46,367 bases of DNA, taken from the NCBI GenBank assembly GCA_015222725.1, contig JADFVW010000396.1:1-46367 (forward strand). The letters are read 5' to 3'. Positions 1 through 46,367 of this stretch are shown one piece after another. Both the position numbers and the translations under genes were made by a program. This DNA comes from Pseudomonadota bacterium. GTDB taxonomy: Bacteria; Pseudomonadota; Gammaproteobacteria; Pseudomonadales; Halieaceae. The notes beneath the pieces are model-generated. The model had not been told where the DNA came from and did no database searches. It worked only from the letters and a program-made list of their open reading frames with translations. The stretch's first letter is position 1; each line of letters starts with the position of its first letter.

Positions 1-1
1 G

Positions 2-601
2 GCGATTGTTAGCCGGGATCAGTTAAGCGTGGAAGCGATTGGCGAAAACACCCTAATTGACGAAACCAAGCGTGCGGCGACTGTGGATTTTTCAGGCATC
101 ACAATTGCTCCAGAAAATTTGATTACCGGCGATAGAGTGATGTCCGCACTTCGAGACCTTCGATTGCTGGGTGCTTTGCTGGTCGCCGCCGAGTCGACCG
201 GTGCGGCCGCCGCCGGGCTGGACACTATTGTTGAGTACCTGAAAACCCGCAAACAATTTGGCAAATTGATCGGCTCCTATCAGGCACTGAAACACCCGAC
301 CGTCGAAATACTGACATCGGTAGATTCTTCACGCTCCTTTGTTTATCACGCGGCGACCCTGGTTACGGATGAGCCCCTTGATAAGGACGCTGAAATTGCC
401 TGCCGCATGGCCAAGGTCCAGGCTACCGAGACGCTACTTTATACCGGAGACAGGGCGGTACAGTTTCACGGCGGCATGGGCTTCACCTACGAGTGTGATG
501 CCCAGCTCTATATCCGTCGGGCCCAGTGGGCCCAGCAACAATACGGGGACGCACAGCACCATCGGAAGCATCTGGCCAGTTTGTTACTGGATGGGTCGTA
601 G
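2..601 (+). CDS. Acyl-CoA dehydrogenase, C-terminal part (cut by left edge)
   Basis: FAD-dependent alpha,beta-dehydrogenation of an acyl-CoA thioester, passing electrons to ETF. The frame is open to the left edge, so only the last roughly 200 residues are present. The visible part is the C-terminal helical domain: TRKQFGKLIGSYQALKH, the usual ACAD substrate/FAD-contacting helix, and later QFHGGMGFTYECD with LYIRRA, the late signature where adenine and FAD contacts sit. It is followed after 44 nt by a biotin-dependent carboxylase subunit and then an AtuA-family protein, so it probably oxidises a branched or terpenoid acyl-CoA ahead of carboxylation. The family is certain; the substrate is inferred from neighbours only. 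No internal start is proposed because coding runs through. Confidence 0.9.
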   Translation, partial: AIVSRDQLSVEAIGENTLIDETKRAATVDFSGITIAPENLITGDRVMSALRDLRLLGALLVAAESTGAAAAGLDTIVEYLKTRKQFGKLIGSYQALKHPTVEILTSVDSSRSFVYHAATLVTDEPLDKDAEIACRMAKVQATETLLYTGDRAVQFHGGMGFTYECDAQLYIRRAQWAQQQYGDAQHHRKHLASLLLDGS

Positions 602-645
602 AGCGGCTGGACACTCCACCCTATGGAATTTATTTGGACGACGTT

Positions 646-2646
646 ATGACTGCATTTACAAAGGTATTAATAGCCAATCGCGGTGAAATTGCGGTTCGGG
701 TGATCCGCACAGCCCGGGAAATGGGCTACAGGACGGTGGCGGTGTACAGCGAAGCCGATGCCGATGCACTACATGTGCACGAAGCAGACCAGGGTGTTGC
801 TATCGGTGCTTCGGCGGTGTCGGAGTCTTATCTGTGCGCTGACAAAATACTGGATGCGGCAAAGCTCAGCGGGGCGGATGCCATCCATCCCGGTTATGGC
901 TTTCTCAGCGAGAATGCGGATTTCGCCAGTGCCTGTGCCAGGGAGGGCATTGTCTTTATCGGGCCTTCGGCTGCGGCCATTGAGTTAATGGGCAGCAAAC
1001 GCCTGTCAAAAATAGCGATGCTGGAAGCGGGCGTGCCCTGTATTGAAGGTTACCAGGGTGAGGATCAGTCCGATGAAACACTGCTGGAAAAGGCGGCGGG
1101 AGTTGGCTTTCCCCTGATGGTGAAGGCGTCGGCCGGGGGTGGCGGACGCGGCATGCGCCTGGTGCTGGAACCCGCTGAGTTGCCCGAACACATCAAGACC
1201 GCCAGGTCCGAGGCGCTCAATGCATTTGGCAGCGGTGAGCTGATATTGGAGCGTGCGGTGTTGCAGCCGCGTCATATTGAAATACAGGTGTTCGCCGATA
1301 ATTATGGCAATGTCGTTTACCTGGGAGAGCGCGATTGTTCCATACAGCGCAGACACCAGAAGGTGGTGGAAGAGGCGCCCTCGCCCTTTGTCGATGAGGC
1401 ATTACGCCAGCGTATGGGTGAGGCGGCGGTTAATGTCGCCAGAGCCTGTGAGTACAGAGGTGCCGGCACCGTGGAGTTTTTAGTAGACGCCGATAAGAAT
1501 TTTTATTTCCTGGAAATGAATACGCGTTTACAGGTTGAGCACCCGGTAACTGAAATGATCACCGGGCTGGACCTGGTTGCCTGGCAATTAACGGTGGCTG
1601 CCGGGGAGGTTTTACCCTTGCAGCAACGCGATATTCAGCTGTCTGGTCACGCGGTGGAAGTTCGCCTGTACGCGGAGGATCCACGCAAAAACTTTATGCC
1701 CCAGACGGGCAGTGTCGCACAGTGGCAGCTGCCAGCCGGGGAGGGAATTCGCGTTGATCACGGGGTGCGGCCGGGCCAGATTGTTTCGCCATTCTATGAT
1801 CCCATGCTGGCGAAAATTATCAGCTGGGGTGAGAGCCGCGAGCAGGCCTGCCGCAAGCTCGCCAGTGCTGTACAGGATACTGTCCTGTTGGGCGTCAATA
1901 ACAACAAACTCTTCCTGCAGGAAATTCTTCGTCATCCGGCTTTTCTGGCAGGCGAGGCAACCACGGCATTTATTGAGCAACATTTTCACAGCGCGCCCTG
2001 TATGGACGAGAGCGGACCCGCTGCCGGGACTTTGGCGCTGGCCGCGCTACTGTACTATTCCCGTGTCGGCAAAGAGGGTGCCAGGTGGCGTAATTCCACC
2101 GGTGCACAACATAATTATCGCCTGCGGTTGGAGGGCCGGGACATTGCCGTGTCTGTACACCAGCGTGGCGATCTGACCACGGTAGTTTGTGGCACTAGCG
2201 GTGACCCGGGAGCTGGCGAGAAGGTGGAATTACGTCTGCTGAGTCTGGATTTGACACACTGTACGGTGATACGAAATGGTGTCCGTGAACGAGTCCCCTA
2301 TGCCTTTGATGGTGCGCGGCTACACCTGGATGATGGCAGTGGGCACTACAGCTTCGAGGATGTGACCCGGGAGCCGGCCAGTGCAGTCGGCGGTGGGGGC
2401 AGTGGCCAGGTCAAGGCTTCTATGGATGGCGCCATTATCGATGTGCTGGCCCATGCAGGTGATGTGGTAAGTCAGGGGCAGACCCTGGTCGTTCTGGAGG
2501 CGATGAAAATGGAGCATCAGTTAAAAGCCGATACAGACGGGGTTGTTGAAAGTGTCAGTGTCAAACTCGGAGATCAGGTAAAAGAGAGGCAGGTGCTGGT
2601 CACGGTTTTGCCGGAATCCGCTATCTCCATAGCTGACGCTCAATAA
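646..2646 (+). CDS. Acyl-CoA carboxylase, biotin carboxylase/biotin carrier (alpha) subunit
   Basis: ATP-dependent carboxylation of a biotin prosthetic group for transfer to an acyl-CoA (3-methylcrotonyl-, geranyl- or propionyl-CoA carboxylase type). The protein is 666 residues, normal for fused BC-BCCP alpha subunits. The N-terminus (KVLIANRGEIAVRVIRTA) is the biotin carboxylase start; KASAGGGGRGMRLV is the ATP-grasp glycine loop; EMNTRLQVEHPVTE is the catalytic core; EAMKMEH near the C-terminus carries the biotinyl lysine (about Lys621). I start at the ATG at 646 because the family motif begins six residues later; the longer open frame upstream overlaps the dehydrogenase. The carboxyltransferase beta subunit is not in this window and is expected to the left. 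The next-door AtuA protein favours a geranyl-CoA or related terpenoid role, but the substrate cannot be read from the sequence. Confidence 0.93.
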   Translation: MTAFTKVLIANRGEIAVRVIRTAREMGYRTVAVYSEADADALHVHEADQGVAIGASAVSESYLCADKILDAAKLSGADAIHPGYGFLSENADFASACAREGIVFIGPSAAAIELMGSKRLSKIAMLEAGVPCIEGYQGEDQSDETLLEKAAGVGFPLMVKASAGGGGRGMRLVLEPAELPEHIKTARSEALNAFGSGELILERAVLQPRHIEIQVFADNYGNVVYLGERDCSIQRRHQKVVEEAPSPFVDEALRQRMGEAAVNVARACEYRGAGTVEFLVDADKNFYFLEMNTRLQVEHPVTEMITGLDLVAWQLTVAAGEVLPLQQRDIQLSGHAVEVRLYAEDPRKNFMPQTGSVAQWQLPAGEGIRVDHGVRPGQIVSPFYDPMLAKIISWGESREQACRKLASAVQDTVLLGVNNNKLFLQEILRHPAFLAGEATTAFIEQHFHSAPCMDESGPAAGTLALAALLYYSRVGKEGARWRNSTGAQHNYRLRLEGRDIAVSVHQRGDLTTVVCGTSGDPGAGEKVELRLLSLDLTHCTVIRNGVRERVPYAFDGARLHLDDGSGHYSFEDVTREPASAVGGGGSGQVKASMDGAIIDVLAHAGDVVSQGQTLVVLEAMKMEHQLKADTDGVVESVSVKLGDQVKERQVLVTVLPESAISIADAQ

Positions 2647-2659
2647 TAGGATACCGCTT

Positions 2660-4462
2660 ATGTCTACGAATACATCTACAGATAATTCAAACAGAAAAAT
2701 TCGAATCGGCTGTGCCTCGGGTTTTTACGGAGATAGTCAACTCTCCGCCAGACAACTGGTCGATAACGGCGATCTTGATTACCTGGTCTTCGATTACCTG
2801 GCTGAAATTACAATGGCCATACTGGCCAAGGCCAGGTCGCGGAATGAAGAAGCGGGCTTTGCCGTGGACTTCGTCACGGTTGCGATGAAAGATGTGTTGG
2901 CAGATTGTGCAGCGAAGGGCATTAAGGTGATCGCCAACGCCGGCGGCGTTAATGTGCCGGGCTGCATCGCGGCCCTGGAAACATTGTGTGAGCAATCCGG
3001 GCTCAGCTTGAAGGTAGCGGGCGTCTACGGCGATGACCTGATGGGCCGGGATGATCTACCCCGAAAAGAAATGACCGAGATGCAGAGCGGTGCTGGTCTA
3101 CCAGACAAGCCGGGTAGCATGAATGCCTATCTTGGCGGCAGGCCGATTGCCGATGCCCTGGATGCCGGTGCTGATATTGTCGTTACCGGCCGAGTGGTAG
3201 ACAGTGCCGTGGCGCTGGGTCCCCTGATGCATGAATTTGGCTGGGGAGAGAGCGATTACAATCAGCTCGCCCAGGGTTCCCTGTGCGGGCACGTCATCGA
3301 GTGCGGTGCCCAGTGCACCGGGGGAAACTATACCGACTGGCATACCGTGCCGGATTTTTCCTGCATCTCCTACCCGGTAGCAGAGGTGTCAGCCGACGGC
3401 AGTTTTGTTGTTTCTATCACGCCCGGCAGTGGCGGGCTTGCCACAGTGGGCTCGGTCGGTGAACAGATTGTGTATGAAATTGGCGATCCGGCCAACTATT
3501 TACTGCCCGATGTAGCCTGTGATTTCAGCCAGGTGACGCTTGAAGAAATCGCCGCAGACCAGATTCTCGTCAGTGGGGCTGCTGGCCGGGCTCCTGGAAA
3601 TAAATATAAGGTGTGTGCGACCTGGCGCGATGGTTTCCAGGTCAAGGGCATGGCGATCTACGGTGGCCCCAGGGCCCGGGAAAAGGCGCAAACTTGTTAT
3701 GAAGCCTGGGTAAAGCGCGTGCGCAGGCACTTTAAAGCTAACAATATTGCGGATTTTCGCGCAGTCGATTTTGAATATTTAGGCGCCGAACACAGCTACG
3801 GCCCCCACGCTAACAGCGGTGCAATGAATACCCGGGAGGTGGTCGCCAAGTTCGGCCTGCATCACGATGACCCCAATGCACTGCAGTTTGCCGCGAATGA
3901 AATGATGTATCTTGGGACCTCTGGTGCGCCCGGTATGTATGGGCTGGGGGGTGGGCGGCCGCGCCCTTCTGGCCTGATCCAGATACACTCGTCACTACTG
4001 GACAAAAGCTACGTGAGCGTAACGGTACAGCTGGGAGAAAATATTCTCCACAGGAAAACCTACGAGACGGAACAATCAGCCTCGGTACCGAAGTGGCATT
4101 TCGACATGGATGAAATCGAACTCGGGGGAGACTGGGCCGAGGTCTCCCTGGAACAGCTGGCCTATGCCCGCAGTGGCGATAAGGGCAATAACGCCAATGT
4201 CGGTATCATAGCGCGTAAGCCCGAATATTTGCCCTACCTCCACGCGCAGTTAACAGCCCAGGTGGTGGACGATTATTTCGCCCACCTGGTACAGGGCGAT
4301 GTGGAACGCTTTGAGCTGCCGGGATTTAATGCGTATAACTTTTTTATGACCGAAGCGCTGGGTGGCGGTGGTACAGCCTCACTGCGCGCCGATGCCCAGG
4401 GCAAGTCCCTGGCGCAGCAGCTACTGTCGATCCGTATTAAGGTACCGGCCGAATTGCTGTAA
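2660..4462 (+). CDS. AtuA-family (DUF1446) acyl-CoA catabolism protein
   Basis: A 600-residue protein starting 13 nt after the carboxylase. The N-terminal roughly 450 residues match the AtuA/DUF1446 family (IRIGCASGFYGDS at the start, VIANAGGVNVPGC, DIVVTGRVVDSAVALGP, GAPGMYGLGGGRPRPS). The C-terminal roughly 110 residues (LEQLAYARSGDKGNNANVG onward) look like the separate AtuA-like ferredoxin-fold domain, here fused. AtuA is encoded in the acyclic terpene utilisation cluster of Pseudomonas, and its exact reaction is not well settled as far as I know. Placement with an acyl-CoA dehydrogenase and a carboxylase alpha subunit supports a role in terpenoid or branched-chain acyl-CoA breakdown. Likely cotranscribed with the two upstream genes. 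Confidence 0.88.
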   Translation: MSTNTSTDNSNRKIRIGCASGFYGDSQLSARQLVDNGDLDYLVFDYLAEITMAILAKARSRNEEAGFAVDFVTVAMKDVLADCAAKGIKVIANAGGVNVPGCIAALETLCEQSGLSLKVAGVYGDDLMGRDDLPRKEMTEMQSGAGLPDKPGSMNAYLGGRPIADALDAGADIVVTGRVVDSAVALGPLMHEFGWGESDYNQLAQGSLCGHVIECGAQCTGGNYTDWHTVPDFSCISYPVAEVSADGSFVVSITPGSGGLATVGSVGEQIVYEIGDPANYLLPDVACDFSQVTLEEIAADQILVSGAAGRAPGNKYKVCATWRDGFQVKGMAIYGGPRAREKAQTCYEAWVKRVRRHFKANNIADFRAVDFEYLGAEHSYGPHANSGAMNTREVVAKFGLHHDDPNALQFAANEMMYLGTSGAPGMYGLGGGRPRPSGLIQIHSSLLDKSYVSVTVQLGENILHRKTYETEQSASVPKWHFDMDEIELGGDWAEVSLEQLAYARSGDKGNNANVGIIARKPEYLPYLHAQLTAQVVDDYFAHLVQGDVERFELPGFNAYNFFMTEALGGGGTASLRADAQGKSLAQQLLSIRIKVPAELL

Positions 4463-4496
4463 ACTACCCTCTCGGTATTTTGTTGGGTTCACTTCT

Positions 4497-5891
4497 ATGA
4501 CGGATAAACCATCAGCGCTCAAGCGCGGTGGCCTGGCCCGCAGTCTCAGCGTCTCCCTGGCCGGTGCGAGAGCGGGGGGTGCTTTTGCCATCGATGGTCT
4601 ACTGCAAAAATTAAAACCAGGCGAAGATAAGACCCCCTCGACCTTCGCCAGGCGGGAGGCCCGACATTTTGTCGCGGAGCTGGGTCGTCTCAAGGGAACC
4701 TACGTCAAGATAGGGCAGATGTTGGCGTTATTGGGTGAACACTTCCTTCCCCCTGTACTGACGGAAGCCCTGCACGAACTGGAATCCCAGACCGAGCCAC
4801 TACCCTGGAGCACCATGAAGCCGGCCGTCATGAAATCGCTAGGTGATCGATTCGGGGAGCTGCGTATCGAGAAAAGGGCTATCGCTGCGGCCTCACTTGC
4901 CCAGGTGCACCGGGCGACAATTATTTCCACGGGGGAAGTGATCTGCCTGAAAATCCAGTACCCCGGCCTGGCCGAAGTCATTGATACAGACTTCGATACC
5001 GTCATACGGATGTTGTTGCTGGCACGTTGGATTAAGGCGGGACGTGAATTGGATGAATGGCTGGAAGCCATGCGCGTGCAATTGCACTATGAGATTGATT
5101 ACCTGCGTGAGGCGGAAATGACCGACCGCATGGCCGCTCATGTAAGTCAGGGTAGCAGCTCCACGAGTGAGCATTTATCTGCCTTCTATGTGCCGCGCCG
5201 TTACTCCCGTTACTGCACCGACAATATCCTCGCCCTGGAATATATCGAGGGGCATCTTGTCACCCAGGCAGAGATAGCCCGCTTGTCCCAGGAGCGGCGC
5301 AATGCCCTTGGCGTCAATATGCTCGAGCTGTTCTTCTGTGAGCTCTATCAATGGGGCCTGCTTCAGACTGACCCAAATTTCGGCAACTACCTGATTCGCC
5401 TGCATGAAGGCGCCGGGGAAAATGATGAATTGGTGTTACTCGATTTTGGCTCCGTTCTGGAGTGTGAACCGCAATTTCTCGCCCATCTGGGCAATACAAT
5501 CCTGGCGGGACAGGAGGGTGATCGAGCCCTGTTGATAGAAAGCCTTATAGGCCTGGGCTGCTTGCACGATAACAGTGCCGATGAAGCAAAAAACAGCTTC
5601 AGCCAATTTTGTGAGCACCTGCTCGAGCCACTGCGACCACCGAATGAGTTGCCCGGGGAATTCCTCAATGAGAAGGGGGAATACTGCTGGGGTAAATCAC
5701 GCTTGCTGCGGCGGGTGGGGAAAAATGCTGCCAAATCTGCTGCCAGCTTGCAATTTACCATTCCCTCTCGTGATTTCGCCATGATCGCGAGGAAGCTCAC
5801 CGGTGTGTTTACTTTTATTGCGGTGCTGAATGCGGAGTTTAATGCCCACGACCTTGTGCATCGCCACATCGCCCAGTGGCTGGAGGAATAA
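4497..5891 (+). CDS. ABC1/UbiB-family atypical kinase, first of a tandem pair
   Basis: A 464-residue ABC1 (AarF/UbiB/ADCK) protein. Family motifs in order: KIGQML (KxGQ), AAASLAQVHRA (the Ala-rich loop replacing the usual glycine loop), ICLKIQYPG (ATP-contacting lysine), EIDYLREAEM, QTDPNFGNYL (catalytic loop), and LLDFGS (metal-binding DFG). Members act as ATPases or kinases supporting ubiquinone or other lipid metabolism; no specific substrate can be assigned. The ATG at 4497 is chosen because upstream in-frame sequence overlaps the AtuA gene end and is unlike the family. The next gene starts on the base right after this stop codon and is a paralogue, so the two are very likely cotranslated. 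No C-terminal membrane helices of the UbiB type are evident. Confidence 0.9.
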   Translation: MTDKPSALKRGGLARSLSVSLAGARAGGAFAIDGLLQKLKPGEDKTPSTFARREARHFVAELGRLKGTYVKIGQMLALLGEHFLPPVLTEALHELESQTEPLPWSTMKPAVMKSLGDRFGELRIEKRAIAAASLAQVHRATIISTGEVICLKIQYPGLAEVIDTDFDTVIRMLLLARWIKAGRELDEWLEAMRVQLHYEIDYLREAEMTDRMAAHVSQGSSSTSEHLSAFYVPRRYSRYCTDNILALEYIEGHLVTQAEIARLSQERRNALGVNMLELFFCELYQWGLLQTDPNFGNYLIRLHEGAGENDELVLLDFGSVLECEPQFLAHLGNTILAGQEGDRALLIESLIGLGCLHDNSADEAKNSFSQFCEHLLEPLRPPNELPGEFLNEKGEYCWGKSRLLRRVGKNAAKSAASLQFTIPSRDFAMIARKLTGVFTFIAVLNAEFNAHDLVHRHIAQWLEE

Positions 5892-7208
5892 ATGCCAAAG
5901 GATAAGTCGGATACTAAAGCGATACCCACCGGGCGCCTGCACCGTTTTGCCAAGGTTGTGAAAATGGCCGGGGGGGTTGCCGGTGGAATGCTGGCAGAGG
6001 GCGGCAGGCAGGTGCGTGCGGGAAATCGGCCGAAAGCCCGCGACCTGTTGCTGACGCCGGCGAATGCCAGGCGGGTGGCAGATCAGTTGGCGGATATGCG
6101 CGGTGCGGCCATGAAAATGGGCCAGATGTTGTCCATGGATACTGGCGATATGCTGCCCCGGGAACTCGCCGATATTCTGGCGCGCTTGCGCTCTGACGCC
6201 AAGGGCATGCCTATAGAGCAGTTACAACAATCGCTGGTTGAGGCCTATGGCGATGACTGGGAGTCTCTCTTCTACGGCTTTGACTATACACCGATAGCGG
6301 CTGCGTCTATCGGCCAGGTGCACCGCACTATTTCTCCCGATGGCCGCGAGATTGTCCTGAAAATACAGTATCCCGGCGTGGCGAAGAGCATCGACAGTGA
6401 TGTCGATAATATAGCAACCGTCTTGCGCCTGTCGGGCCTGCTGCCAAAGGAGCTGGATATTAAACCCCTGCTGGATGAAGCAAAGTTACAGTTGCACGAA
6501 GAGGCGGATTACCTGAAGGAGGCGGAGTTTTTAATGGCCTTCGGTGAAGTGCTGGCCGATGATGAACGCTTTGTCCTGCCGCAGGTGCTGATTGAGCATA
6601 CCCGGCGCAATGTTCTGGCCATGACCTATGTTTCCGGCAGGCCAATTGAAGAAGTGGCCGACTTGCCCCAGGCCGAGCGCGACAGAGTAATGGCGGCCCT
6701 GTTGGAGCTGATGTTGAGAGAACTGTTTGAACTGAAAATGGTGCAGACAGACCCCAACTTCGCAAACTATCAGTACCGACATAAGACCGGGGAGATAGTA
6801 CTGCTGGATTTTGGCGCTACCCGGCACTTTAAGACACGTTTCGTCAATCAGTACAAAAAGCTATTGGCTGCGGCGGTAGCGGGGGATCAAGAAAAAATAG
6901 CGAAGGCTGCAACTCAGCTGGGCTACTCCATGGGAGAGGAAAACTCTGAATATCGAACGCTGGTGCTCGAGTTGTTTATGCTTGCATTGGAGCCGCTGTG
7001 CGCGGACCGGGACTATGACTTTTCCCGTTCGAATATTCCCGCAAGAATGTCAGAGCTGGGCGAATCCATTCGAGATCACAGCGAGTTCTGGCAGGCGCCA
7101 CCCACGGATGCGGTATATTTTCACCGCAAATTGGGCGGTATGTTCCTGTTGGCCAGCAGACTTAAAGCAAATGTTAATGTCTACCAGTTGATCAAACATT
7201 TAGTTTGA
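5892..7208 (+). CDS. ABC1/UbiB-family atypical kinase, second of a tandem pair
   Basis: A 438-residue paralogue of the preceding protein, starting at an ATG directly abutting the upstream TAA (TAAATG), so translational coupling is likely. Motifs: KMGQMLSM (KxGQ), AAASIGQVHRT, IVLKIQYPGV, EADYLKEAEF, QTDPNFANYQ (catalytic loop, with Ala where the first copy has Gly) and LLDFGATR. All core catalytic positions are present in both copies, so neither looks like a dead pseudokinase. Tandem ABC1 genes beside acyl-CoA genes and a wax ester synthase suggest a lipid-linked job, but that is context only. It converges on the wax ester synthase gene with a 14-nt gap. Confidence 0.9.
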   Translation: MPKDKSDTKAIPTGRLHRFAKVVKMAGGVAGGMLAEGGRQVRAGNRPKARDLLLTPANARRVADQLADMRGAAMKMGQMLSMDTGDMLPRELADILARLRSDAKGMPIEQLQQSLVEAYGDDWESLFYGFDYTPIAAASIGQVHRTISPDGREIVLKIQYPGVAKSIDSDVDNIATVLRLSGLLPKELDIKPLLDEAKLQLHEEADYLKEAEFLMAFGEVLADDERFVLPQVLIEHTRRNVLAMTYVSGRPIEEVADLPQAERDRVMAALLELMLRELFELKMVQTDPNFANYQYRHKTGEIVLLDFGATRHFKTRFVNQYKKLLAAAVAGDQEKIAKAATQLGYSMGEENSEYRTLVLELFMLALEPLCADRDYDFSRSNIPARMSELGESIRDHSEFWQAPPTDAVYFHRKLGGMFLLASRLKANVNVYQLIKHLV

Positions 7209-7222
7209 CGATAGTGGTCGGC

Positions 7223-8647
7223 CTATCCCAGGGTTCCCTCGCGCAGTTCGTCAAATGATTCCTGTAGGCACTGGGCGTAAAATTCCGGATCGGGTAGCAT
7301 ATCCCGGCAGGCCGTGAACGAAAGTGTAATGGTGCCTTTCTTGTTTTGAACCGCGCTATAGATAATGTGGAACAGGCCAATATTGGGTAGCAGTGGGCCC
7401 AGGCTGAAGGAGTCCACCAACTCTGCACCACACATATACAGCTGCATTGGAGCGCCAGGTACATTGGTGATAACGGTATTTTGAACCACGCTGGCCTCCG
7501 ACAAGCCGGTGGCACTGGCGGCACGCAGTGCCAGTGACAGGACATTGCCAGGCATTACGTCAGTTAAATCGACCAGCAAGCGTGGTCCCATTGCCTCCGC
7601 ATAGGCTTTGGCAGAAACGGCTTCCTCGTGAACCGTACGCAAGCGCTCCACCGGGTCTTCAATTTCTGTACGCAGTGCAACATTCATAAACCCAACCATA
7701 TTGCCGCCTGAAGAGCGCTCTTCCGGCGATCGCACGTCGATGGGGCAGCCACTCACCAGGGTTTGGTCGGGCAATTCGTCCTTGTTTTGAAGGTACTTGC
7801 GCAGCCCGCCGGCGACAATAGTGAGCATGACGTCATTAATTGTTGTGCCCGGTTGCGTATTTTTTATTTCCCTGATGACTTCAAAATCGAATTTTCGTCC
7901 TTCAACTACCCGATGACGGGATATTTTTCCCTGAAAACGTGTTGTCGGTTTGTCTTCCAGCGAGTGAAAATCCTGGGAGGCCTTGCCGCGACGTAAGCGC
8001 ATAAAGGCTGACCCCGCCTGCCTGGCCATGTCGTAAACCTGGCCGGGTTTCTTCCAGGCATCGATATAGGCCCGGGTTAACATTCTGGCAGTAGATGGGC
8101 GCTCTACAATCCACGGTGGTGGTGTTCCGGGGTGGCTGGTTTCTGGTGTTAAATCGTGCACGATGTTCATAAACTGGGCGCCGGTGGCACCATCCATCGC
8201 ACAGTGATGCACCTTTAACAGCATGGCAAAACTGTTGGCTGGCACGCCCTCAACATTATTCAGTCCCTCGATGACATATATTTCCCACAGGGGCTTGTCC
8301 CGGCGCAGTGGTTGGGAGTGAATGCGTGCTGCCAGAATGCAAAGCTGGCGCCAGTCTCCAGGCTTGGGTAACGCGATATGCCGAACGTGGTACTCGAGAT
8401 CAAAGTCCGGATCTTCCACCCAATAGGGCCGGCCCAGCCCCAGCGGTACAGTGGCGAGCTTGCGCCGAAAGATGGGTGACAGGTGTACCCGGCTGTCCAG
8501 CATGGCCAGTATTTCCTTGAATCTGACAACGCCATTCGGAGCCGTGGCCTGATTGTAAATACTGACGCCGCCAATGTGCTGTGGCAGGCCGTCGAGTTCG
8601 GCGTGCAGGAACATGGCGTCCTGTCCCGATAATTGTTCTATTTTCAT
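7223..8647 (-). CDS. Wax ester synthase/diacylglycerol acyltransferase (WS/DGAT family)
   Basis: Transfers an acyl group from acyl-CoA to a fatty alcohol or diacylglycerol, making storage wax esters or triacylglycerol. The 474 residues match usual family length. The start is typical (LSGQDAMFLHAE), the catalytic HHxxxDG motif is intact at about residues 147-153 (KVHHCAMDGATG), and the C-terminal domain has the expected LVSGCPIDVRS and NVPGAPMQLY stretches. An AGAGG ribosome-binding site lies just upstream of the ATG at 8647. It is transcribed in the same direction as the upstream MFS gene (112-nt gap), away from the acyl-CoA block. Its presence suggests the organism stores neutral lipid. Confidence 0.93.
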   Translation of the reverse strand: MKIEQLSGQDAMFLHAELDGLPQHIGGVSIYNQATAPNGVVRFKEILAMLDSRVHLSPIFRRKLATVPLGLGRPYWVEDPDFDLEYHVRHIALPKPGDWRQLCILAARIHSQPLRRDKPLWEIYVIEGLNNVEGVPANSFAMLLKVHHCAMDGATGAQFMNIVHDLTPETSHPGTPPPWIVERPSTARMLTRAYIDAWKKPGQVYDMARQAGSAFMRLRRGKASQDFHSLEDKPTTRFQGKISRHRVVEGRKFDFEVIREIKNTQPGTTINDVMLTIVAGGLRKYLQNKDELPDQTLVSGCPIDVRSPEERSSGGNMVGFMNVALRTEIEDPVERLRTVHEEAVSAKAYAEAMGPRLLVDLTDVMPGNVLSLALRAASATGLSEASVVQNTVITNVPGAPMQLYMCGAELVDSFSLGPLLPNIGLFHIIYSAVQNKKGTITLSFTACRDMLPDPEFYAQCLQESFDELREGTLG

Positions 8648-8759
8648 AATACCTCTAAAGATCTCTGTGCACTATAAGTAGAAGATAATCAGCTTACGCC
8701 GATTACCTCCGTGGTCAATGTGCCGGGTTTGTCACCTTATACCGAGGCCCTGATGTGGT

Positions 8760-9989
8760 TTAGCCAAGCGCCACGGCATCCGGTAGCTCTCCTGCTGGCT
8801 CCCGTTTGATCTGGATAATCAGGGGAACAAGTACCAGGCACATCAAGGGTGTAAATATGACAACCAGGCCTATCAGCGTACTGGTCATCCCCTGGGTATC
8901 CAGAAAATAACCCAGCACCGGGCCGGTGACAATAAAAATACCTCTCACGCCCAGGCTCGCCAGTGAATTCACAGTGGCGCGAAAATCACCAGACACTCTG
9001 GCGTTCAGGGCGCCGTAGAACAAAGTCATGCTAATGCCCCGGGATGCCTGTATCGCAAAGCCGAACATCACGCCCAGCCAGCCTTTTCCAAATGCCATGC
9101 CGAGCAGACCCAGTAGTGGCAGAGCGGCCACCAGAATCAGCAAGTTCCTGTAGCCCAGTTTTTTCTCCAGGGCGCCAGCGTAACGGGCAGCGAGGCTGAC
9201 CGTCAGGGCGAAGGCTGCCCAGATGTAGCCAAACTGCCCCAGGGGAATGCCCTGTAGCTCCCAGTATTTCTGGTATATCCAGAAAATGTAGACGGCCAGC
9301 AGGCCAAAAACACTGATCGCGAAGATGGTCCAGCAAACCACGGGCTTGTCGAACAGCAGCAAGGAGATAACATGCCGGGCGTTTCGCCTGTGATCGGTCC
9401 GCGATTTAGGCCTGGGTGGTTCCACCAGTAGCAAGCCGAGAAAAAAGGGCATAAACCCGGTAAATGCCTGTACCCACACAACCCAGTCCAGAGACCAGAT
9501 TAATAATACCCCGGCTACAATTCCGGCAATACCGGAGGCGGCGGCCTCGATGGATATCAGGCGGCTGAGAGATTTTCCCGCATCATTGCCCTTGCCTATG
9601 GCCTTCAGGTATACCTCTGTGTCGTATAGGAGCGCCAGGTCTGCGCCGGAGATCAAGCTAAAACCAACGCCCAGAATGAATTCGTAGACAAGAAAGTCCA
9701 CAAAGCTGTCTGCCCACAACAGGGAAAAGAAGCCAAAGGCGTTCAGGATAGAGCCCAGTAACACCGCATTACGCCGCCCCCAGATATCGGCGATATAACC
9801 GGAGGGAACCTCGCAGAGCGCAATAGTCAGGGCAAAGAGGGCCTGGGTTTGCAGCACCTGGCTCATGGACAGGCCATAGCCCTGCAGCAGCGGCACGAAT
9901 ATGGGTATCAACACCATAAAGCTATGGAAGAAGCCCATCATATAGATGGTTTTGATATTGTTTTGCAGTGACCTTTTCACGGTACTCAT
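8760..9989 (-). CDS. MFS transporter
   Basis: A 409-residue major facilitator with about 12 hydrophobic segments. The loop after TM2 carries GYIADIWGRRNAVLLG, the classic MFS motif A (GxxxDRxGRR type). The protein resembles drug/H+ antiporter-like MFS carriers; the substrate is unknown. The ATG at 9989 is preceded on the minus strand by a leader containing a strong intrinsic terminator (10055-10091), so expression of this gene may be set by read-through of that terminator, or the terminator may belong to a separate upstream short transcript. The WS/DGAT gene follows in the same direction. Confidence 0.9.
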   Translation of the reverse strand: MSTVKRSLQNNIKTIYMMGFFHSFMVLIPIFVPLLQGYGLSMSQVLQTQALFALTIALCEVPSGYIADIWGRRNAVLLGSILNAFGFFSLLWADSFVDFLVYEFILGVGFSLISGADLALLYDTEVYLKAIGKGNDAGKSLSRLISIEAAASGIAGIVAGVLLIWSLDWVVWVQAFTGFMPFFLGLLLVEPPRPKSRTDHRRNARHVISLLLFDKPVVCWTIFAISVFGLLAVYIFWIYQKYWELQGIPLGQFGYIWAAFALTVSLAARYAGALEKKLGYRNLLILVAALPLLGLLGMAFGKGWLGVMFGFAIQASRGISMTLFYGALNARVSGDFRATVNSLASLGVRGIFIVTGPVLGYFLDTQGMTSTLIGLVVIFTPLMCLVLVPLIIQIKREPAGELPDAVALG

Positions 9990-10054
9990 CCTGGTTGGTC
10001 GAGTTCCCTGAAAGCGGAGGTGATTTTGTTAAAACTATGAAAGGTTTAAAACGA

Positions 10055-10091
10055 AAAAGGCCTCCGGAATCTGGGTTCTCGGAGGCCTTTT
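10055..10091 (-). terminator. Strong intrinsic terminator with 12-bp perfect stem
   Basis: AAAAGGCCTCCG (10055-10066) pairs perfectly with CGGAGGCCTTTT (10080-10091) around a 13-nt loop. Read on the minus strand the stem is followed by TTTTTCGTTTT, a good U-tract; on the plus strand it is followed by TTTT then an A-run, so minus-strand termination is favoured. It lies in a divergent intergenic region, 65 nt upstream of the MFS start and 24 nt downstream of a possible 31-codon minus-strand ORF, so it ends a short minus-strand transcript or acts as an attenuator for the MFS gene. Confidence 0.85.
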
Positions 10092-10097
10092 AAAAAA

Positions 10098-10422
10098 TTT
10101 TTGCTATGCCATCGTCAAACCACTAAATATCCCCACAGAACCATCGCCTGCACGGAAATCGTTCCGTATTGGCTACAGCTATCTGGTTTATGTAGGGTTA
10201 AAGTGGTCATCGTCGTCTCTTGGTTGTCAGCCCTCTTAGGCAGGGGCGCATGGTGCGCCTGCAAAGACGGAAGGTCAAAGCAAAAACCCGTATCTGTGAC
10301 ATTGTTACAGAGATGCTTATCCATAAAGCATTTTCGAATTGTGATTCGGGTGTATGTATACTGGGCGCTGCAAATAATGAAGCGGAGTGGCCGAAAACGG
10401 GCACAGTCCAATAGAGGCACAA
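10098..10422. other. Intergenic control region between MFS and fhs
   Basis: About 325 nt without a secure gene. Contents: the small minus-strand ORF described above; a dyad TCTGTGAC-ATT-GTTACAGA at 10293-10311 (eight pairs including one G-T, 3-nt spacer), which looks like an operator or small hairpin; a shorter dyad CGAAT-TGTG-ATTCG at 10335-10348; and TATACT at 10357-10362, a possible -10 for the folate gene without a convincing -35. I recognise no named riboswitch. Confidence 0.4.
10115..10210 (-). CDS. Possible 31-residue small protein upstream of terminator
   Basis: The open frame begins MTTLTLHKPDSCSQYG and ends MVLWGYLVV, stopping 24 nt before the strong minus-strand terminator. AGAGACGACG precedes the ATG and could serve as a weak ribosome-binding site. 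No family is recognised. The only support is position: an ORF directly followed by a terminator, with no other minus-strand gene upstream to explain that terminator. It could equally be a non-coding RNA or an untranslated MFS leader. Confidence 0.25.
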   Translation of the reverse strand: MTTLTLHKPDSCSQYGTISVQAMVLWGYLVV

Positions 10423-12096
10423 ATGGTTAAACAGGATATCGAAATTGCCAGGGAGGCGGTGGTTCGCCCCGTGCTGGAAATAGGCGAGAGCCTTGGCATT
10501 CCCGCGTCGGCGATGATCCCCTACGGCCACAACAAGGCCAAGTTAAGTCTGGGCTATATTGATACGCTCAAAGATCGGCCCATGGGAAAGCTCATATTGA
10601 TGGCCGCCATGAGCCCCACGCCGGCGGGCGAGGGTAAAACAACCGCCGCCATTGGTCTTACCGATGCCCTCAACCTCATAGGAAAAAAGGCCTCTGTTTG
10701 TTTGCGCGAACCGAGCCTGGGCCCCTGTTTTGGAATGAAGGGAGGCGCTGCGGGCGGTGGCTACGCTCAGGTCGTGCCCATGGAAGATATCAACCTGCAC
10801 TTTACCGGTGATATGCATGCCATAGGCGCAGCTCACAACTTGCTGGCGGCCCTCATAGACAACTACGTCCATTGGAGTAACGAGGTTCGCCTGGATTTGC
10901 GCCGGGTGACCTGGCGCAGGGTGGTTGATATCAATGACCGGCAGCTGCGCCAGATAACAACCGGTATTGGTGGCCCCGCCAACGGTTACCCGATGGAGGG
11001 TGGCTTTGATATTACGGTTGCCTCGGAAGTCATGGCGATTTTTTGTCTGTCGAGAAACCTGGAAGACTTACAGCAGCGCCTGAGTAAAATTGTTATCGGT
11101 TACACCCGCAATGGCGAGCCGGTTACCGCCGCGGAAGTGCAGGCCCCCGGTGCTATGACGGTATTGTTGAAAGACGCACTGGCCCCCAACCTGGTTCAGA
11201 CACTGGAAAATAATCCGGCCTTTATCCACGGCGGCCCCTTCGCCAATATTGCACACGGCTGCAATTCCATAATCGCGACAGAGACTGCGTTGAAACTATC
11301 TGACTATGTGGTCACGGAAGCCGGATTTGGTGCCGACCTGGGCGCGGAAAAATTCTTTAATATAAAATGTCGCAAGTCGGGTTTGAAACCCTCTCTCGCT
11401 GTGATCGTTGCGACGGTACGCGCCCTGAAGATGCACGGTGGCGTAGAGAAAGCCGACCTGGGCGCAGAGAACCTGGACGCATTGAAGAAGGGGCTGGAAA
11501 ACCTCGGCCGCCATATTCGCAACACCGGCCAGTTTGGCCTCCCCGTGGTTGTTGCCATTAATCATTTTAGCGGTGACAGCCAGGCGGAGATTGATGCCAT
11601 CATAGCTTATGCCGAGCAGAGAGGTGTCGAGGCGCACGTCTGTACGCACTGGGCAAATGGTGGCGAGGGAGCGCAGGACCTGGCCCGGGCAGTGGTGAAA
11701 ATCGCCGATAGTGGACACTCCCAGTTTCGTACACTTTATGATGATGACATGGGCTTGTGGGAAAAAACCCGGCTCATAGCACGCACTATTTACGGCGCAG
11801 ACGATATTATGGCAGACAAGAAAATCCGCGACCAGTTCGCCCAGTATGAGCGAGAGGGCTACGGCCACTTTCCTATCTGCATGGCTAAAACCCAGTACAG
11901 CTTTTCCACCGACCCGAAACTGATGGGCGCGCCGACCAATCACAAGGTCCCCATCAGGGAACTGGCGCTGGCTGCCGGGGCAGAATTTTTGATTGTTGTC
12001 TGTGGCTCCATAATGCGTATGCCCGGTTTGCCCAGGGTGCCAGCTGCCAATGGCATATTTGTGAATGAGCAGGGTCAGATTGAAGGCCTTTTTTAG
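10423..12096 (+). CDS. fhs: Formate-tetrahydrofolate ligase
   Basis: ATP-dependent formylation of tetrahydrofolate with formate to give 10-formyl-THF, feeding one-carbon metabolism in the cytoplasm. The 557 residues are standard length. The N-terminus ([30 protein letters not shown]) is typical; the ATP site [15 protein letters not shown] lies near residues 65-79; [21 protein letters not shown] and the C-terminal [14 protein letters not shown] are family signatures. I chose the ATG at 10423 (GAGG seven nt upstream) over an in-frame GTG at 10387, since family members start at this point. No formate dehydrogenase is seen here despite the selenocysteine machinery downstream. Confidence 0.96.
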
Positions 12097-12103
12097 GCGC
12101 TCG

Positions 12104-12119
12104 GAATGTAAGAACATTC
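12104..12119. repeat. Short dyad downstream of fhs
   Basis: GAATGT-AAGA-ACATTC forms a perfect 6-bp stem with a 4-nt loop, 8 nt after the fhs stop. No T-run follows, so it is at best a weak terminator or mRNA-stabilising hairpin between fhs and the lytic transglycosylase gene. Confidence 0.35.
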
Positions 12120-12160
12120 TAGTCAGGAAAAAATCTTAAAGTGCACAGGAAAGCAGTTTT

Positions 12161-13708
12161 ATGAAAGTAGCAACACGATTAATTGGTCTGGTGATGATAT
12201 TGGTTTGCATCTCGGCCTGCGGGGAATCGGCAACAGAAGACCAGGCAGAAGCCGCCGGTGAAACGCCCGCCGTTCAGGTAGGGGAATCATCATCTGTCGA
12301 GCTCGTGGTGGCCGAGGCCGTAGACTTGCCAGAGGAGGAAGCGCTGCCCGAGGTGTACTCCATGATCGAGGCCCGAACTGGCGATCTGGACATAATGAAA
12401 GAGCACAGGACCATACGAGTATTAACGGTATACAGCGTGGGGCGATATTACCTCGATGGCCCCGCTGAGAAAGGGTTGGTCTATGAGATGTTCAAACGAT
12501 TCGAGAACGACCTGAACAAAAATCTTAAAACCAAACATATACGCACGCATCTTGTGTTTATCCCCGTTGCCAGGAATCAGCTGATTCCTGCTTTACTCGA
12601 GGGTCGTGGAGATATTGTTGCGGCGGGGCTTTCAATAACGCCCGAGCGGCAGGAACTGGTGGACTTCACAGACCCCGTCAGCAAGCCTGTGACCGAGATT
12701 TTTGTCACCGGGCCAGCGGCGGAAAAACTCGCCTCAATAGACGATCTATCCGGCAAGACTGTGCACGTACGGGAGTCCAGCAGCTACCGGGAAAGCCTGG
12801 ACGATCTCAATCAACGATTCCTGTCAGAGGGTAAGGCGCCCGTTGTTATCGAACCCATTTCTGAACTGTTGGAGGATGATGATCTTATTGAGATGGTTAA
12901 TTCGGGCTTACTGCCCTGGGCCATTGTCGATAGCTACAAGACACAGCTCTGGGATGGCGTGTTTAAAAATCTGGTTGTCAGGGACGATATTGTGTTTCGC
13001 TCCGGTGCCCGAATTGCATGGGCCTTTCGCAAAGGCAGCCCCAAGCTGGAAGCTACCCTGAACAAGTTTGTTAAGAAAAATCGCCAGGGTACATTAATAG
13101 GTAACGTTCTCACCAATAGGTACGTTCGGGATTTTGACTGGGCGGCCAATGCTCTGGATAAAGATCACTACGCGCGCTTCCAGGAGTTGGAGGGTATTTT
13201 TCAGGCCTATGGTGAACAATACGGCGTTAACTATTTGATTGCTGCCGCACAGGGCTACCAGGAGTCACAGCTGGACCAAAAGGTGCGCAGCGGAGCCGGT
13301 GCTGTAGGTGTTATGCAACTACTACCCAGTACCGCGGCGGGGTCCAGCGTGGGTATTAAAAATATTGATCAAGTGGACCCTAATATCCACGCGGGCATAA
13401 AGTATCTGGATTACCTGCGAACTCGCTATTTTTCCGAGCTGGAAGACGATAAATTGAACCAGACCCTATTGGCACTGGCAGCCTATAACGCCGGGCCCAG
13501 TCGGATGATCAATATGCGCCGCAAGGCCAAAAATGCAGGCTACGATCCCGATGTATGGTTTGACAATGTCGAGATGATTGCAGCAAAGGATATCGGGGCG
13601 GAAACCGTGCAGTACGTCGCTAATATTTATAAGTACTATATTGCCTACAGATTGACGGCTGAGCAGGAATCGAGGCGTGACGCCGCCAGAAAAAAGGCGG
13701 GCATCTAA
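12161..13708 (+). CDS. MltF-like membrane-bound lytic transglycosylase (lipoprotein)
   Basis: Cleaves peptidoglycan glycan strands non-hydrolytically. The 515 residues have an N-terminal lipoprotein signal with lipobox CISAC-G (Cys about 20), so the product should be anchored in the outer or inner membrane facing the periplasm. Residues of about 80-330 are a family-3 solute-binding-like domain (IRVLTVYSVGRYY, GRGDIVAAGLSITPERQ), as in MltF. The C-terminal SLT domain has AAAQGYQESQLD (catalytic Glu in QES), GVMQLLPSTA and LALAAYNAGPSR. It is first in a run of same-strand genes leading into the quinoprotein genes (27-nt gap to the next), though functional linkage to them is unproven. Confidence 0.92.
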   Translation: MKVATRLIGLVMILVCISACGESATEDQAEAAGETPAVQVGESSSVELVVAEAVDLPEEEALPEVYSMIEARTGDLDIMKEHRTIRVLTVYSVGRYYLDGPAEKGLVYEMFKRFENDLNKNLKTKHIRTHLVFIPVARNQLIPALLEGRGDIVAAGLSITPERQELVDFTDPVSKPVTEIFVTGPAAEKLASIDDLSGKTVHVRESSSYRESLDDLNQRFLSEGKAPVVIEPISELLEDDDLIEMVNSGLLPWAIVDSYKTQLWDGVFKNLVVRDDIVFRSGARIAWAFRKGSPKLEATLNKFVKKNRQGTLIGNVLTNRYVRDFDWAANALDKDHYARFQELEGIFQAYGEQYGVNYLIAAAQGYQESQLDQKVRSGAGAVGVMQLLPSTAAGSSVGIKNIDQVDPNIHAGIKYLDYLRTRYFSELEDDKLNQTLLALAAYNAGPSRMINMRRKAKNAGYDPDVWFDNVEMIAAKDIGAETVQYVANIYKYYIAYRLTAEQESRRDAARKKAGI

Positions 13709-13734
13709 TTGCGGGGAAGAAGTGGAGTATCATT

Positions 13735-15555
13735 ATGTTAAAACGTAAAACTTGTCAGTTGCTGGTGCCTATTGTTCTGCTGGCATTTTCACCGCTGGGT
13801 CAGGCCTTTACCCTGCATGTTAAAAACAAGATGGGCGAGCCCCTGTCGCAGGTTATGGTAACCCGAACAACGGCAGCTAAAACGAAAGCAGACTTAAGCG
13901 ATGACGGCTATGCGCCGAATGGTGTGACCAATTCCGCCGACACGACACTCACCCGGTTCACCGATACGGCGGGTAATGTCCGCTTTGATGATGACTATGG
14001 TCCGGTGCAATACCGGGCCAGGGCGCAGGGCTATATTGACCGCTATGTCGGTAGTGGCAATATGCCCGGCTCTATTGCCGACGCAACAGGCGAGCGGGTG
14101 GTGGGCCTTATCCTGACGGCCATGAATGAGCAGCAGCTCATTGCCAGCTATCCCTCCAATGTCTGGTTGTCGCAACTGAGTTTTGGTGGCGATGAGGAAC
14201 TCAAGAATCACTTCGAGCTTAACTGTGCTTTCTGTCACCAACAGGCATCCCCGTTTATGCGCAATGAGCGCACGGTAGAGCAGTGGCGCAGCGTGTTCGA
14301 GCGCATGAACAGCTACGGCGCCCAGCTACCCCTGGATGAACACCAGAAGATAGCGGAATTACTGCAAAGCGAGTATCGCGAGCTGCGCGAAAACCCGGAA
14401 GTGGTTCCGCAGCCGCGCCCCTGGGAAGGGCATCTTTCCGAGATAGAAATGAAGGAGTGGGTGATAGGCGATGGCTTCTCCCAGATGCACGACTTTATTA
14501 TCCATCCCAACGGTTTTGTCTATGTTGGCGACAACCTGTTTGATCGCCTGTATGAGATTAACCCCGAGACTGGCGATTATACCGTTTACAAAGTGCCCCA
14601 TAAGCCAGACCAGAAAATCGGGGGCATTCTCGGCAACCGTTTTGTGACTTTCCCCAAAATGTACAACTACCTGGGCGTTCACTCGTTCGCTATTTCACCC
14701 AGGGACGGCAATATTTTTATCACACCCTCCATGCAGCAGGAATTACTGGAGTTTGACCCAAAAACGAAACAGTTCGTCACACATGAGATGCCGGGGGGAT
14801 ATTACCCGCACACGATTCGAACCGATGCCCAGGACCGGGTCTGGTTTACCCTGGCGGTGTCCTCACAGGTGGCGATGTTTGATCGGGTGACGGAAGAGTT
14901 CAAGCTGTACGATCTGCCGGCCAGAAGCGTCAAGGAGTGGTTGATTTTGCAATCACTGCCCCTGATTTTTGCTTTCGACCCCGAGAACCGTCCACGACCC
15001 AGTCCGGATGACGTGTCCACGGGTTTGCCCATGCCTTATGGTATAGATGTTGCGCCCGATGGCGGTGTGTGGGTCACGCGGCTGTACGCCAATGACATTG
15101 CCCATATCGACCCGGAGACGGACGAAGTCACCATGATCGACTTTCCCTTCAAGGGTCCCCGGCGCTTGCGTATAGATGCCGATGGCATGATCTGGATAGT
15201 GGCATTCCAGGACTCCCTGCTGGTTAAGTATGACCCCGGCACCAATCTATACAGTTCCTATGAATTGCCTGTTATCAACGAGATACCCTACGCACTCAAC
15301 GTCGACAAGGACAGGGGCGTGGTGTGGGTGAACGGCAACCAGTCCGACACAATTTTGTCCTTTGATATTGCCACAGAGAAGTGGAAGGTCTACCCCATGC
15401 CACGACAGCGTTTCTTTACCCGGGATATTGAAGTTTCCGAGGAAGATGGTGCGGTGTATACCACCAACTCCCATTTTCCCACCTGGCAGTCCGAGGGTGG
15501 TGTGCCCACTTTGCTGCGCATTACGCCGTTGCCAGAAGGTGTGGCAGCGCCGTGA
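13735..15555 (+). CDS. Exported cytochrome c/Vgb-like beta-propeller protein
   Basis: A 606-residue protein with a Sec signal peptide (cleavage near GQA-F). Three parts can be seen: residues of about 25-130, a carboxypeptidase-regulatory-like fold (TLHVKNKMGEPLSQVMV, RFTDTAGNVRF); about 155-230, a c-type cytochrome-like region with one haem site C164-A-F-C167-H168; about 240-600, a beta-propeller of virginiamycin-B-lyase/SMP-30 type with repeated blade strands (IHPNGFVYVGDN, IDVAPDGGVWVTRL, IDADGMIWIVAF). It probably acts in the periplasm with the two following PQQ dehydrogenases: its stop codon overlaps the next start (TGATG). True lyase activity is doubtful given the haem; an electron-transfer or sensing subunit is as likely. 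Confidence 0.8.
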   Translation: MLKRKTCQLLVPIVLLAFSPLGQAFTLHVKNKMGEPLSQVMVTRTTAAKTKADLSDDGYAPNGVTNSADTTLTRFTDTAGNVRFDDDYGPVQYRARAQGYIDRYVGSGNMPGSIADATGERVVGLILTAMNEQQLIASYPSNVWLSQLSFGGDEELKNHFELNCAFCHQQASPFMRNERTVEQWRSVFERMNSYGAQLPLDEHQKIAELLQSEYRELRENPEVVPQPRPWEGHLSEIEMKEWVIGDGFSQMHDFIIHPNGFVYVGDNLFDRLYEINPETGDYTVYKVPHKPDQKIGGILGNRFVTFPKMYNYLGVHSFAISPRDGNIFITPSMQQELLEFDPKTKQFVTHEMPGGYYPHTIRTDAQDRVWFTLAVSSQVAMFDRVTEEFKLYDLPARSVKEWLILQSLPLIFAFDPENRPRPSPDDVSTGLPMPYGIDVAPDGGVWVTRLYANDIAHIDPETDEVTMIDFPFKGPRRLRIDADGMIWIVAFQDSLLVKYDPGTNLYSSYELPVINEIPYALNVDKDRGVVWVNGNQSDTILSFDIATEKWKVYPMPRQRFFTRDIEVSEEDGAVYTTNSHFPTWQSEGGVPTLLRITPLPEGVAAP

Positions 15556-17465
15556 TGTTTTTTCGAAAGGCCTGGCCCTTGATGGCAGTCTTTATTTCCA
15601 CTGGCGTGCCCGCGGCGGACGAAGGCTGGCTGTATTATGGCGGTGACCAGGGTGGCAGGCACTATTCCGATGCCAGTCAAATCGACAAAGCGAATGTCTC
15701 CGATCTGGACGTGGCCTGGGTGCATCGCAGCGGCGATGTAAAAACCTTCGGTGAGGGCATGGAAAACACCTCTACCCAGTCCACACCGATACTCTTGCCC
15801 GAGGCGGCAGGGGAGTCCCTGGTGTACTGCACACCGTTTAATCGGGTGATCGCTCTGGATCCCGGCAGCGGTGAGCAGCGTTGGGACTTCGACCCAAAAA
15901 TAGACAGACGCGGCACCCGGACCTTTCGCTGTCGAGGAGTGAGTTACGCCGAGGAAATGTCGGTTGCGCCAAATGCACAATGCCGACATCGCTTGTACCT
16001 GGCTACTCACGACCGCAGGTTGTGGGCTATCGATGCGCGAAATGGTGAGCCCTGTAGGGACTTTGGTACAAACGGGCGTGTTGAGATTTTTGGTGACGAG
16101 GGCTACGTTCCCGGCGATATCAGCAGTTCCTCAGCACCCACGGTCGCCGGTGGGCTGGTGGTAGTGGGCTCAGGCGTTATTGATTTCTCCAGATCCACCA
16201 CCCCCCGGGGGACAGTTAACGCATTTAACAGCCGCACTGGAGAACTGGTCTGGCAGTTTGACCCTCTACGGGGTCACCGCAATAGCGGTGCGGCGAATGT
16301 ATGGGCCCCCATCTCTGTCGATGAAGAAAATGGTCTGGTATTTTTGCCCACCAGTGCTCCCTCACCAGACTACTACGGCGTTGACAGACCCGGAGATAAT
16401 TTGTATGCGAACAGTATCGTTGCCCTGGATTTAGCAAGCGGTGAACTGCGCTGGCACTTCCAACATGTGCGTCACGACCTGTGGGATTACGACACACCCG
16501 CCCAGCCTATTTTGTTTGAGTGGACAAAAAATGGCGAGTCCATTCCCGCCCTGGTGCAGGTGACCAAGCAGAGTTACGTATTTGTTTTTAATCGCTTGAC
16601 CGGCGAACCCCTGTGGGAAATTACTGAGCAGCCGGTGCCGCCCTCACAGATTCCCGGGGAGCGTGCATCCCCCACGCAGCCCAAGCCGATTGCTCCACCG
16701 CCGCTGATCGATTCCTTCCTGATGCCCTCGGACGCCTGGGGGTTTACACCCTGGGATAGAGGCAACTGTGCAAAACAGATCGCCAGTCTGAATAACCTGG
16801 GCTTGTTCACGCCCACCAGCGAAAAGCTCACCCTGATGTATCCCGGCAGTTTAGGCGGAGCTAACTGGGGTGGTGGCGCGCTGTTGGCTGACTCTGGCGT
16901 GCTATTGGTGAACATCAACAATGCGGCATTTACCGGGCAGCTTATTCCCACGCCCCCGGAAAATTCGGCACAGGCCCGAACCGATCATCCGGAAAGTGGC
17001 GAGCGTATGCAGGTGACCATGCAGGGCACGCCTTACAATATCGATATCGGTGCGCTGATGTCTCCACTGGGTATTCCCTGTAACCCGCCACCCTGGGGAA
17101 AACTAATTGCCGTCGATTTGTTTAAGGGAACTATAGCCTGGGAAACGGCTCTGGGTTCGGTACACGAAATGGGGCCGGTGACCGCACCGTTCCATATCAC
17201 CTGGGGAACACCCAATCTGGGCGGCGGCGTGGCCACTGGCGGCGGTGTATTCTTTATTGGCGCCACCATGGACCGGCAGATACGTGCCTTTGATGTGGAT
17301 ACCGGTGACACCCTGTGGAAGTACACACTGCCCAATGACGCCACGGCAACACCCATGACCTATGTCTATAAAGGCCGGCAATATGTCGTTATTAATGCCG
17401 GCGGCCACTTTATGTTCCAACGTGGCTATGGCGATTACCTGTATGCCTTTGCATTGCCGGAGTAA
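15555..17465 (+). CDS. PQQ-dependent dehydrogenase (periplasmic, no haem domain)
   Basis: Quinoprotein oxidising an alcohol or sugar through pyrroloquinoline quinone. The 636 residues begin with a Sec signal (cleavage near VPAA-D) and then the propeller start WLYYGGDQGGRHYSDASQI, with multiple W-docking repeats (ALDPGSGEQRWDF, AFNSRTGELVWQF, ALDLASGELRWHF, AFDVDTGDTLWKY). HVRHDLWDYDTPAQP is the usual motif of the membrane-type glucose-dehydrogenase-like PQQ family. The ATG at 15555 overlaps the upstream TGA by one base; a GTG one codon earlier is possible. There is no CxxCH in this protein, so electrons must go to another carrier, plausibly the haem proteins on either side. Confidence 0.9.
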   Translation: MFFRKAWPLMAVFISTGVPAADEGWLYYGGDQGGRHYSDASQIDKANVSDLDVAWVHRSGDVKTFGEGMENTSTQSTPILLPEAAGESLVYCTPFNRVIALDPGSGEQRWDFDPKIDRRGTRTFRCRGVSYAEEMSVAPNAQCRHRLYLATHDRRLWAIDARNGEPCRDFGTNGRVEIFGDEGYVPGDISSSSAPTVAGGLVVVGSGVIDFSRSTTPRGTVNAFNSRTGELVWQFDPLRGHRNSGAANVWAPISVDEENGLVFLPTSAPSPDYYGVDRPGDNLYANSIVALDLASGELRWHFQHVRHDLWDYDTPAQPILFEWTKNGESIPALVQVTKQSYVFVFNRLTGEPLWEITEQPVPPSQIPGERASPTQPKPIAPPPLIDSFLMPSDAWGFTPWDRGNCAKQIASLNNLGLFTPTSEKLTLMYPGSLGGANWGGGALLADSGVLLVNINNAAFTGQLIPTPPENSAQARTDHPESGERMQVTMQGTPYNIDIGALMSPLGIPCNPPPWGKLIAVDLFKGTIAWETALGSVHEMGPVTAPFHITWGTPNLGGGVATGGGVFFIGATMDRQIRAFDVDTGDTLWKYTLPNDATATPMTYVYKGRQYVVINAGGHFMFQRGYGDYLYAFALPE

Positions 17466-17473
17466 GCCCTGCC

Positions 17474-19435
17474 ATGAAAAAATTTCTATTTGTGATTGTT
17501 CTGCTGGCCGCTGGAATCTGGTTTGGCCTGGGTGGCCGTGAGCTAATTAAAGACCCAATGGGAACATTGGAGGCCTTCGCCGTGCGACATGCGGACTGGT
17601 TGCCACTGGAGCGCATCGGCAGCTCCCTGTTCGATGAGCATTGCGCGACCTGTCACGATAACCCGGCCATGCATGCACCCACCCGGGAGGCGCTGGGCGG
17701 ATTCTCCAAAGAGACCGTCATGATAGCCATGGAGTTCGGCAAGATGCAGCCCATGGCGGCGCATCTCAGCAAGCAGGAACGGGGTTTGATCGCCATGTAC
17801 CTGGCGGGAACCGATACCCAGAGCTATGACTGGGTAGAGGCGGCGCGCTGTCAGAAGCCAGTCGAAAATGGTGGCCTGGCGAGCGGCCCCGAATATGTGA
17901 CGAGTTGGGGCCTGGGCAATAACAATCGCCGCTTTGTCAGCAGTGATCTCGCCGGCATTGACAGGGGCAATGTCGGCACCCTGGAACTGGCCTGGAGCTT
18001 TGCTTTCCCAAAAGTTACGGACATGCGTTCGCAGCCGGTTATTATTGGCGATACCCTGTATGTGGGCGACAAGGCGAAGAAGCTCTACGCCCTGGACCGG
18101 AAAACGGGGTGTATACTGCGGGAGGCAGATTTCCTCACGGGTGTACGCTCTTCGATTACCCTCGCCCGGTTGAGTAACGGTAAGCAGCTGCTTATCTTTG
18201 CCGACTCCCTGGCCACAGTTTTCGCAGTTGACCCTGCAACCCTGGATATTGTCTGGCAGACACCGGCGCGCCTTTTTGATAAGTCTGTTATTACCGGTAC
18301 CATCACCTATGAAAACAACCGGCTCTTTGTGCCCATATCCTCTTATGAAGTAGCGGTCTCCGGGAGCCCCAGCCACATCTGTTGTAAATCTCACGGCGGG
18401 GTCATCGCTCTGGATGCCAGCAATGGCGATGAATTGTGGCAGTGGCATGCCACAGAAAATGCGTCCCTGCAGGGACTGAATGCCGACGGACAGGAACAGT
18501 ACGGGCCCTCGGGCGCCGTCGTTTGGACCACACCGGCCGTCGATACAAAGCGCAACCGCATTTACTTTGGTACAGGGGAAAACCTCTCTCACCCCGCAAC
18601 GGATACCAGCGATGCGATTATCGCCCTGGATATGGGCAGTGGGGAATTGGCCTGGCGTTTCCAGGCAATAGAGGGCGATGTGTGGAATGCCGCTTGCCTT
18701 AATAATGGTGCCAATTGCCCCGAGAATGCCGGTGGTGATTTTGACTTCGGCGCTTCGGTGATTCTCACCCAATTGCCCGACGGCTCGGATGTGTTACTGG
18801 CGGGGCAAAAATCCGGTGAAGTGTTTGCACTCAGTGCAGATCCCGACAGTGCCGATGGTGAAGTGCTGTGGCGCAACAGGATAAGCCTGGGTACTACCAA
18901 CGGTGGCATTCATTGGGGCATGGCAGTGTCGGGGCAGCGTGTCATTGTACCGGTGTCTGATCCCGAGCGTGACCGCGAAGGCTATACACCCAGGCCAGGT
19001 CTCTATGCCCTGGATATTTCAAGCGGCGAGATATTGTGGCAAAAACCCGTGCAGCGTGCCTGTGATTTCGATCCTGCCAAGCGTCCGCTGATTGGTCTGG
19101 CAGCGATGCGTGAAGGTGGCAGACAAACGCTTGAGGAGCAATATCAGTGTTCTTTCTATTATGGTTTGTCCTCAGCCGCAACAGTGACTCCAGAGCTGGC
19201 CTTCAGCGCGGGACTCGATGGCAGAATACGCGCCTATGACATCGACAGCGGGGAAATTCTCTGGCAGGTCGAAACCGCCATCCCCTTTGATGCGACCAAT
19301 GGCATAAAAGGCCACGGCGGCGCTATCGATGTGGCTGGGCAGGTGGTCGCCGATGGTTGGCTGTATGTCTTATCGGGCTACAGTATGTTCGGACAACTGC
19401 CGGGTAATATGTTGCTCGCCTATCGTGTGAAATAA
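17474..19435 (+). CDS. Quinohaemoprotein alcohol dehydrogenase, polyvinyl-alcohol-dehydrogenase-like
   Basis: A 653-residue exported enzyme: N-terminal signal or anchor (about residues 3-20), then a cytochrome c domain with C57-A-T-C60-H61, then a PQQ beta-propeller with repeats such as YALDRKTGCILR, IALDASNGDELWQWH, IALDMGSGELAWRF and ALDISSGEILWQK. A vicinal Cys-Cys (HICCKSHGG) resembles the disulfide pair of PQQ alcohol dehydrogenases. The order cytochrome-first then propeller is that of polyvinyl alcohol dehydrogenase rather than type II ADH, where the haem is C-terminal. Likely oxidises secondary alcohols in the periplasm; the actual substrate is unknown. Eight nt separate it from the upstream PQQ gene. 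Confidence 0.88.
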   Translation: MKKFLFVIVLLAAGIWFGLGGRELIKDPMGTLEAFAVRHADWLPLERIGSSLFDEHCATCHDNPAMHAPTREALGGFSKETVMIAMEFGKMQPMAAHLSKQERGLIAMYLAGTDTQSYDWVEAARCQKPVENGGLASGPEYVTSWGLGNNNRRFVSSDLAGIDRGNVGTLELAWSFAFPKVTDMRSQPVIIGDTLYVGDKAKKLYALDRKTGCILREADFLTGVRSSITLARLSNGKQLLIFADSLATVFAVDPATLDIVWQTPARLFDKSVITGTITYENNRLFVPISSYEVAVSGSPSHICCKSHGGVIALDASNGDELWQWHATENASLQGLNADGQEQYGPSGAVVWTTPAVDTKRNRIYFGTGENLSHPATDTSDAIIALDMGSGELAWRFQAIEGDVWNAACLNNGANCPENAGGDFDFGASVILTQLPDGSDVLLAGQKSGEVFALSADPDSADGEVLWRNRISLGTTNGGIHWGMAVSGQRVIVPVSDPERDREGYTPRPGLYALDISSGEILWQKPVQRACDFDPAKRPLIGLAAMREGGRQTLEEQYQCSFYYGLSSAATVTPELAFSAGLDGRIRAYDIDSGEILWQVETAIPFDATNGIKGHGGAIDVAGQVVADGWLYVLSGYSMFGQLPGNMLLAYRVK

Positions 19436-19442
19436 TGCAGTA

Positions 19443-20546
19443 ATGAGTCCACGCGTCGCAAAAATCGAATTCGAAATCGAGCACATGGACCCCCTTGGGC
19501 AGGGCGTATCGCGGGCGGGTAAAACGGTTACCTTTATTGCCGGCACACTGCCGGGTGAAACAGGCGAGGCGGTAGTCTTTAAAAAAAGTAAGGGCGTGCA
19601 GTTCGCCAGGCTGGAGTCTCTGGAAAAGTCTGCCGCTAACCGCTGTGAGCCCAGTTGTCCACATTTTCAACAATGCCCCGGTTGTCAGTACCTGCATACG
19701 GATTACAGCAGCGAATTGCAGTACAAAAAATCCGCATTGGCACGGCATCTGTCACCACTGGGCATAGCTGAAGATTCAATTGAACTTGTTTCCGCGCCGC
19801 GTCGTCTGGCCTACCGCAACAGAGTGCAGTTACATTATCGGCATAAGTATATCGGCATGCTGGACCCGGTAAGCAACCAGGTGGTAGAAATTCCAGACTG
19901 CCAAATTTTACGCCAGGAGCTACAGCCCGCCTTTGATGCTTTGTATCGGGACAAGTCCTGGACAAAAGAACATACGGGGCATGGTCATTGCGAACTGTAT
20001 GTGAGGGACGGCGACGTCAGTGAGCAGTGGAACAGTGATTATTCGCATGGGGGCTTCTCCCAGGTATATGAAGAAATGAATGGCCAGTTACAGGCCAGGG
20101 TGCAAACGCAGCTTGGGGGTTTGTCGGCCAGCAGTGTCCTGGATTTATTTTCCGGGCGGGGTAACCTCTCTAATGAATTTTCGAGCGCCGGGGGAGACCG
20201 GGTGCTGGTTGATAGCCACTGGGGCGGAGACACCCAGCCTCCGGAGTATTTCATAAAGCTGGATTTGTACGGTGAAGACGCACTAAAGCTGTTTCTTCGC
20301 CGCACCAGGAAAAAGACGTTTGATACCCTGCTTGTCGACCCACCCCGACGTGGCTTTCCCGACCTGAATAATTGGGTGAAAAAAATCAAGCCAAAACACC
20401 TGCTTTATGTGAGCTGCAATCCGGCAAGCCTTGCCCGGGATTTGCGCAGCCTGAGTTCAAAATTTCGGATTGGCGAAGTGCAGTTGCTGGATTTGTTTCC
20501 TGCCACCTACCATTTTGAAACCCTGGTTCTTTTGCATTTTCGCTAG
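19443..20546 (+). CDS. RNA (uracil-C5) methyltransferase, RlmD/TrmA type
   Basis: SAM-dependent methylation of uracil C5 in rRNA or tRNA. The protein is 367 residues, shorter than typical RlmD. An N-terminal TRAM-like domain (about 8-60) is followed by the 4Fe-4S ligands C68-x3-C72-x5-C78-x2-C81. SAM motif LFSGRGNLS, LLVDPPRRGF, and the catalytic-cysteine motif YVSCNPASLARD (about Cys325) are all present. It starts 7 nt after the quinohaemoprotein, so it is probably cotranscribed, though functionally unrelated. Which uridine it modifies cannot be told from sequence. Confidence 0.9.
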   Translation: MSPRVAKIEFEIEHMDPLGQGVSRAGKTVTFIAGTLPGETGEAVVFKKSKGVQFARLESLEKSAANRCEPSCPHFQQCPGCQYLHTDYSSELQYKKSALARHLSPLGIAEDSIELVSAPRRLAYRNRVQLHYRHKYIGMLDPVSNQVVEIPDCQILRQELQPAFDALYRDKSWTKEHTGHGHCELYVRDGDVSEQWNSDYSHGGFSQVYEEMNGQLQARVQTQLGGLSASSVLDLFSGRGNLSNEFSSAGGDRVLVDSHWGGDTQPPEYFIKLDLYGEDALKLFLRRTRKKTFDTLLVDPPRRGFPDLNNWVKKIKPKHLLYVSCNPASLARDLRSLSSKFRIGEVQLLDLFPATYHFETLVLLHFR

Positions 20547-20589
20547 CGGAATTGGCTTAAAAATCATCTATATTTGAAAGGTAAAGAGA

Positions 20590-21651
20590 GTGCTTGAATT
20601 AATCTCAGATCCAAATCTCATAACAACAAAGTGGCTCACAGAAGTATTACGTGCAGGTGGCTTGCTGAGGGAAGGGTGCGTGGTAGGGGCCAGCTGGGAA
20701 ATGATTGGCACAGGAAAAATGGGTGACAACGCGCGCTTTACGCTGACCTATGATGGTGACTATGACGCCCCTGAAACCCTGGTAGCCAAACTTCCCGCTA
20801 CCGATGAAACCGCCAGAATGATGGCCGGAGGTATGGGTGCATATCGCAAGGAAGTGATGTTCTACAAAGAGTTAGCCAATAAAACCGCAATGAACACACC
20901 GGACATTTACCTGGCGTTAATCGATGATGACGGCAGCGACTTTGTTATCCTGATGAAAGATCTCGCTCCGGCTGAACCCGGTGATCAGTTGGTAGGCGAA
21001 ACACTAGTACACGCCAAACAAGCATTGGCGGAGGCGGCAAAACTGCACGGGGCATTTTATGGAAAAAGTGATTTACTGGGGGCTGATTACATTACCCGTA
21101 CCGATGCTGAAAGCGCTGCATTCGGCCAGGAATTACTTGAGCAAAATTGGCCGGGGTTTGTCGAGCGCTTTGGTCATGGTTTAAGTGAGGAGTGTATTGC
21201 CTTCGGCCATAACTATGTCGCCCATCATGCCCGTTGGCTTGCACATTATACCGGCCCCAAAACGCTCATTCACGGTGACTTCAGGTCTGAAAACATGTTG
21301 TTCAGCGAGCATGGTCGCGTTGCCACGGTTGACTGGCAGACTTTAACTGAATCTTGCGCTTTGGCAGACGTCGCCTATTTTATTGGCGGTAGCCTGGACA
21401 TTGATGTGCGGCGAAATCATGAGGAGGAACTGCTTGATTACTATCGACACTGTCTGGCGCAGGAGGGTGTGACTTTAAGTAAAGAGCTGTGCTGGCAACT
21501 CTACCGCGAATTTTCCATTAATGGATTACTGATTACCGTACTGGGCGCGATGTTTAGCGAGGCGGCCGAACGCAGTGATAAAATGTTCATGGTGATGATA
21601 CAGCGCCACTTGCAGCATTGTGTCGACATGAATGCGCAGGAATTTCTTTGA
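20590..21651 (+). CDS. Phosphotransferase-family protein (APH/EcK-like small-molecule kinase)
   Basis: A 353-residue protein with a protein-kinase-like fold of the aminoglycoside phosphotransferase/ecdysteroid-kinase-like type. Seen: NARFTLTYDG and LVAKLPATDE (nucleotide-binding lobe with the ATP lysine), LIHGDFRSENMLF (H228-G-D230 catalytic loop with the metal-binding Asn), and ATVDWQ (metal-binding Asp). The start is GTG with a purine-rich AAAGAGA just before it. The substrate is unknown; such proteins in acyl-CoA-rich bacteria often lie near terpenoid or steroid catabolic genes, which fits but does not prove a role here. It converges on the LLM gene. Confidence 0.85.
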   Translation: MLELISDPNLITTKWLTEVLRAGGLLREGCVVGASWEMIGTGKMGDNARFTLTYDGDYDAPETLVAKLPATDETARMMAGGMGAYRKEVMFYKELANKTAMNTPDIYLALIDDDGSDFVILMKDLAPAEPGDQLVGETLVHAKQALAEAAKLHGAFYGKSDLLGADYITRTDAESAAFGQELLEQNWPGFVERFGHGLSEECIAFGHNYVAHHARWLAHYTGPKTLIHGDFRSENMLFSEHGRVATVDWQTLTESCALADVAYFIGGSLDIDVRRNHEEELLDYYRHCLAQEGVTLSKELCWQLYREFSINGLLITVLGAMFSEAAERSDKMFMVMIQRHLQHCVDMNAQEFL

Positions 21652-21668
21652 GTTATTGATCGAAAACT

Positions 21669-22721
21669 TTAATCGCGCAGGGTCCGGTAGGCATCCAGAA
21701 CCGGTGCGAATTCAGCCGGTGTCGAGCCATGGATAACCAGGCCGTCGGCGCCATTGTCGAACTGGTTTTTCCAGGCGCGGGCACACTCTTCAGCGCTTCC
21801 TGTGGCGGCGGGCAACCACTCCGGGGGGATTAGCTCACTGATTTCTTCCAGCTGTTCCAGAGTTGCCACACTGTCGATACCACCGGGGATTGATAAGACG
21901 ATGTCGCTCGCACGAAATTTTCTTAGGACCTCCGGGTCCCACTCATTTAATTCAATTAGCATCTCCACATAACCGGGAGCCTGCATATAGGTGGCCATGC
22001 GTGCTACCAGCTTGCGTAAATGGTCCTCCGGCTTCGGCTTGTGGATGGTGGCAAAAACTGACCAGACTTTAATGTCTTCCGGGTTTCGGCCCGCTTTTAT
22101 GGCACCCTCTTGCACAAAAGTCTTTGCACGACGCAGGCCGTGATCTGTAATAAAGGTATGCAGGTGTACGCCGTCAAAGTGCCGCCCTGCGAACCTTAAA
22201 CTTTTGGGCCCAAAGCCTACAAAATGTATGGGAATGTTCGCATCCATCCAGTCACCCATGCTGGCGTAGGGTAGAGCGCCCATCAAACCGTCATGCCCCA
22301 TGATCTTCTCGCCTTGCCAGAGTTTGCGGAGCAACTCCACTCCCTCGATTAGCTGGGCATTACTGACATTTTTCAGGCCCATCAGCTGATTGCGGATACC
22401 CACACCACGGGCCAGTCCCAGCTCAAAACGACCACCCGACATGTGATGAAGAGAGCTGCACATGGTAGCCAGCACCAGTGGGTGGCGGGTATGGATATTG
22501 GTGCCGGCAGTGGCCACATGAATAGAGTCGGTAACCGCCAGCGCCGCCGAACAAATGACACCTGCGTCTTTCACGTCAAATCGTTCAGACAGCCAGACCT
22601 TCCCAAGGCCAAGAGCCTCGGCCTGTTTGGCCTCTTCAATTGCATCTGCGGGGGTTGTAGTGTGCCCCGGCAGCAGGTAACAGCTCAGTTCGGGGAATTC
22701 GGCATCACTTTTTTCATTCAT
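21669..22721 (-). CDS. LLM-class (luciferase-like) flavin/F420 oxidoreductase
   Basis: A 350-residue TIM-barrel monooxygenase-like enzyme. Signatures: AEALGLGKVWLSERF near the N-terminus, HPLVLATMCSSLHHMSGGRFELGLARG (the central family motif region, about residues 80-106) and IPIHFVGFGPKSLRFAGRHFDGVHLH. The cofactor is FMN or F420; sequence alone does not settle it. It diverges from the DUF819 gene across a 78-nt promoter region. No partner reductase is present. Confidence 0.88.
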   Translation of the reverse strand: MNEKSDAEFPELSCYLLPGHTTTPADAIEEAKQAEALGLGKVWLSERFDVKDAGVICSAALAVTDSIHVATAGTNIHTRHPLVLATMCSSLHHMSGGRFELGLARGVGIRNQLMGLKNVSNAQLIEGVELLRKLWQGEKIMGHDGLMGALPYASMGDWMDANIPIHFVGFGPKSLRFAGRHFDGVHLHTFITDHGLRRAKTFVQEGAIKAGRNPEDIKVWSVFATIHKPKPEDHLRKLVARMATYMQAPGYVEMLIELNEWDPEVLRKFRASDIVLSIPGGIDSVATLEQLEEISELIPPEWLPAATGSAEECARAWKNQFDNGADGLVIHGSTPAEFAPVLDAYRTLRD

Positions 22722-22760
22722 GGCATCAGGCCGTTTTATTTTCCTTTCGCAGCGCTACAG

Positions 22761-22787
22761 AGTATATACAATAGTGCCTGTTGTCAT
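22761..22787. promoter_or_regulatory. Overlapping divergent promoters for the LLM and DUF819 genes
   Basis: On the minus strand, ATGACA (22787-22782) and TATACT (22766-22761) form -35 and -10 boxes 15 nt apart for the LLM gene. On the plus strand, TACAAT (22767-22772) is a good -10 for DUF819 with a weak -35 around TTTCGC (22745-22750). The two -10 elements abut, so RNA polymerase binding would be mutually exclusive. Based on consensus matching only. Confidence 0.35.
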
Positions 22788-22799
22788 GCGAGGCTGCGA

Positions 22800-23954
22800 A
22801 TGGAAATCGCGTATACACTGATATTTTTTCTGCTTCCCGCCGGAATGCTTTACCTGGCACACCACCAGAACTGGGCACGAAAAGTAGGGGTGATTCTACT
22901 GTGCTACATCACCGGCTTGCTGGTTGGTAATATGGGCCTGATTCCCGATGCGATGGCGGGTGTTCAACAATCTGTGTCGGACATAAGCGTGGCGCTGGCT
23001 CTTCCCATGCTACTTTTTACCCTGGATATTCGGCAGTGGAGCAAAATGGCCGGTAAGGCGATATTGTCCATGTTGTTCGCCACCACATCGGTGGTAACCC
23101 TGGCCACCGTTTTGTTTTATCTGGTGCCGGGGGAAAGCGTTGAGAGCCGCAGTCACCTGGCGGCTATGGCGGTAGGTACCTATACCGGGGGTACGCCAAA
23201 CCTCGCGGCCATAAAGGCGGGCCTGGATATTCCCAACAGCCAGTACATTATGTTTCATTCGCTGGATACCATTATTGGGGGCCTCTATCTTTTGTTCATG
23301 CTGACAGCGGGCATTCCCCTGTTTCGATTTTTACTCACAAAGCCGGTGGCTCTGGACGACATCGACAACAGCCCGGCGCATGTTTTTGACGAAGAAAACT
23401 ATGCGCCGCTGTTCAAGCGCGGCAACCTGCCGCAGGTATTACAGATTGTTTTGCTGAGTGCTGGTGTTCTATTGCTTTCGACGGGTATCGCAGAGCTCGC
23501 CAAGCTGTTTTTTTCACTGGAAAATACATCGGCACTAACCATCATTTTATTGACCGTGCTAGGCATGTCACTGTCTTTCAGTGAACGGGTGCGGGGCATG
23601 GTGTTGTCGTATAAGACAGGCATGTACCTGATTTATGTGTTTTGCTTTGCCGTGGCTACCATTGCCAGTCTCGATGACCTTGGCAGGCTCAGTTTAACGA
23701 TTGTGTTATTTTTGACCGGTACTATTTTCGGAAGCCTTTTACTGCATGCTGTGCTGTGCAAGCTGTTTGGGGTTGATAGTGACACTTTTATGGTGACCTC
23801 ATTCTCGGCAATCTGCAGCCCACCCCTGGTGCCCATGTTGGTGAAATCCATGGGAAATCCGAGCATGTTATTGTCGGGAATGACCACTGGAATTATCGGC
23901 TATGCCCTGGGTAATTACCTGGGCATTAGCCTGGCTCTCATTTTGCAAAGCTGA
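22800..23954 (+). CDS. DUF819-family integral membrane protein
   Basis: A 384-residue membrane protein with roughly ten hydrophobic segments and motifs of the DUF819 family (YTGGTPNLAAIKAGLDIP after the third or fourth helix). The function is unknown; members are often described as putative transporters. I chose the ATG at 22800, with GAGG eight nt upstream, over a long upstream extension that overlaps the LLM gene antisense and has no membrane character. The PLP enzyme gene starts 9 nt later, so the two are probably cotranscribed. Confidence 0.88.
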   Translation: MEIAYTLIFFLLPAGMLYLAHHQNWARKVGVILLCYITGLLVGNMGLIPDAMAGVQQSVSDISVALALPMLLFTLDIRQWSKMAGKAILSMLFATTSVVTLATVLFYLVPGESVESRSHLAAMAVGTYTGGTPNLAAIKAGLDIPNSQYIMFHSLDTIIGGLYLLFMLTAGIPLFRFLLTKPVALDDIDNSPAHVFDEENYAPLFKRGNLPQVLQIVLLSAGVLLLSTGIAELAKLFFSLENTSALTIILLTVLGMSLSFSERVRGMVLSYKTGMYLIYVFCFAVATIASLDDLGRLSLTIVLFLTGTIFGSLLLHAVLCKLFGVDSDTFMVTSFSAICSPPLVPMLVKSMGNPSMLLSGMTTGIIGYALGNYLGISLALILQS

Positions 23955-23963
23955 GGAAAAATC

Positions 23964-25412
23964 ATGGATAAACCCCTGCATAAGGCCATGCCGGAAATCG
24001 GGCAGAGCGGCCCGGAAGTTGTCAGGCAACTGGATAGTTTTAAAGAACACGACCCGAATTACAAAGACGGCAGGGTGTGGAGCCTGGTGTATTACCTGGA
24101 TGAGGATCACTCGGCCTTCCTGAAGGAGGCCTACCACAAATTTGCCTGTGAAAATGGCCTCAATCCGACGGCGTTCAAAAGTCTCAAGCGATTTGAGACG
24201 GAAGTTATCAGTGCCACTGCAGATATTCTTAACGGCACCAAAGATGTGTGTGGCGTCGTGACATCAGGCGGAACAGAAAGCTGTTTGATGGCGGTTAAAA
24301 CCTACCGGGATATGGCCCGGGACAAGCGTCGGGTTAAGTATCCCGAAATGATTATTCCCGAGACAGCCCACGTGGCCTGGTTTAAGGCATCGGAATACTT
24401 TGGTGTAAAAATTCGTCTGGTTCCTCTGCTGGAAGACCTCACCCCAAACCTGAAGAAGCTCAAACGCATGATTAACCGCAATACGGTTATGATTCTGGGC
24501 AGCGCGCCGGAGTATCCCCACGGAACAATAGACCCCATTGAAGCCATGGGCGAGCTCGCCCAGAAATATAAAATACCGCTGCATGTCGACGCCTGCGTGG
24601 GGGGGTTTATTCTTCCCTTTATGGAAATGAATGGCGAACACATACCGCTGTGGGATTACCGGGTGCCGGGTGTCACTTCCATCTCGGCCGATATCCACAA
24701 ATTCGGCTACGCGGCAAAGGGCGCTTCAACCATCACCTACCGTAACCTGGACTATCTGAAATACCAGATGTTTGTCTACCAGGATTGGCCCGGTGGTGTT
24801 TTTGCATCCTCTGCCCTGCTGGGTACCCGCCCGGGTGGCGCCTACGCGGCGGCCTGGGGCGTGCTGCAGTATTTTGGCAAGGCCGGTTACCGGACTCTGG
24901 CGCGCGACACGCTCGAAGCGGTTAAACGTCTTAAGGCGGGGGTGGAGAAAATTCCCGAGCTGGAAGTGATGGGTAACCCCGTTGGCCCTCTGTTCGCCTA
25001 TAAGTCCATCAGCCCGGACTTGAATATCTTTGCGGTGGGCGACCAAATGGATGGCATGGGTTGGCAGGTCAACCGCAATCAGTTTCCCTCAGGCCTGCAT
25101 GCCATGGTGACGGCACAGCACTTGAAAGTAGTCGATCAGTATCTGGAGGACTTGAATACCGCGGTGGCAACGGTCAAGGCCAACCCGGAGTTGGCCGGGC
25201 AGGGTGGGGCGGCCACCTACGGCATGCTCGCCCACGTACCCCTGCGCGGCATGGTAAAGAAGAAAGTGTTGGAAATGTATGCCGAGCAGTATCGGGCGGG
25301 AGGCAGTGAGCTGGATTTGGCCGGCGAGTCTGATTCCAGCGGCAGCCCCCTGGTGGACAAAGCACTGGCCTGGTGGGTGGCGCGCCAAACGCGTAAAAGT
25401 TCCGGTGGCTGA
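23964..25412 (+). CDS. PLP-dependent decarboxylase/lyase (sphingosine-phosphate-lyase/glutamate-decarboxylase-like)
   Basis: A fold-type I PLP enzyme of 482 residues, family II decarboxylase group. VVTSGGTESCLMA binds the cofactor phosphate, HVDACVGGF supplies the Asp pairing with the pyridine nitrogen, and SADIHKFGYAAKGAST carries the Schiff-base lysine. The whole layout is closest to sphingosine-1-phosphate lyase-like bacterial proteins; the substrate may be a phosphorylated amino alcohol or an amino acid. GAGGAAAAATC precedes the ATG. It converges on the selenoprotein gene with 34 nt between. Confidence 0.88.
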   Translation: MDKPLHKAMPEIGQSGPEVVRQLDSFKEHDPNYKDGRVWSLVYYLDEDHSAFLKEAYHKFACENGLNPTAFKSLKRFETEVISATADILNGTKDVCGVVTSGGTESCLMAVKTYRDMARDKRRVKYPEMIIPETAHVAWFKASEYFGVKIRLVPLLEDLTPNLKKLKRMINRNTVMILGSAPEYPHGTIDPIEAMGELAQKYKIPLHVDACVGGFILPFMEMNGEHIPLWDYRVPGVTSISADIHKFGYAAKGASTITYRNLDYLKYQMFVYQDWPGGVFASSALLGTRPGGAYAAAWGVLQYFGKAGYRTLARDTLEAVKRLKAGVEKIPELEVMGNPVGPLFAYKSISPDLNIFAVGDQMDGMGWQVNRNQFPSGLHAMVTAQHLKVVDQYLEDLNTAVATVKANPELAGQGGAATYGMLAHVPLRGMVKKKVLEMYAEQYRAGGSELDLAGESDSSGSPLVDKALAWWVARQTRKSSGG

Positions 25413-25446
25413 TCTTATAGCTACTTGTAGAGAGCGGGGCTGTGGT

Positions 25447-26673
25447 TCAGCTTCTGTCTTTTTGTGCTTTAGCTTCCATTCGCCTGAGCATGATTTTCGC
25501 CATGGGCCTGGCAATATAACTTAGCAGCTTTGTTTTTAAACTGGTGGGCGGGGTATTTTTGGCAGAGCCAAAGCGCTGCAGGTCTAACTCCTTGCGAATA
25601 TCCACGCTCATCGCCGCACTGCGTGTATCCAGTGGAATGCCGGTGCTGTCGGCAATGCGCACCATGCGCTGAAAATTGGCTGCCACGGCTGCGGCATCCA
25701 CCAGCACACCCGGCCCGGCTTCATCCAGTAGTGTCTCACGGGCATCCGCCAGACTTTGCTCATCGCGCAGCGCGAAGGTTTCGGCAAATTTCATCAGTGC
25801 CCTGGCGTGGGCAACATCGCCATCGGTAGCGGCTTCGTCACCGTTAATCATCTGTAGATTAACAGTGGCATCGGAAAGATCGGCACTCAGACTGAGCATC
25901 GAGGCATGTGAGGTAGTTCAGTAAAAGCACTCGTTGATGGACGAGACCCTCCCTGCCACCAATTCTATTTGCATGCGATTTATTGCGCGGCCGTTGGGGC
26001 CACTAAAATTCATCATTGCCTCGCCGGAAAGATACTGTTCATCCGCTATGCCCATCCACTCGCGTACGGCGCTGGGTACCAGGCTGAGGGCCCGCAGTAC
26101 GTTTGCGGTTTTTGCCGCTTCCCACAGGTCGGCTTCATCTCCCACCGCGCCTTCGGGCGGTATCATGGCAACATAAGCGGTATCTTGTTCTGTAAGCCCG
26201 GGGCGGTAGTGATCGGGCTCGCCCGCCATCGGCTCTGGCAATGGCTCAAGTGGCAAGCCCAGGGCGCGGTGAAACTCGTCAATACTGAATACATTGACCA
26301 CAATTCCAACCAGCTCTACATACTGCTCTTCACTAAAACCGAGTTTGGCATTGTCGTCGATGTAGTTTTTAGTGATGCGCGATTGGTCGGTGACCACGCG
26401 ATGGACGGCATCTACCACTTCGTCGCCCAGCACATCACCTTTAAGGTGCTCGCCTTGTAGTGTATAGGGTGACAGCGCGTTTTTACGCTGCTCACAAAAT
26501 GGGCAGCTCAGGGCGTTGCGAACCTCACAGGCAATGGCTACACGCTGTTTCCCGTTGAACCAATTGCCCGGTGCAGCCAGCGCTTGCCAGTACGCCTTAT
26601 GGGCATTGGCCAGGCCTTGCCTGATGGGGTAGGGGCTTTCGCTGTAGTTGCAGTATAAGTCGGAGCGCGCCAT
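25447..26673 (-). CDS. AhpD-like (CMD-fold) selenoprotein with in-frame UGA
   Basis: Naively this is two ORFs (26673-25918 and 25899-25447) in one frame separated by a single TGA. Reading TGA as selenocysteine gives a 408-residue protein. Around the UGA the product reads INE-C249-F-Y-U252-TTS-H256, and Glu237 lies 12 residues before Cys249: exactly the Glu-x11-Cys-x2-Cys-x3-His layout of AhpD (Glu118, Cys130, Cys133, His137 in M. tuberculosis), with Sec in the second Cys position. The N-terminal half carries a second redox pair, SC57-P-F-C60-EQRK, suggesting two related domains. Expected to be a thiol/selenol peroxidase or disulfide reductase. It diverges from selA (58-nt gap), with selB and selC nearby, and a hairpin follows the UGA. 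The genuine stop is also TGA (25447-25449), with no comparable hairpin noticed. I recall a RefSeq-style name 'alkylhydroperoxidase-related (seleno)protein', so the family may already be known. Confidence 0.88.
25880..25902 (-). promoter_or_regulatory. Bacterial SECIS-like hairpin downstream of UGA
   Basis: Minus-strand nucleotides 16-38 after the UGA form a hairpin: TCGATGCTCA pairs with TGAGTGCCGA in nine of ten positions (two G-U, one A-C mismatch), closing a GTC apical loop. Placement directly after the recoded codon and a G-U-containing apical loop match what SelB recognises in E. coli fdhF. Drawn by hand, not by a folding program. Confidence 0.65.
25918..25920 (-). other. UGA codon recoded as selenocysteine (Sec252)
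   Basis: The in-frame TGA sits at the second redox position of a CxxC-x3-H motif, a site where selenocysteine commonly replaces cysteine. Coding character continues in the same frame for another 156 codons, and selA, selB and tRNA-Sec are all within 17 kb. Confidence 0.88.
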
Positions 26674-26731
26674 CTATTTGCCCGTGGGTTTGTCGGTTGC
26701 ATCTGTCAGTTGCAGCAGTCACCATACCCAG

Positions 26732-28147
26732 ATGAAAAATATTAAGCAAACGCCAGATAATGACAGCTACAGACAGCTGCCCGGTGTCGATAATTTGTTG
26801 CGCCAGTCCCCCGAACTCATTAAGCGTTGGGGACACGAGCAGGTCTCAGCTGCTGTGCGTGGGGAATTGGATCGTCTGCGCCAGGCACTGCAGAAGGGCG
26901 AAGTCGTTGATACGAAGACCGATGCGATTAAGGCACTGTTGCAAGACAAGCTGGTGAAAGCCAACGAGCCCAGCCTCAGGCCGGTGTTGAACCTGACCGG
27001 TACGGTGCTGCACACAAATCTCGGGCGCGCCTGCCTGCCCCCCGAGGCCGTTGAAGCGGTAGTAGCCGCAGCCAGTTTCCCCTCTAATCTGGAATTTGAT
27101 CTAGCCAGTGGCAAGCGTGGCGACCGGGAGAGCCACATCGAAGCCCTGGTCTGTGAGCTGACCGGCGCTGAAGCGGCGACAGCGGTTAATAATAACGCCG
27201 CCGCTGTGTTGCTGGTGCTCAATACCCTGGCCCTGTCCCGGGAAGTACCTGTCTCCCGGGGTGAACTGGTCGAGATTGGCGGCTCCTTCCGTATACCCGA
27301 GGTGATGCAGCGCTCCGGTTGTACGCTGGTGGAAGTCGGTGCCACTAACCGGACCCACCTCAAGGACTACCGTGCGGCGATTAATAGCAACACGGCCCTG
27401 TTGATGAAGGTGCACACCAGTAACTACCGCATTGAGGGTTTTACTACCGCCGTGGCTGAAGCAGAGCTGGCAGCATTGGCGCATGAACATAAATTGCCCT
27501 TGGTCATTGACCTTGGCAGCGGCAACCTGGTTGATTTTTCAGCACTGGGTTTACCCCATGAACCGACGGTAGCCGATGCGATCGAAAGCGGGGCAGACCT
27601 TGTGACTTTCAGCGGTGACAAATTGCTGGGTGGTCCCCAGGCGGGAATAATCGCAGGCCGTCGGGAATTAATAGAACAGATAAAGAAAAATCCCCTCAAG
27701 CGTGCTCTGCGACTGGACAAGATGACGCTTGCTGCTCTGGAGGCTGTGCTGCGACTATATAGAAATCCCGATGCGCTGGTGCAGAATATTCCAGGATTGC
27801 GTCTGTTAACGCGTTCTGTGGAAGCGCTGAGCGAGCAGGCGGTGCGATTGCTGGGTCCTCTGCAAAATGCACTGCCACAGGCTTACACAGTAAAGTTGGC
27901 CGAGGGCTTCAGTCAGATCGGCAGTGGTGCAATGCCGGAAGAAACCATTTCCACCGTTTGTTTACATATAAAGCCTACGATAGAAAATGATGCAAGTTTA
28001 CGCAGACTGGCGCAAGCCTTTCGAGAACTGCCCCTGCCTGTGCTGGGGCGTGTTAACAATGGCGTACTCATTTTTGACCTTCGCTGCCTGGAGAATGACA
28101 AAGCTCTTCTCAATCAGCTGCCCCAGCTGGGAGTAGCGCTCAGTTGA
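26732..28147 (+). CDS. selA: L-seryl-tRNA(Sec) selenium transferase
   Basis: PLP enzyme converting seryl-tRNA-Sec to selenocysteyl-tRNA-Sec with selenophosphate. 471 residues from the ATG at 26732. Strong matches to E. coli SelA: LRPVLNLTGTVLHTNLGRA, AVNNNAAAVLLVLNTLA, VSRGELVEIGGSFRIPEVM, LLMKVHTSNYRIEGFT and TFSGDKLLGGPQAGII, the last holding the PLP lysine. An in-frame extension to 26648 is rejected because it overlaps the divergent selenoprotein start and does not resemble SelA. selB overlaps its stop codon. No selD is present here, so selenophosphate synthetase must be encoded elsewhere. Confidence 0.97.
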   Translation: MKNIKQTPDNDSYRQLPGVDNLLRQSPELIKRWGHEQVSAAVRGELDRLRQALQKGEVVDTKTDAIKALLQDKLVKANEPSLRPVLNLTGTVLHTNLGRACLPPEAVEAVVAAASFPSNLEFDLASGKRGDRESHIEALVCELTGAEAATAVNNNAAAVLLVLNTLALSREVPVSRGELVEIGGSFRIPEVMQRSGCTLVEVGATNRTHLKDYRAAINSNTALLMKVHTSNYRIEGFTTAVAEAELAALAHEHKLPLVIDLGSGNLVDFSALGLPHEPTVADAIESGADLVTFSGDKLLGGPQAGIIAGRRELIEQIKKNPLKRALRLDKMTLAALEAVLRLYRNPDALVQNIPGLRLLTRSVEALSEQAVRLLGPLQNALPQAYTVKLAEGFSQIGSGAMPEETISTVCLHIKPTIENDASLRRLAQAFRELPLPVLGRVNNGVLIFDLRCLENDKALLNQLPQLGVALS

Positions 28148-30066
28148 TCGTCGCAACAGCCGGTCATGTAGATCACGGCAAGACCTCGCTCATCAAACAG
28201 CTGACCGGTGTGGACACTGACAGGCTGGCTGAGGAAAAGCGCAGGGGGCTGACTATTGATTTGGGTTTTGCCTATCGCCGTATTAATGATGAAGTAACGC
28301 TTGGTTTTATCGATGTGCCCGGGCACAGCCGCTTTATTAATACCATGATAGCGGGTGTAAGCGGCATTGATCTGGGCTTGCTGGTGATTGCCGCCGACGA
28401 TGGACCCATGCCGCAAACCCTGGAACACCTTGAGGTGATGCGCCTGCTGGGGATTTCCGAGTTTGTTCTGGTGGTAAGCAAAATTGACCGTGTGGAAGCT
28501 GGTCGGGTGGAAGAAGTAAGCCGGGCTGTTCGTGCGATGGTGCCTGAGTGTCGACATGCTGTCTTTCCTATTTCCAATAAAAGCGGGCAGGGAGTGGCTG
28601 AATTAAAGGGGTGGCTGGATGAGCGTGCACTGGCATTCAAGGCGAGCAGCGTGGTGGGAAATTTTCGTTTAGCCGTGGATAGGTCATTCTCCCTCAAAGG
28701 TGTGGGGATGGTGGTTACCGGTACGGTGTCGGCGGGCCTTGTCATTCCCGGCGATGAGCTCGAAGTTCTGCCACAGGGCACCAAAGTCCGGGTGCGTTCA
28801 TTGCGGGTACAAAACCATAAGGCTTCGCGGGGGCAGGCGGGTGACCGCTGTGCTCTGAACATAGTGGGGGCGGAGAACGTATCAAGGGGCAGCACACTGG
28901 CGGGTATTGATAGCACGCCCTGTAGCCGACATCTGGATGCCAGGTTTTTCCTGATGCCAGGCGCACCTTTCTCACTTAAGCATTTATCTCCTGTGAAGCT
29001 ATACATTGGTACCCAAAGGTTGGCCTGTAAATTGTATTTTATAGAGGCTGTTGAAGAGGGTCGGCTTGCTCCCGGGGGAAAGGCGCTGGTACAGCTCATT
29101 CTGGATGAGCCAGCGGTCTGTTGTAGCGGTGACAGGTTTATCATAAGAGATGACAGTGAGAGTGTTACCCTGGGCGGGGGGATAATATTGGATCCCTTTG
29201 CGCCAAAAACAGGTAAGTCTCGCCAGCAGCGGCTGAACTACCTGGCGGCCATGGAGCAGCCATCTTTTGAGAAGACACTTGGCTTGTTATTGCAGGCAGG
29301 TTCAGCCCCCCTGAATATTTCACAGCTGCGCAAAGCCTGGAACCTCCGGCAAGAAGAGTGGCAGACCCTGTTTGATAAGGTCTCGGCAGCGCAATTTGAG
29401 GTGGAATCTACACAGTATGCCCTGTCGGAAGAAGATTGGTGCGCCGCAGAGGAAGTGGTGCTGTCTCAGGTTCGTCATTGGCATGAGGAGAATCCGCAGA
29501 AACAGGGTGTCGGCGTATTGGACCTGCAAACTTTGTTTTTGGGTATGAATAGCAGCCCAGGCAGGAAAAATCTATTCAAAGCGGTGATCAGCAAACTGAT
29601 ACGTGGCGGTAGGCTTAGCCTGGTGGGTGGGCTGATAAAAGCTACAAGCTATAAACCGGTTTTGTCTGCATCGGAGAAGGGGCACTGGATAAAAATAAAA
29701 GAGGTGCTGCTTAAGCGAGGTATGTCCATCCCCTCGCTTAGAGAGCTCGCGTTGTCGGCCGGGCTGGAGCTCGAGGAGGCGCGTACGGCCGCCCAGGCTG
29801 CAGCGAGACTAAAGCAATTACACAAACTCAATGATAATCGCTATAGCCTTTCTAAAAATTTATTAGAACATGCAAAGATAATTGTCGAGCTGGGAGAAAG
29901 CCAGGACGGTATTACCGTGATCAGTTATAAAAGTAGAATAGGGTCCGGACGAAAGCTGGCCATAGATATTCTCGAGTACTTTGATGTTTTACGATTTACC
30001 CAGCGCCGTGGTGACAGCCGGGTAGTGATTGATGAAGCCCGGCCCCGGCAGGTATTTGGGAAATAG
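28144..30066 (+). CDS. selB: Selenocysteine-specific translation elongation factor
   Basis: GTPase that binds Sec-tRNA-Sec and the SECIS hairpin to insert selenocysteine at UGA. 640 residues with a TTG start embedded in the selA stop (TTGA overlap), so translation is coupled; the start is fixed by homology, IVATAGHVDHGKTSL being the first residues of SelB and the G1 motif. DVPGHSRF is G3 and SKID is G4. The C-terminal part (about residues 370-640) corresponds to the winged-helix domains that bind SECIS RNA. The next gene begins one nt after its stop. Confidence 0.96.
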   Translation: MIVATAGHVDHGKTSLIKQLTGVDTDRLAEEKRRGLTIDLGFAYRRINDEVTLGFIDVPGHSRFINTMIAGVSGIDLGLLVIAADDGPMPQTLEHLEVMRLLGISEFVLVVSKIDRVEAGRVEEVSRAVRAMVPECRHAVFPISNKSGQGVAELKGWLDERALAFKASSVVGNFRLAVDRSFSLKGVGMVVTGTVSAGLVIPGDELEVLPQGTKVRVRSLRVQNHKASRGQAGDRCALNIVGAENVSRGSTLAGIDSTPCSRHLDARFFLMPGAPFSLKHLSPVKLYIGTQRLACKLYFIEAVEEGRLAPGGKALVQLILDEPAVCCSGDRFIIRDDSESVTLGGGIILDPFAPKTGKSRQQRLNYLAAMEQPSFEKTLGLLLQAGSAPLNISQLRKAWNLRQEEWQTLFDKVSAAQFEVESTQYALSEEDWCAAEEVVLSQVRHWHEENPQKQGVGVLDLQTLFLGMNSSPGRKNLFKAVISKLIRGGRLSLVGGLIKATSYKPVLSASEKGHWIKIKEVLLKRGMSIPSLRELALSAGLELEEARTAAQAAARLKQLHKLNDNRYSLSKNLLEHAKIIVELGESQDGITVISYKSRIGSGRKLAIDILEYFDVLRFTQRRGDSRVVIDEARPRQVFGK

Positions 30067-30067
30067 C

Positions 30068-33000
30068 ATGCTTGATCTGGCAAAGACAGTACTCGCATGT
30101 TTACTGATTTACAGTGCAAGCTTGGCCCATGCTGATGAACAATGGGATAAGCTGAATGAACAAATGATGATGGCATATGAATACGGTGATAGTTCATCTG
30201 CAATTGAAATAGGTAGGCAGTTGTTGGCCTATAGTCGCGAGAACCTGGGTGAAAACCATCCCGACACACTCACCAGCATAAATAGCCTTGCTTACTTATA
30301 TGATGAATATGGTCTCTACGCAGAAGCAGAACCCCTATATCAAGCGGCTCTTACGCAACGACAGCAGGTTCTGGGGAATGACCATCCTGATACGCTTGAT
30401 AGTCTCGGTAATCTTGCATATCTGTATGATAGCCAGGGTAGGTACTATGAGGCCGAACCTTTATATCAGCAATTTTTAGTACAGAGCAAAGAGCTTCTGG
30501 GAGAAGACCATCCTACCACCGTTACCATTCTCGATCGTCTGGCAACCTTGTACTTTCGCCAGGGTCGGTACGAGGATGCGGAGGTCCTGTATCTATCCGT
30601 TCTAGAGCAACGTCAGCGGGTGTTGGACGAGGATGACCCCAACGTACTCTTGAGTCTTAACAATCTGGCAAATTTGTATGATAGCCAGGGTCGCTATAAA
30701 GAAGCTGAACCGTTGTACCAATCTGTGTTGGCAAAAAGTCGGCAGGCCCTGGGAGAGGAGCATCCTTACACGTCGACAACGCTCAATAACCTGGCTGCCT
30801 TGTATGCGCATCAGGGGCGTTACACCGAGGCTGAAGCTCTTTTAGCAAAGACGCTTAAAAAACGAAGGGCAGTTCTTGGCGACAATCACCCCGACACGAT
30901 CTTGAGCATGAATAATTTGGCGACACTATATTTACGTCAGGGGCGTTATGCCGAAGCCGAGCCACTGTATCTCTCTGCATTGGAGCAAGCTCGACAAACT
31001 CTGGGGGGCGAGCATGCAACCACTCTCCTGATAGTTTTCAATACGGCGGACCTGTATAGCAGCCAGGGACGCTATGCGCAGGCCGAGCCCCTGGCGCAGG
31101 AGACTCTTGTTAAGCGGCAGCTGGTTTTGGGGGAAGACCATCCCAGCACGCTGGAAAGTCTTAACAGCCTTGCAATTTTGTATCAAAGCCAGGGTCGTTA
31201 TTCAGAGGCCGAGACCCTGTTTCAAGATGCACTTAGAAAACGGGAAGTCGTTCTGGGTGAGGATCACCCGGATACACTTACAAGCCTAGCCAATCTTGCT
31301 GATCTGTACAAAACCCAGGAGAGATATGAGAAAGCCGAGCCAATGTATCAGTCTGTCGTGCGTAGAGGCAGGCGAGCGCTGGGTGAAAATCACCCTATAA
31401 CATTAGCCAGTCTCTATCATTTGGCAGGCTTGTATGAGCTCCAGAATAATTTCGAGAAAGCTGAGACTTTATATCAGCTGGTTCTTCCCAGAAGCCGGGA
31501 GGTATTCGGCGATAGTCATCCTTATACGTTAGCAACACTCTTTAGTATGGCTATGCTACAGCAGGCCAATGGTAGGTTTTCTACCAGCCTTGGCTATTGG
31601 GCTCAATATTTCGAAGGCAGCAACCAATGGTTGGCCAGTAATATCTGGGGAGCTTCTGAAGATACCCGGAAAATCTATATCGCACGGGAGAAAGTCAGTC
31701 GCGATAATCTGTTTAGTTTAACCGTACGTTTCAATAACCCCGACTCACGGCGCCAGGCACTGGATTTTTCTTTGGCGCGTAAAGGTTTGCTACTGCATGT
31801 TTCCTCCCAGATTACGAATATTGCAAAGGCGTCTTCCGACCCACATGTCTCTGACAGGCTCTCTCAGATTTACGTGAACAAGGGAGCCCTGGCGGCTTTA
31901 TTGACCAAGAGCCCCGATGAAAACAGGCAGCACCGCGTATTTGAGTTGGAGAAAAGAATCGCCAGACTGCAGGCCGAGTTGGGCCAGTCTATTCAAGCGC
32001 TTGGCAAATCACAGGCAGAGGTAAAGTTTGGAGATTTACTGGCTGGCCTGGCTGATGATGAAAGCCTTGTCGATTTTCATGTCTATGAGAATTTGGATCA
32101 GGAGACTGGCGAGGGCAAAACTGACAAGCTATTGGCAATTATCGCCAATAATCAGATCAAGGGTGAAATGCGAGTTATAGACCTGGGGGCAGTAGAGCCC
32201 ATACTCCATCAGATTACCGAATATCGTGAGATGACTCAGCGAGGCACAAACAGCGAATCACTAATACAAGCTTCCCACAAACTGTATCGACAACTTTGGC
32301 AGCCATTAACACCATTCCTGAATAATATTGAGCATGTTTACATATCACCCGATGGTGTCTTGAACTTACTTCCTTTTGCAGTGTTGCGCGATGGGGAAGG
32401 GCGTATGCTTTCACAGGCGTATAAGCTCAGTACTATCGCCAGTCCCAGAGATATAGTCCTGAAACCACCTGGAGGTACGGCTGGTAATCCAACGGTTTTT
32501 TCTGGCCCACTTTATGACAAATCGCAAAAACAACAATATGCAATGGTGGAGAAACAAGATGCAGCTGTAACCTATAGTCGCAGTATGAAAGACTTATACT
32601 TTAGTGCGCTACCCGGTGCATTAGCCGAGGGAGAGACGGTTGTCGAGCTGTTTAAGCAAGAAAAAATGGTGGCTGAACATTACTATCTCGAAAGCGCGAC
32701 AGAAGAACAGCTGAAAAATACTCGCAGTCCGAAGATACTGCATCTCGCTACTCACGGCTTTTTTTTGGCGCCACAGGAAATGCTCGAGAAGCGGGACTCC
32801 CGGGGTGCGAAACTGGTTTCTTCCACAGTGAAAACAAAAGACCCAATGCGTTTAGAGGGTGGCAGTTACTATCAGAACCCTCTGCTCCGATCCGGTATTG
32901 CCCTCGCTAATGCTAACCAGCGAGTGACTTCAACTGCCAAGATTAATGAAAACGATGGCATACTCACGGCATTGGAGGCTATGAGTCTGTATCTGGAAGG

Positions 33001-33316
33001 GACAGATCTGGTGGTTCTCTCTGCATGTGAAACCGGTGTGGGAGAAATTAATGTGGGTGAAGGCGTATATGGATTACAACGCTCATTTTTGGAAGCTGGT
33101 GCCAAAGCAGTGTTGTATACATTATGGCCGGTGAGCGACGAAGGTACTCGTTTCTTTATGGAACGTTTTTATCAAAATTACCTGAATGGCCGTCAGCCCC
33201 AGGCAGCACTACAAATGACTCAAAGAGAGTTTATGGAACACCAGCGCTGGAGCGCACCCTATTACTGGGCGGGGTTCGTTGTCAGTGGTAAAGACTGGTC
33301 AAATGGAGATCGTTAA
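30068..33316 (+). CDS. Exported TPR-CHAT protease-like protein
   Basis: A 1082-residue protein with a Sec signal peptide (LAKTVLACLLIYSASLAHA, cleavage before DEQ). Residues of about 40-510 are eleven kinesin-light-chain/TPR_10-type repeats of 42 residues (consensus LGEDHPDTLxSLNNLAxLY, QGRYxEAEPLY). A linker helical region follows, then a C-terminal CHAT domain (about 720-1080) with catalytic dyad His896 (HLATHGF) and Cys987 (LSACETG), both intact. CHAT is a caspase-clan cysteine protease fold; TPR-CHAT proteins include the Cas7-11-linked craspase and gasdermin-cleaving proteases, but those are cytoplasmic whereas this one is predicted exported. The ATG at 30068 is one nt past the selB stop, preceded by GGGAAAT; a longer frame from 30029 overlaps selB and hides the signal peptide. 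The trypsin-like gene starts 4 nt after its stop. Confidence 0.92.
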   Translation: MLDLAKTVLACLLIYSASLAHADEQWDKLNEQMMMAYEYGDSSSAIEIGRQLLAYSRENLGENHPDTLTSINSLAYLYDEYGLYAEAEPLYQAALTQRQQVLGNDHPDTLDSLGNLAYLYDSQGRYYEAEPLYQQFLVQSKELLGEDHPTTVTILDRLATLYFRQGRYEDAEVLYLSVLEQRQRVLDEDDPNVLLSLNNLANLYDSQGRYKEAEPLYQSVLAKSRQALGEEHPYTSTTLNNLAALYAHQGRYTEAEALLAKTLKKRRAVLGDNHPDTILSMNNLATLYLRQGRYAEAEPLYLSALEQARQTLGGEHATTLLIVFNTADLYSSQGRYAQAEPLAQETLVKRQLVLGEDHPSTLESLNSLAILYQSQGRYSEAETLFQDALRKREVVLGEDHPDTLTSLANLADLYKTQERYEKAEPMYQSVVRRGRRALGENHPITLASLYHLAGLYELQNNFEKAETLYQLVLPRSREVFGDSHPYTLATLFSMAMLQQANGRFSTSLGYWAQYFEGSNQWLASNIWGASEDTRKIYIAREKVSRDNLFSLTVRFNNPDSRRQALDFSLARKGLLLHVSSQITNIAKASSDPHVSDRLSQIYVNKGALAALLTKSPDENRQHRVFELEKRIARLQAELGQSIQALGKSQAEVKFGDLLAGLADDESLVDFHVYENLDQETGEGKTDKLLAIIANNQIKGEMRVIDLGAVEPILHQITEYREMTQRGTNSESLIQASHKLYRQLWQPLTPFLNNIEHVYISPDGVLNLLPFAVLRDGEGRMLSQAYKLSTIASPRDIVLKPPGGTAGNPTVFSGPLYDKSQKQQYAMVEKQDAAVTYSRSMKDLYFSALPGALAEGETVVELFKQEKMVAEHYYLESATEEQLKNTRSPKILHLATHGFFLAPQEMLEKRDSRGAKLVSSTVKTKDPMRLEGGSYYQNPLLRSGIALANANQRVTSTAKINENDGILTALEAMSLYLEGTDLVVLSACETGVGEINVGEGVYGLQRSFLEAGAKAVLYTLWPVSDEGTRFFMERFYQNYLNGRQPQAALQMTQREFMEHQRWSAPYYWAGFVVSGKDWSNGDR
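30251..31600 (+). repeat. Eleven tandem 126-bp TPR-coding units in exact register
   Basis: The His-Pro codons of the repeat (CAT CC-) fall at 30257, 30383, 30509 and so on to 31517, i.e. at exact 126-nt steps with no insertion or deletion across eleven units. The units have diverged in sequence, so this is an old protein-level repeat rather than a fresh DNA duplication. The boundaries given are approximate. Confidence 0.85.
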
Positions 33317-33320
33317 TTGT

Positions 33321-34895
33321 ATGAGAAAATCTTACCTTTTAGCATCAATGGGGCTGGTCTGCTTTTTTATTGTTTCAAGTCATACGCATTCGGAAGTGGC
33401 TGAATCCCTGGCTGTCAGCTATATTCCCCCAATGCGTAATATTGATCCGGAGACCTATGAGGGTGTTGTCCAGCGCTCTGTGTTCGGTGTGGACGACCGT
33501 AAGGATATGCTTTCCAGCGACTACCCATGGTCCACTATAGGCTATCTGTGGTTGGGAAATGGCCACTGCACGGCGACACTGGTGGGGCGCGACCTGGTAC
33601 TGACTAACGCCCACTGTGTGCATGACGAAGATGGCCGCATATTGGCACCGGAAGAAATTACTTTCTATCCCGACCACAGGCAGGAAAGGCCGGGTATCTC
33701 TTCTGGCGCCCGGCAAATTTTTCTCGATAACCTGGGTGCCGCCAGGCAGTTTAGCAATGAACGGGAACAGTACGCCGACTGGGCATTAATTCGCCTGAAT
33801 GTTCCCCTGGGAGACCAGTTTGGCTGGATGTCTGTCGTGGACACCTATGTTGCAGGACAGGTGACTCTGGCTGGTTTCTCAGGTGATTACAATGAGGGTG
33901 AAACAGCGGGCATTCACCAGGGTTGTGCTATTACGGAAATCCATGAAGACGGTATCGTCGTCCACGACTGTGATACCACGGCCGGTTCCAGCGGGTCTGC
34001 TTTATTCCAGGTTCGAGGCGATGATTACCAGATTGTCGCCCTGAATTCCGCGGAGAGCAGCAACCCGATGACGGGAATGCGTTATTCCGGGTCAGTGGAG
34101 TACTCGTCAGACGTGGCATACAACGTTGCAGTAAAAACAGATGGTTTTAGCGACCTGCTTACGCGAATGCGTGTGCAGGGCGCCGGAGGGGACGACGCTT
34201 ATCTTACCGTGTGTAATTATAATGACAATGTAAGCAGTGTTGAGTTGGCAATAGAATATGTGGACCAGGAGTTAGAGCTTTTACAACTTCCTATAGGCCC
34301 TTGGGACTGTGTAGAGCAGCAGGTCAGTGACAGCGGAGACACTGAGGTTCTAGTGCATGACTATTATGCGGATGACAGCTCGCATAATGACGAGTATCTG
34401 TGTGTAACTTCGAAGGGCGAGCTACAGAAAAGTGTATCCGACAGCTGTGCCGCCGATGTCCAGAGACTACCCTTTGCCAGAGTGACAGCTTATTCCCATC
34501 AGGTGAACCTGCACTTCCAGGCTGCGGCCAGCGAGCATGAGGAAGAAAACCCTGTGTCCACGGAGGTTGATTTGTGTAACCAGACAGAGGGGGCTATCGC
34601 GGCGGCCTATGCCTGGATAGTGGAGGACAGCCCTGTCAGCCAGGGCTGGGTTAATCTGGAGATGGGACAGTGCAGTAGCATTAGTCTACCGGACAATTAC
34701 ATGGGTGATTTCGCCGCACATGGTGAGAGTGTGGATGCGTACTATGGTCGAGATGTCGAGCTATGTGTTGACAGTGTGGACAGCTTCGAGCTGGCGGACG
34801 CTGACGAGCTTTGTAGTGGTGAAAATCAGGAGTTTGTAAATTTTTCTATTATGAGAGTTATTCCCGGTCAGAGGGAAGTCTGGAATTTTCGCTAG
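33321..34895 (+). CDS. Exported trypsin-like serine protease with DUF1036-like modules
   Basis: A 524-residue protein with signal peptide (MRKSYLLASMGLVCFFIVSS). The N-terminal roughly 300 residues are a chymotrypsin-fold protease with complete triad: His98 (LTNAHCVHD), Asp153 (YADWALIRL) and Ser224 (TAGSSGSALF). The C-terminal part holds two cysteine-bearing modules (VCNYNDNVSSVELAIEY around 297 and LCNQTEGAIAAAYAW with GWVNLEMGQC around 417-455) that resemble DUF1036. The start at 33321 is chosen for the signal peptide, 4 nt after the CHAT gene. It lies between two caspase-clan genes with 4-nt gaps on each side, so all three are likely one transcript. A role in activating or being activated by its neighbours is inference. 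Confidence 0.88.
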   Translation: MRKSYLLASMGLVCFFIVSSHTHSEVAESLAVSYIPPMRNIDPETYEGVVQRSVFGVDDRKDMLSSDYPWSTIGYLWLGNGHCTATLVGRDLVLTNAHCVHDEDGRILAPEEITFYPDHRQERPGISSGARQIFLDNLGAARQFSNEREQYADWALIRLNVPLGDQFGWMSVVDTYVAGQVTLAGFSGDYNEGETAGIHQGCAITEIHEDGIVVHDCDTTAGSSGSALFQVRGDDYQIVALNSAESSNPMTGMRYSGSVEYSSDVAYNVAVKTDGFSDLLTRMRVQGAGGDDAYLTVCNYNDNVSSVELAIEYVDQELELLQLPIGPWDCVEQQVSDSGDTEVLVHDYYADDSSHNDEYLCVTSKGELQKSVSDSCAADVQRLPFARVTAYSHQVNLHFQAAASEHEEENPVSTEVDLCNQTEGAIAAAYAWIVEDSPVSQGWVNLEMGQCSSISLPDNYMGDFAAHGESVDAYYGRDVELCVDSVDSFELADADELCSGENQEFVNFSIMRVIPGQREVWNFR

Positions 34896-34899
34896 TCTA

Positions 34900-37800
34900 A
34901 TGTTTGCGCGTAGGAAAAACGGGCTCCTTCCTCTGCTGGTTTATCTGGGTTTGAGTGCCCCATGCATAGCCCTGACCATCCCAGAATTCGAATTGCCTGC
35001 GGGAAGCTCTGTCACCATAACGAATGATTATGAGAAGCAGAGGCGGGTTAGGGAAAGTAAAGACAGGCAGCAAACAGGAAGCGAGAGTTCTCTGTGGATA
35101 CGAAATCTGATTCACGTCGATAAGAACAAACGTCTGAGCAAGCACGATGAATGGATACTGTGGGTTCCATTACATAAAACCCGCAGCGATGATAAAGCGT
35201 CCAGTAGTCAGTCCTATGAAACTGCGGTACTGGATGGCATTCAGGTTCGTTATTACTTTGAGGACGAACAGATCGTTCTCGCTTCGGTAAAAGAGGGCGA
35301 GCTGCTGAGTCTCACCGCTGAGCAACGCAGCATGGTCGAATCTATCGCTCGGGGAAACAGCTATTTTGAATCTATAACTATGCTGGCATCGGCATTTGAC
35401 TATACACCCGGGTCTGGGCAAGGGCTGGATGCTGACACAATAAAAAAATACCTGAGTGGCCAGGATAGTGCCACGATAACATTGAATTCTACGAAGCTCA
35501 TGTGGGAGCGCGAGTTGGCGGAGTTTGAAATACGCACGTCCACTAATTCGAACAGAGAGCACTGTACTTACTTTTTTTGGGTATTGGTGGGCTCCGGTCG
35601 ACCTGTTCAGCTAAGCGTGGAATGCAAACTGGAGTTTAAAAAGGATGACGTGAGCTATCACGCATTTACTTATTTGTCCCGGGCCTACAGCTATAGCGAC
35701 TTGTCTGTCAGCACTATTGCACCGGAGCCGCTTCCGGCACTACAGCCCAATGGTGATATTCTGGGTATGGAGTTTTCCGATAAAACAGGACAACTTGCCA
35801 TACTCACCCGGGAAATGGGGTCCGACCAGTCCTGGCTAAGTTTCTGGGATCTGCACCAGCGCAAGGCACTTATTACCATCAGACAGGCCGGTAGCGAACT
35901 CAAAATGACAGATGACCAGAACGGTATCTATGTGTTCGATGAAGAGACGCGAATCATCAACAGCCAAAGATTGGTGGGAAATAGCTACAAACCTTTCGGG
36001 CAAGTTGTAAGCCCGGAATTTGAGTCTGAAAGATCTGTAAAAAGTAGTTCTCTGATTGGTCTGTATCCCATAAGTATTAACCTGGAGAACGAATTTGAGC
36101 TATGGAATCCCGGTTACAACAAAATCAGCTATCGCAAGGCGTTCATGCACTCAGCGCCGGAGCAGATTTCTGCCGCCAGAGACGGTCGCCTTGCGACGAT
36201 TGATTCGTCAGGCAAATTGTATCTACATCATCTGTCCGTTGATGTGTCTGGTTGCAACGCCGACATTGACGCATCATTTTGTGATTATCCAACGGTGGAC
36301 TTTAAAGAATCTAAAGATGAGATAGTCACTATACAAGCTGATTTTCTGCCAGATTCCCCGGATGGAGAGCCAGCAGTCATCTCAGAAATAGAGCTTCATT
36401 CCAGTCGCCCAATTGTCAAATTCTGCACGTCAATACCGGTAGTATGCGGAGTTATAAACTACAGTACCGGCGAGCAATGGTTGACGGGGTCTACCAGTGC
36501 CCTCTTCGCGGGACAGGATAAGATTCTTGTCGATCATGGCGTCTTTCGCCTGGACGATGGGAGTTTTACACGCTTTGGCCAGTTTTCCAGCTATTCAGCG
36601 GGCGCCGCCCTTTCAGAAAATCACCATCTGTTGTTTAACTACCAGCCCAACTACGATGGAAACTACACGGACAAGGAAATCATCGTTCGCAGTAGCGACG
36701 ACGGCTCGATTATCGACCGTATAGTCCGTCAAACATATCCGGTTGTTGATATAGATTCTCCCGATGAAAATACACTGGTGTTTATCACCGGCGATATGGC
36801 GGGGGGGCAGGGCTATCTACTTGATTTGGAGAATCTCGACCTGCAAAAACTGGCGATAGACAGAAGTATCACCGAAGTTGAGTCAAACGGTGAGTTTTTA
36901 TTGTTGGGCTCTAATGATTTTTCGATAGTAGTCCCCGTGTCCCGGCCAACAGATGTTATTCAGCTTGATTTTCCGATCACAGATTTTGTTCTGTTGTCCG
37001 AGTATCTGGTCTATGCGCGCGACCACAGTATTTTCCAGTTGTCGCTGAACGACAAGACCAGCAAAGAGCTTTATACCTTTGACTCACCCGTGCACGAGAT
37101 AGAAGTTTTTGACAGTACGGGTGAACAACTTGTGGCCAGGTTGAACCACGGGGTATTTACACTTCCACACCTGGATAAAACCCTGGAGCTGCCCTATGCC
37201 GGAGGGGCATCGAAAGCCATGGCTTTCGACCCACAATCCAACTCATTTTTTGTTTCTGGTTTGTACGGGTATTCGGCGGTTTTTAATCCTGCCATAGAAG
37301 TCATTCAGAGATTTTCAACACGGGGTGTGCCGACCATGGAAATGTCGCCTCGTTGGGGTGAAACCCGGAGTATGGCCGTGGCGACTAATGGCGAACTGTG
37401 GAGTGCGACGAATGATGGCGGCATAATAATAAGGGACATTGAATCGGGGCTGGTAAAAGAGGAGTATTCCGCCCATAGCGCGAGCATCACAAAAATTCAT
37501 CAGTTAGATAAGAATACCATGGTGACAGCTGCCAGTGATGGCACGCTGAAAATGTGGCGCCTGGATATTCCCGCAGGAAAATATAGAAATTCCGAGCAGG
37601 GGGTTTTGTACGATACATTTATCAGGCGGGACATCGGTAAAAGAAACCCCAAGCTTCTGTCCACAGTCGTCACTGATAAAGAGGGCGACTTTATTATTAG
37701 TTCTCCGGACGGGTATTACTGGTCTACGCCCAGGGCAATTCATCAGGCGAGTTTTCTCAATGGTGATGAGTTGTTTGATTTCTCGCGCTACGACTACTGG

Positions 37801-39027
37801 CTAAATCGACCTGATATTATTCTGGACAGGTTGGGCAAAGGGAGCGACGAGTCGCTTAAATTGTGGCGCAAGATGGTCCAGTTTCGCCAGCGTAGACAAA
37901 CGGGGGTGGCGGAAAGAATGCCTTTTGACCGGACATTTCCGACATTGGTAGTGGGCGGGCCTGACGAAATCTTCATCGATGGCAAACTTGATCTCCACTA
38001 TAATGCTGACCTGCTGCAGGAAAATCGTGGCAGTTTGCATGTAAAAATTAACGAAGTTCCAATTTTTGGTAGTGGCGGGCTGGCAGTTACCGGTGTCCCC
38101 GGTAGGCTGCAGCTTGACCTGGTTCCCGGTATCAACAAGATCAAGCTGCATGTAAAAACCGCAGACGGAATTCAATCTGAAACTCACTTCCTTACCTACA
38201 ATACACCGACATCCAGTGAAAAGCCGGACCTGTATTTACTGACTATTGGGGTGTCCAACTATGCCGATGATAGCCTTGATCTGAACTATGCCAGCAAGGA
38301 CGCACGCGATATACGGGATTTACTCAGTGACAGTGATTACTACAATCGAGTTTATGCAAAAAGTCTATTGGATACCGATGTTACCTCCGAGGCTGTTATA
38401 GAGGCCAGGACGTTTCTGCAGGCTGGCAAACCCACCGATCATGCTATTGTGTTTTTTGCCGGCCATGGCTTTCTCGATGAAGAAAACAACTACTATTTTG
38501 GCACAACCGACATTGACCCGGCTAACCCCGCAGGGAACGGTCTTGCCTATGAAGAGATAAATAATATTCTGGATGGGATTCCCGCACTCAGTAAGCTTCT
38601 GATGCTGGACACTTGTCACTCCGGGGAGGTAACCCGGGCGGCAAAGAATACCAAACTGGCGGCGGGAGTATCGGCAAGGGGAATCAAGCTGAAGAGCAAG
38701 CCACGCAAGGGCGCCGATCTCAGTCTTTCATTCGATATGCTGCAAAAGGCGTTTACAGATTTAAGGGTGTCCACCGGCGCTACCGTAATTAGCGCGGCGG
38801 GGGGGCAGGAATATGCCCTGGAAACCAGTGAAATAAAAAATGGTGTCTTTACTGCCAGTGTCATCAAGGCACTAAGGGGCAGGGCGGCCGACAGCAATAA
38901 TGACGGGCGAGTTTCAACAGCAGAGCTTAGAAAATATACCTATGATGAAGTGTCGCGGCTCACTGGCGGGCAACAAAAACCGACGACCCGCAGCTATAAC
39001 CTGGATTTCGATTTTACGGTTTACTAG
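34900..39027 (+). CDS. Giant exported beta-propeller/caspase-like protein with EF-hand loop
   Basis: 1375 residues starting with a signal peptide (LLPLLVYLGLSAPCIA). Residues of about 270-900 contain WD40-like/quinoprotein-like propeller strands, the clearest being HSASITKIHQLDKNTMVTAA followed by SDGTLKMW. From about 1100 a peptidase C14 caspase-like domain begins (LYLLTIGVSNYADDSLDLNYASKDA) with catalytic His1189 (FFAGHGF) and Cys1239 (LDTCHSGE). After it, residues 1331-1342 (DSNNDGRVSTAE) match a 12-residue EF-hand calcium loop with ligands at 1, 3, 5, 9 and 12. It ends 3 nt from the stop codon of the convergent second caspase gene. The start has no good ribosome-binding site, which suggests coupling to the upstream trypsin-like gene. 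Confidence 0.9.
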   Translation: MFARRKNGLLPLLVYLGLSAPCIALTIPEFELPAGSSVTITNDYEKQRRVRESKDRQQTGSESSLWIRNLIHVDKNKRLSKHDEWILWVPLHKTRSDDKASSSQSYETAVLDGIQVRYYFEDEQIVLASVKEGELLSLTAEQRSMVESIARGNSYFESITMLASAFDYTPGSGQGLDADTIKKYLSGQDSATITLNSTKLMWERELAEFEIRTSTNSNREHCTYFFWVLVGSGRPVQLSVECKLEFKKDDVSYHAFTYLSRAYSYSDLSVSTIAPEPLPALQPNGDILGMEFSDKTGQLAILTREMGSDQSWLSFWDLHQRKALITIRQAGSELKMTDDQNGIYVFDEETRIINSQRLVGNSYKPFGQVVSPEFESERSVKSSSLIGLYPISINLENEFELWNPGYNKISYRKAFMHSAPEQISAARDGRLATIDSSGKLYLHHLSVDVSGCNADIDASFCDYPTVDFKESKDEIVTIQADFLPDSPDGEPAVISEIELHSSRPIVKFCTSIPVVCGVINYSTGEQWLTGSTSALFAGQDKILVDHGVFRLDDGSFTRFGQFSSYSAGAALSENHHLLFNYQPNYDGNYTDKEIIVRSSDDGSIIDRIVRQTYPVVDIDSPDENTLVFITGDMAGGQGYLLDLENLDLQKLAIDRSITEVESNGEFLLLGSNDFSIVVPVSRPTDVIQLDFPITDFVLLSEYLVYARDHSIFQLSLNDKTSKELYTFDSPVHEIEVFDSTGEQLVARLNHGVFTLPHLDKTLELPYAGGASKAMAFDPQSNSFFVSGLYGYSAVFNPAIEVIQRFSTRGVPTMEMSPRWGETRSMAVATNGELWSATNDGGIIIRDIESGLVKEEYSAHSASITKIHQLDKNTMVTAASDGTLKMWRLDIPAGKYRNSEQGVLYDTFIRRDIGKRNPKLLSTVVTDKEGDFIISSPDGYYWSTPRAIHQASFLNGDELFDFSRYDYWLNRPDIILDRLGKGSDESLKLWRKMVQFRQRRQTGVAERMPFDRTFPTLVVGGPDEIFIDGKLDLHYNADLLQENRGSLHVKINEVPIFGSGGLAVTGVPGRLQLDLVPGINKIKLHVKTADGIQSETHFLTYNTPTSSEKPDLYLLTIGVSNYADDSLDLNYASKDARDIRDLLSDSDYYNRVYAKSLLDTDVTSEAVIEARTFLQAGKPTDHAIVFFAGHGFLDEENNYYFGTTDIDPANPAGNGLAYEEINNILDGIPALSKLLMLDTCHSGEVTRAAKNTKLAAGVSARGIKLKSKPRKGADLSLSFDMLQKAFTDLRVSTGATVISAAGGQEYALETSEIKNGVFTASVIKALRGRAADSNNDGRVSTAELRKYTYDEVSRLTGGQQKPTTRSYNLDFDFTVY

Positions 39028-39030
39028 TGT

Positions 39031-41205
39031 CTACCGCCTTACCTCCCAACTGTAAATTTTCATACTTCCCAGATTTGGTTTCGACTTTTTGCGGCCACCG
39101 CGGCTCTGTACTTTAAATTTCTCAGCTGAACCCTCGTTGGAATATAGGGCCGTATCAAGTAACAGTTGCAGTGCGGATGGCTGCTCCTGTTCACGGAAAC
39201 TGAATGCTGAGTTGCTCCCGCCACTGCGAGATCTAACTCCGAGCGGCTCCTGTTCCAGGAAGGAAAAGTCCCTGGAAATGCCGTCGCCCGGCTGGCTCAT
39301 AATGATAAAGTCTTCCAGGCCCTCTGGTTCGGGGTAGAGCTCAAGCACAATAGGCGCGAGCTGGTCGCCGGCCTGAACGCGATTACTGTCTCCTGATTCG
39401 GGCCATATTTGAACAATGCCGTACATGGCGTCCCGGTATAGCAGGCTGACGTCCTGGGGCTTGCGAGAGACATTTTTTATATGCACGGTTACCTCGTCGC
39501 CATCACCAAATACCGGAATTTCTGTGAGCGGATAATCCCTGGTTTCGCCACCTTGCTTTACTGTCAGAGTGACTTGCAGTGGCGAATTGTCGGCTGTGCC
39601 ACTGCTGCCCATATGCGCCTGCATCCTCAGCAGGTTTTCTACTCTTGCGATGCGTGTGAGGGCACTGCCGATACTATCCTCCACTCGCTGTGATGTTGGC
39701 GGTGTGGGCACCGTGAGCAGTCTTTGTGGCGATCTCTCGATATCACAGCGCTGTCTCCCTGTTGTCGTAAGATCCTGGTATTCGCAAGGCAGGCTTTGGT
39801 CGGGGGAGAGAAACCAGAGAGCGCCCTCAAATAGGCTCACACGTAAATCGGCTATCTCGCCTTCCTTCCATGCAACCAGCATGGGATTGCTATCTATGGC
39901 ACTCTCAATGGCTGACTTCAGACCCCGTAACTCAGTAGGTTTTAGCCCCCGACTTGGCAGGGCCGCCACGGACAGAGTGAAATCCAGGGCCGGCTCTTTT
40001 AGCAGGGTGTAGACTTTCTTTGGAAGTTTGGTCGCTTCGGTATCTATAAGAGTGGCACTGCTGGAGAGAGCTTCTGCTGAAGCTACAACTGCCTGTCCCA
40101 GATAGTCGTCCTCTTGAGCGACCGGGCGAGCGTAGAGATTAATGCGGGCCCCTGGACTGAAATTTTGCAGGCGTCCCGCACTGACTTCTATGGTGCTGCT
40201 CTTGTGTGCTGTAGTAGCGGGCCAAATATCTGTATTTTCTGAGCCTTCATTAAACACGGCCGCATTGAGGTTTGAGCCGCCACTGATCATGGGTTGGCTG
40301 CCTCGCCAGGGCATGGTGCGGTACTGCTCGAGAATCTGCTGACCCAACTGCTCATAGCTGATGCTGCGGTAACGCGATAATACATTCATCATATTGTAGG
40401 TGAAAACACCGTGGACACTGCGATGCTCTCCCTTGCGGGGCAGACTCATCTCCGGCGTGGTCTGGTTGGACTGGGCGGCTGAAAAGGCGATCAGGTAGCC
40501 TCGCTTGGCGGTGGTATTGTCACCGTTATCGGTGATAAAACTCTGTGTCTCATCCGCGGGGAGAGCGCTCTTCCCCCTGCTCTTTATGCTACTGGACTCG
40601 GGTATGCCCAGTGTTCCGGGAGCCAGCTGTCTGTACCTGACCTCTCCAAAACCACCCCCACGCGTCATGGTGCCGGAATGACAGCTATCGAAAACCATCC
40701 ACACGTCTGCTCCCCGGTCGCGAATTCGGTCCAGGTATGCTCCCATTTCGTTGTCGGTGATGGCGTTGACCACTGAGCCTATATGGCTGTCCCATTTTGC
40801 CGCGTCGGCAGGCAGAAATATCTCATCCAGGCCGTCTGTCTCGGAAGTGTCATCTGGCTGTGCAGGCTGCCGCGAACCGTGCCCGGCAAAATGCAGAAAG
40901 ACGAAATCGCCTGGCTGGCTGGTACTGGCCAACTTTTCCAGCTCCGACAGAATGTTTTTTCGCAGGGGCTTACCCTGTGCTTCCGGGCGCTCACTTAGCT
41001 CAACCATGTGCGTACTGTCGAAGCCGCGCTGGGCCAGTACTGCGCTCACCAGGGCGGCATCGTTGGCCGGGCCAACCAGGTTGGCATTCTTGAGAGCTGG
41101 ATAATCTGTAACGCCCACAATAAGCGCGTGCTTTTCTGCATATGCCGTTGTGCTGTAAAAGGCGATGAAGACCAAAGTAGTAAAAATGCGAGGTAGGGTG
41201 CCCAT
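39031..41205 (-). CDS. Exported caspase-like (C14) protein with DUF4384-like C-terminus
   Basis: 724 residues with signal peptide (PRIFTTLVFIAFYSTTAYA, cleavage before EKH). The caspase domain spans about residues 24-330: KHALIVGVTDYPAL start, His109 (HFAGHGSRQ) and Cys175 (VFDSCHSGTM), so the dyad is intact. A region around 560-640 (GDEVTVHIKNVSRKPQDVSLLY, GIVQIWPESGDSNRV) resembles DUF4384, often found after bacterial metacaspase-like domains. Transcribed toward the propeller-caspase gene and divergently from the ACP-hydrolase gene, so it has its own promoter in 41206-41300. Substrates unknown; by analogy with metacaspases and orthocaspases, cleavage after Arg/Lys is possible. Confidence 0.92.
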   Translation of the reverse strand: MGTLPRIFTTLVFIAFYSTTAYAEKHALIVGVTDYPALKNANLVGPANDAALVSAVLAQRGFDSTHMVELSERPEAQGKPLRKNILSELEKLASTSQPGDFVFLHFAGHGSRQPAQPDDTSETDGLDEIFLPADAAKWDSHIGSVVNAITDNEMGAYLDRIRDRGADVWMVFDSCHSGTMTRGGGFGEVRYRQLAPGTLGIPESSSIKSRGKSALPADETQSFITDNGDNTTAKRGYLIAFSAAQSNQTTPEMSLPRKGEHRSVHGVFTYNMMNVLSRYRSISYEQLGQQILEQYRTMPWRGSQPMISGGSNLNAAVFNEGSENTDIWPATTAHKSSTIEVSAGRLQNFSPGARINLYARPVAQEDDYLGQAVVASAEALSSSATLIDTEATKLPKKVYTLLKEPALDFTLSVAALPSRGLKPTELRGLKSAIESAIDSNPMLVAWKEGEIADLRVSLFEGALWFLSPDQSLPCEYQDLTTTGRQRCDIERSPQRLLTVPTPPTSQRVEDSIGSALTRIARVENLLRMQAHMGSSGTADNSPLQVTLTVKQGGETRDYPLTEIPVFGDGDEVTVHIKNVSRKPQDVSLLYRDAMYGIVQIWPESGDSNRVQAGDQLAPIVLELYPEPEGLEDFIIMSQPGDGISRDFSFLEQEPLGVRSRSGGSNSAFSFREQEQPSALQLLLDTALYSNEGSAEKFKVQSRGGRKKSKPNLGSMKIYSWEVRR

Positions 41206-41305
41206 ATTTGTAGCCTTTATTTTATTTTTTGGCGGAAACTGTGTATTAGCTGATACTACAAGTGCATTTATAGTCTAGGAAATATCTATAAAAGAGAAGG
41301 CTTCT

Positions 41306-41333
41306 TTGTCATAAATGTTGTGGAAGATATACT
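41306..41333 (+). promoter_or_regulatory. Sigma70-type promoter for the ACP-hydrolase gene
   Basis: TTGTCA (41306-41311) and TATACT (41328-41333) are separated by 16 nt, each one mismatch from consensus. The predicted transcript would start near 41340, 26 nt before the ATG at 41366, with GGAG in between. Position and quality are good, but this is consensus matching only. Confidence 0.55.
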
Positions 41334-41365
41334 ATCAATTGAACAATAGTGCTGGAGAAATAGAA

Positions 41366-42757
41366 ATGGGTCGCCGGAAAGCATCATATTTGTTAATTGC
41401 CGCATTGTGGGCTGTGTCGCAGATGTCCCTTGCGGACATATCTAAAGTGGATAGAAACCATAGGCAGGCCTGCGACATCATGGACGAATCAATTCTTGAG
41501 GTGGTGATCGACATAGCCAGTCAGCGCCTCGGCGTGCCATCGGGCCAGATAAATGTGATGGATGAATTTGCAGGATTGGGTGCGGACTCGATGACTATCT
41601 ACGAGATTAATGCCGCCGCTGCAGATCGATACAAGGTGCAGGATATCATCGCGGAGTTTTCAAACGAATCGGTGTGTCAGCTGGCGCTACAAGTGGAGGA
41701 GGCGGTAACGATACTTGTGCAGATGCGTGGCCGTGGTGGCCCGGGCTCGGTCGAGGAAGAAGTCATCGAGCAAACGGTCTATTACGCCACCAATCGACAG
41801 TATGATTCTACGGTGAAAGACCTGTCGCAAAGATACTTAGGCGAGCGCAGTATCGACAAGTCCCTGGATTATGGTATTGCGGTTGTCACCATTCCGGCCA
41901 GCCATAAGTCGGGCATGTTGGAGGGACCTTTTCTGGGCCTGAAAATGCTGGAAGACCCGCAGAGCCATATTATTTTGAGCAGCCTGGAAGAGCTGGGGGA
42001 GAAACACTTTTTCGAGGCTATCGGAAATACCCTGGCGCAGAGTGCCGGAGGTGACTGGGATGGGCATGCGATAATTTTTATACATGGGTTTAACGTGCCA
42101 TTCACGGAGGCGGTGATCCGCACCGCACAGATTGCCTATGACATTGAGTTCACCGGCGCCCCCATGCTCTTTTCCTGGCCTTCGGATGGCAGTCTGCTGG
42201 GCTACACCTCAGACAGGGAAGATGCCACCTGGAGTGTGGCTTATCTTCGCGAGCTTCTCGATAAAACCGTGACAAAACTTGCCGGCAAAAAAATACATAT
42301 TATTGCCCACAGCATGGGTAATCAGGTGCTGATCGGGGCATTGCAACAGATGATGCTCGCAGACAACAGTCGCAGCCAGGTGTTTGAGTCGATTACCCTG
42401 GCGGCCCCGGATTTTGATGCGGAATTATTTGTAGACCAGATTGCGCCCCTGGTGCGGGACCTGACGTCTCACTGGACCATATATACTTCGGACAACGATA
42501 TGGCTCTCAGTATTTCTCTGGAAGTGAATAGCAACCGACGCCTGGGCCAGCCCGTAACACCTATTGCGGAGTACGATGTAATCGATGCCACGGGAATAGA
42601 AGTATCACCATGGAGCGTTCCCGAAAATCATTCGTATTATGCTACCAAGCAACAAGTCATCGATGATATTCAGCAGGCCATTTCCGGGGTCAGTGCCAGG
42701 GACAGGGGTTTGAGTCAGAAGCGAAAGGGCGGTATTGTTTACTACTCGTTGGAGTAA
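41366..42757 (+). CDS. Exported acyl-carrier-like/DUF900 alpha-beta hydrolase fusion
   Basis: 463 residues from the ATG at 41366 (GGAG upstream), opening with a signal peptide (ASYLLIAALWAVSQMSLA). Residues of about 37-112 resemble an acyl carrier protein: helix ILEVVIDIASQRLGV, then GLGADSMTIYEINAAA, where Ser75 sits at the phosphopantetheine attachment position of the usual G-x-DS motif. Residues of about 135-440 form an alpha/beta hydrolase of the DUF900 kind: IIFIHGFNVPF (oxyanion region), LFSWPSDG, and nucleophile elbow IIAHSMGNQ with Ser316. An ACP domain in an exported protein is odd, since holo-ACP synthase is cytoplasmic. The tRNA-Sec gene starts 3 nt after the stop. Frames upstream of 41366 lack a ribosome-binding site and would bury the signal. 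Confidence 0.85.
   Translation: MGRRKASYLLIAALWAVSQMSLADISKVDRNHRQACDIMDESILEVVIDIASQRLGVPSGQINVMDEFAGLGADSMTIYEINAAAADRYKVQDIIAEFSNESVCQLALQVEEAVTILVQMRGRGGPGSVEEEVIEQTVYYATNRQYDSTVKDLSQRYLGERSIDKSLDYGIAVVTIPASHKSGMLEGPFLGLKMLEDPQSHIILSSLEELGEKHFFEAIGNTLAQSAGGDWDGHAIIFIHGFNVPFTEAVIRTAQIAYDIEFTGAPMLFSWPSDGSLLGYTSDREDATWSVAYLRELLDKTVTKLAGKKIHIIAHSMGNQVLIGALQQMMLADNSRSQVFESITLAAPDFDAELFVDQIAPLVRDLTSHWTIYTSDNDMALSISLEVNSNRRLGQPVTPIAEYDVIDATGIEVSPWSVPENHSYYATKQQVIDDIQQAISGVSARDRGLSQKRKGGIVYYSLE
42710..42738 (+). promoter_or_regulatory. Possible selC promoter inside the hydrolase gene end
   Basis: TTGAGT (42710-42715) and TATTGT (42733-42738) are 17 nt apart, placing a start near 42745, about 16 nt before the tRNA. 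This would let selC be transcribed independently of the hydrolase gene. Consensus matching only. Confidence 0.35.
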
Positions 42758-42760
42758 CAC

Positions 42761-42854
42761 GGAAGAGCGATGTCCCCGGTGGGGCGCCTGGTCTTCAACA
42801 CCAGTGAGGCGCCGATTGTGTGCCTGGTGGGTTCGACTCCTACCTCTTCCGCCA
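42761..42854 (+). tRNA. selC: tRNA-Sec (anticodon UCA)
   Basis: The 94-nt gene aligns closely with E. coli selC: it begins GGAAGAG, has a long D stem (CCCC/GGGG), anticodon arm CTGGT-CTTCAAC-ACCAG with TCA at 42795-42797, a long variable arm (AGGCGC paired with GTGCCT), T-loop TTCGACT, and an encoded CCA end (GCCA). The UCA anticodon and the oversized variable arm identify it as tRNA-Sec, not tRNA-Ser or a suppressor. The acceptor stem pairs GGAAGAG/CTCTTCC for 7 bp; an eighth pair as in the usual 8+5 bacterial form is not seen. It lies on the same strand as selAB, 12.7 kb downstream. Confidence 0.96.
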
Positions 42855-42891
42855 TTTTAAATTGCCAAAATAGTATGACTTTTCCCGGTTG

Positions 42892-43977
42892 TTACAGCTT
42901 TGCTATATGACGCAGATTTACAGGAAGGGACTTTACATCTACCCGGGACAAGAGCTTGCTCATGTCGGCCGAGTTATAGGTATGCCAGTACAGAATATTT
43001 TTATCGGGCTGCTCTGCACACTGCTTGAGCACCGCCGCCGCCGTTTTTGCCGTGTAGGTTGGCTCCAGGGTTATGCCGGCCTGAGCAAACAGCTCTGTGG
43101 CCTCAGTGCCTTCTTCCAGAGGATGGCCATAGCCGGCCCCAAAGTATTGTTCTTCCAGGTTTATTTTGGGAAGTTTAATAGCGGGTATTGAACTGTCCTG
43201 TTGTTTCAGATATTTGTAGGTGCTGGCCATCAGCGAATGAATGGCACCGCTGGTGCAAACGGGGAAAATTCCAAGATAGGCGGGCGCCACTCGTACTCCG
43301 ACTACCCGGCTTTTCAGACCTGCCAGCTTACAGCCCAGGCTTAATCCAGCAGCAGTGGCATTTGAACCCACGGGACAATAGATGAAATCGGGCTCCGGGA
43401 TCAGTTTCTGTTTTATTTGCTGCTTCAATTCGAAGGCGGCATTAACAAACCCAATGCACCCGGCCAGGTTAGAGCCACCCGCAAACAAGGTGTAGGTATC
43501 GCTCTTGCCTAACAGGCGGGCCAAGTAGAAGTGCAGTACGGTGCGAAACAGGGAGCCTTTGTATTCCAGGTTGGCCTCGAAGCACTGCATCAGTTTCAGG
43601 TTGTCTTGCACAGTTTTGGTAACAGGTTGATCAAACAGTAAGACCTTGCATTTGATGCCATATTTTTGACAAAACAAGGCGGTGGCTACGCCGTGGTTAG
43701 TACCTATTGCGCCAAAGGTAAGCAGCTTTGTTTTTCCTTGTTGTATTACCTCTGCCAGGACAAACTCCAGTTTCCTGACCTTGTTCCCCCCGTATAGATC
43801 ACTGCTTTTGTCATCCCGTTTTATCCACAGGTTTGAAAGAGGTGTGGCGCTGGTTTCAGGCGTGTTGAAGGGCTGCACCGGCGTGGGCAAGTTGGCCAGG
43901 TGTATCCAGGGGACGGACTGTGCCAGGGCAGGAAATTTCTGGAACAAGGGTAGCGAATTACTTTGAAGTTCGGGCAA
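42892..43977 (-). CDS. D-cysteine desulfhydrase/ACC deaminase-like PLP enzyme
   Basis: Fold-type II PLP enzyme of 361 residues. WIKRDDKSSDLYGGNKVRKLEF carries the Schiff-base lysine (about Lys66), and FGAIGTNHGVATALF binds the cofactor or substrate carboxylate, as in the 1-aminocyclopropane-1-carboxylate deaminase/D-cysteine desulfhydrase family. The start is TTG at 43977, supported by AGAGAGG about eight nt upstream; no ATG fits. It sits 12 nt downstream of the retropepsin-like gene, likely in one operon. Proximity to selC and the selenium genes is suggestive of sulfur or selenium amino acid handling, but that is speculation. Confidence 0.85.
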   Translation of the reverse strand: MPELQSNSLPLFQKFPALAQSVPWIHLANLPTPVQPFNTPETSATPLSNLWIKRDDKSSDLYGGNKVRKLEFVLAEVIQQGKTKLLTFGAIGTNHGVATALFCQKYGIKCKVLLFDQPVTKTVQDNLKLMQCFEANLEYKGSLFRTVLHFYLARLLGKSDTYTLFAGGSNLAGCIGFVNAAFELKQQIKQKLIPEPDFIYCPVGSNATAAGLSLGCKLAGLKSRVVGVRVAPAYLGIFPVCTSGAIHSLMASTYKYLKQQDSSIPAIKLPKINLEEQYFGAGYGHPLEEGTEATELFAQAGITLEPTYTAKTAAAVLKQCAEQPDKNILYWHTYNSADMSKLLSRVDVKSLPVNLRHIAKL

Positions 43978-43989
43978 GTGAAAACCTCT

Positions 43990-44484
43990 CTAAAAATATT
44001 GCTTGAGGATTAGTGTATCGCCGCGCTGGGTGAATTCAATATGCTTTAGAAATGACATGCCCAATAATATTTCATCGCCTTTAAAACCGGGGGAGATTCC
44101 AGCGCGGACATCGTGCAGCACAATATCCCCAACGCTGACAGATTCCAGCCGGGCAGAGTATGACGTTGCCGTTCCGTTGGCCGTTTGTACCTGTAAGGGC
44201 CGCCCCCTTTTTATGCTAAGTTTCCGTGCAATGTGATCCGGGATGGCAACGCCAGTCGCGCCGGTATCCAGCATAAAAACAACGGGTTGCCCGTTTACCT
44301 TGCCGCTGGTGACATAGTGGCCGTACTTGTTGCGCTGCAGTGCAACCTCGCGCACGCGCGCCTCGGTGTACTGTGTTTCCAGGGATTGGTTGGGGTTGTG
44401 CTGCTTGCTCAGCATGTCTTCGAAATAAAAACCCACAAATACCATCAGCGAAATCCAGGCGAGCGCTGTCATGAGGGTGCGCAT
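43990..44484 (-). CDS. Membrane-anchored retropepsin-like aspartic protease (clan AA)
   Basis: 164 residues: one N-terminal membrane helix (ALAWISLMVFVGFYF), a short linker, then a single-copy retroviral-type aspartic protease domain with FMLDTGATGVAIP (catalytic Asp73-Thr-Gly) and EILLGMSFLKHIEF as the second family motif. This is the layout of the TIGR02281-type bacterial clan AA proteases, which would act as dimers in the periplasm. The ATG at 44484 is chosen because the frame before it is hydrophilic and unlike the family; AGGA lies upstream. An earlier in-frame ATG at 44586 is an alternative. Confidence 0.85.
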   Translation of the reverse strand: MRTLMTALAWISLMVFVGFYFEDMLSKQHNPNQSLETQYTEARVREVALQRNKYGHYVTSGKVNGQPVVFMLDTGATGVAIPDHIARKLSIKRGRPLQVQTANGTATSYSARLESVSVGDIVLHDVRAGISPGFKGDEILLGMSFLKHIEFTQRGDTLILKQYF

Positions 44485-44803
44485 ATTGCCAGAATCCTGC
44501 TGTGTAATAGTGTTTACCCGGTTTTGCGAAGCCCAACGCGCATTAGTGCGAAGTTGTCCTCGATCATCCTGTCGGTACGATACCATATTAATGCTTTTTG
44601 GTCGGTTCTGCGTTTGCGGGCCATAGTGGTCGCGTAATGTGTTTGTAAAGTTGCCAGATAGCTTAGAAGCCTGGGCTGAGGTGTGTAACCCAGAGTGTGA
44701 CGGGGGTCGCAGAACTGTATATTTGACACTGTAGTATTGGCTTGATCTGCATTGCAAGGCACAATCACGGCATCAATAGCGCAATGTATCAGGGAGTGAA
44801 GCC
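44485..44803. other. Intergenic region between retropepsin and sulfotransferase genes
   Basis: About 320 nt between divergent genes. TTGACA at 44723-44728 on the plus strand is a perfect -35 box, but no convincing -10 stands 16-18 nt away. GGGAG precedes the sulfotransferase ATG. Apart from the doubtful small minus-strand ORF I see no RNA gene or repeat. Confidence 0.4.
44514..44624 (-). CDS. Doubtful 36-residue basic small ORF
   Basis: The frame reads MARKRRTDQKALIWYRTDRM and ends in GLRKTG. The WYRTDR stretch loosely recalls a small gammaproteobacterial domain of unknown function, but the match is too short to trust. It overlaps the alternative upstream extension of the retropepsin gene in another frame, so at most one is real. 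Confidence 0.2.
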   Translation of the reverse strand: MARKRRTDQKALIWYRTDRMIEDNFALMRVGLRKTG

Positions 44804-45685
44804 ATGAGTGGTTTAAGCCGACCCGCCTCTGTGGAAGAAATGGTAGCCCGCCAGGCGAAGTTGTTCACCGAGGAAGAGGTCAACGAGGGGCTGAGCCTGA
44901 AGTTAAGGCGCACCGACGTGGTGATAACCCCCTTTGCTAAATGCGGCACCACCTGGTTGCAACAGATTGTCCACACGCTGCGCACGCGCGGAGATATGGA
45001 TTTTGATGACATCTCGCGAGTTGTGCCCTGGATAGAAGCCAGCCCGGCATTGGGCATCGATCTTAACGGGCCGCAAAAAGCCGAACCCAGGGCTTTTAAG
45101 AGCCATTTGGACGCCGATGCCGTGCCCCGTGGCGGCAAATATATTAACGCGATCCGCAGTCCCGGTGATGCGCTGTTTTCCATGCACAAGTTTATGGAGG
45201 GCTGGTTCCTGGAGCCGGGCGCTGTCAGTGTTGATGAGTTTGCCCGCCAACAATTTATCACGACGGGCGCCTATTGGGAGCACCTGCTGTCCTGGTGGCA
45301 CCGGCGTAAGGATGCCGATGTTTTGTACCTCGTGTACGAACATATGCGGGAGGATTTGCCGGGTACGATACGGCAGGTGGCCGAATTCATCGACATCCCG
45401 CTGGATGACGAGCTGATGGTTATTACTGAAGAGCACGCCTCTCTCGATTTTATGTTGAAGCACAAAAATCGGTTCGATGACTGCCTGTTGCGCACCTTTA
45501 GTGAAGAAAAATCGGGTCTCCCCAAAGGCAGCGACAGCTCGAAAGTTCGTGTGGGGCAGGTGGGTTCTGGCAAAAAGGGTATCAGCCAAGCGGTGCAGGA
45601 TGAACTGGATGAGGTTTGGAGGCGGGAAGTGACGGAGTCGATTGCTTATGAAAGCTATGACGACTTGATAGGGTCTTTGGTGTGA
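44804..45685 (+). CDS. PAPS-dependent sulfotransferase
   Basis: Transfers sulfate from PAPS to an alcohol or amine acceptor. 293 residues in the cytosolic sulfotransferase fold. The 5'-phosphosulfate loop is FAKCGTTWLQQ (Lys46; usual form PKSGTTW, here Cys instead of Ser), the 3'-phosphate site is AIRSPGDALFSMHKF, and the C-terminal RVGQVGSGKKGIS corresponds to the GxxGxxK PAPS motif. LVYEHMREDLPGTIRQVAEFI is a further family signature. The Cys in the loop is a mild deviation; all other key positions are kept. Acceptor unknown. Confidence 0.9.
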   Translation: MSGLSRPASVEEMVARQAKLFTEEEVNEGLSLKLRRTDVVITPFAKCGTTWLQQIVHTLRTRGDMDFDDISRVVPWIEASPALGIDLNGPQKAEPRAFKSHLDADAVPRGGKYINAIRSPGDALFSMHKFMEGWFLEPGAVSVDEFARQQFITTGAYWEHLLSWWHRRKDADVLYLVYEHMREDLPGTIRQVAEFIDIPLDDELMVITEEHASLDFMLKHKNRFDDCLLRTFSEEKSGLPKGSDSSKVRVGQVGSGKKGISQAVQDELDEVWRREVTESIAYESYDDLIGSLV

Positions 45686-45705
45686 GGCATATGCAGGTAT
45701 GGCGG

Positions 45706-45719
45706 GTGCTGCAAAGCAC
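45706..45719. repeat. Small hairpin between convergent genes
   Basis: GTGCT-GCAA-AGCAC is a 5-bp stem with a GCAA tetraloop in the 38-nt gap between the sulfotransferase and the caspase-like gene. No U-tract follows on either strand, so it is only a weak terminator candidate. Confidence 0.3.
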
Positions 45720-45723
45720 AATA

Positions 45724-46367
45724 CTAGCGCGCCACAAAGAAAAAGTCGCCCACCTCATCGCCTGCACGCTTAATGGCCTTGAACTCGGGTGCCACGGCGG
45801 TTTGTTCCTCGCCCAGTTGGTCGAGTATGGCGAGAAATAGCGCAGGGGCCGTTAGCACTCTGTCATTCTTTTCCAGTACTTCTATAAACGCTGTGGCGAA
45901 TATCGATGTGCTGTGGCCCCCATCGTCGGCCATTGGATGGTCTCGGCCCGAAGTCAGCAGCAAACGCGATTTGTTGGGCATGCGCAGCGAGATATAGGCC
46001 TCGCTCTGTAGGCTGGCCCGGCTGCTGGCCAGTAAAAATGCGGGGTTGTTTGCTAGCAGGCCGGCAAACGAAGAGTCTGCGATAACGATAATGCGCTTTG
46101 CTTTAATTCGGGCCAGGTGGCCACTTATTTGCTCGGTGGGAACCCAATAGGTGTCATTGGGAGGCGGTTCTGCGTTTACGGGCAGCCAATAGCCGGTTTC
46201 ATAATTACCGGTTTTACGGCGGTTACCGTGCCCGGAATAGTAAATCAGTAAATTGTCCTCGGCGGAGAGTGTTTCATTGAGCTTGTTCAGAGCTTTTAGC
46301 ACCGAGGCATCGTCGCCATTGGTTAAAACCTGAACCTTGTAGCCGTAGTTTTTGGTTAGCAAGCTAC
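45724..46367 (-). CDS. Caspase-fold protein with Ser at catalytic Cys position (cut by right edge)
   Basis: The C-terminal roughly 214 residues of a peptidase C14-like protein; the frame is open to the right edge, and the first in-window start-like codon (TTG) is probably internal. LLIYYSGHGNRRKTG keeps the catalytic His. The second site reads IIVIADSSFAGLL where active relatives have D-x-C-x-S-G: the Cys is Ser (codon at 46069-46071) and the following Ser is Ala. It may be an inactive pseudo-caspase or a serine-using variant. FATAFIEVLEKNDRV and the C-terminal EVGDFFFVAR are typical of the fold's end. The N-terminal architecture, including any signal or partner domain, lies outside the window. 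Confidence 0.85.
   Translation of the reverse strand, partial: SLLTKNYGYKVQVLTNGDDASVLKALNKLNETLSAEDNLLIYYSGHGNRRKTGNYETGYWLPVNAEPPPNDTYWVPTEQISGHLARIKAKRIIVIADSSFAGLLANNPAFLLASSRASLQSEAYISLRMPNKSRLLLTSGRDHPMADDGGHSTSIFATAFIEVLEKNDRVLTAPALFLAILDQLGEEQTAVAPEFKAIKRAGDEVGDFFFVAR

Follow-up and report, generated by a model that had tools for sequence, protein, structure and literature searches.

Bacterial caspases are mostly treated as cytoplasmic proteases of cell death and defence. In a 46,367-nt stretch of DNA from a Pseudomonadota bacterium of the family Halieaceae, which comprises one entire contig (JADFVW010000396.1 of assembly GCA_015222725.1; hereafter the window), a gene for a trypsin-like serine protease is set between two genes of the caspase clan, and the question raised by this locus is whether the serine protease exchanges cleavage with these neighbours and, if so, in which direction. 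An earlier note on this DNA had considered serine-protease activation of the cysteine proteases, or the reverse, to be a plausible zymogen logic. Our reading, held tentatively and at slightly less than an even chance, is that a zymogen S1B protease may have been recruited into an exported caspase module, in which the caspase and CHAT enzymes would act on the S1 protease in a cascade.

The gene runs from an ATG at 33321 to the end of its stop codon at 34895 on the forward strand and encodes a protein of 524 aa which, by ORF, Pfam and PDB alignment, is a probably exported serine protease of the S1B (V8-like) type that carries two DUF1036-like modules in tandem. The CHAT ORF upstream ends at 33316 and the caspase ORF downstream starts at 34900, which leaves the 4-nt gap on either side that the earlier note had described, and the Pfam matches of these neighbours (CHAT and Peptidase_C14, respectively) bear out its placement of a trypsin-like protease between two caspase-clan genes. 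Above the Pfam cut-offs, the protein matches Trypsin_2 (4.3e-11), Trypsin (1.3e-6) and DUF1036 (2.3e-9, residues 415-509). The triad, also claimed as complete in that note, is indeed intact: by motif and by alignment to the best PDB match (1p3c, E 2.1e-12), H98 (TNAHC from residue 95; 33612..33614, +), D153 (ADWAL from 152; 33777..33779, +) and S224 (GSSGSA from 222; 33990..33992, +) sit in the expected S1B context. Residues 1-24 (33321..33392, +) form a probable signal peptide by hydropathy heuristic only. Residue 55 aligns with residue 3 of 1p3c, so that S53 corresponds to residue 1 of 1p3c_A and is preceded by R52, and the extrapolated alignment thus predicts a propeptide boundary at R52/S53 (33474..33479, +). 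The protein therefore resembles V8-like S1B proteases such as 1p3c, which we take to be the glutamyl endopeptidase of Bacillus intermedius, in its protease domain, triad and mature start, but differs from them in its tandem DUF1036 tail, its caspase neighbours and an Asn, seen in this alignment and in that of the S1B tree, at the column of a 1p3c His that is presumably the His of the Glu-binding pocket. This Asn makes Glu specificity unlikely, and the protein is classed here as S1B-like by sequence match and triad, without assignment to the glutamyl endopeptidases. An AlphaFold2 model of the protein alone (pLDDT 35) was left out of the evidence.

The eight cysteines of the tail fall into two quartets, at residues 298, 330, 361 and 376 (spacing 32/31/15) of module 1 (residues ~290-405; 34188..34535, +) and at residues 419, 451, 482 and 498 (spacing 32/31/16) of module 2 (residues 415-509; 34563..34847, +). 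While module 2 matches DUF1036 (PF06282) with 38.3 bits against a cut-off of 23, module 1 has no Pfam match; a four-sequence DUF1036 profile, which took in module 2 itself, found module 1 with an E value of 0.011, compared to 0.098 for the best of 500 shuffles. The plural "DUF1036-like modules" of the earlier note is thus justified, if less firmly for module 1. Its suggestion that the cysteine-rich tail may bind a partner fared worse, as DUF1036 is absent from the linked S1 proteins that were scanned with Pfam (the V8-like protein of L108, L128, the first of L131, L186 and two of L188). DUF1036 was also dismissed as a marker of the system: only 4 of the 274 class genomes carry it, one of them the window genome, and in stretches of ~3.3 kb round it in the three remaining genomes (L005, L006, L007/L009) neither CHAT nor a caspase nor a hydrolase was matched.

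The gene upstream (30068..33316, +) encodes a TPR-CHAT protein with a probable signal peptide (Pfam CHAT 9.3e-75; TPR), in which His (ATHG) and Cys (SACE) motifs were seen by eye. Downstream lies a probably exported WD40-like caspase (34900..39027, +) with a C-terminal C14 domain (Peptidase_C14 5.2e-15; H1189, C1239) and weak WD40/beta-propeller matches below the Pfam cut-offs, then a second probably exported C14 caspase, CASP2 (39031..41205, -; Pfam Peptidase_C14, DGLDE and DSCHSG motifs), and a DUF900 alpha/beta hydrolase with an N-terminal ACP-like domain (41315..42757, +; Pfam). CASP2 has both features by which we defined its family, namely a C14 domain with a His-Cys dyad and a conserved C-terminal half; this family spans two classes, with three relatives 32-36% identical to the window CASP2. 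At the N-terminus of all five proteins, charged residues are accompanied by a hydrophobic stretch and cleavage motifs of small residues, as judged by a heuristic rather than a signal-peptide predictor and, for the DUF900 hydrolase, only when read from an internal Met (residue 18); all five are probably exported. In the hydrolase (41315-42757, +), the ACP-like PP-binding domain (E 2.7e-4, GADSM motif) lies ahead of DUF900 and behind the signal-peptide-like start, and an acyl-carrier domain outside the cytoplasm would be odd; two Sulfitobacter DUF900 relatives have no PP-binding match by Pfam. At the edges of the cluster, a SelB-like gene (by eye) ends 1 nt before the CHAT start (30066-30068), so that the cluster starts directly after a selenocysteine gene, and another caspase-domain gene (45724-46365, -) is truncated by the contig end.

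The S1 protein is present as a single copy in its genome (an assembly that is 83% complete, in 425 contigs), and no relative over its full length turned up in any of the samples. The two same-genus genomes and the 389 other genomes of the order sample (1e-10) were all without a match; partial matches, over ~90 residues of the protease domain, were found in 3 of 57 other relatives, and 21 of 298 other genomes of the phylum matched (1e-8), among the matches listed always within the protease domain. Same-family matches (L002-L004) as well as plasmid and phage matches were rejected as full relatives for covering the protease domain only, and pattern-based searches for related loci, one of them with weak N-terminal patterns, returned nothing.

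The S1 search did lead to two genomes (G833 and G972) of g454, a genus of the same phylum and another class and probably Mesorhizobium-like, in which V8-like and trypsin genes adjoin a CASP2 homologue. With G833 itself counted, 38 of 141 relatives of this genome carry CASP2 (E 1e-30), 33 of the 38 belonging to g454, and the 33 of 80 g454 genomes with a V8-like S1 (E 1e-20) are the identical 33; as this correlation reflects one island in one genus, the 33 genomes were not counted as independent cases. Among 28 fetched g454 loci (L113-L127, L133-L145), the V8-like gene lies within the stretch in 27 and on another contig in the 28th, and a trypsin is present in 19, the other nine stretches either breaking off at the V8-like gene or shortly beyond it, or beginning inside the cluster. 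Four of the 28 (L126, L139, L140 and L145) keep both S1 genes and CASP2, with WD40-caspase, MORN and CapA-like genes not found and WD40-caspase-like remnants (42-62 bits) in three. In an S1B tree with 33 rows, the window and g454 do not group together. Its starred branches require the caspase label to change at least twice, which may reflect two gains or one gain plus one loss, and the window branch is long. A single origin of the S1B-caspase association is not favoured by this tree, and the window V8-like protease was apparently recruited separately.

S1 genes also stand beside the same caspase family in further lineages, as the earlier note's expectation of co-occurrence across genomes had it. 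In G1103, one strand carries a TPR protein that is caspase-like by profile (34 bits), together with CASP2, a TPR-CHAT protein and three trypsins in a row; in G1105, a trypsin, CASP2 and CHAT share a strand. A Pseudosulfitobacter plasmid cluster contains CASP2, an HtrA-like trypsin_2-PDZ gene, two-component genes, a patatin, a caspase, a trypsin located 5 nt downstream of the caspase, and CHAT. On a plasmid of Rhizobium sp. 007, CASP2 and a trypsin are ~2.1 kb apart, and the trypsin of R. gallicum appears broken in its record. The spacing between C168 and C182 is 49 residues in the linked trypsins of g454, G1105, G1103 (two of three; the third, without the scanned motif, is absent from this count) and Pseudosulfitobacter, compared to 15 in L064, 19 in the Rhizobium fusion described below and 38 in Rhizobium sp. 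007. These trypsins with a large 170-loop insertion (L108 7391-8779, L128 8822-9922, L131 15047-18639, L188 13531-14802) all come from loci fetched for caspase, CHAT or S1. In L064 (5475-13722), two-partner-secretion-like genes (by eye) flank a CHAT gene, and a trypsin that looks secreted is encoded near it; this locus was dismissed as a parallel, its trypsin being of ordinary spacing and of another type, and its arrangement being different.

In a row of genes on an R. leguminosarum plasmid, a DUF4384-OmpA gene and a caspase gene (His and Cys motifs present) precede the gene for a trypsin-caspase-DUF4384 fusion, which overlaps the caspase gene by 4 nt and is followed by serpin and kinase genes. 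The serpin (L186 10627-11808; Pfam 1.6e-53), right after the fusion, has the loop TEAAASTAVITERSIDP with an Arg near the expected P1, and we take this loop to resemble that of an inhibitor with Arg at P1. The fusion was matched over at least 80% of its length in 88 of 89 plasmid records (Rhizobium 88, Neorhizobium 1). Its caspase part reads SGQG, with Gln in place of His, and is thus probably not a protease; this corresponds to the QC pseudo-orthocaspases with N-terminal trypsin and C-terminal DUF4384, for which the fusion was published in 2019 (PMC6426788).

Counted by lineage, a trypsin-type S1 is present in 4 of 14 caspase-found loci and in 0 of 40 control stretches (Fisher p 0.003), with the reservation that the grouping into lineages was drawn up after the loci had been seen; among the non-g454 genomes fetched from the CASP2 search of G833 relatives, two of four carry one (p 0.006). 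The 14 lineages were G550 (L022), G636 (L035, a weak member), G1105, G1103, G1094, G1081, a second G1048 copy (L132), Rhizobium sp. 007 and R. gallicum (L187, L190) as one, Aquibium, Azospirillum, Mesorhizobium AR07, Pseudosulfitobacter (46 records as one, one opened), two Sulfitobacter as one, and Sinorhizobium (represented by one of its two records). Left out, as the starting point or because they were found through S1, were the window, g454 and R. leguminosarum, as were L029 of G489 (a 5.8-kb contig), G1084 and weaker caspase matches such as L025, L030, L033 and L038. The controls amount to 783 kb from four genomes (18 stretches from G1105, 18 from G1022, two each from G1103 and G1094), in which the two S1 profiles match nothing; in 59 same-class caspase/CHAT stretches (19 + 40; 863 kb), some of which are also among the 14 lineages, these profiles found one trypsin, that of L064. 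Because the trypsin profile was built largely on linked trypsins (five of six sequences came from the CASP2-linked loci L108, L128 and L131), the scan was repeated with a profile-free motif, with unlinked queries (the L064 trypsin and the L088 V8-like protein) and with an HtrA-like query, which again gave 0 of 40 controls and 1 of 59 same-class stretches. Some CASP2 and caspase queries derived in full or in part from a locus with linked S1; the window CASP2 as query recovers largely the same plasmids as a caspase query from an S1-linked locus.

A trypsin- or V8-type S1 is absent from 10 of the 14 CASP2 lineages, and S1 is thus a recurrent accessory rather than a core component. By profiles and motif scan, no S1 was found at the CASP2 loci of Azospirillum, Aquibium, Mesorhizobium AR07, Sinorhizobium and Sulfitobacter; none was found at that of G1081, and G1094 has an HtrA-like match only. 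The proposed link between serine and cysteine proteases is supported in part, through the repeated co-occurrence of S1 proteases with exported-looking caspases and CHAT proteins, at times within one gene row or one polypeptide, with cleavage between them as a prediction and S1 as an optional member. With the window genome counted, Peptidase_C14 occurs in 56 and CHAT in 40 of the 274 genomes of the class sample. In the same-class genome G550 (L022), a WD40-like caspase 49% identical to that of the window is accompanied by a convergent CASP2 and a DUF900 hydrolase, and S1 and CHAT were unmatched within the fetched 19 kb; in L028, the end of a CHAT gene is directly followed by a caspase of the window's type, with no intervening gene. 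Two Sulfitobacter plasmids carry CHAT, a caspase and a DUF900 hydrolase together with a WD40-type protein (in L194, with Pfam WD40 and no caspase domain) or a second caspase protein, and no S1 by profiles or motif scan. The CHAT, caspase, WD40-like and DUF900 set without detected S1, found on these two plasmids and in part in G550, indicates that the caspase/CHAT/DUF900 set is self-standing. ECF-sigma-like genes (by eye) lie beside exported-looking caspases in L022 (5038-7626, a region that also encodes a CHASE2 protein), L029 (3709-4263) and L035 (7776-8396), which suggests envelope signalling.

With regard to mechanism, the 4-nt spacing on both sides and the signal-peptide-like N-termini of all five proteins lead us to propose that the product of the window gene is an extracytoplasmic S1B protease, synthesised as a zymogen and recruited to a module of TPR-CHAT protein, WD40-like caspase, CASP2 and DUF900 hydrolase that would all be exported. 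An envelope signal would switch on the caspase and CHAT enzymes, which would cut after Arg/Lys, process themselves and cleave the S1 proprotein after R52; the active serine protease might then amplify the response, with the DUF900 hydrolase as a further effector. The DGLDE-type motif of metacaspases, seen also in CASP2, forms an acidic pocket for Arg/Lys. Orthocaspases are described as cleaving after positively charged residues (PMC6426788). Where the site is covered, Arg, or once Lys, is found at the predicted mature start of the caspase-linked S1 proteins; Arg is also there in the S1B protein of L086, near which no caspase was found, and in that of L084, and is ordinary at the mature start of S1A zymogens. 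The activation-site Arg therefore permits the caspase-to-S1 order, and goes no further.

Activation of the S1 zymogen by an Arg-specific caspase is nevertheless favoured over the reverse order, in which S1 would act upstream to cleave or release the caspase and CHAT proteins and to which we assign a small chance. The Arg/Lys-rich linkers that the earlier note had wanted searched for in the neighbours do exist: the p20/p10 linker of the WD40-like caspase (GVxARGIK...RK) speaks for the reverse order, as does the Asp at the 189-equivalent position of the g454, first G1103 and Rhizobium trypsins, which predicts Arg/Lys specificity for them. However, this linker is conserved in G550 and similar in L027, stretches of 19 kb and 8 kb (the latter a contig) in which S1 was undetected, so that self-processing fits at least equally well; in the trypsins of G1105 and Pseudosulfitobacter and the third of G1103, the 189-equivalent position is occupied by Gly or Ser, and the Asn of the window protein at the position of the B. 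intermedius endopeptidase His makes its specificity unpredictable from that enzyme. The S1 protein could also be a bystander, that is, a secreted housekeeping or nutritional protease that shares an operon and exchanges no cleavage with its neighbours. This is unlikely, though it deserves to be taken seriously, as the window protein has no full-length relative in the samples searched, V8-like matches at the phylum level are not rare (the 21 of 298 genomes), six of the eight regions fetched round them show no caspase or CHAT match, and most CASP2 lineages lack S1; on the other hand, the 4-nt spacing on two sides, the recurrence of S1 genes next to CASP2 in several families (compared to 0 of 40 control stretches) and the caspase-trypsin adjacency, fusion and serpin of Rhizobium speak against a bystander.

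That the cluster is a cytoplasmic system of anti-phage conflict, akin to EACC/NucA-trypsin or gasdermin systems and with trypsin and caspase as alternative effectors, is improbable. Combinations of trypsin, caspase and CHAT are described for conflict and gasdermin systems (PMC8195603, PMC9612521, PMC10907252), and several features are shared: EACC1, EACC2 and NucA-trypsin systems combine caspase and trypsin domains, and EACC2 has TPR proteins and ECF sigma genes nearby, as presented in PMC8195603; bacterial gasdermin loci, as presented in PMC9612521, include caspase-like (also CHAT) and trypsin genes, and a phospholipase in some. These EACC and NucA-trypsin systems are, however, organised round adaptor or constant domains, in many cases with NTPases, whereas the five window products look exported by the heuristic and, when scanned with Pfam, match neither an NTPase nor a gasdermin, although small adaptor domains may lie outside Pfam. 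The EACC1-associated caspase model (NF047832, cut-off 140 bits) gives 88.9 bits for the WD40-like caspase and 30.2 bits for CASP2, and PADLOC offers no convincing match beyond generic caspase and TPR models, the best for the window S1 being LmuA (E 0.0018). Csx29, as described in PMC10028731, shares the TPR-CHAT architecture but is CRISPR-linked, while the window TPR-CHAT protein has a signal-peptide-like start and no CRISPR protein is among the five scanned. Also close to the exported caspase module proposed here is the Rhizobiales trypsin-QC pseudo-orthocaspase-DUF4384 protein (PMC6426788), in which a trypsin is physically joined to a caspase fold; that fusion is a single polypeptide with an S1A protease and an inactive-looking caspase, whereas the window has an S1B protease, separate genes and intact caspase motifs, and the passages of that paper on the fusion do not mention serpin, CHAT or DUF900 neighbours. 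Trypsin, CHAT and serpin go unmentioned in the main text of a caspase survey (PMC3501461), as do caspase and serpin in that of a serine-protease survey (PMC2605481). Within the open-access literature, to which the search was confined (subscription papers and preprints being outside its scope), no description of exported S1/CASP2/CHAT/DUF900 clusters was found.

More broadly, these loci might belong to a Gram-negative extracytoplasmic zymogen cascade that pairs the caspase clan with secreted S1 proteases and lipase-like effectors (DUF900, patatin), with a serpin as brake in Rhizobium and the window as a V8-like version; by analogy, its logic would be like that of clotting or insect Toll cascades. 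This wider proposal is doubtful, and we would expect it to fail more readily than to hold. Predicted activation site, candidate activators and candidate inhibitor are encoded side by side, some of them in ordinary rhizobia, which makes it directly testable. If true, a set of exported caspase, zymogen S1 protease and lipase-like protein, in some cases with a serpin, would represent a different use of the caspase family.
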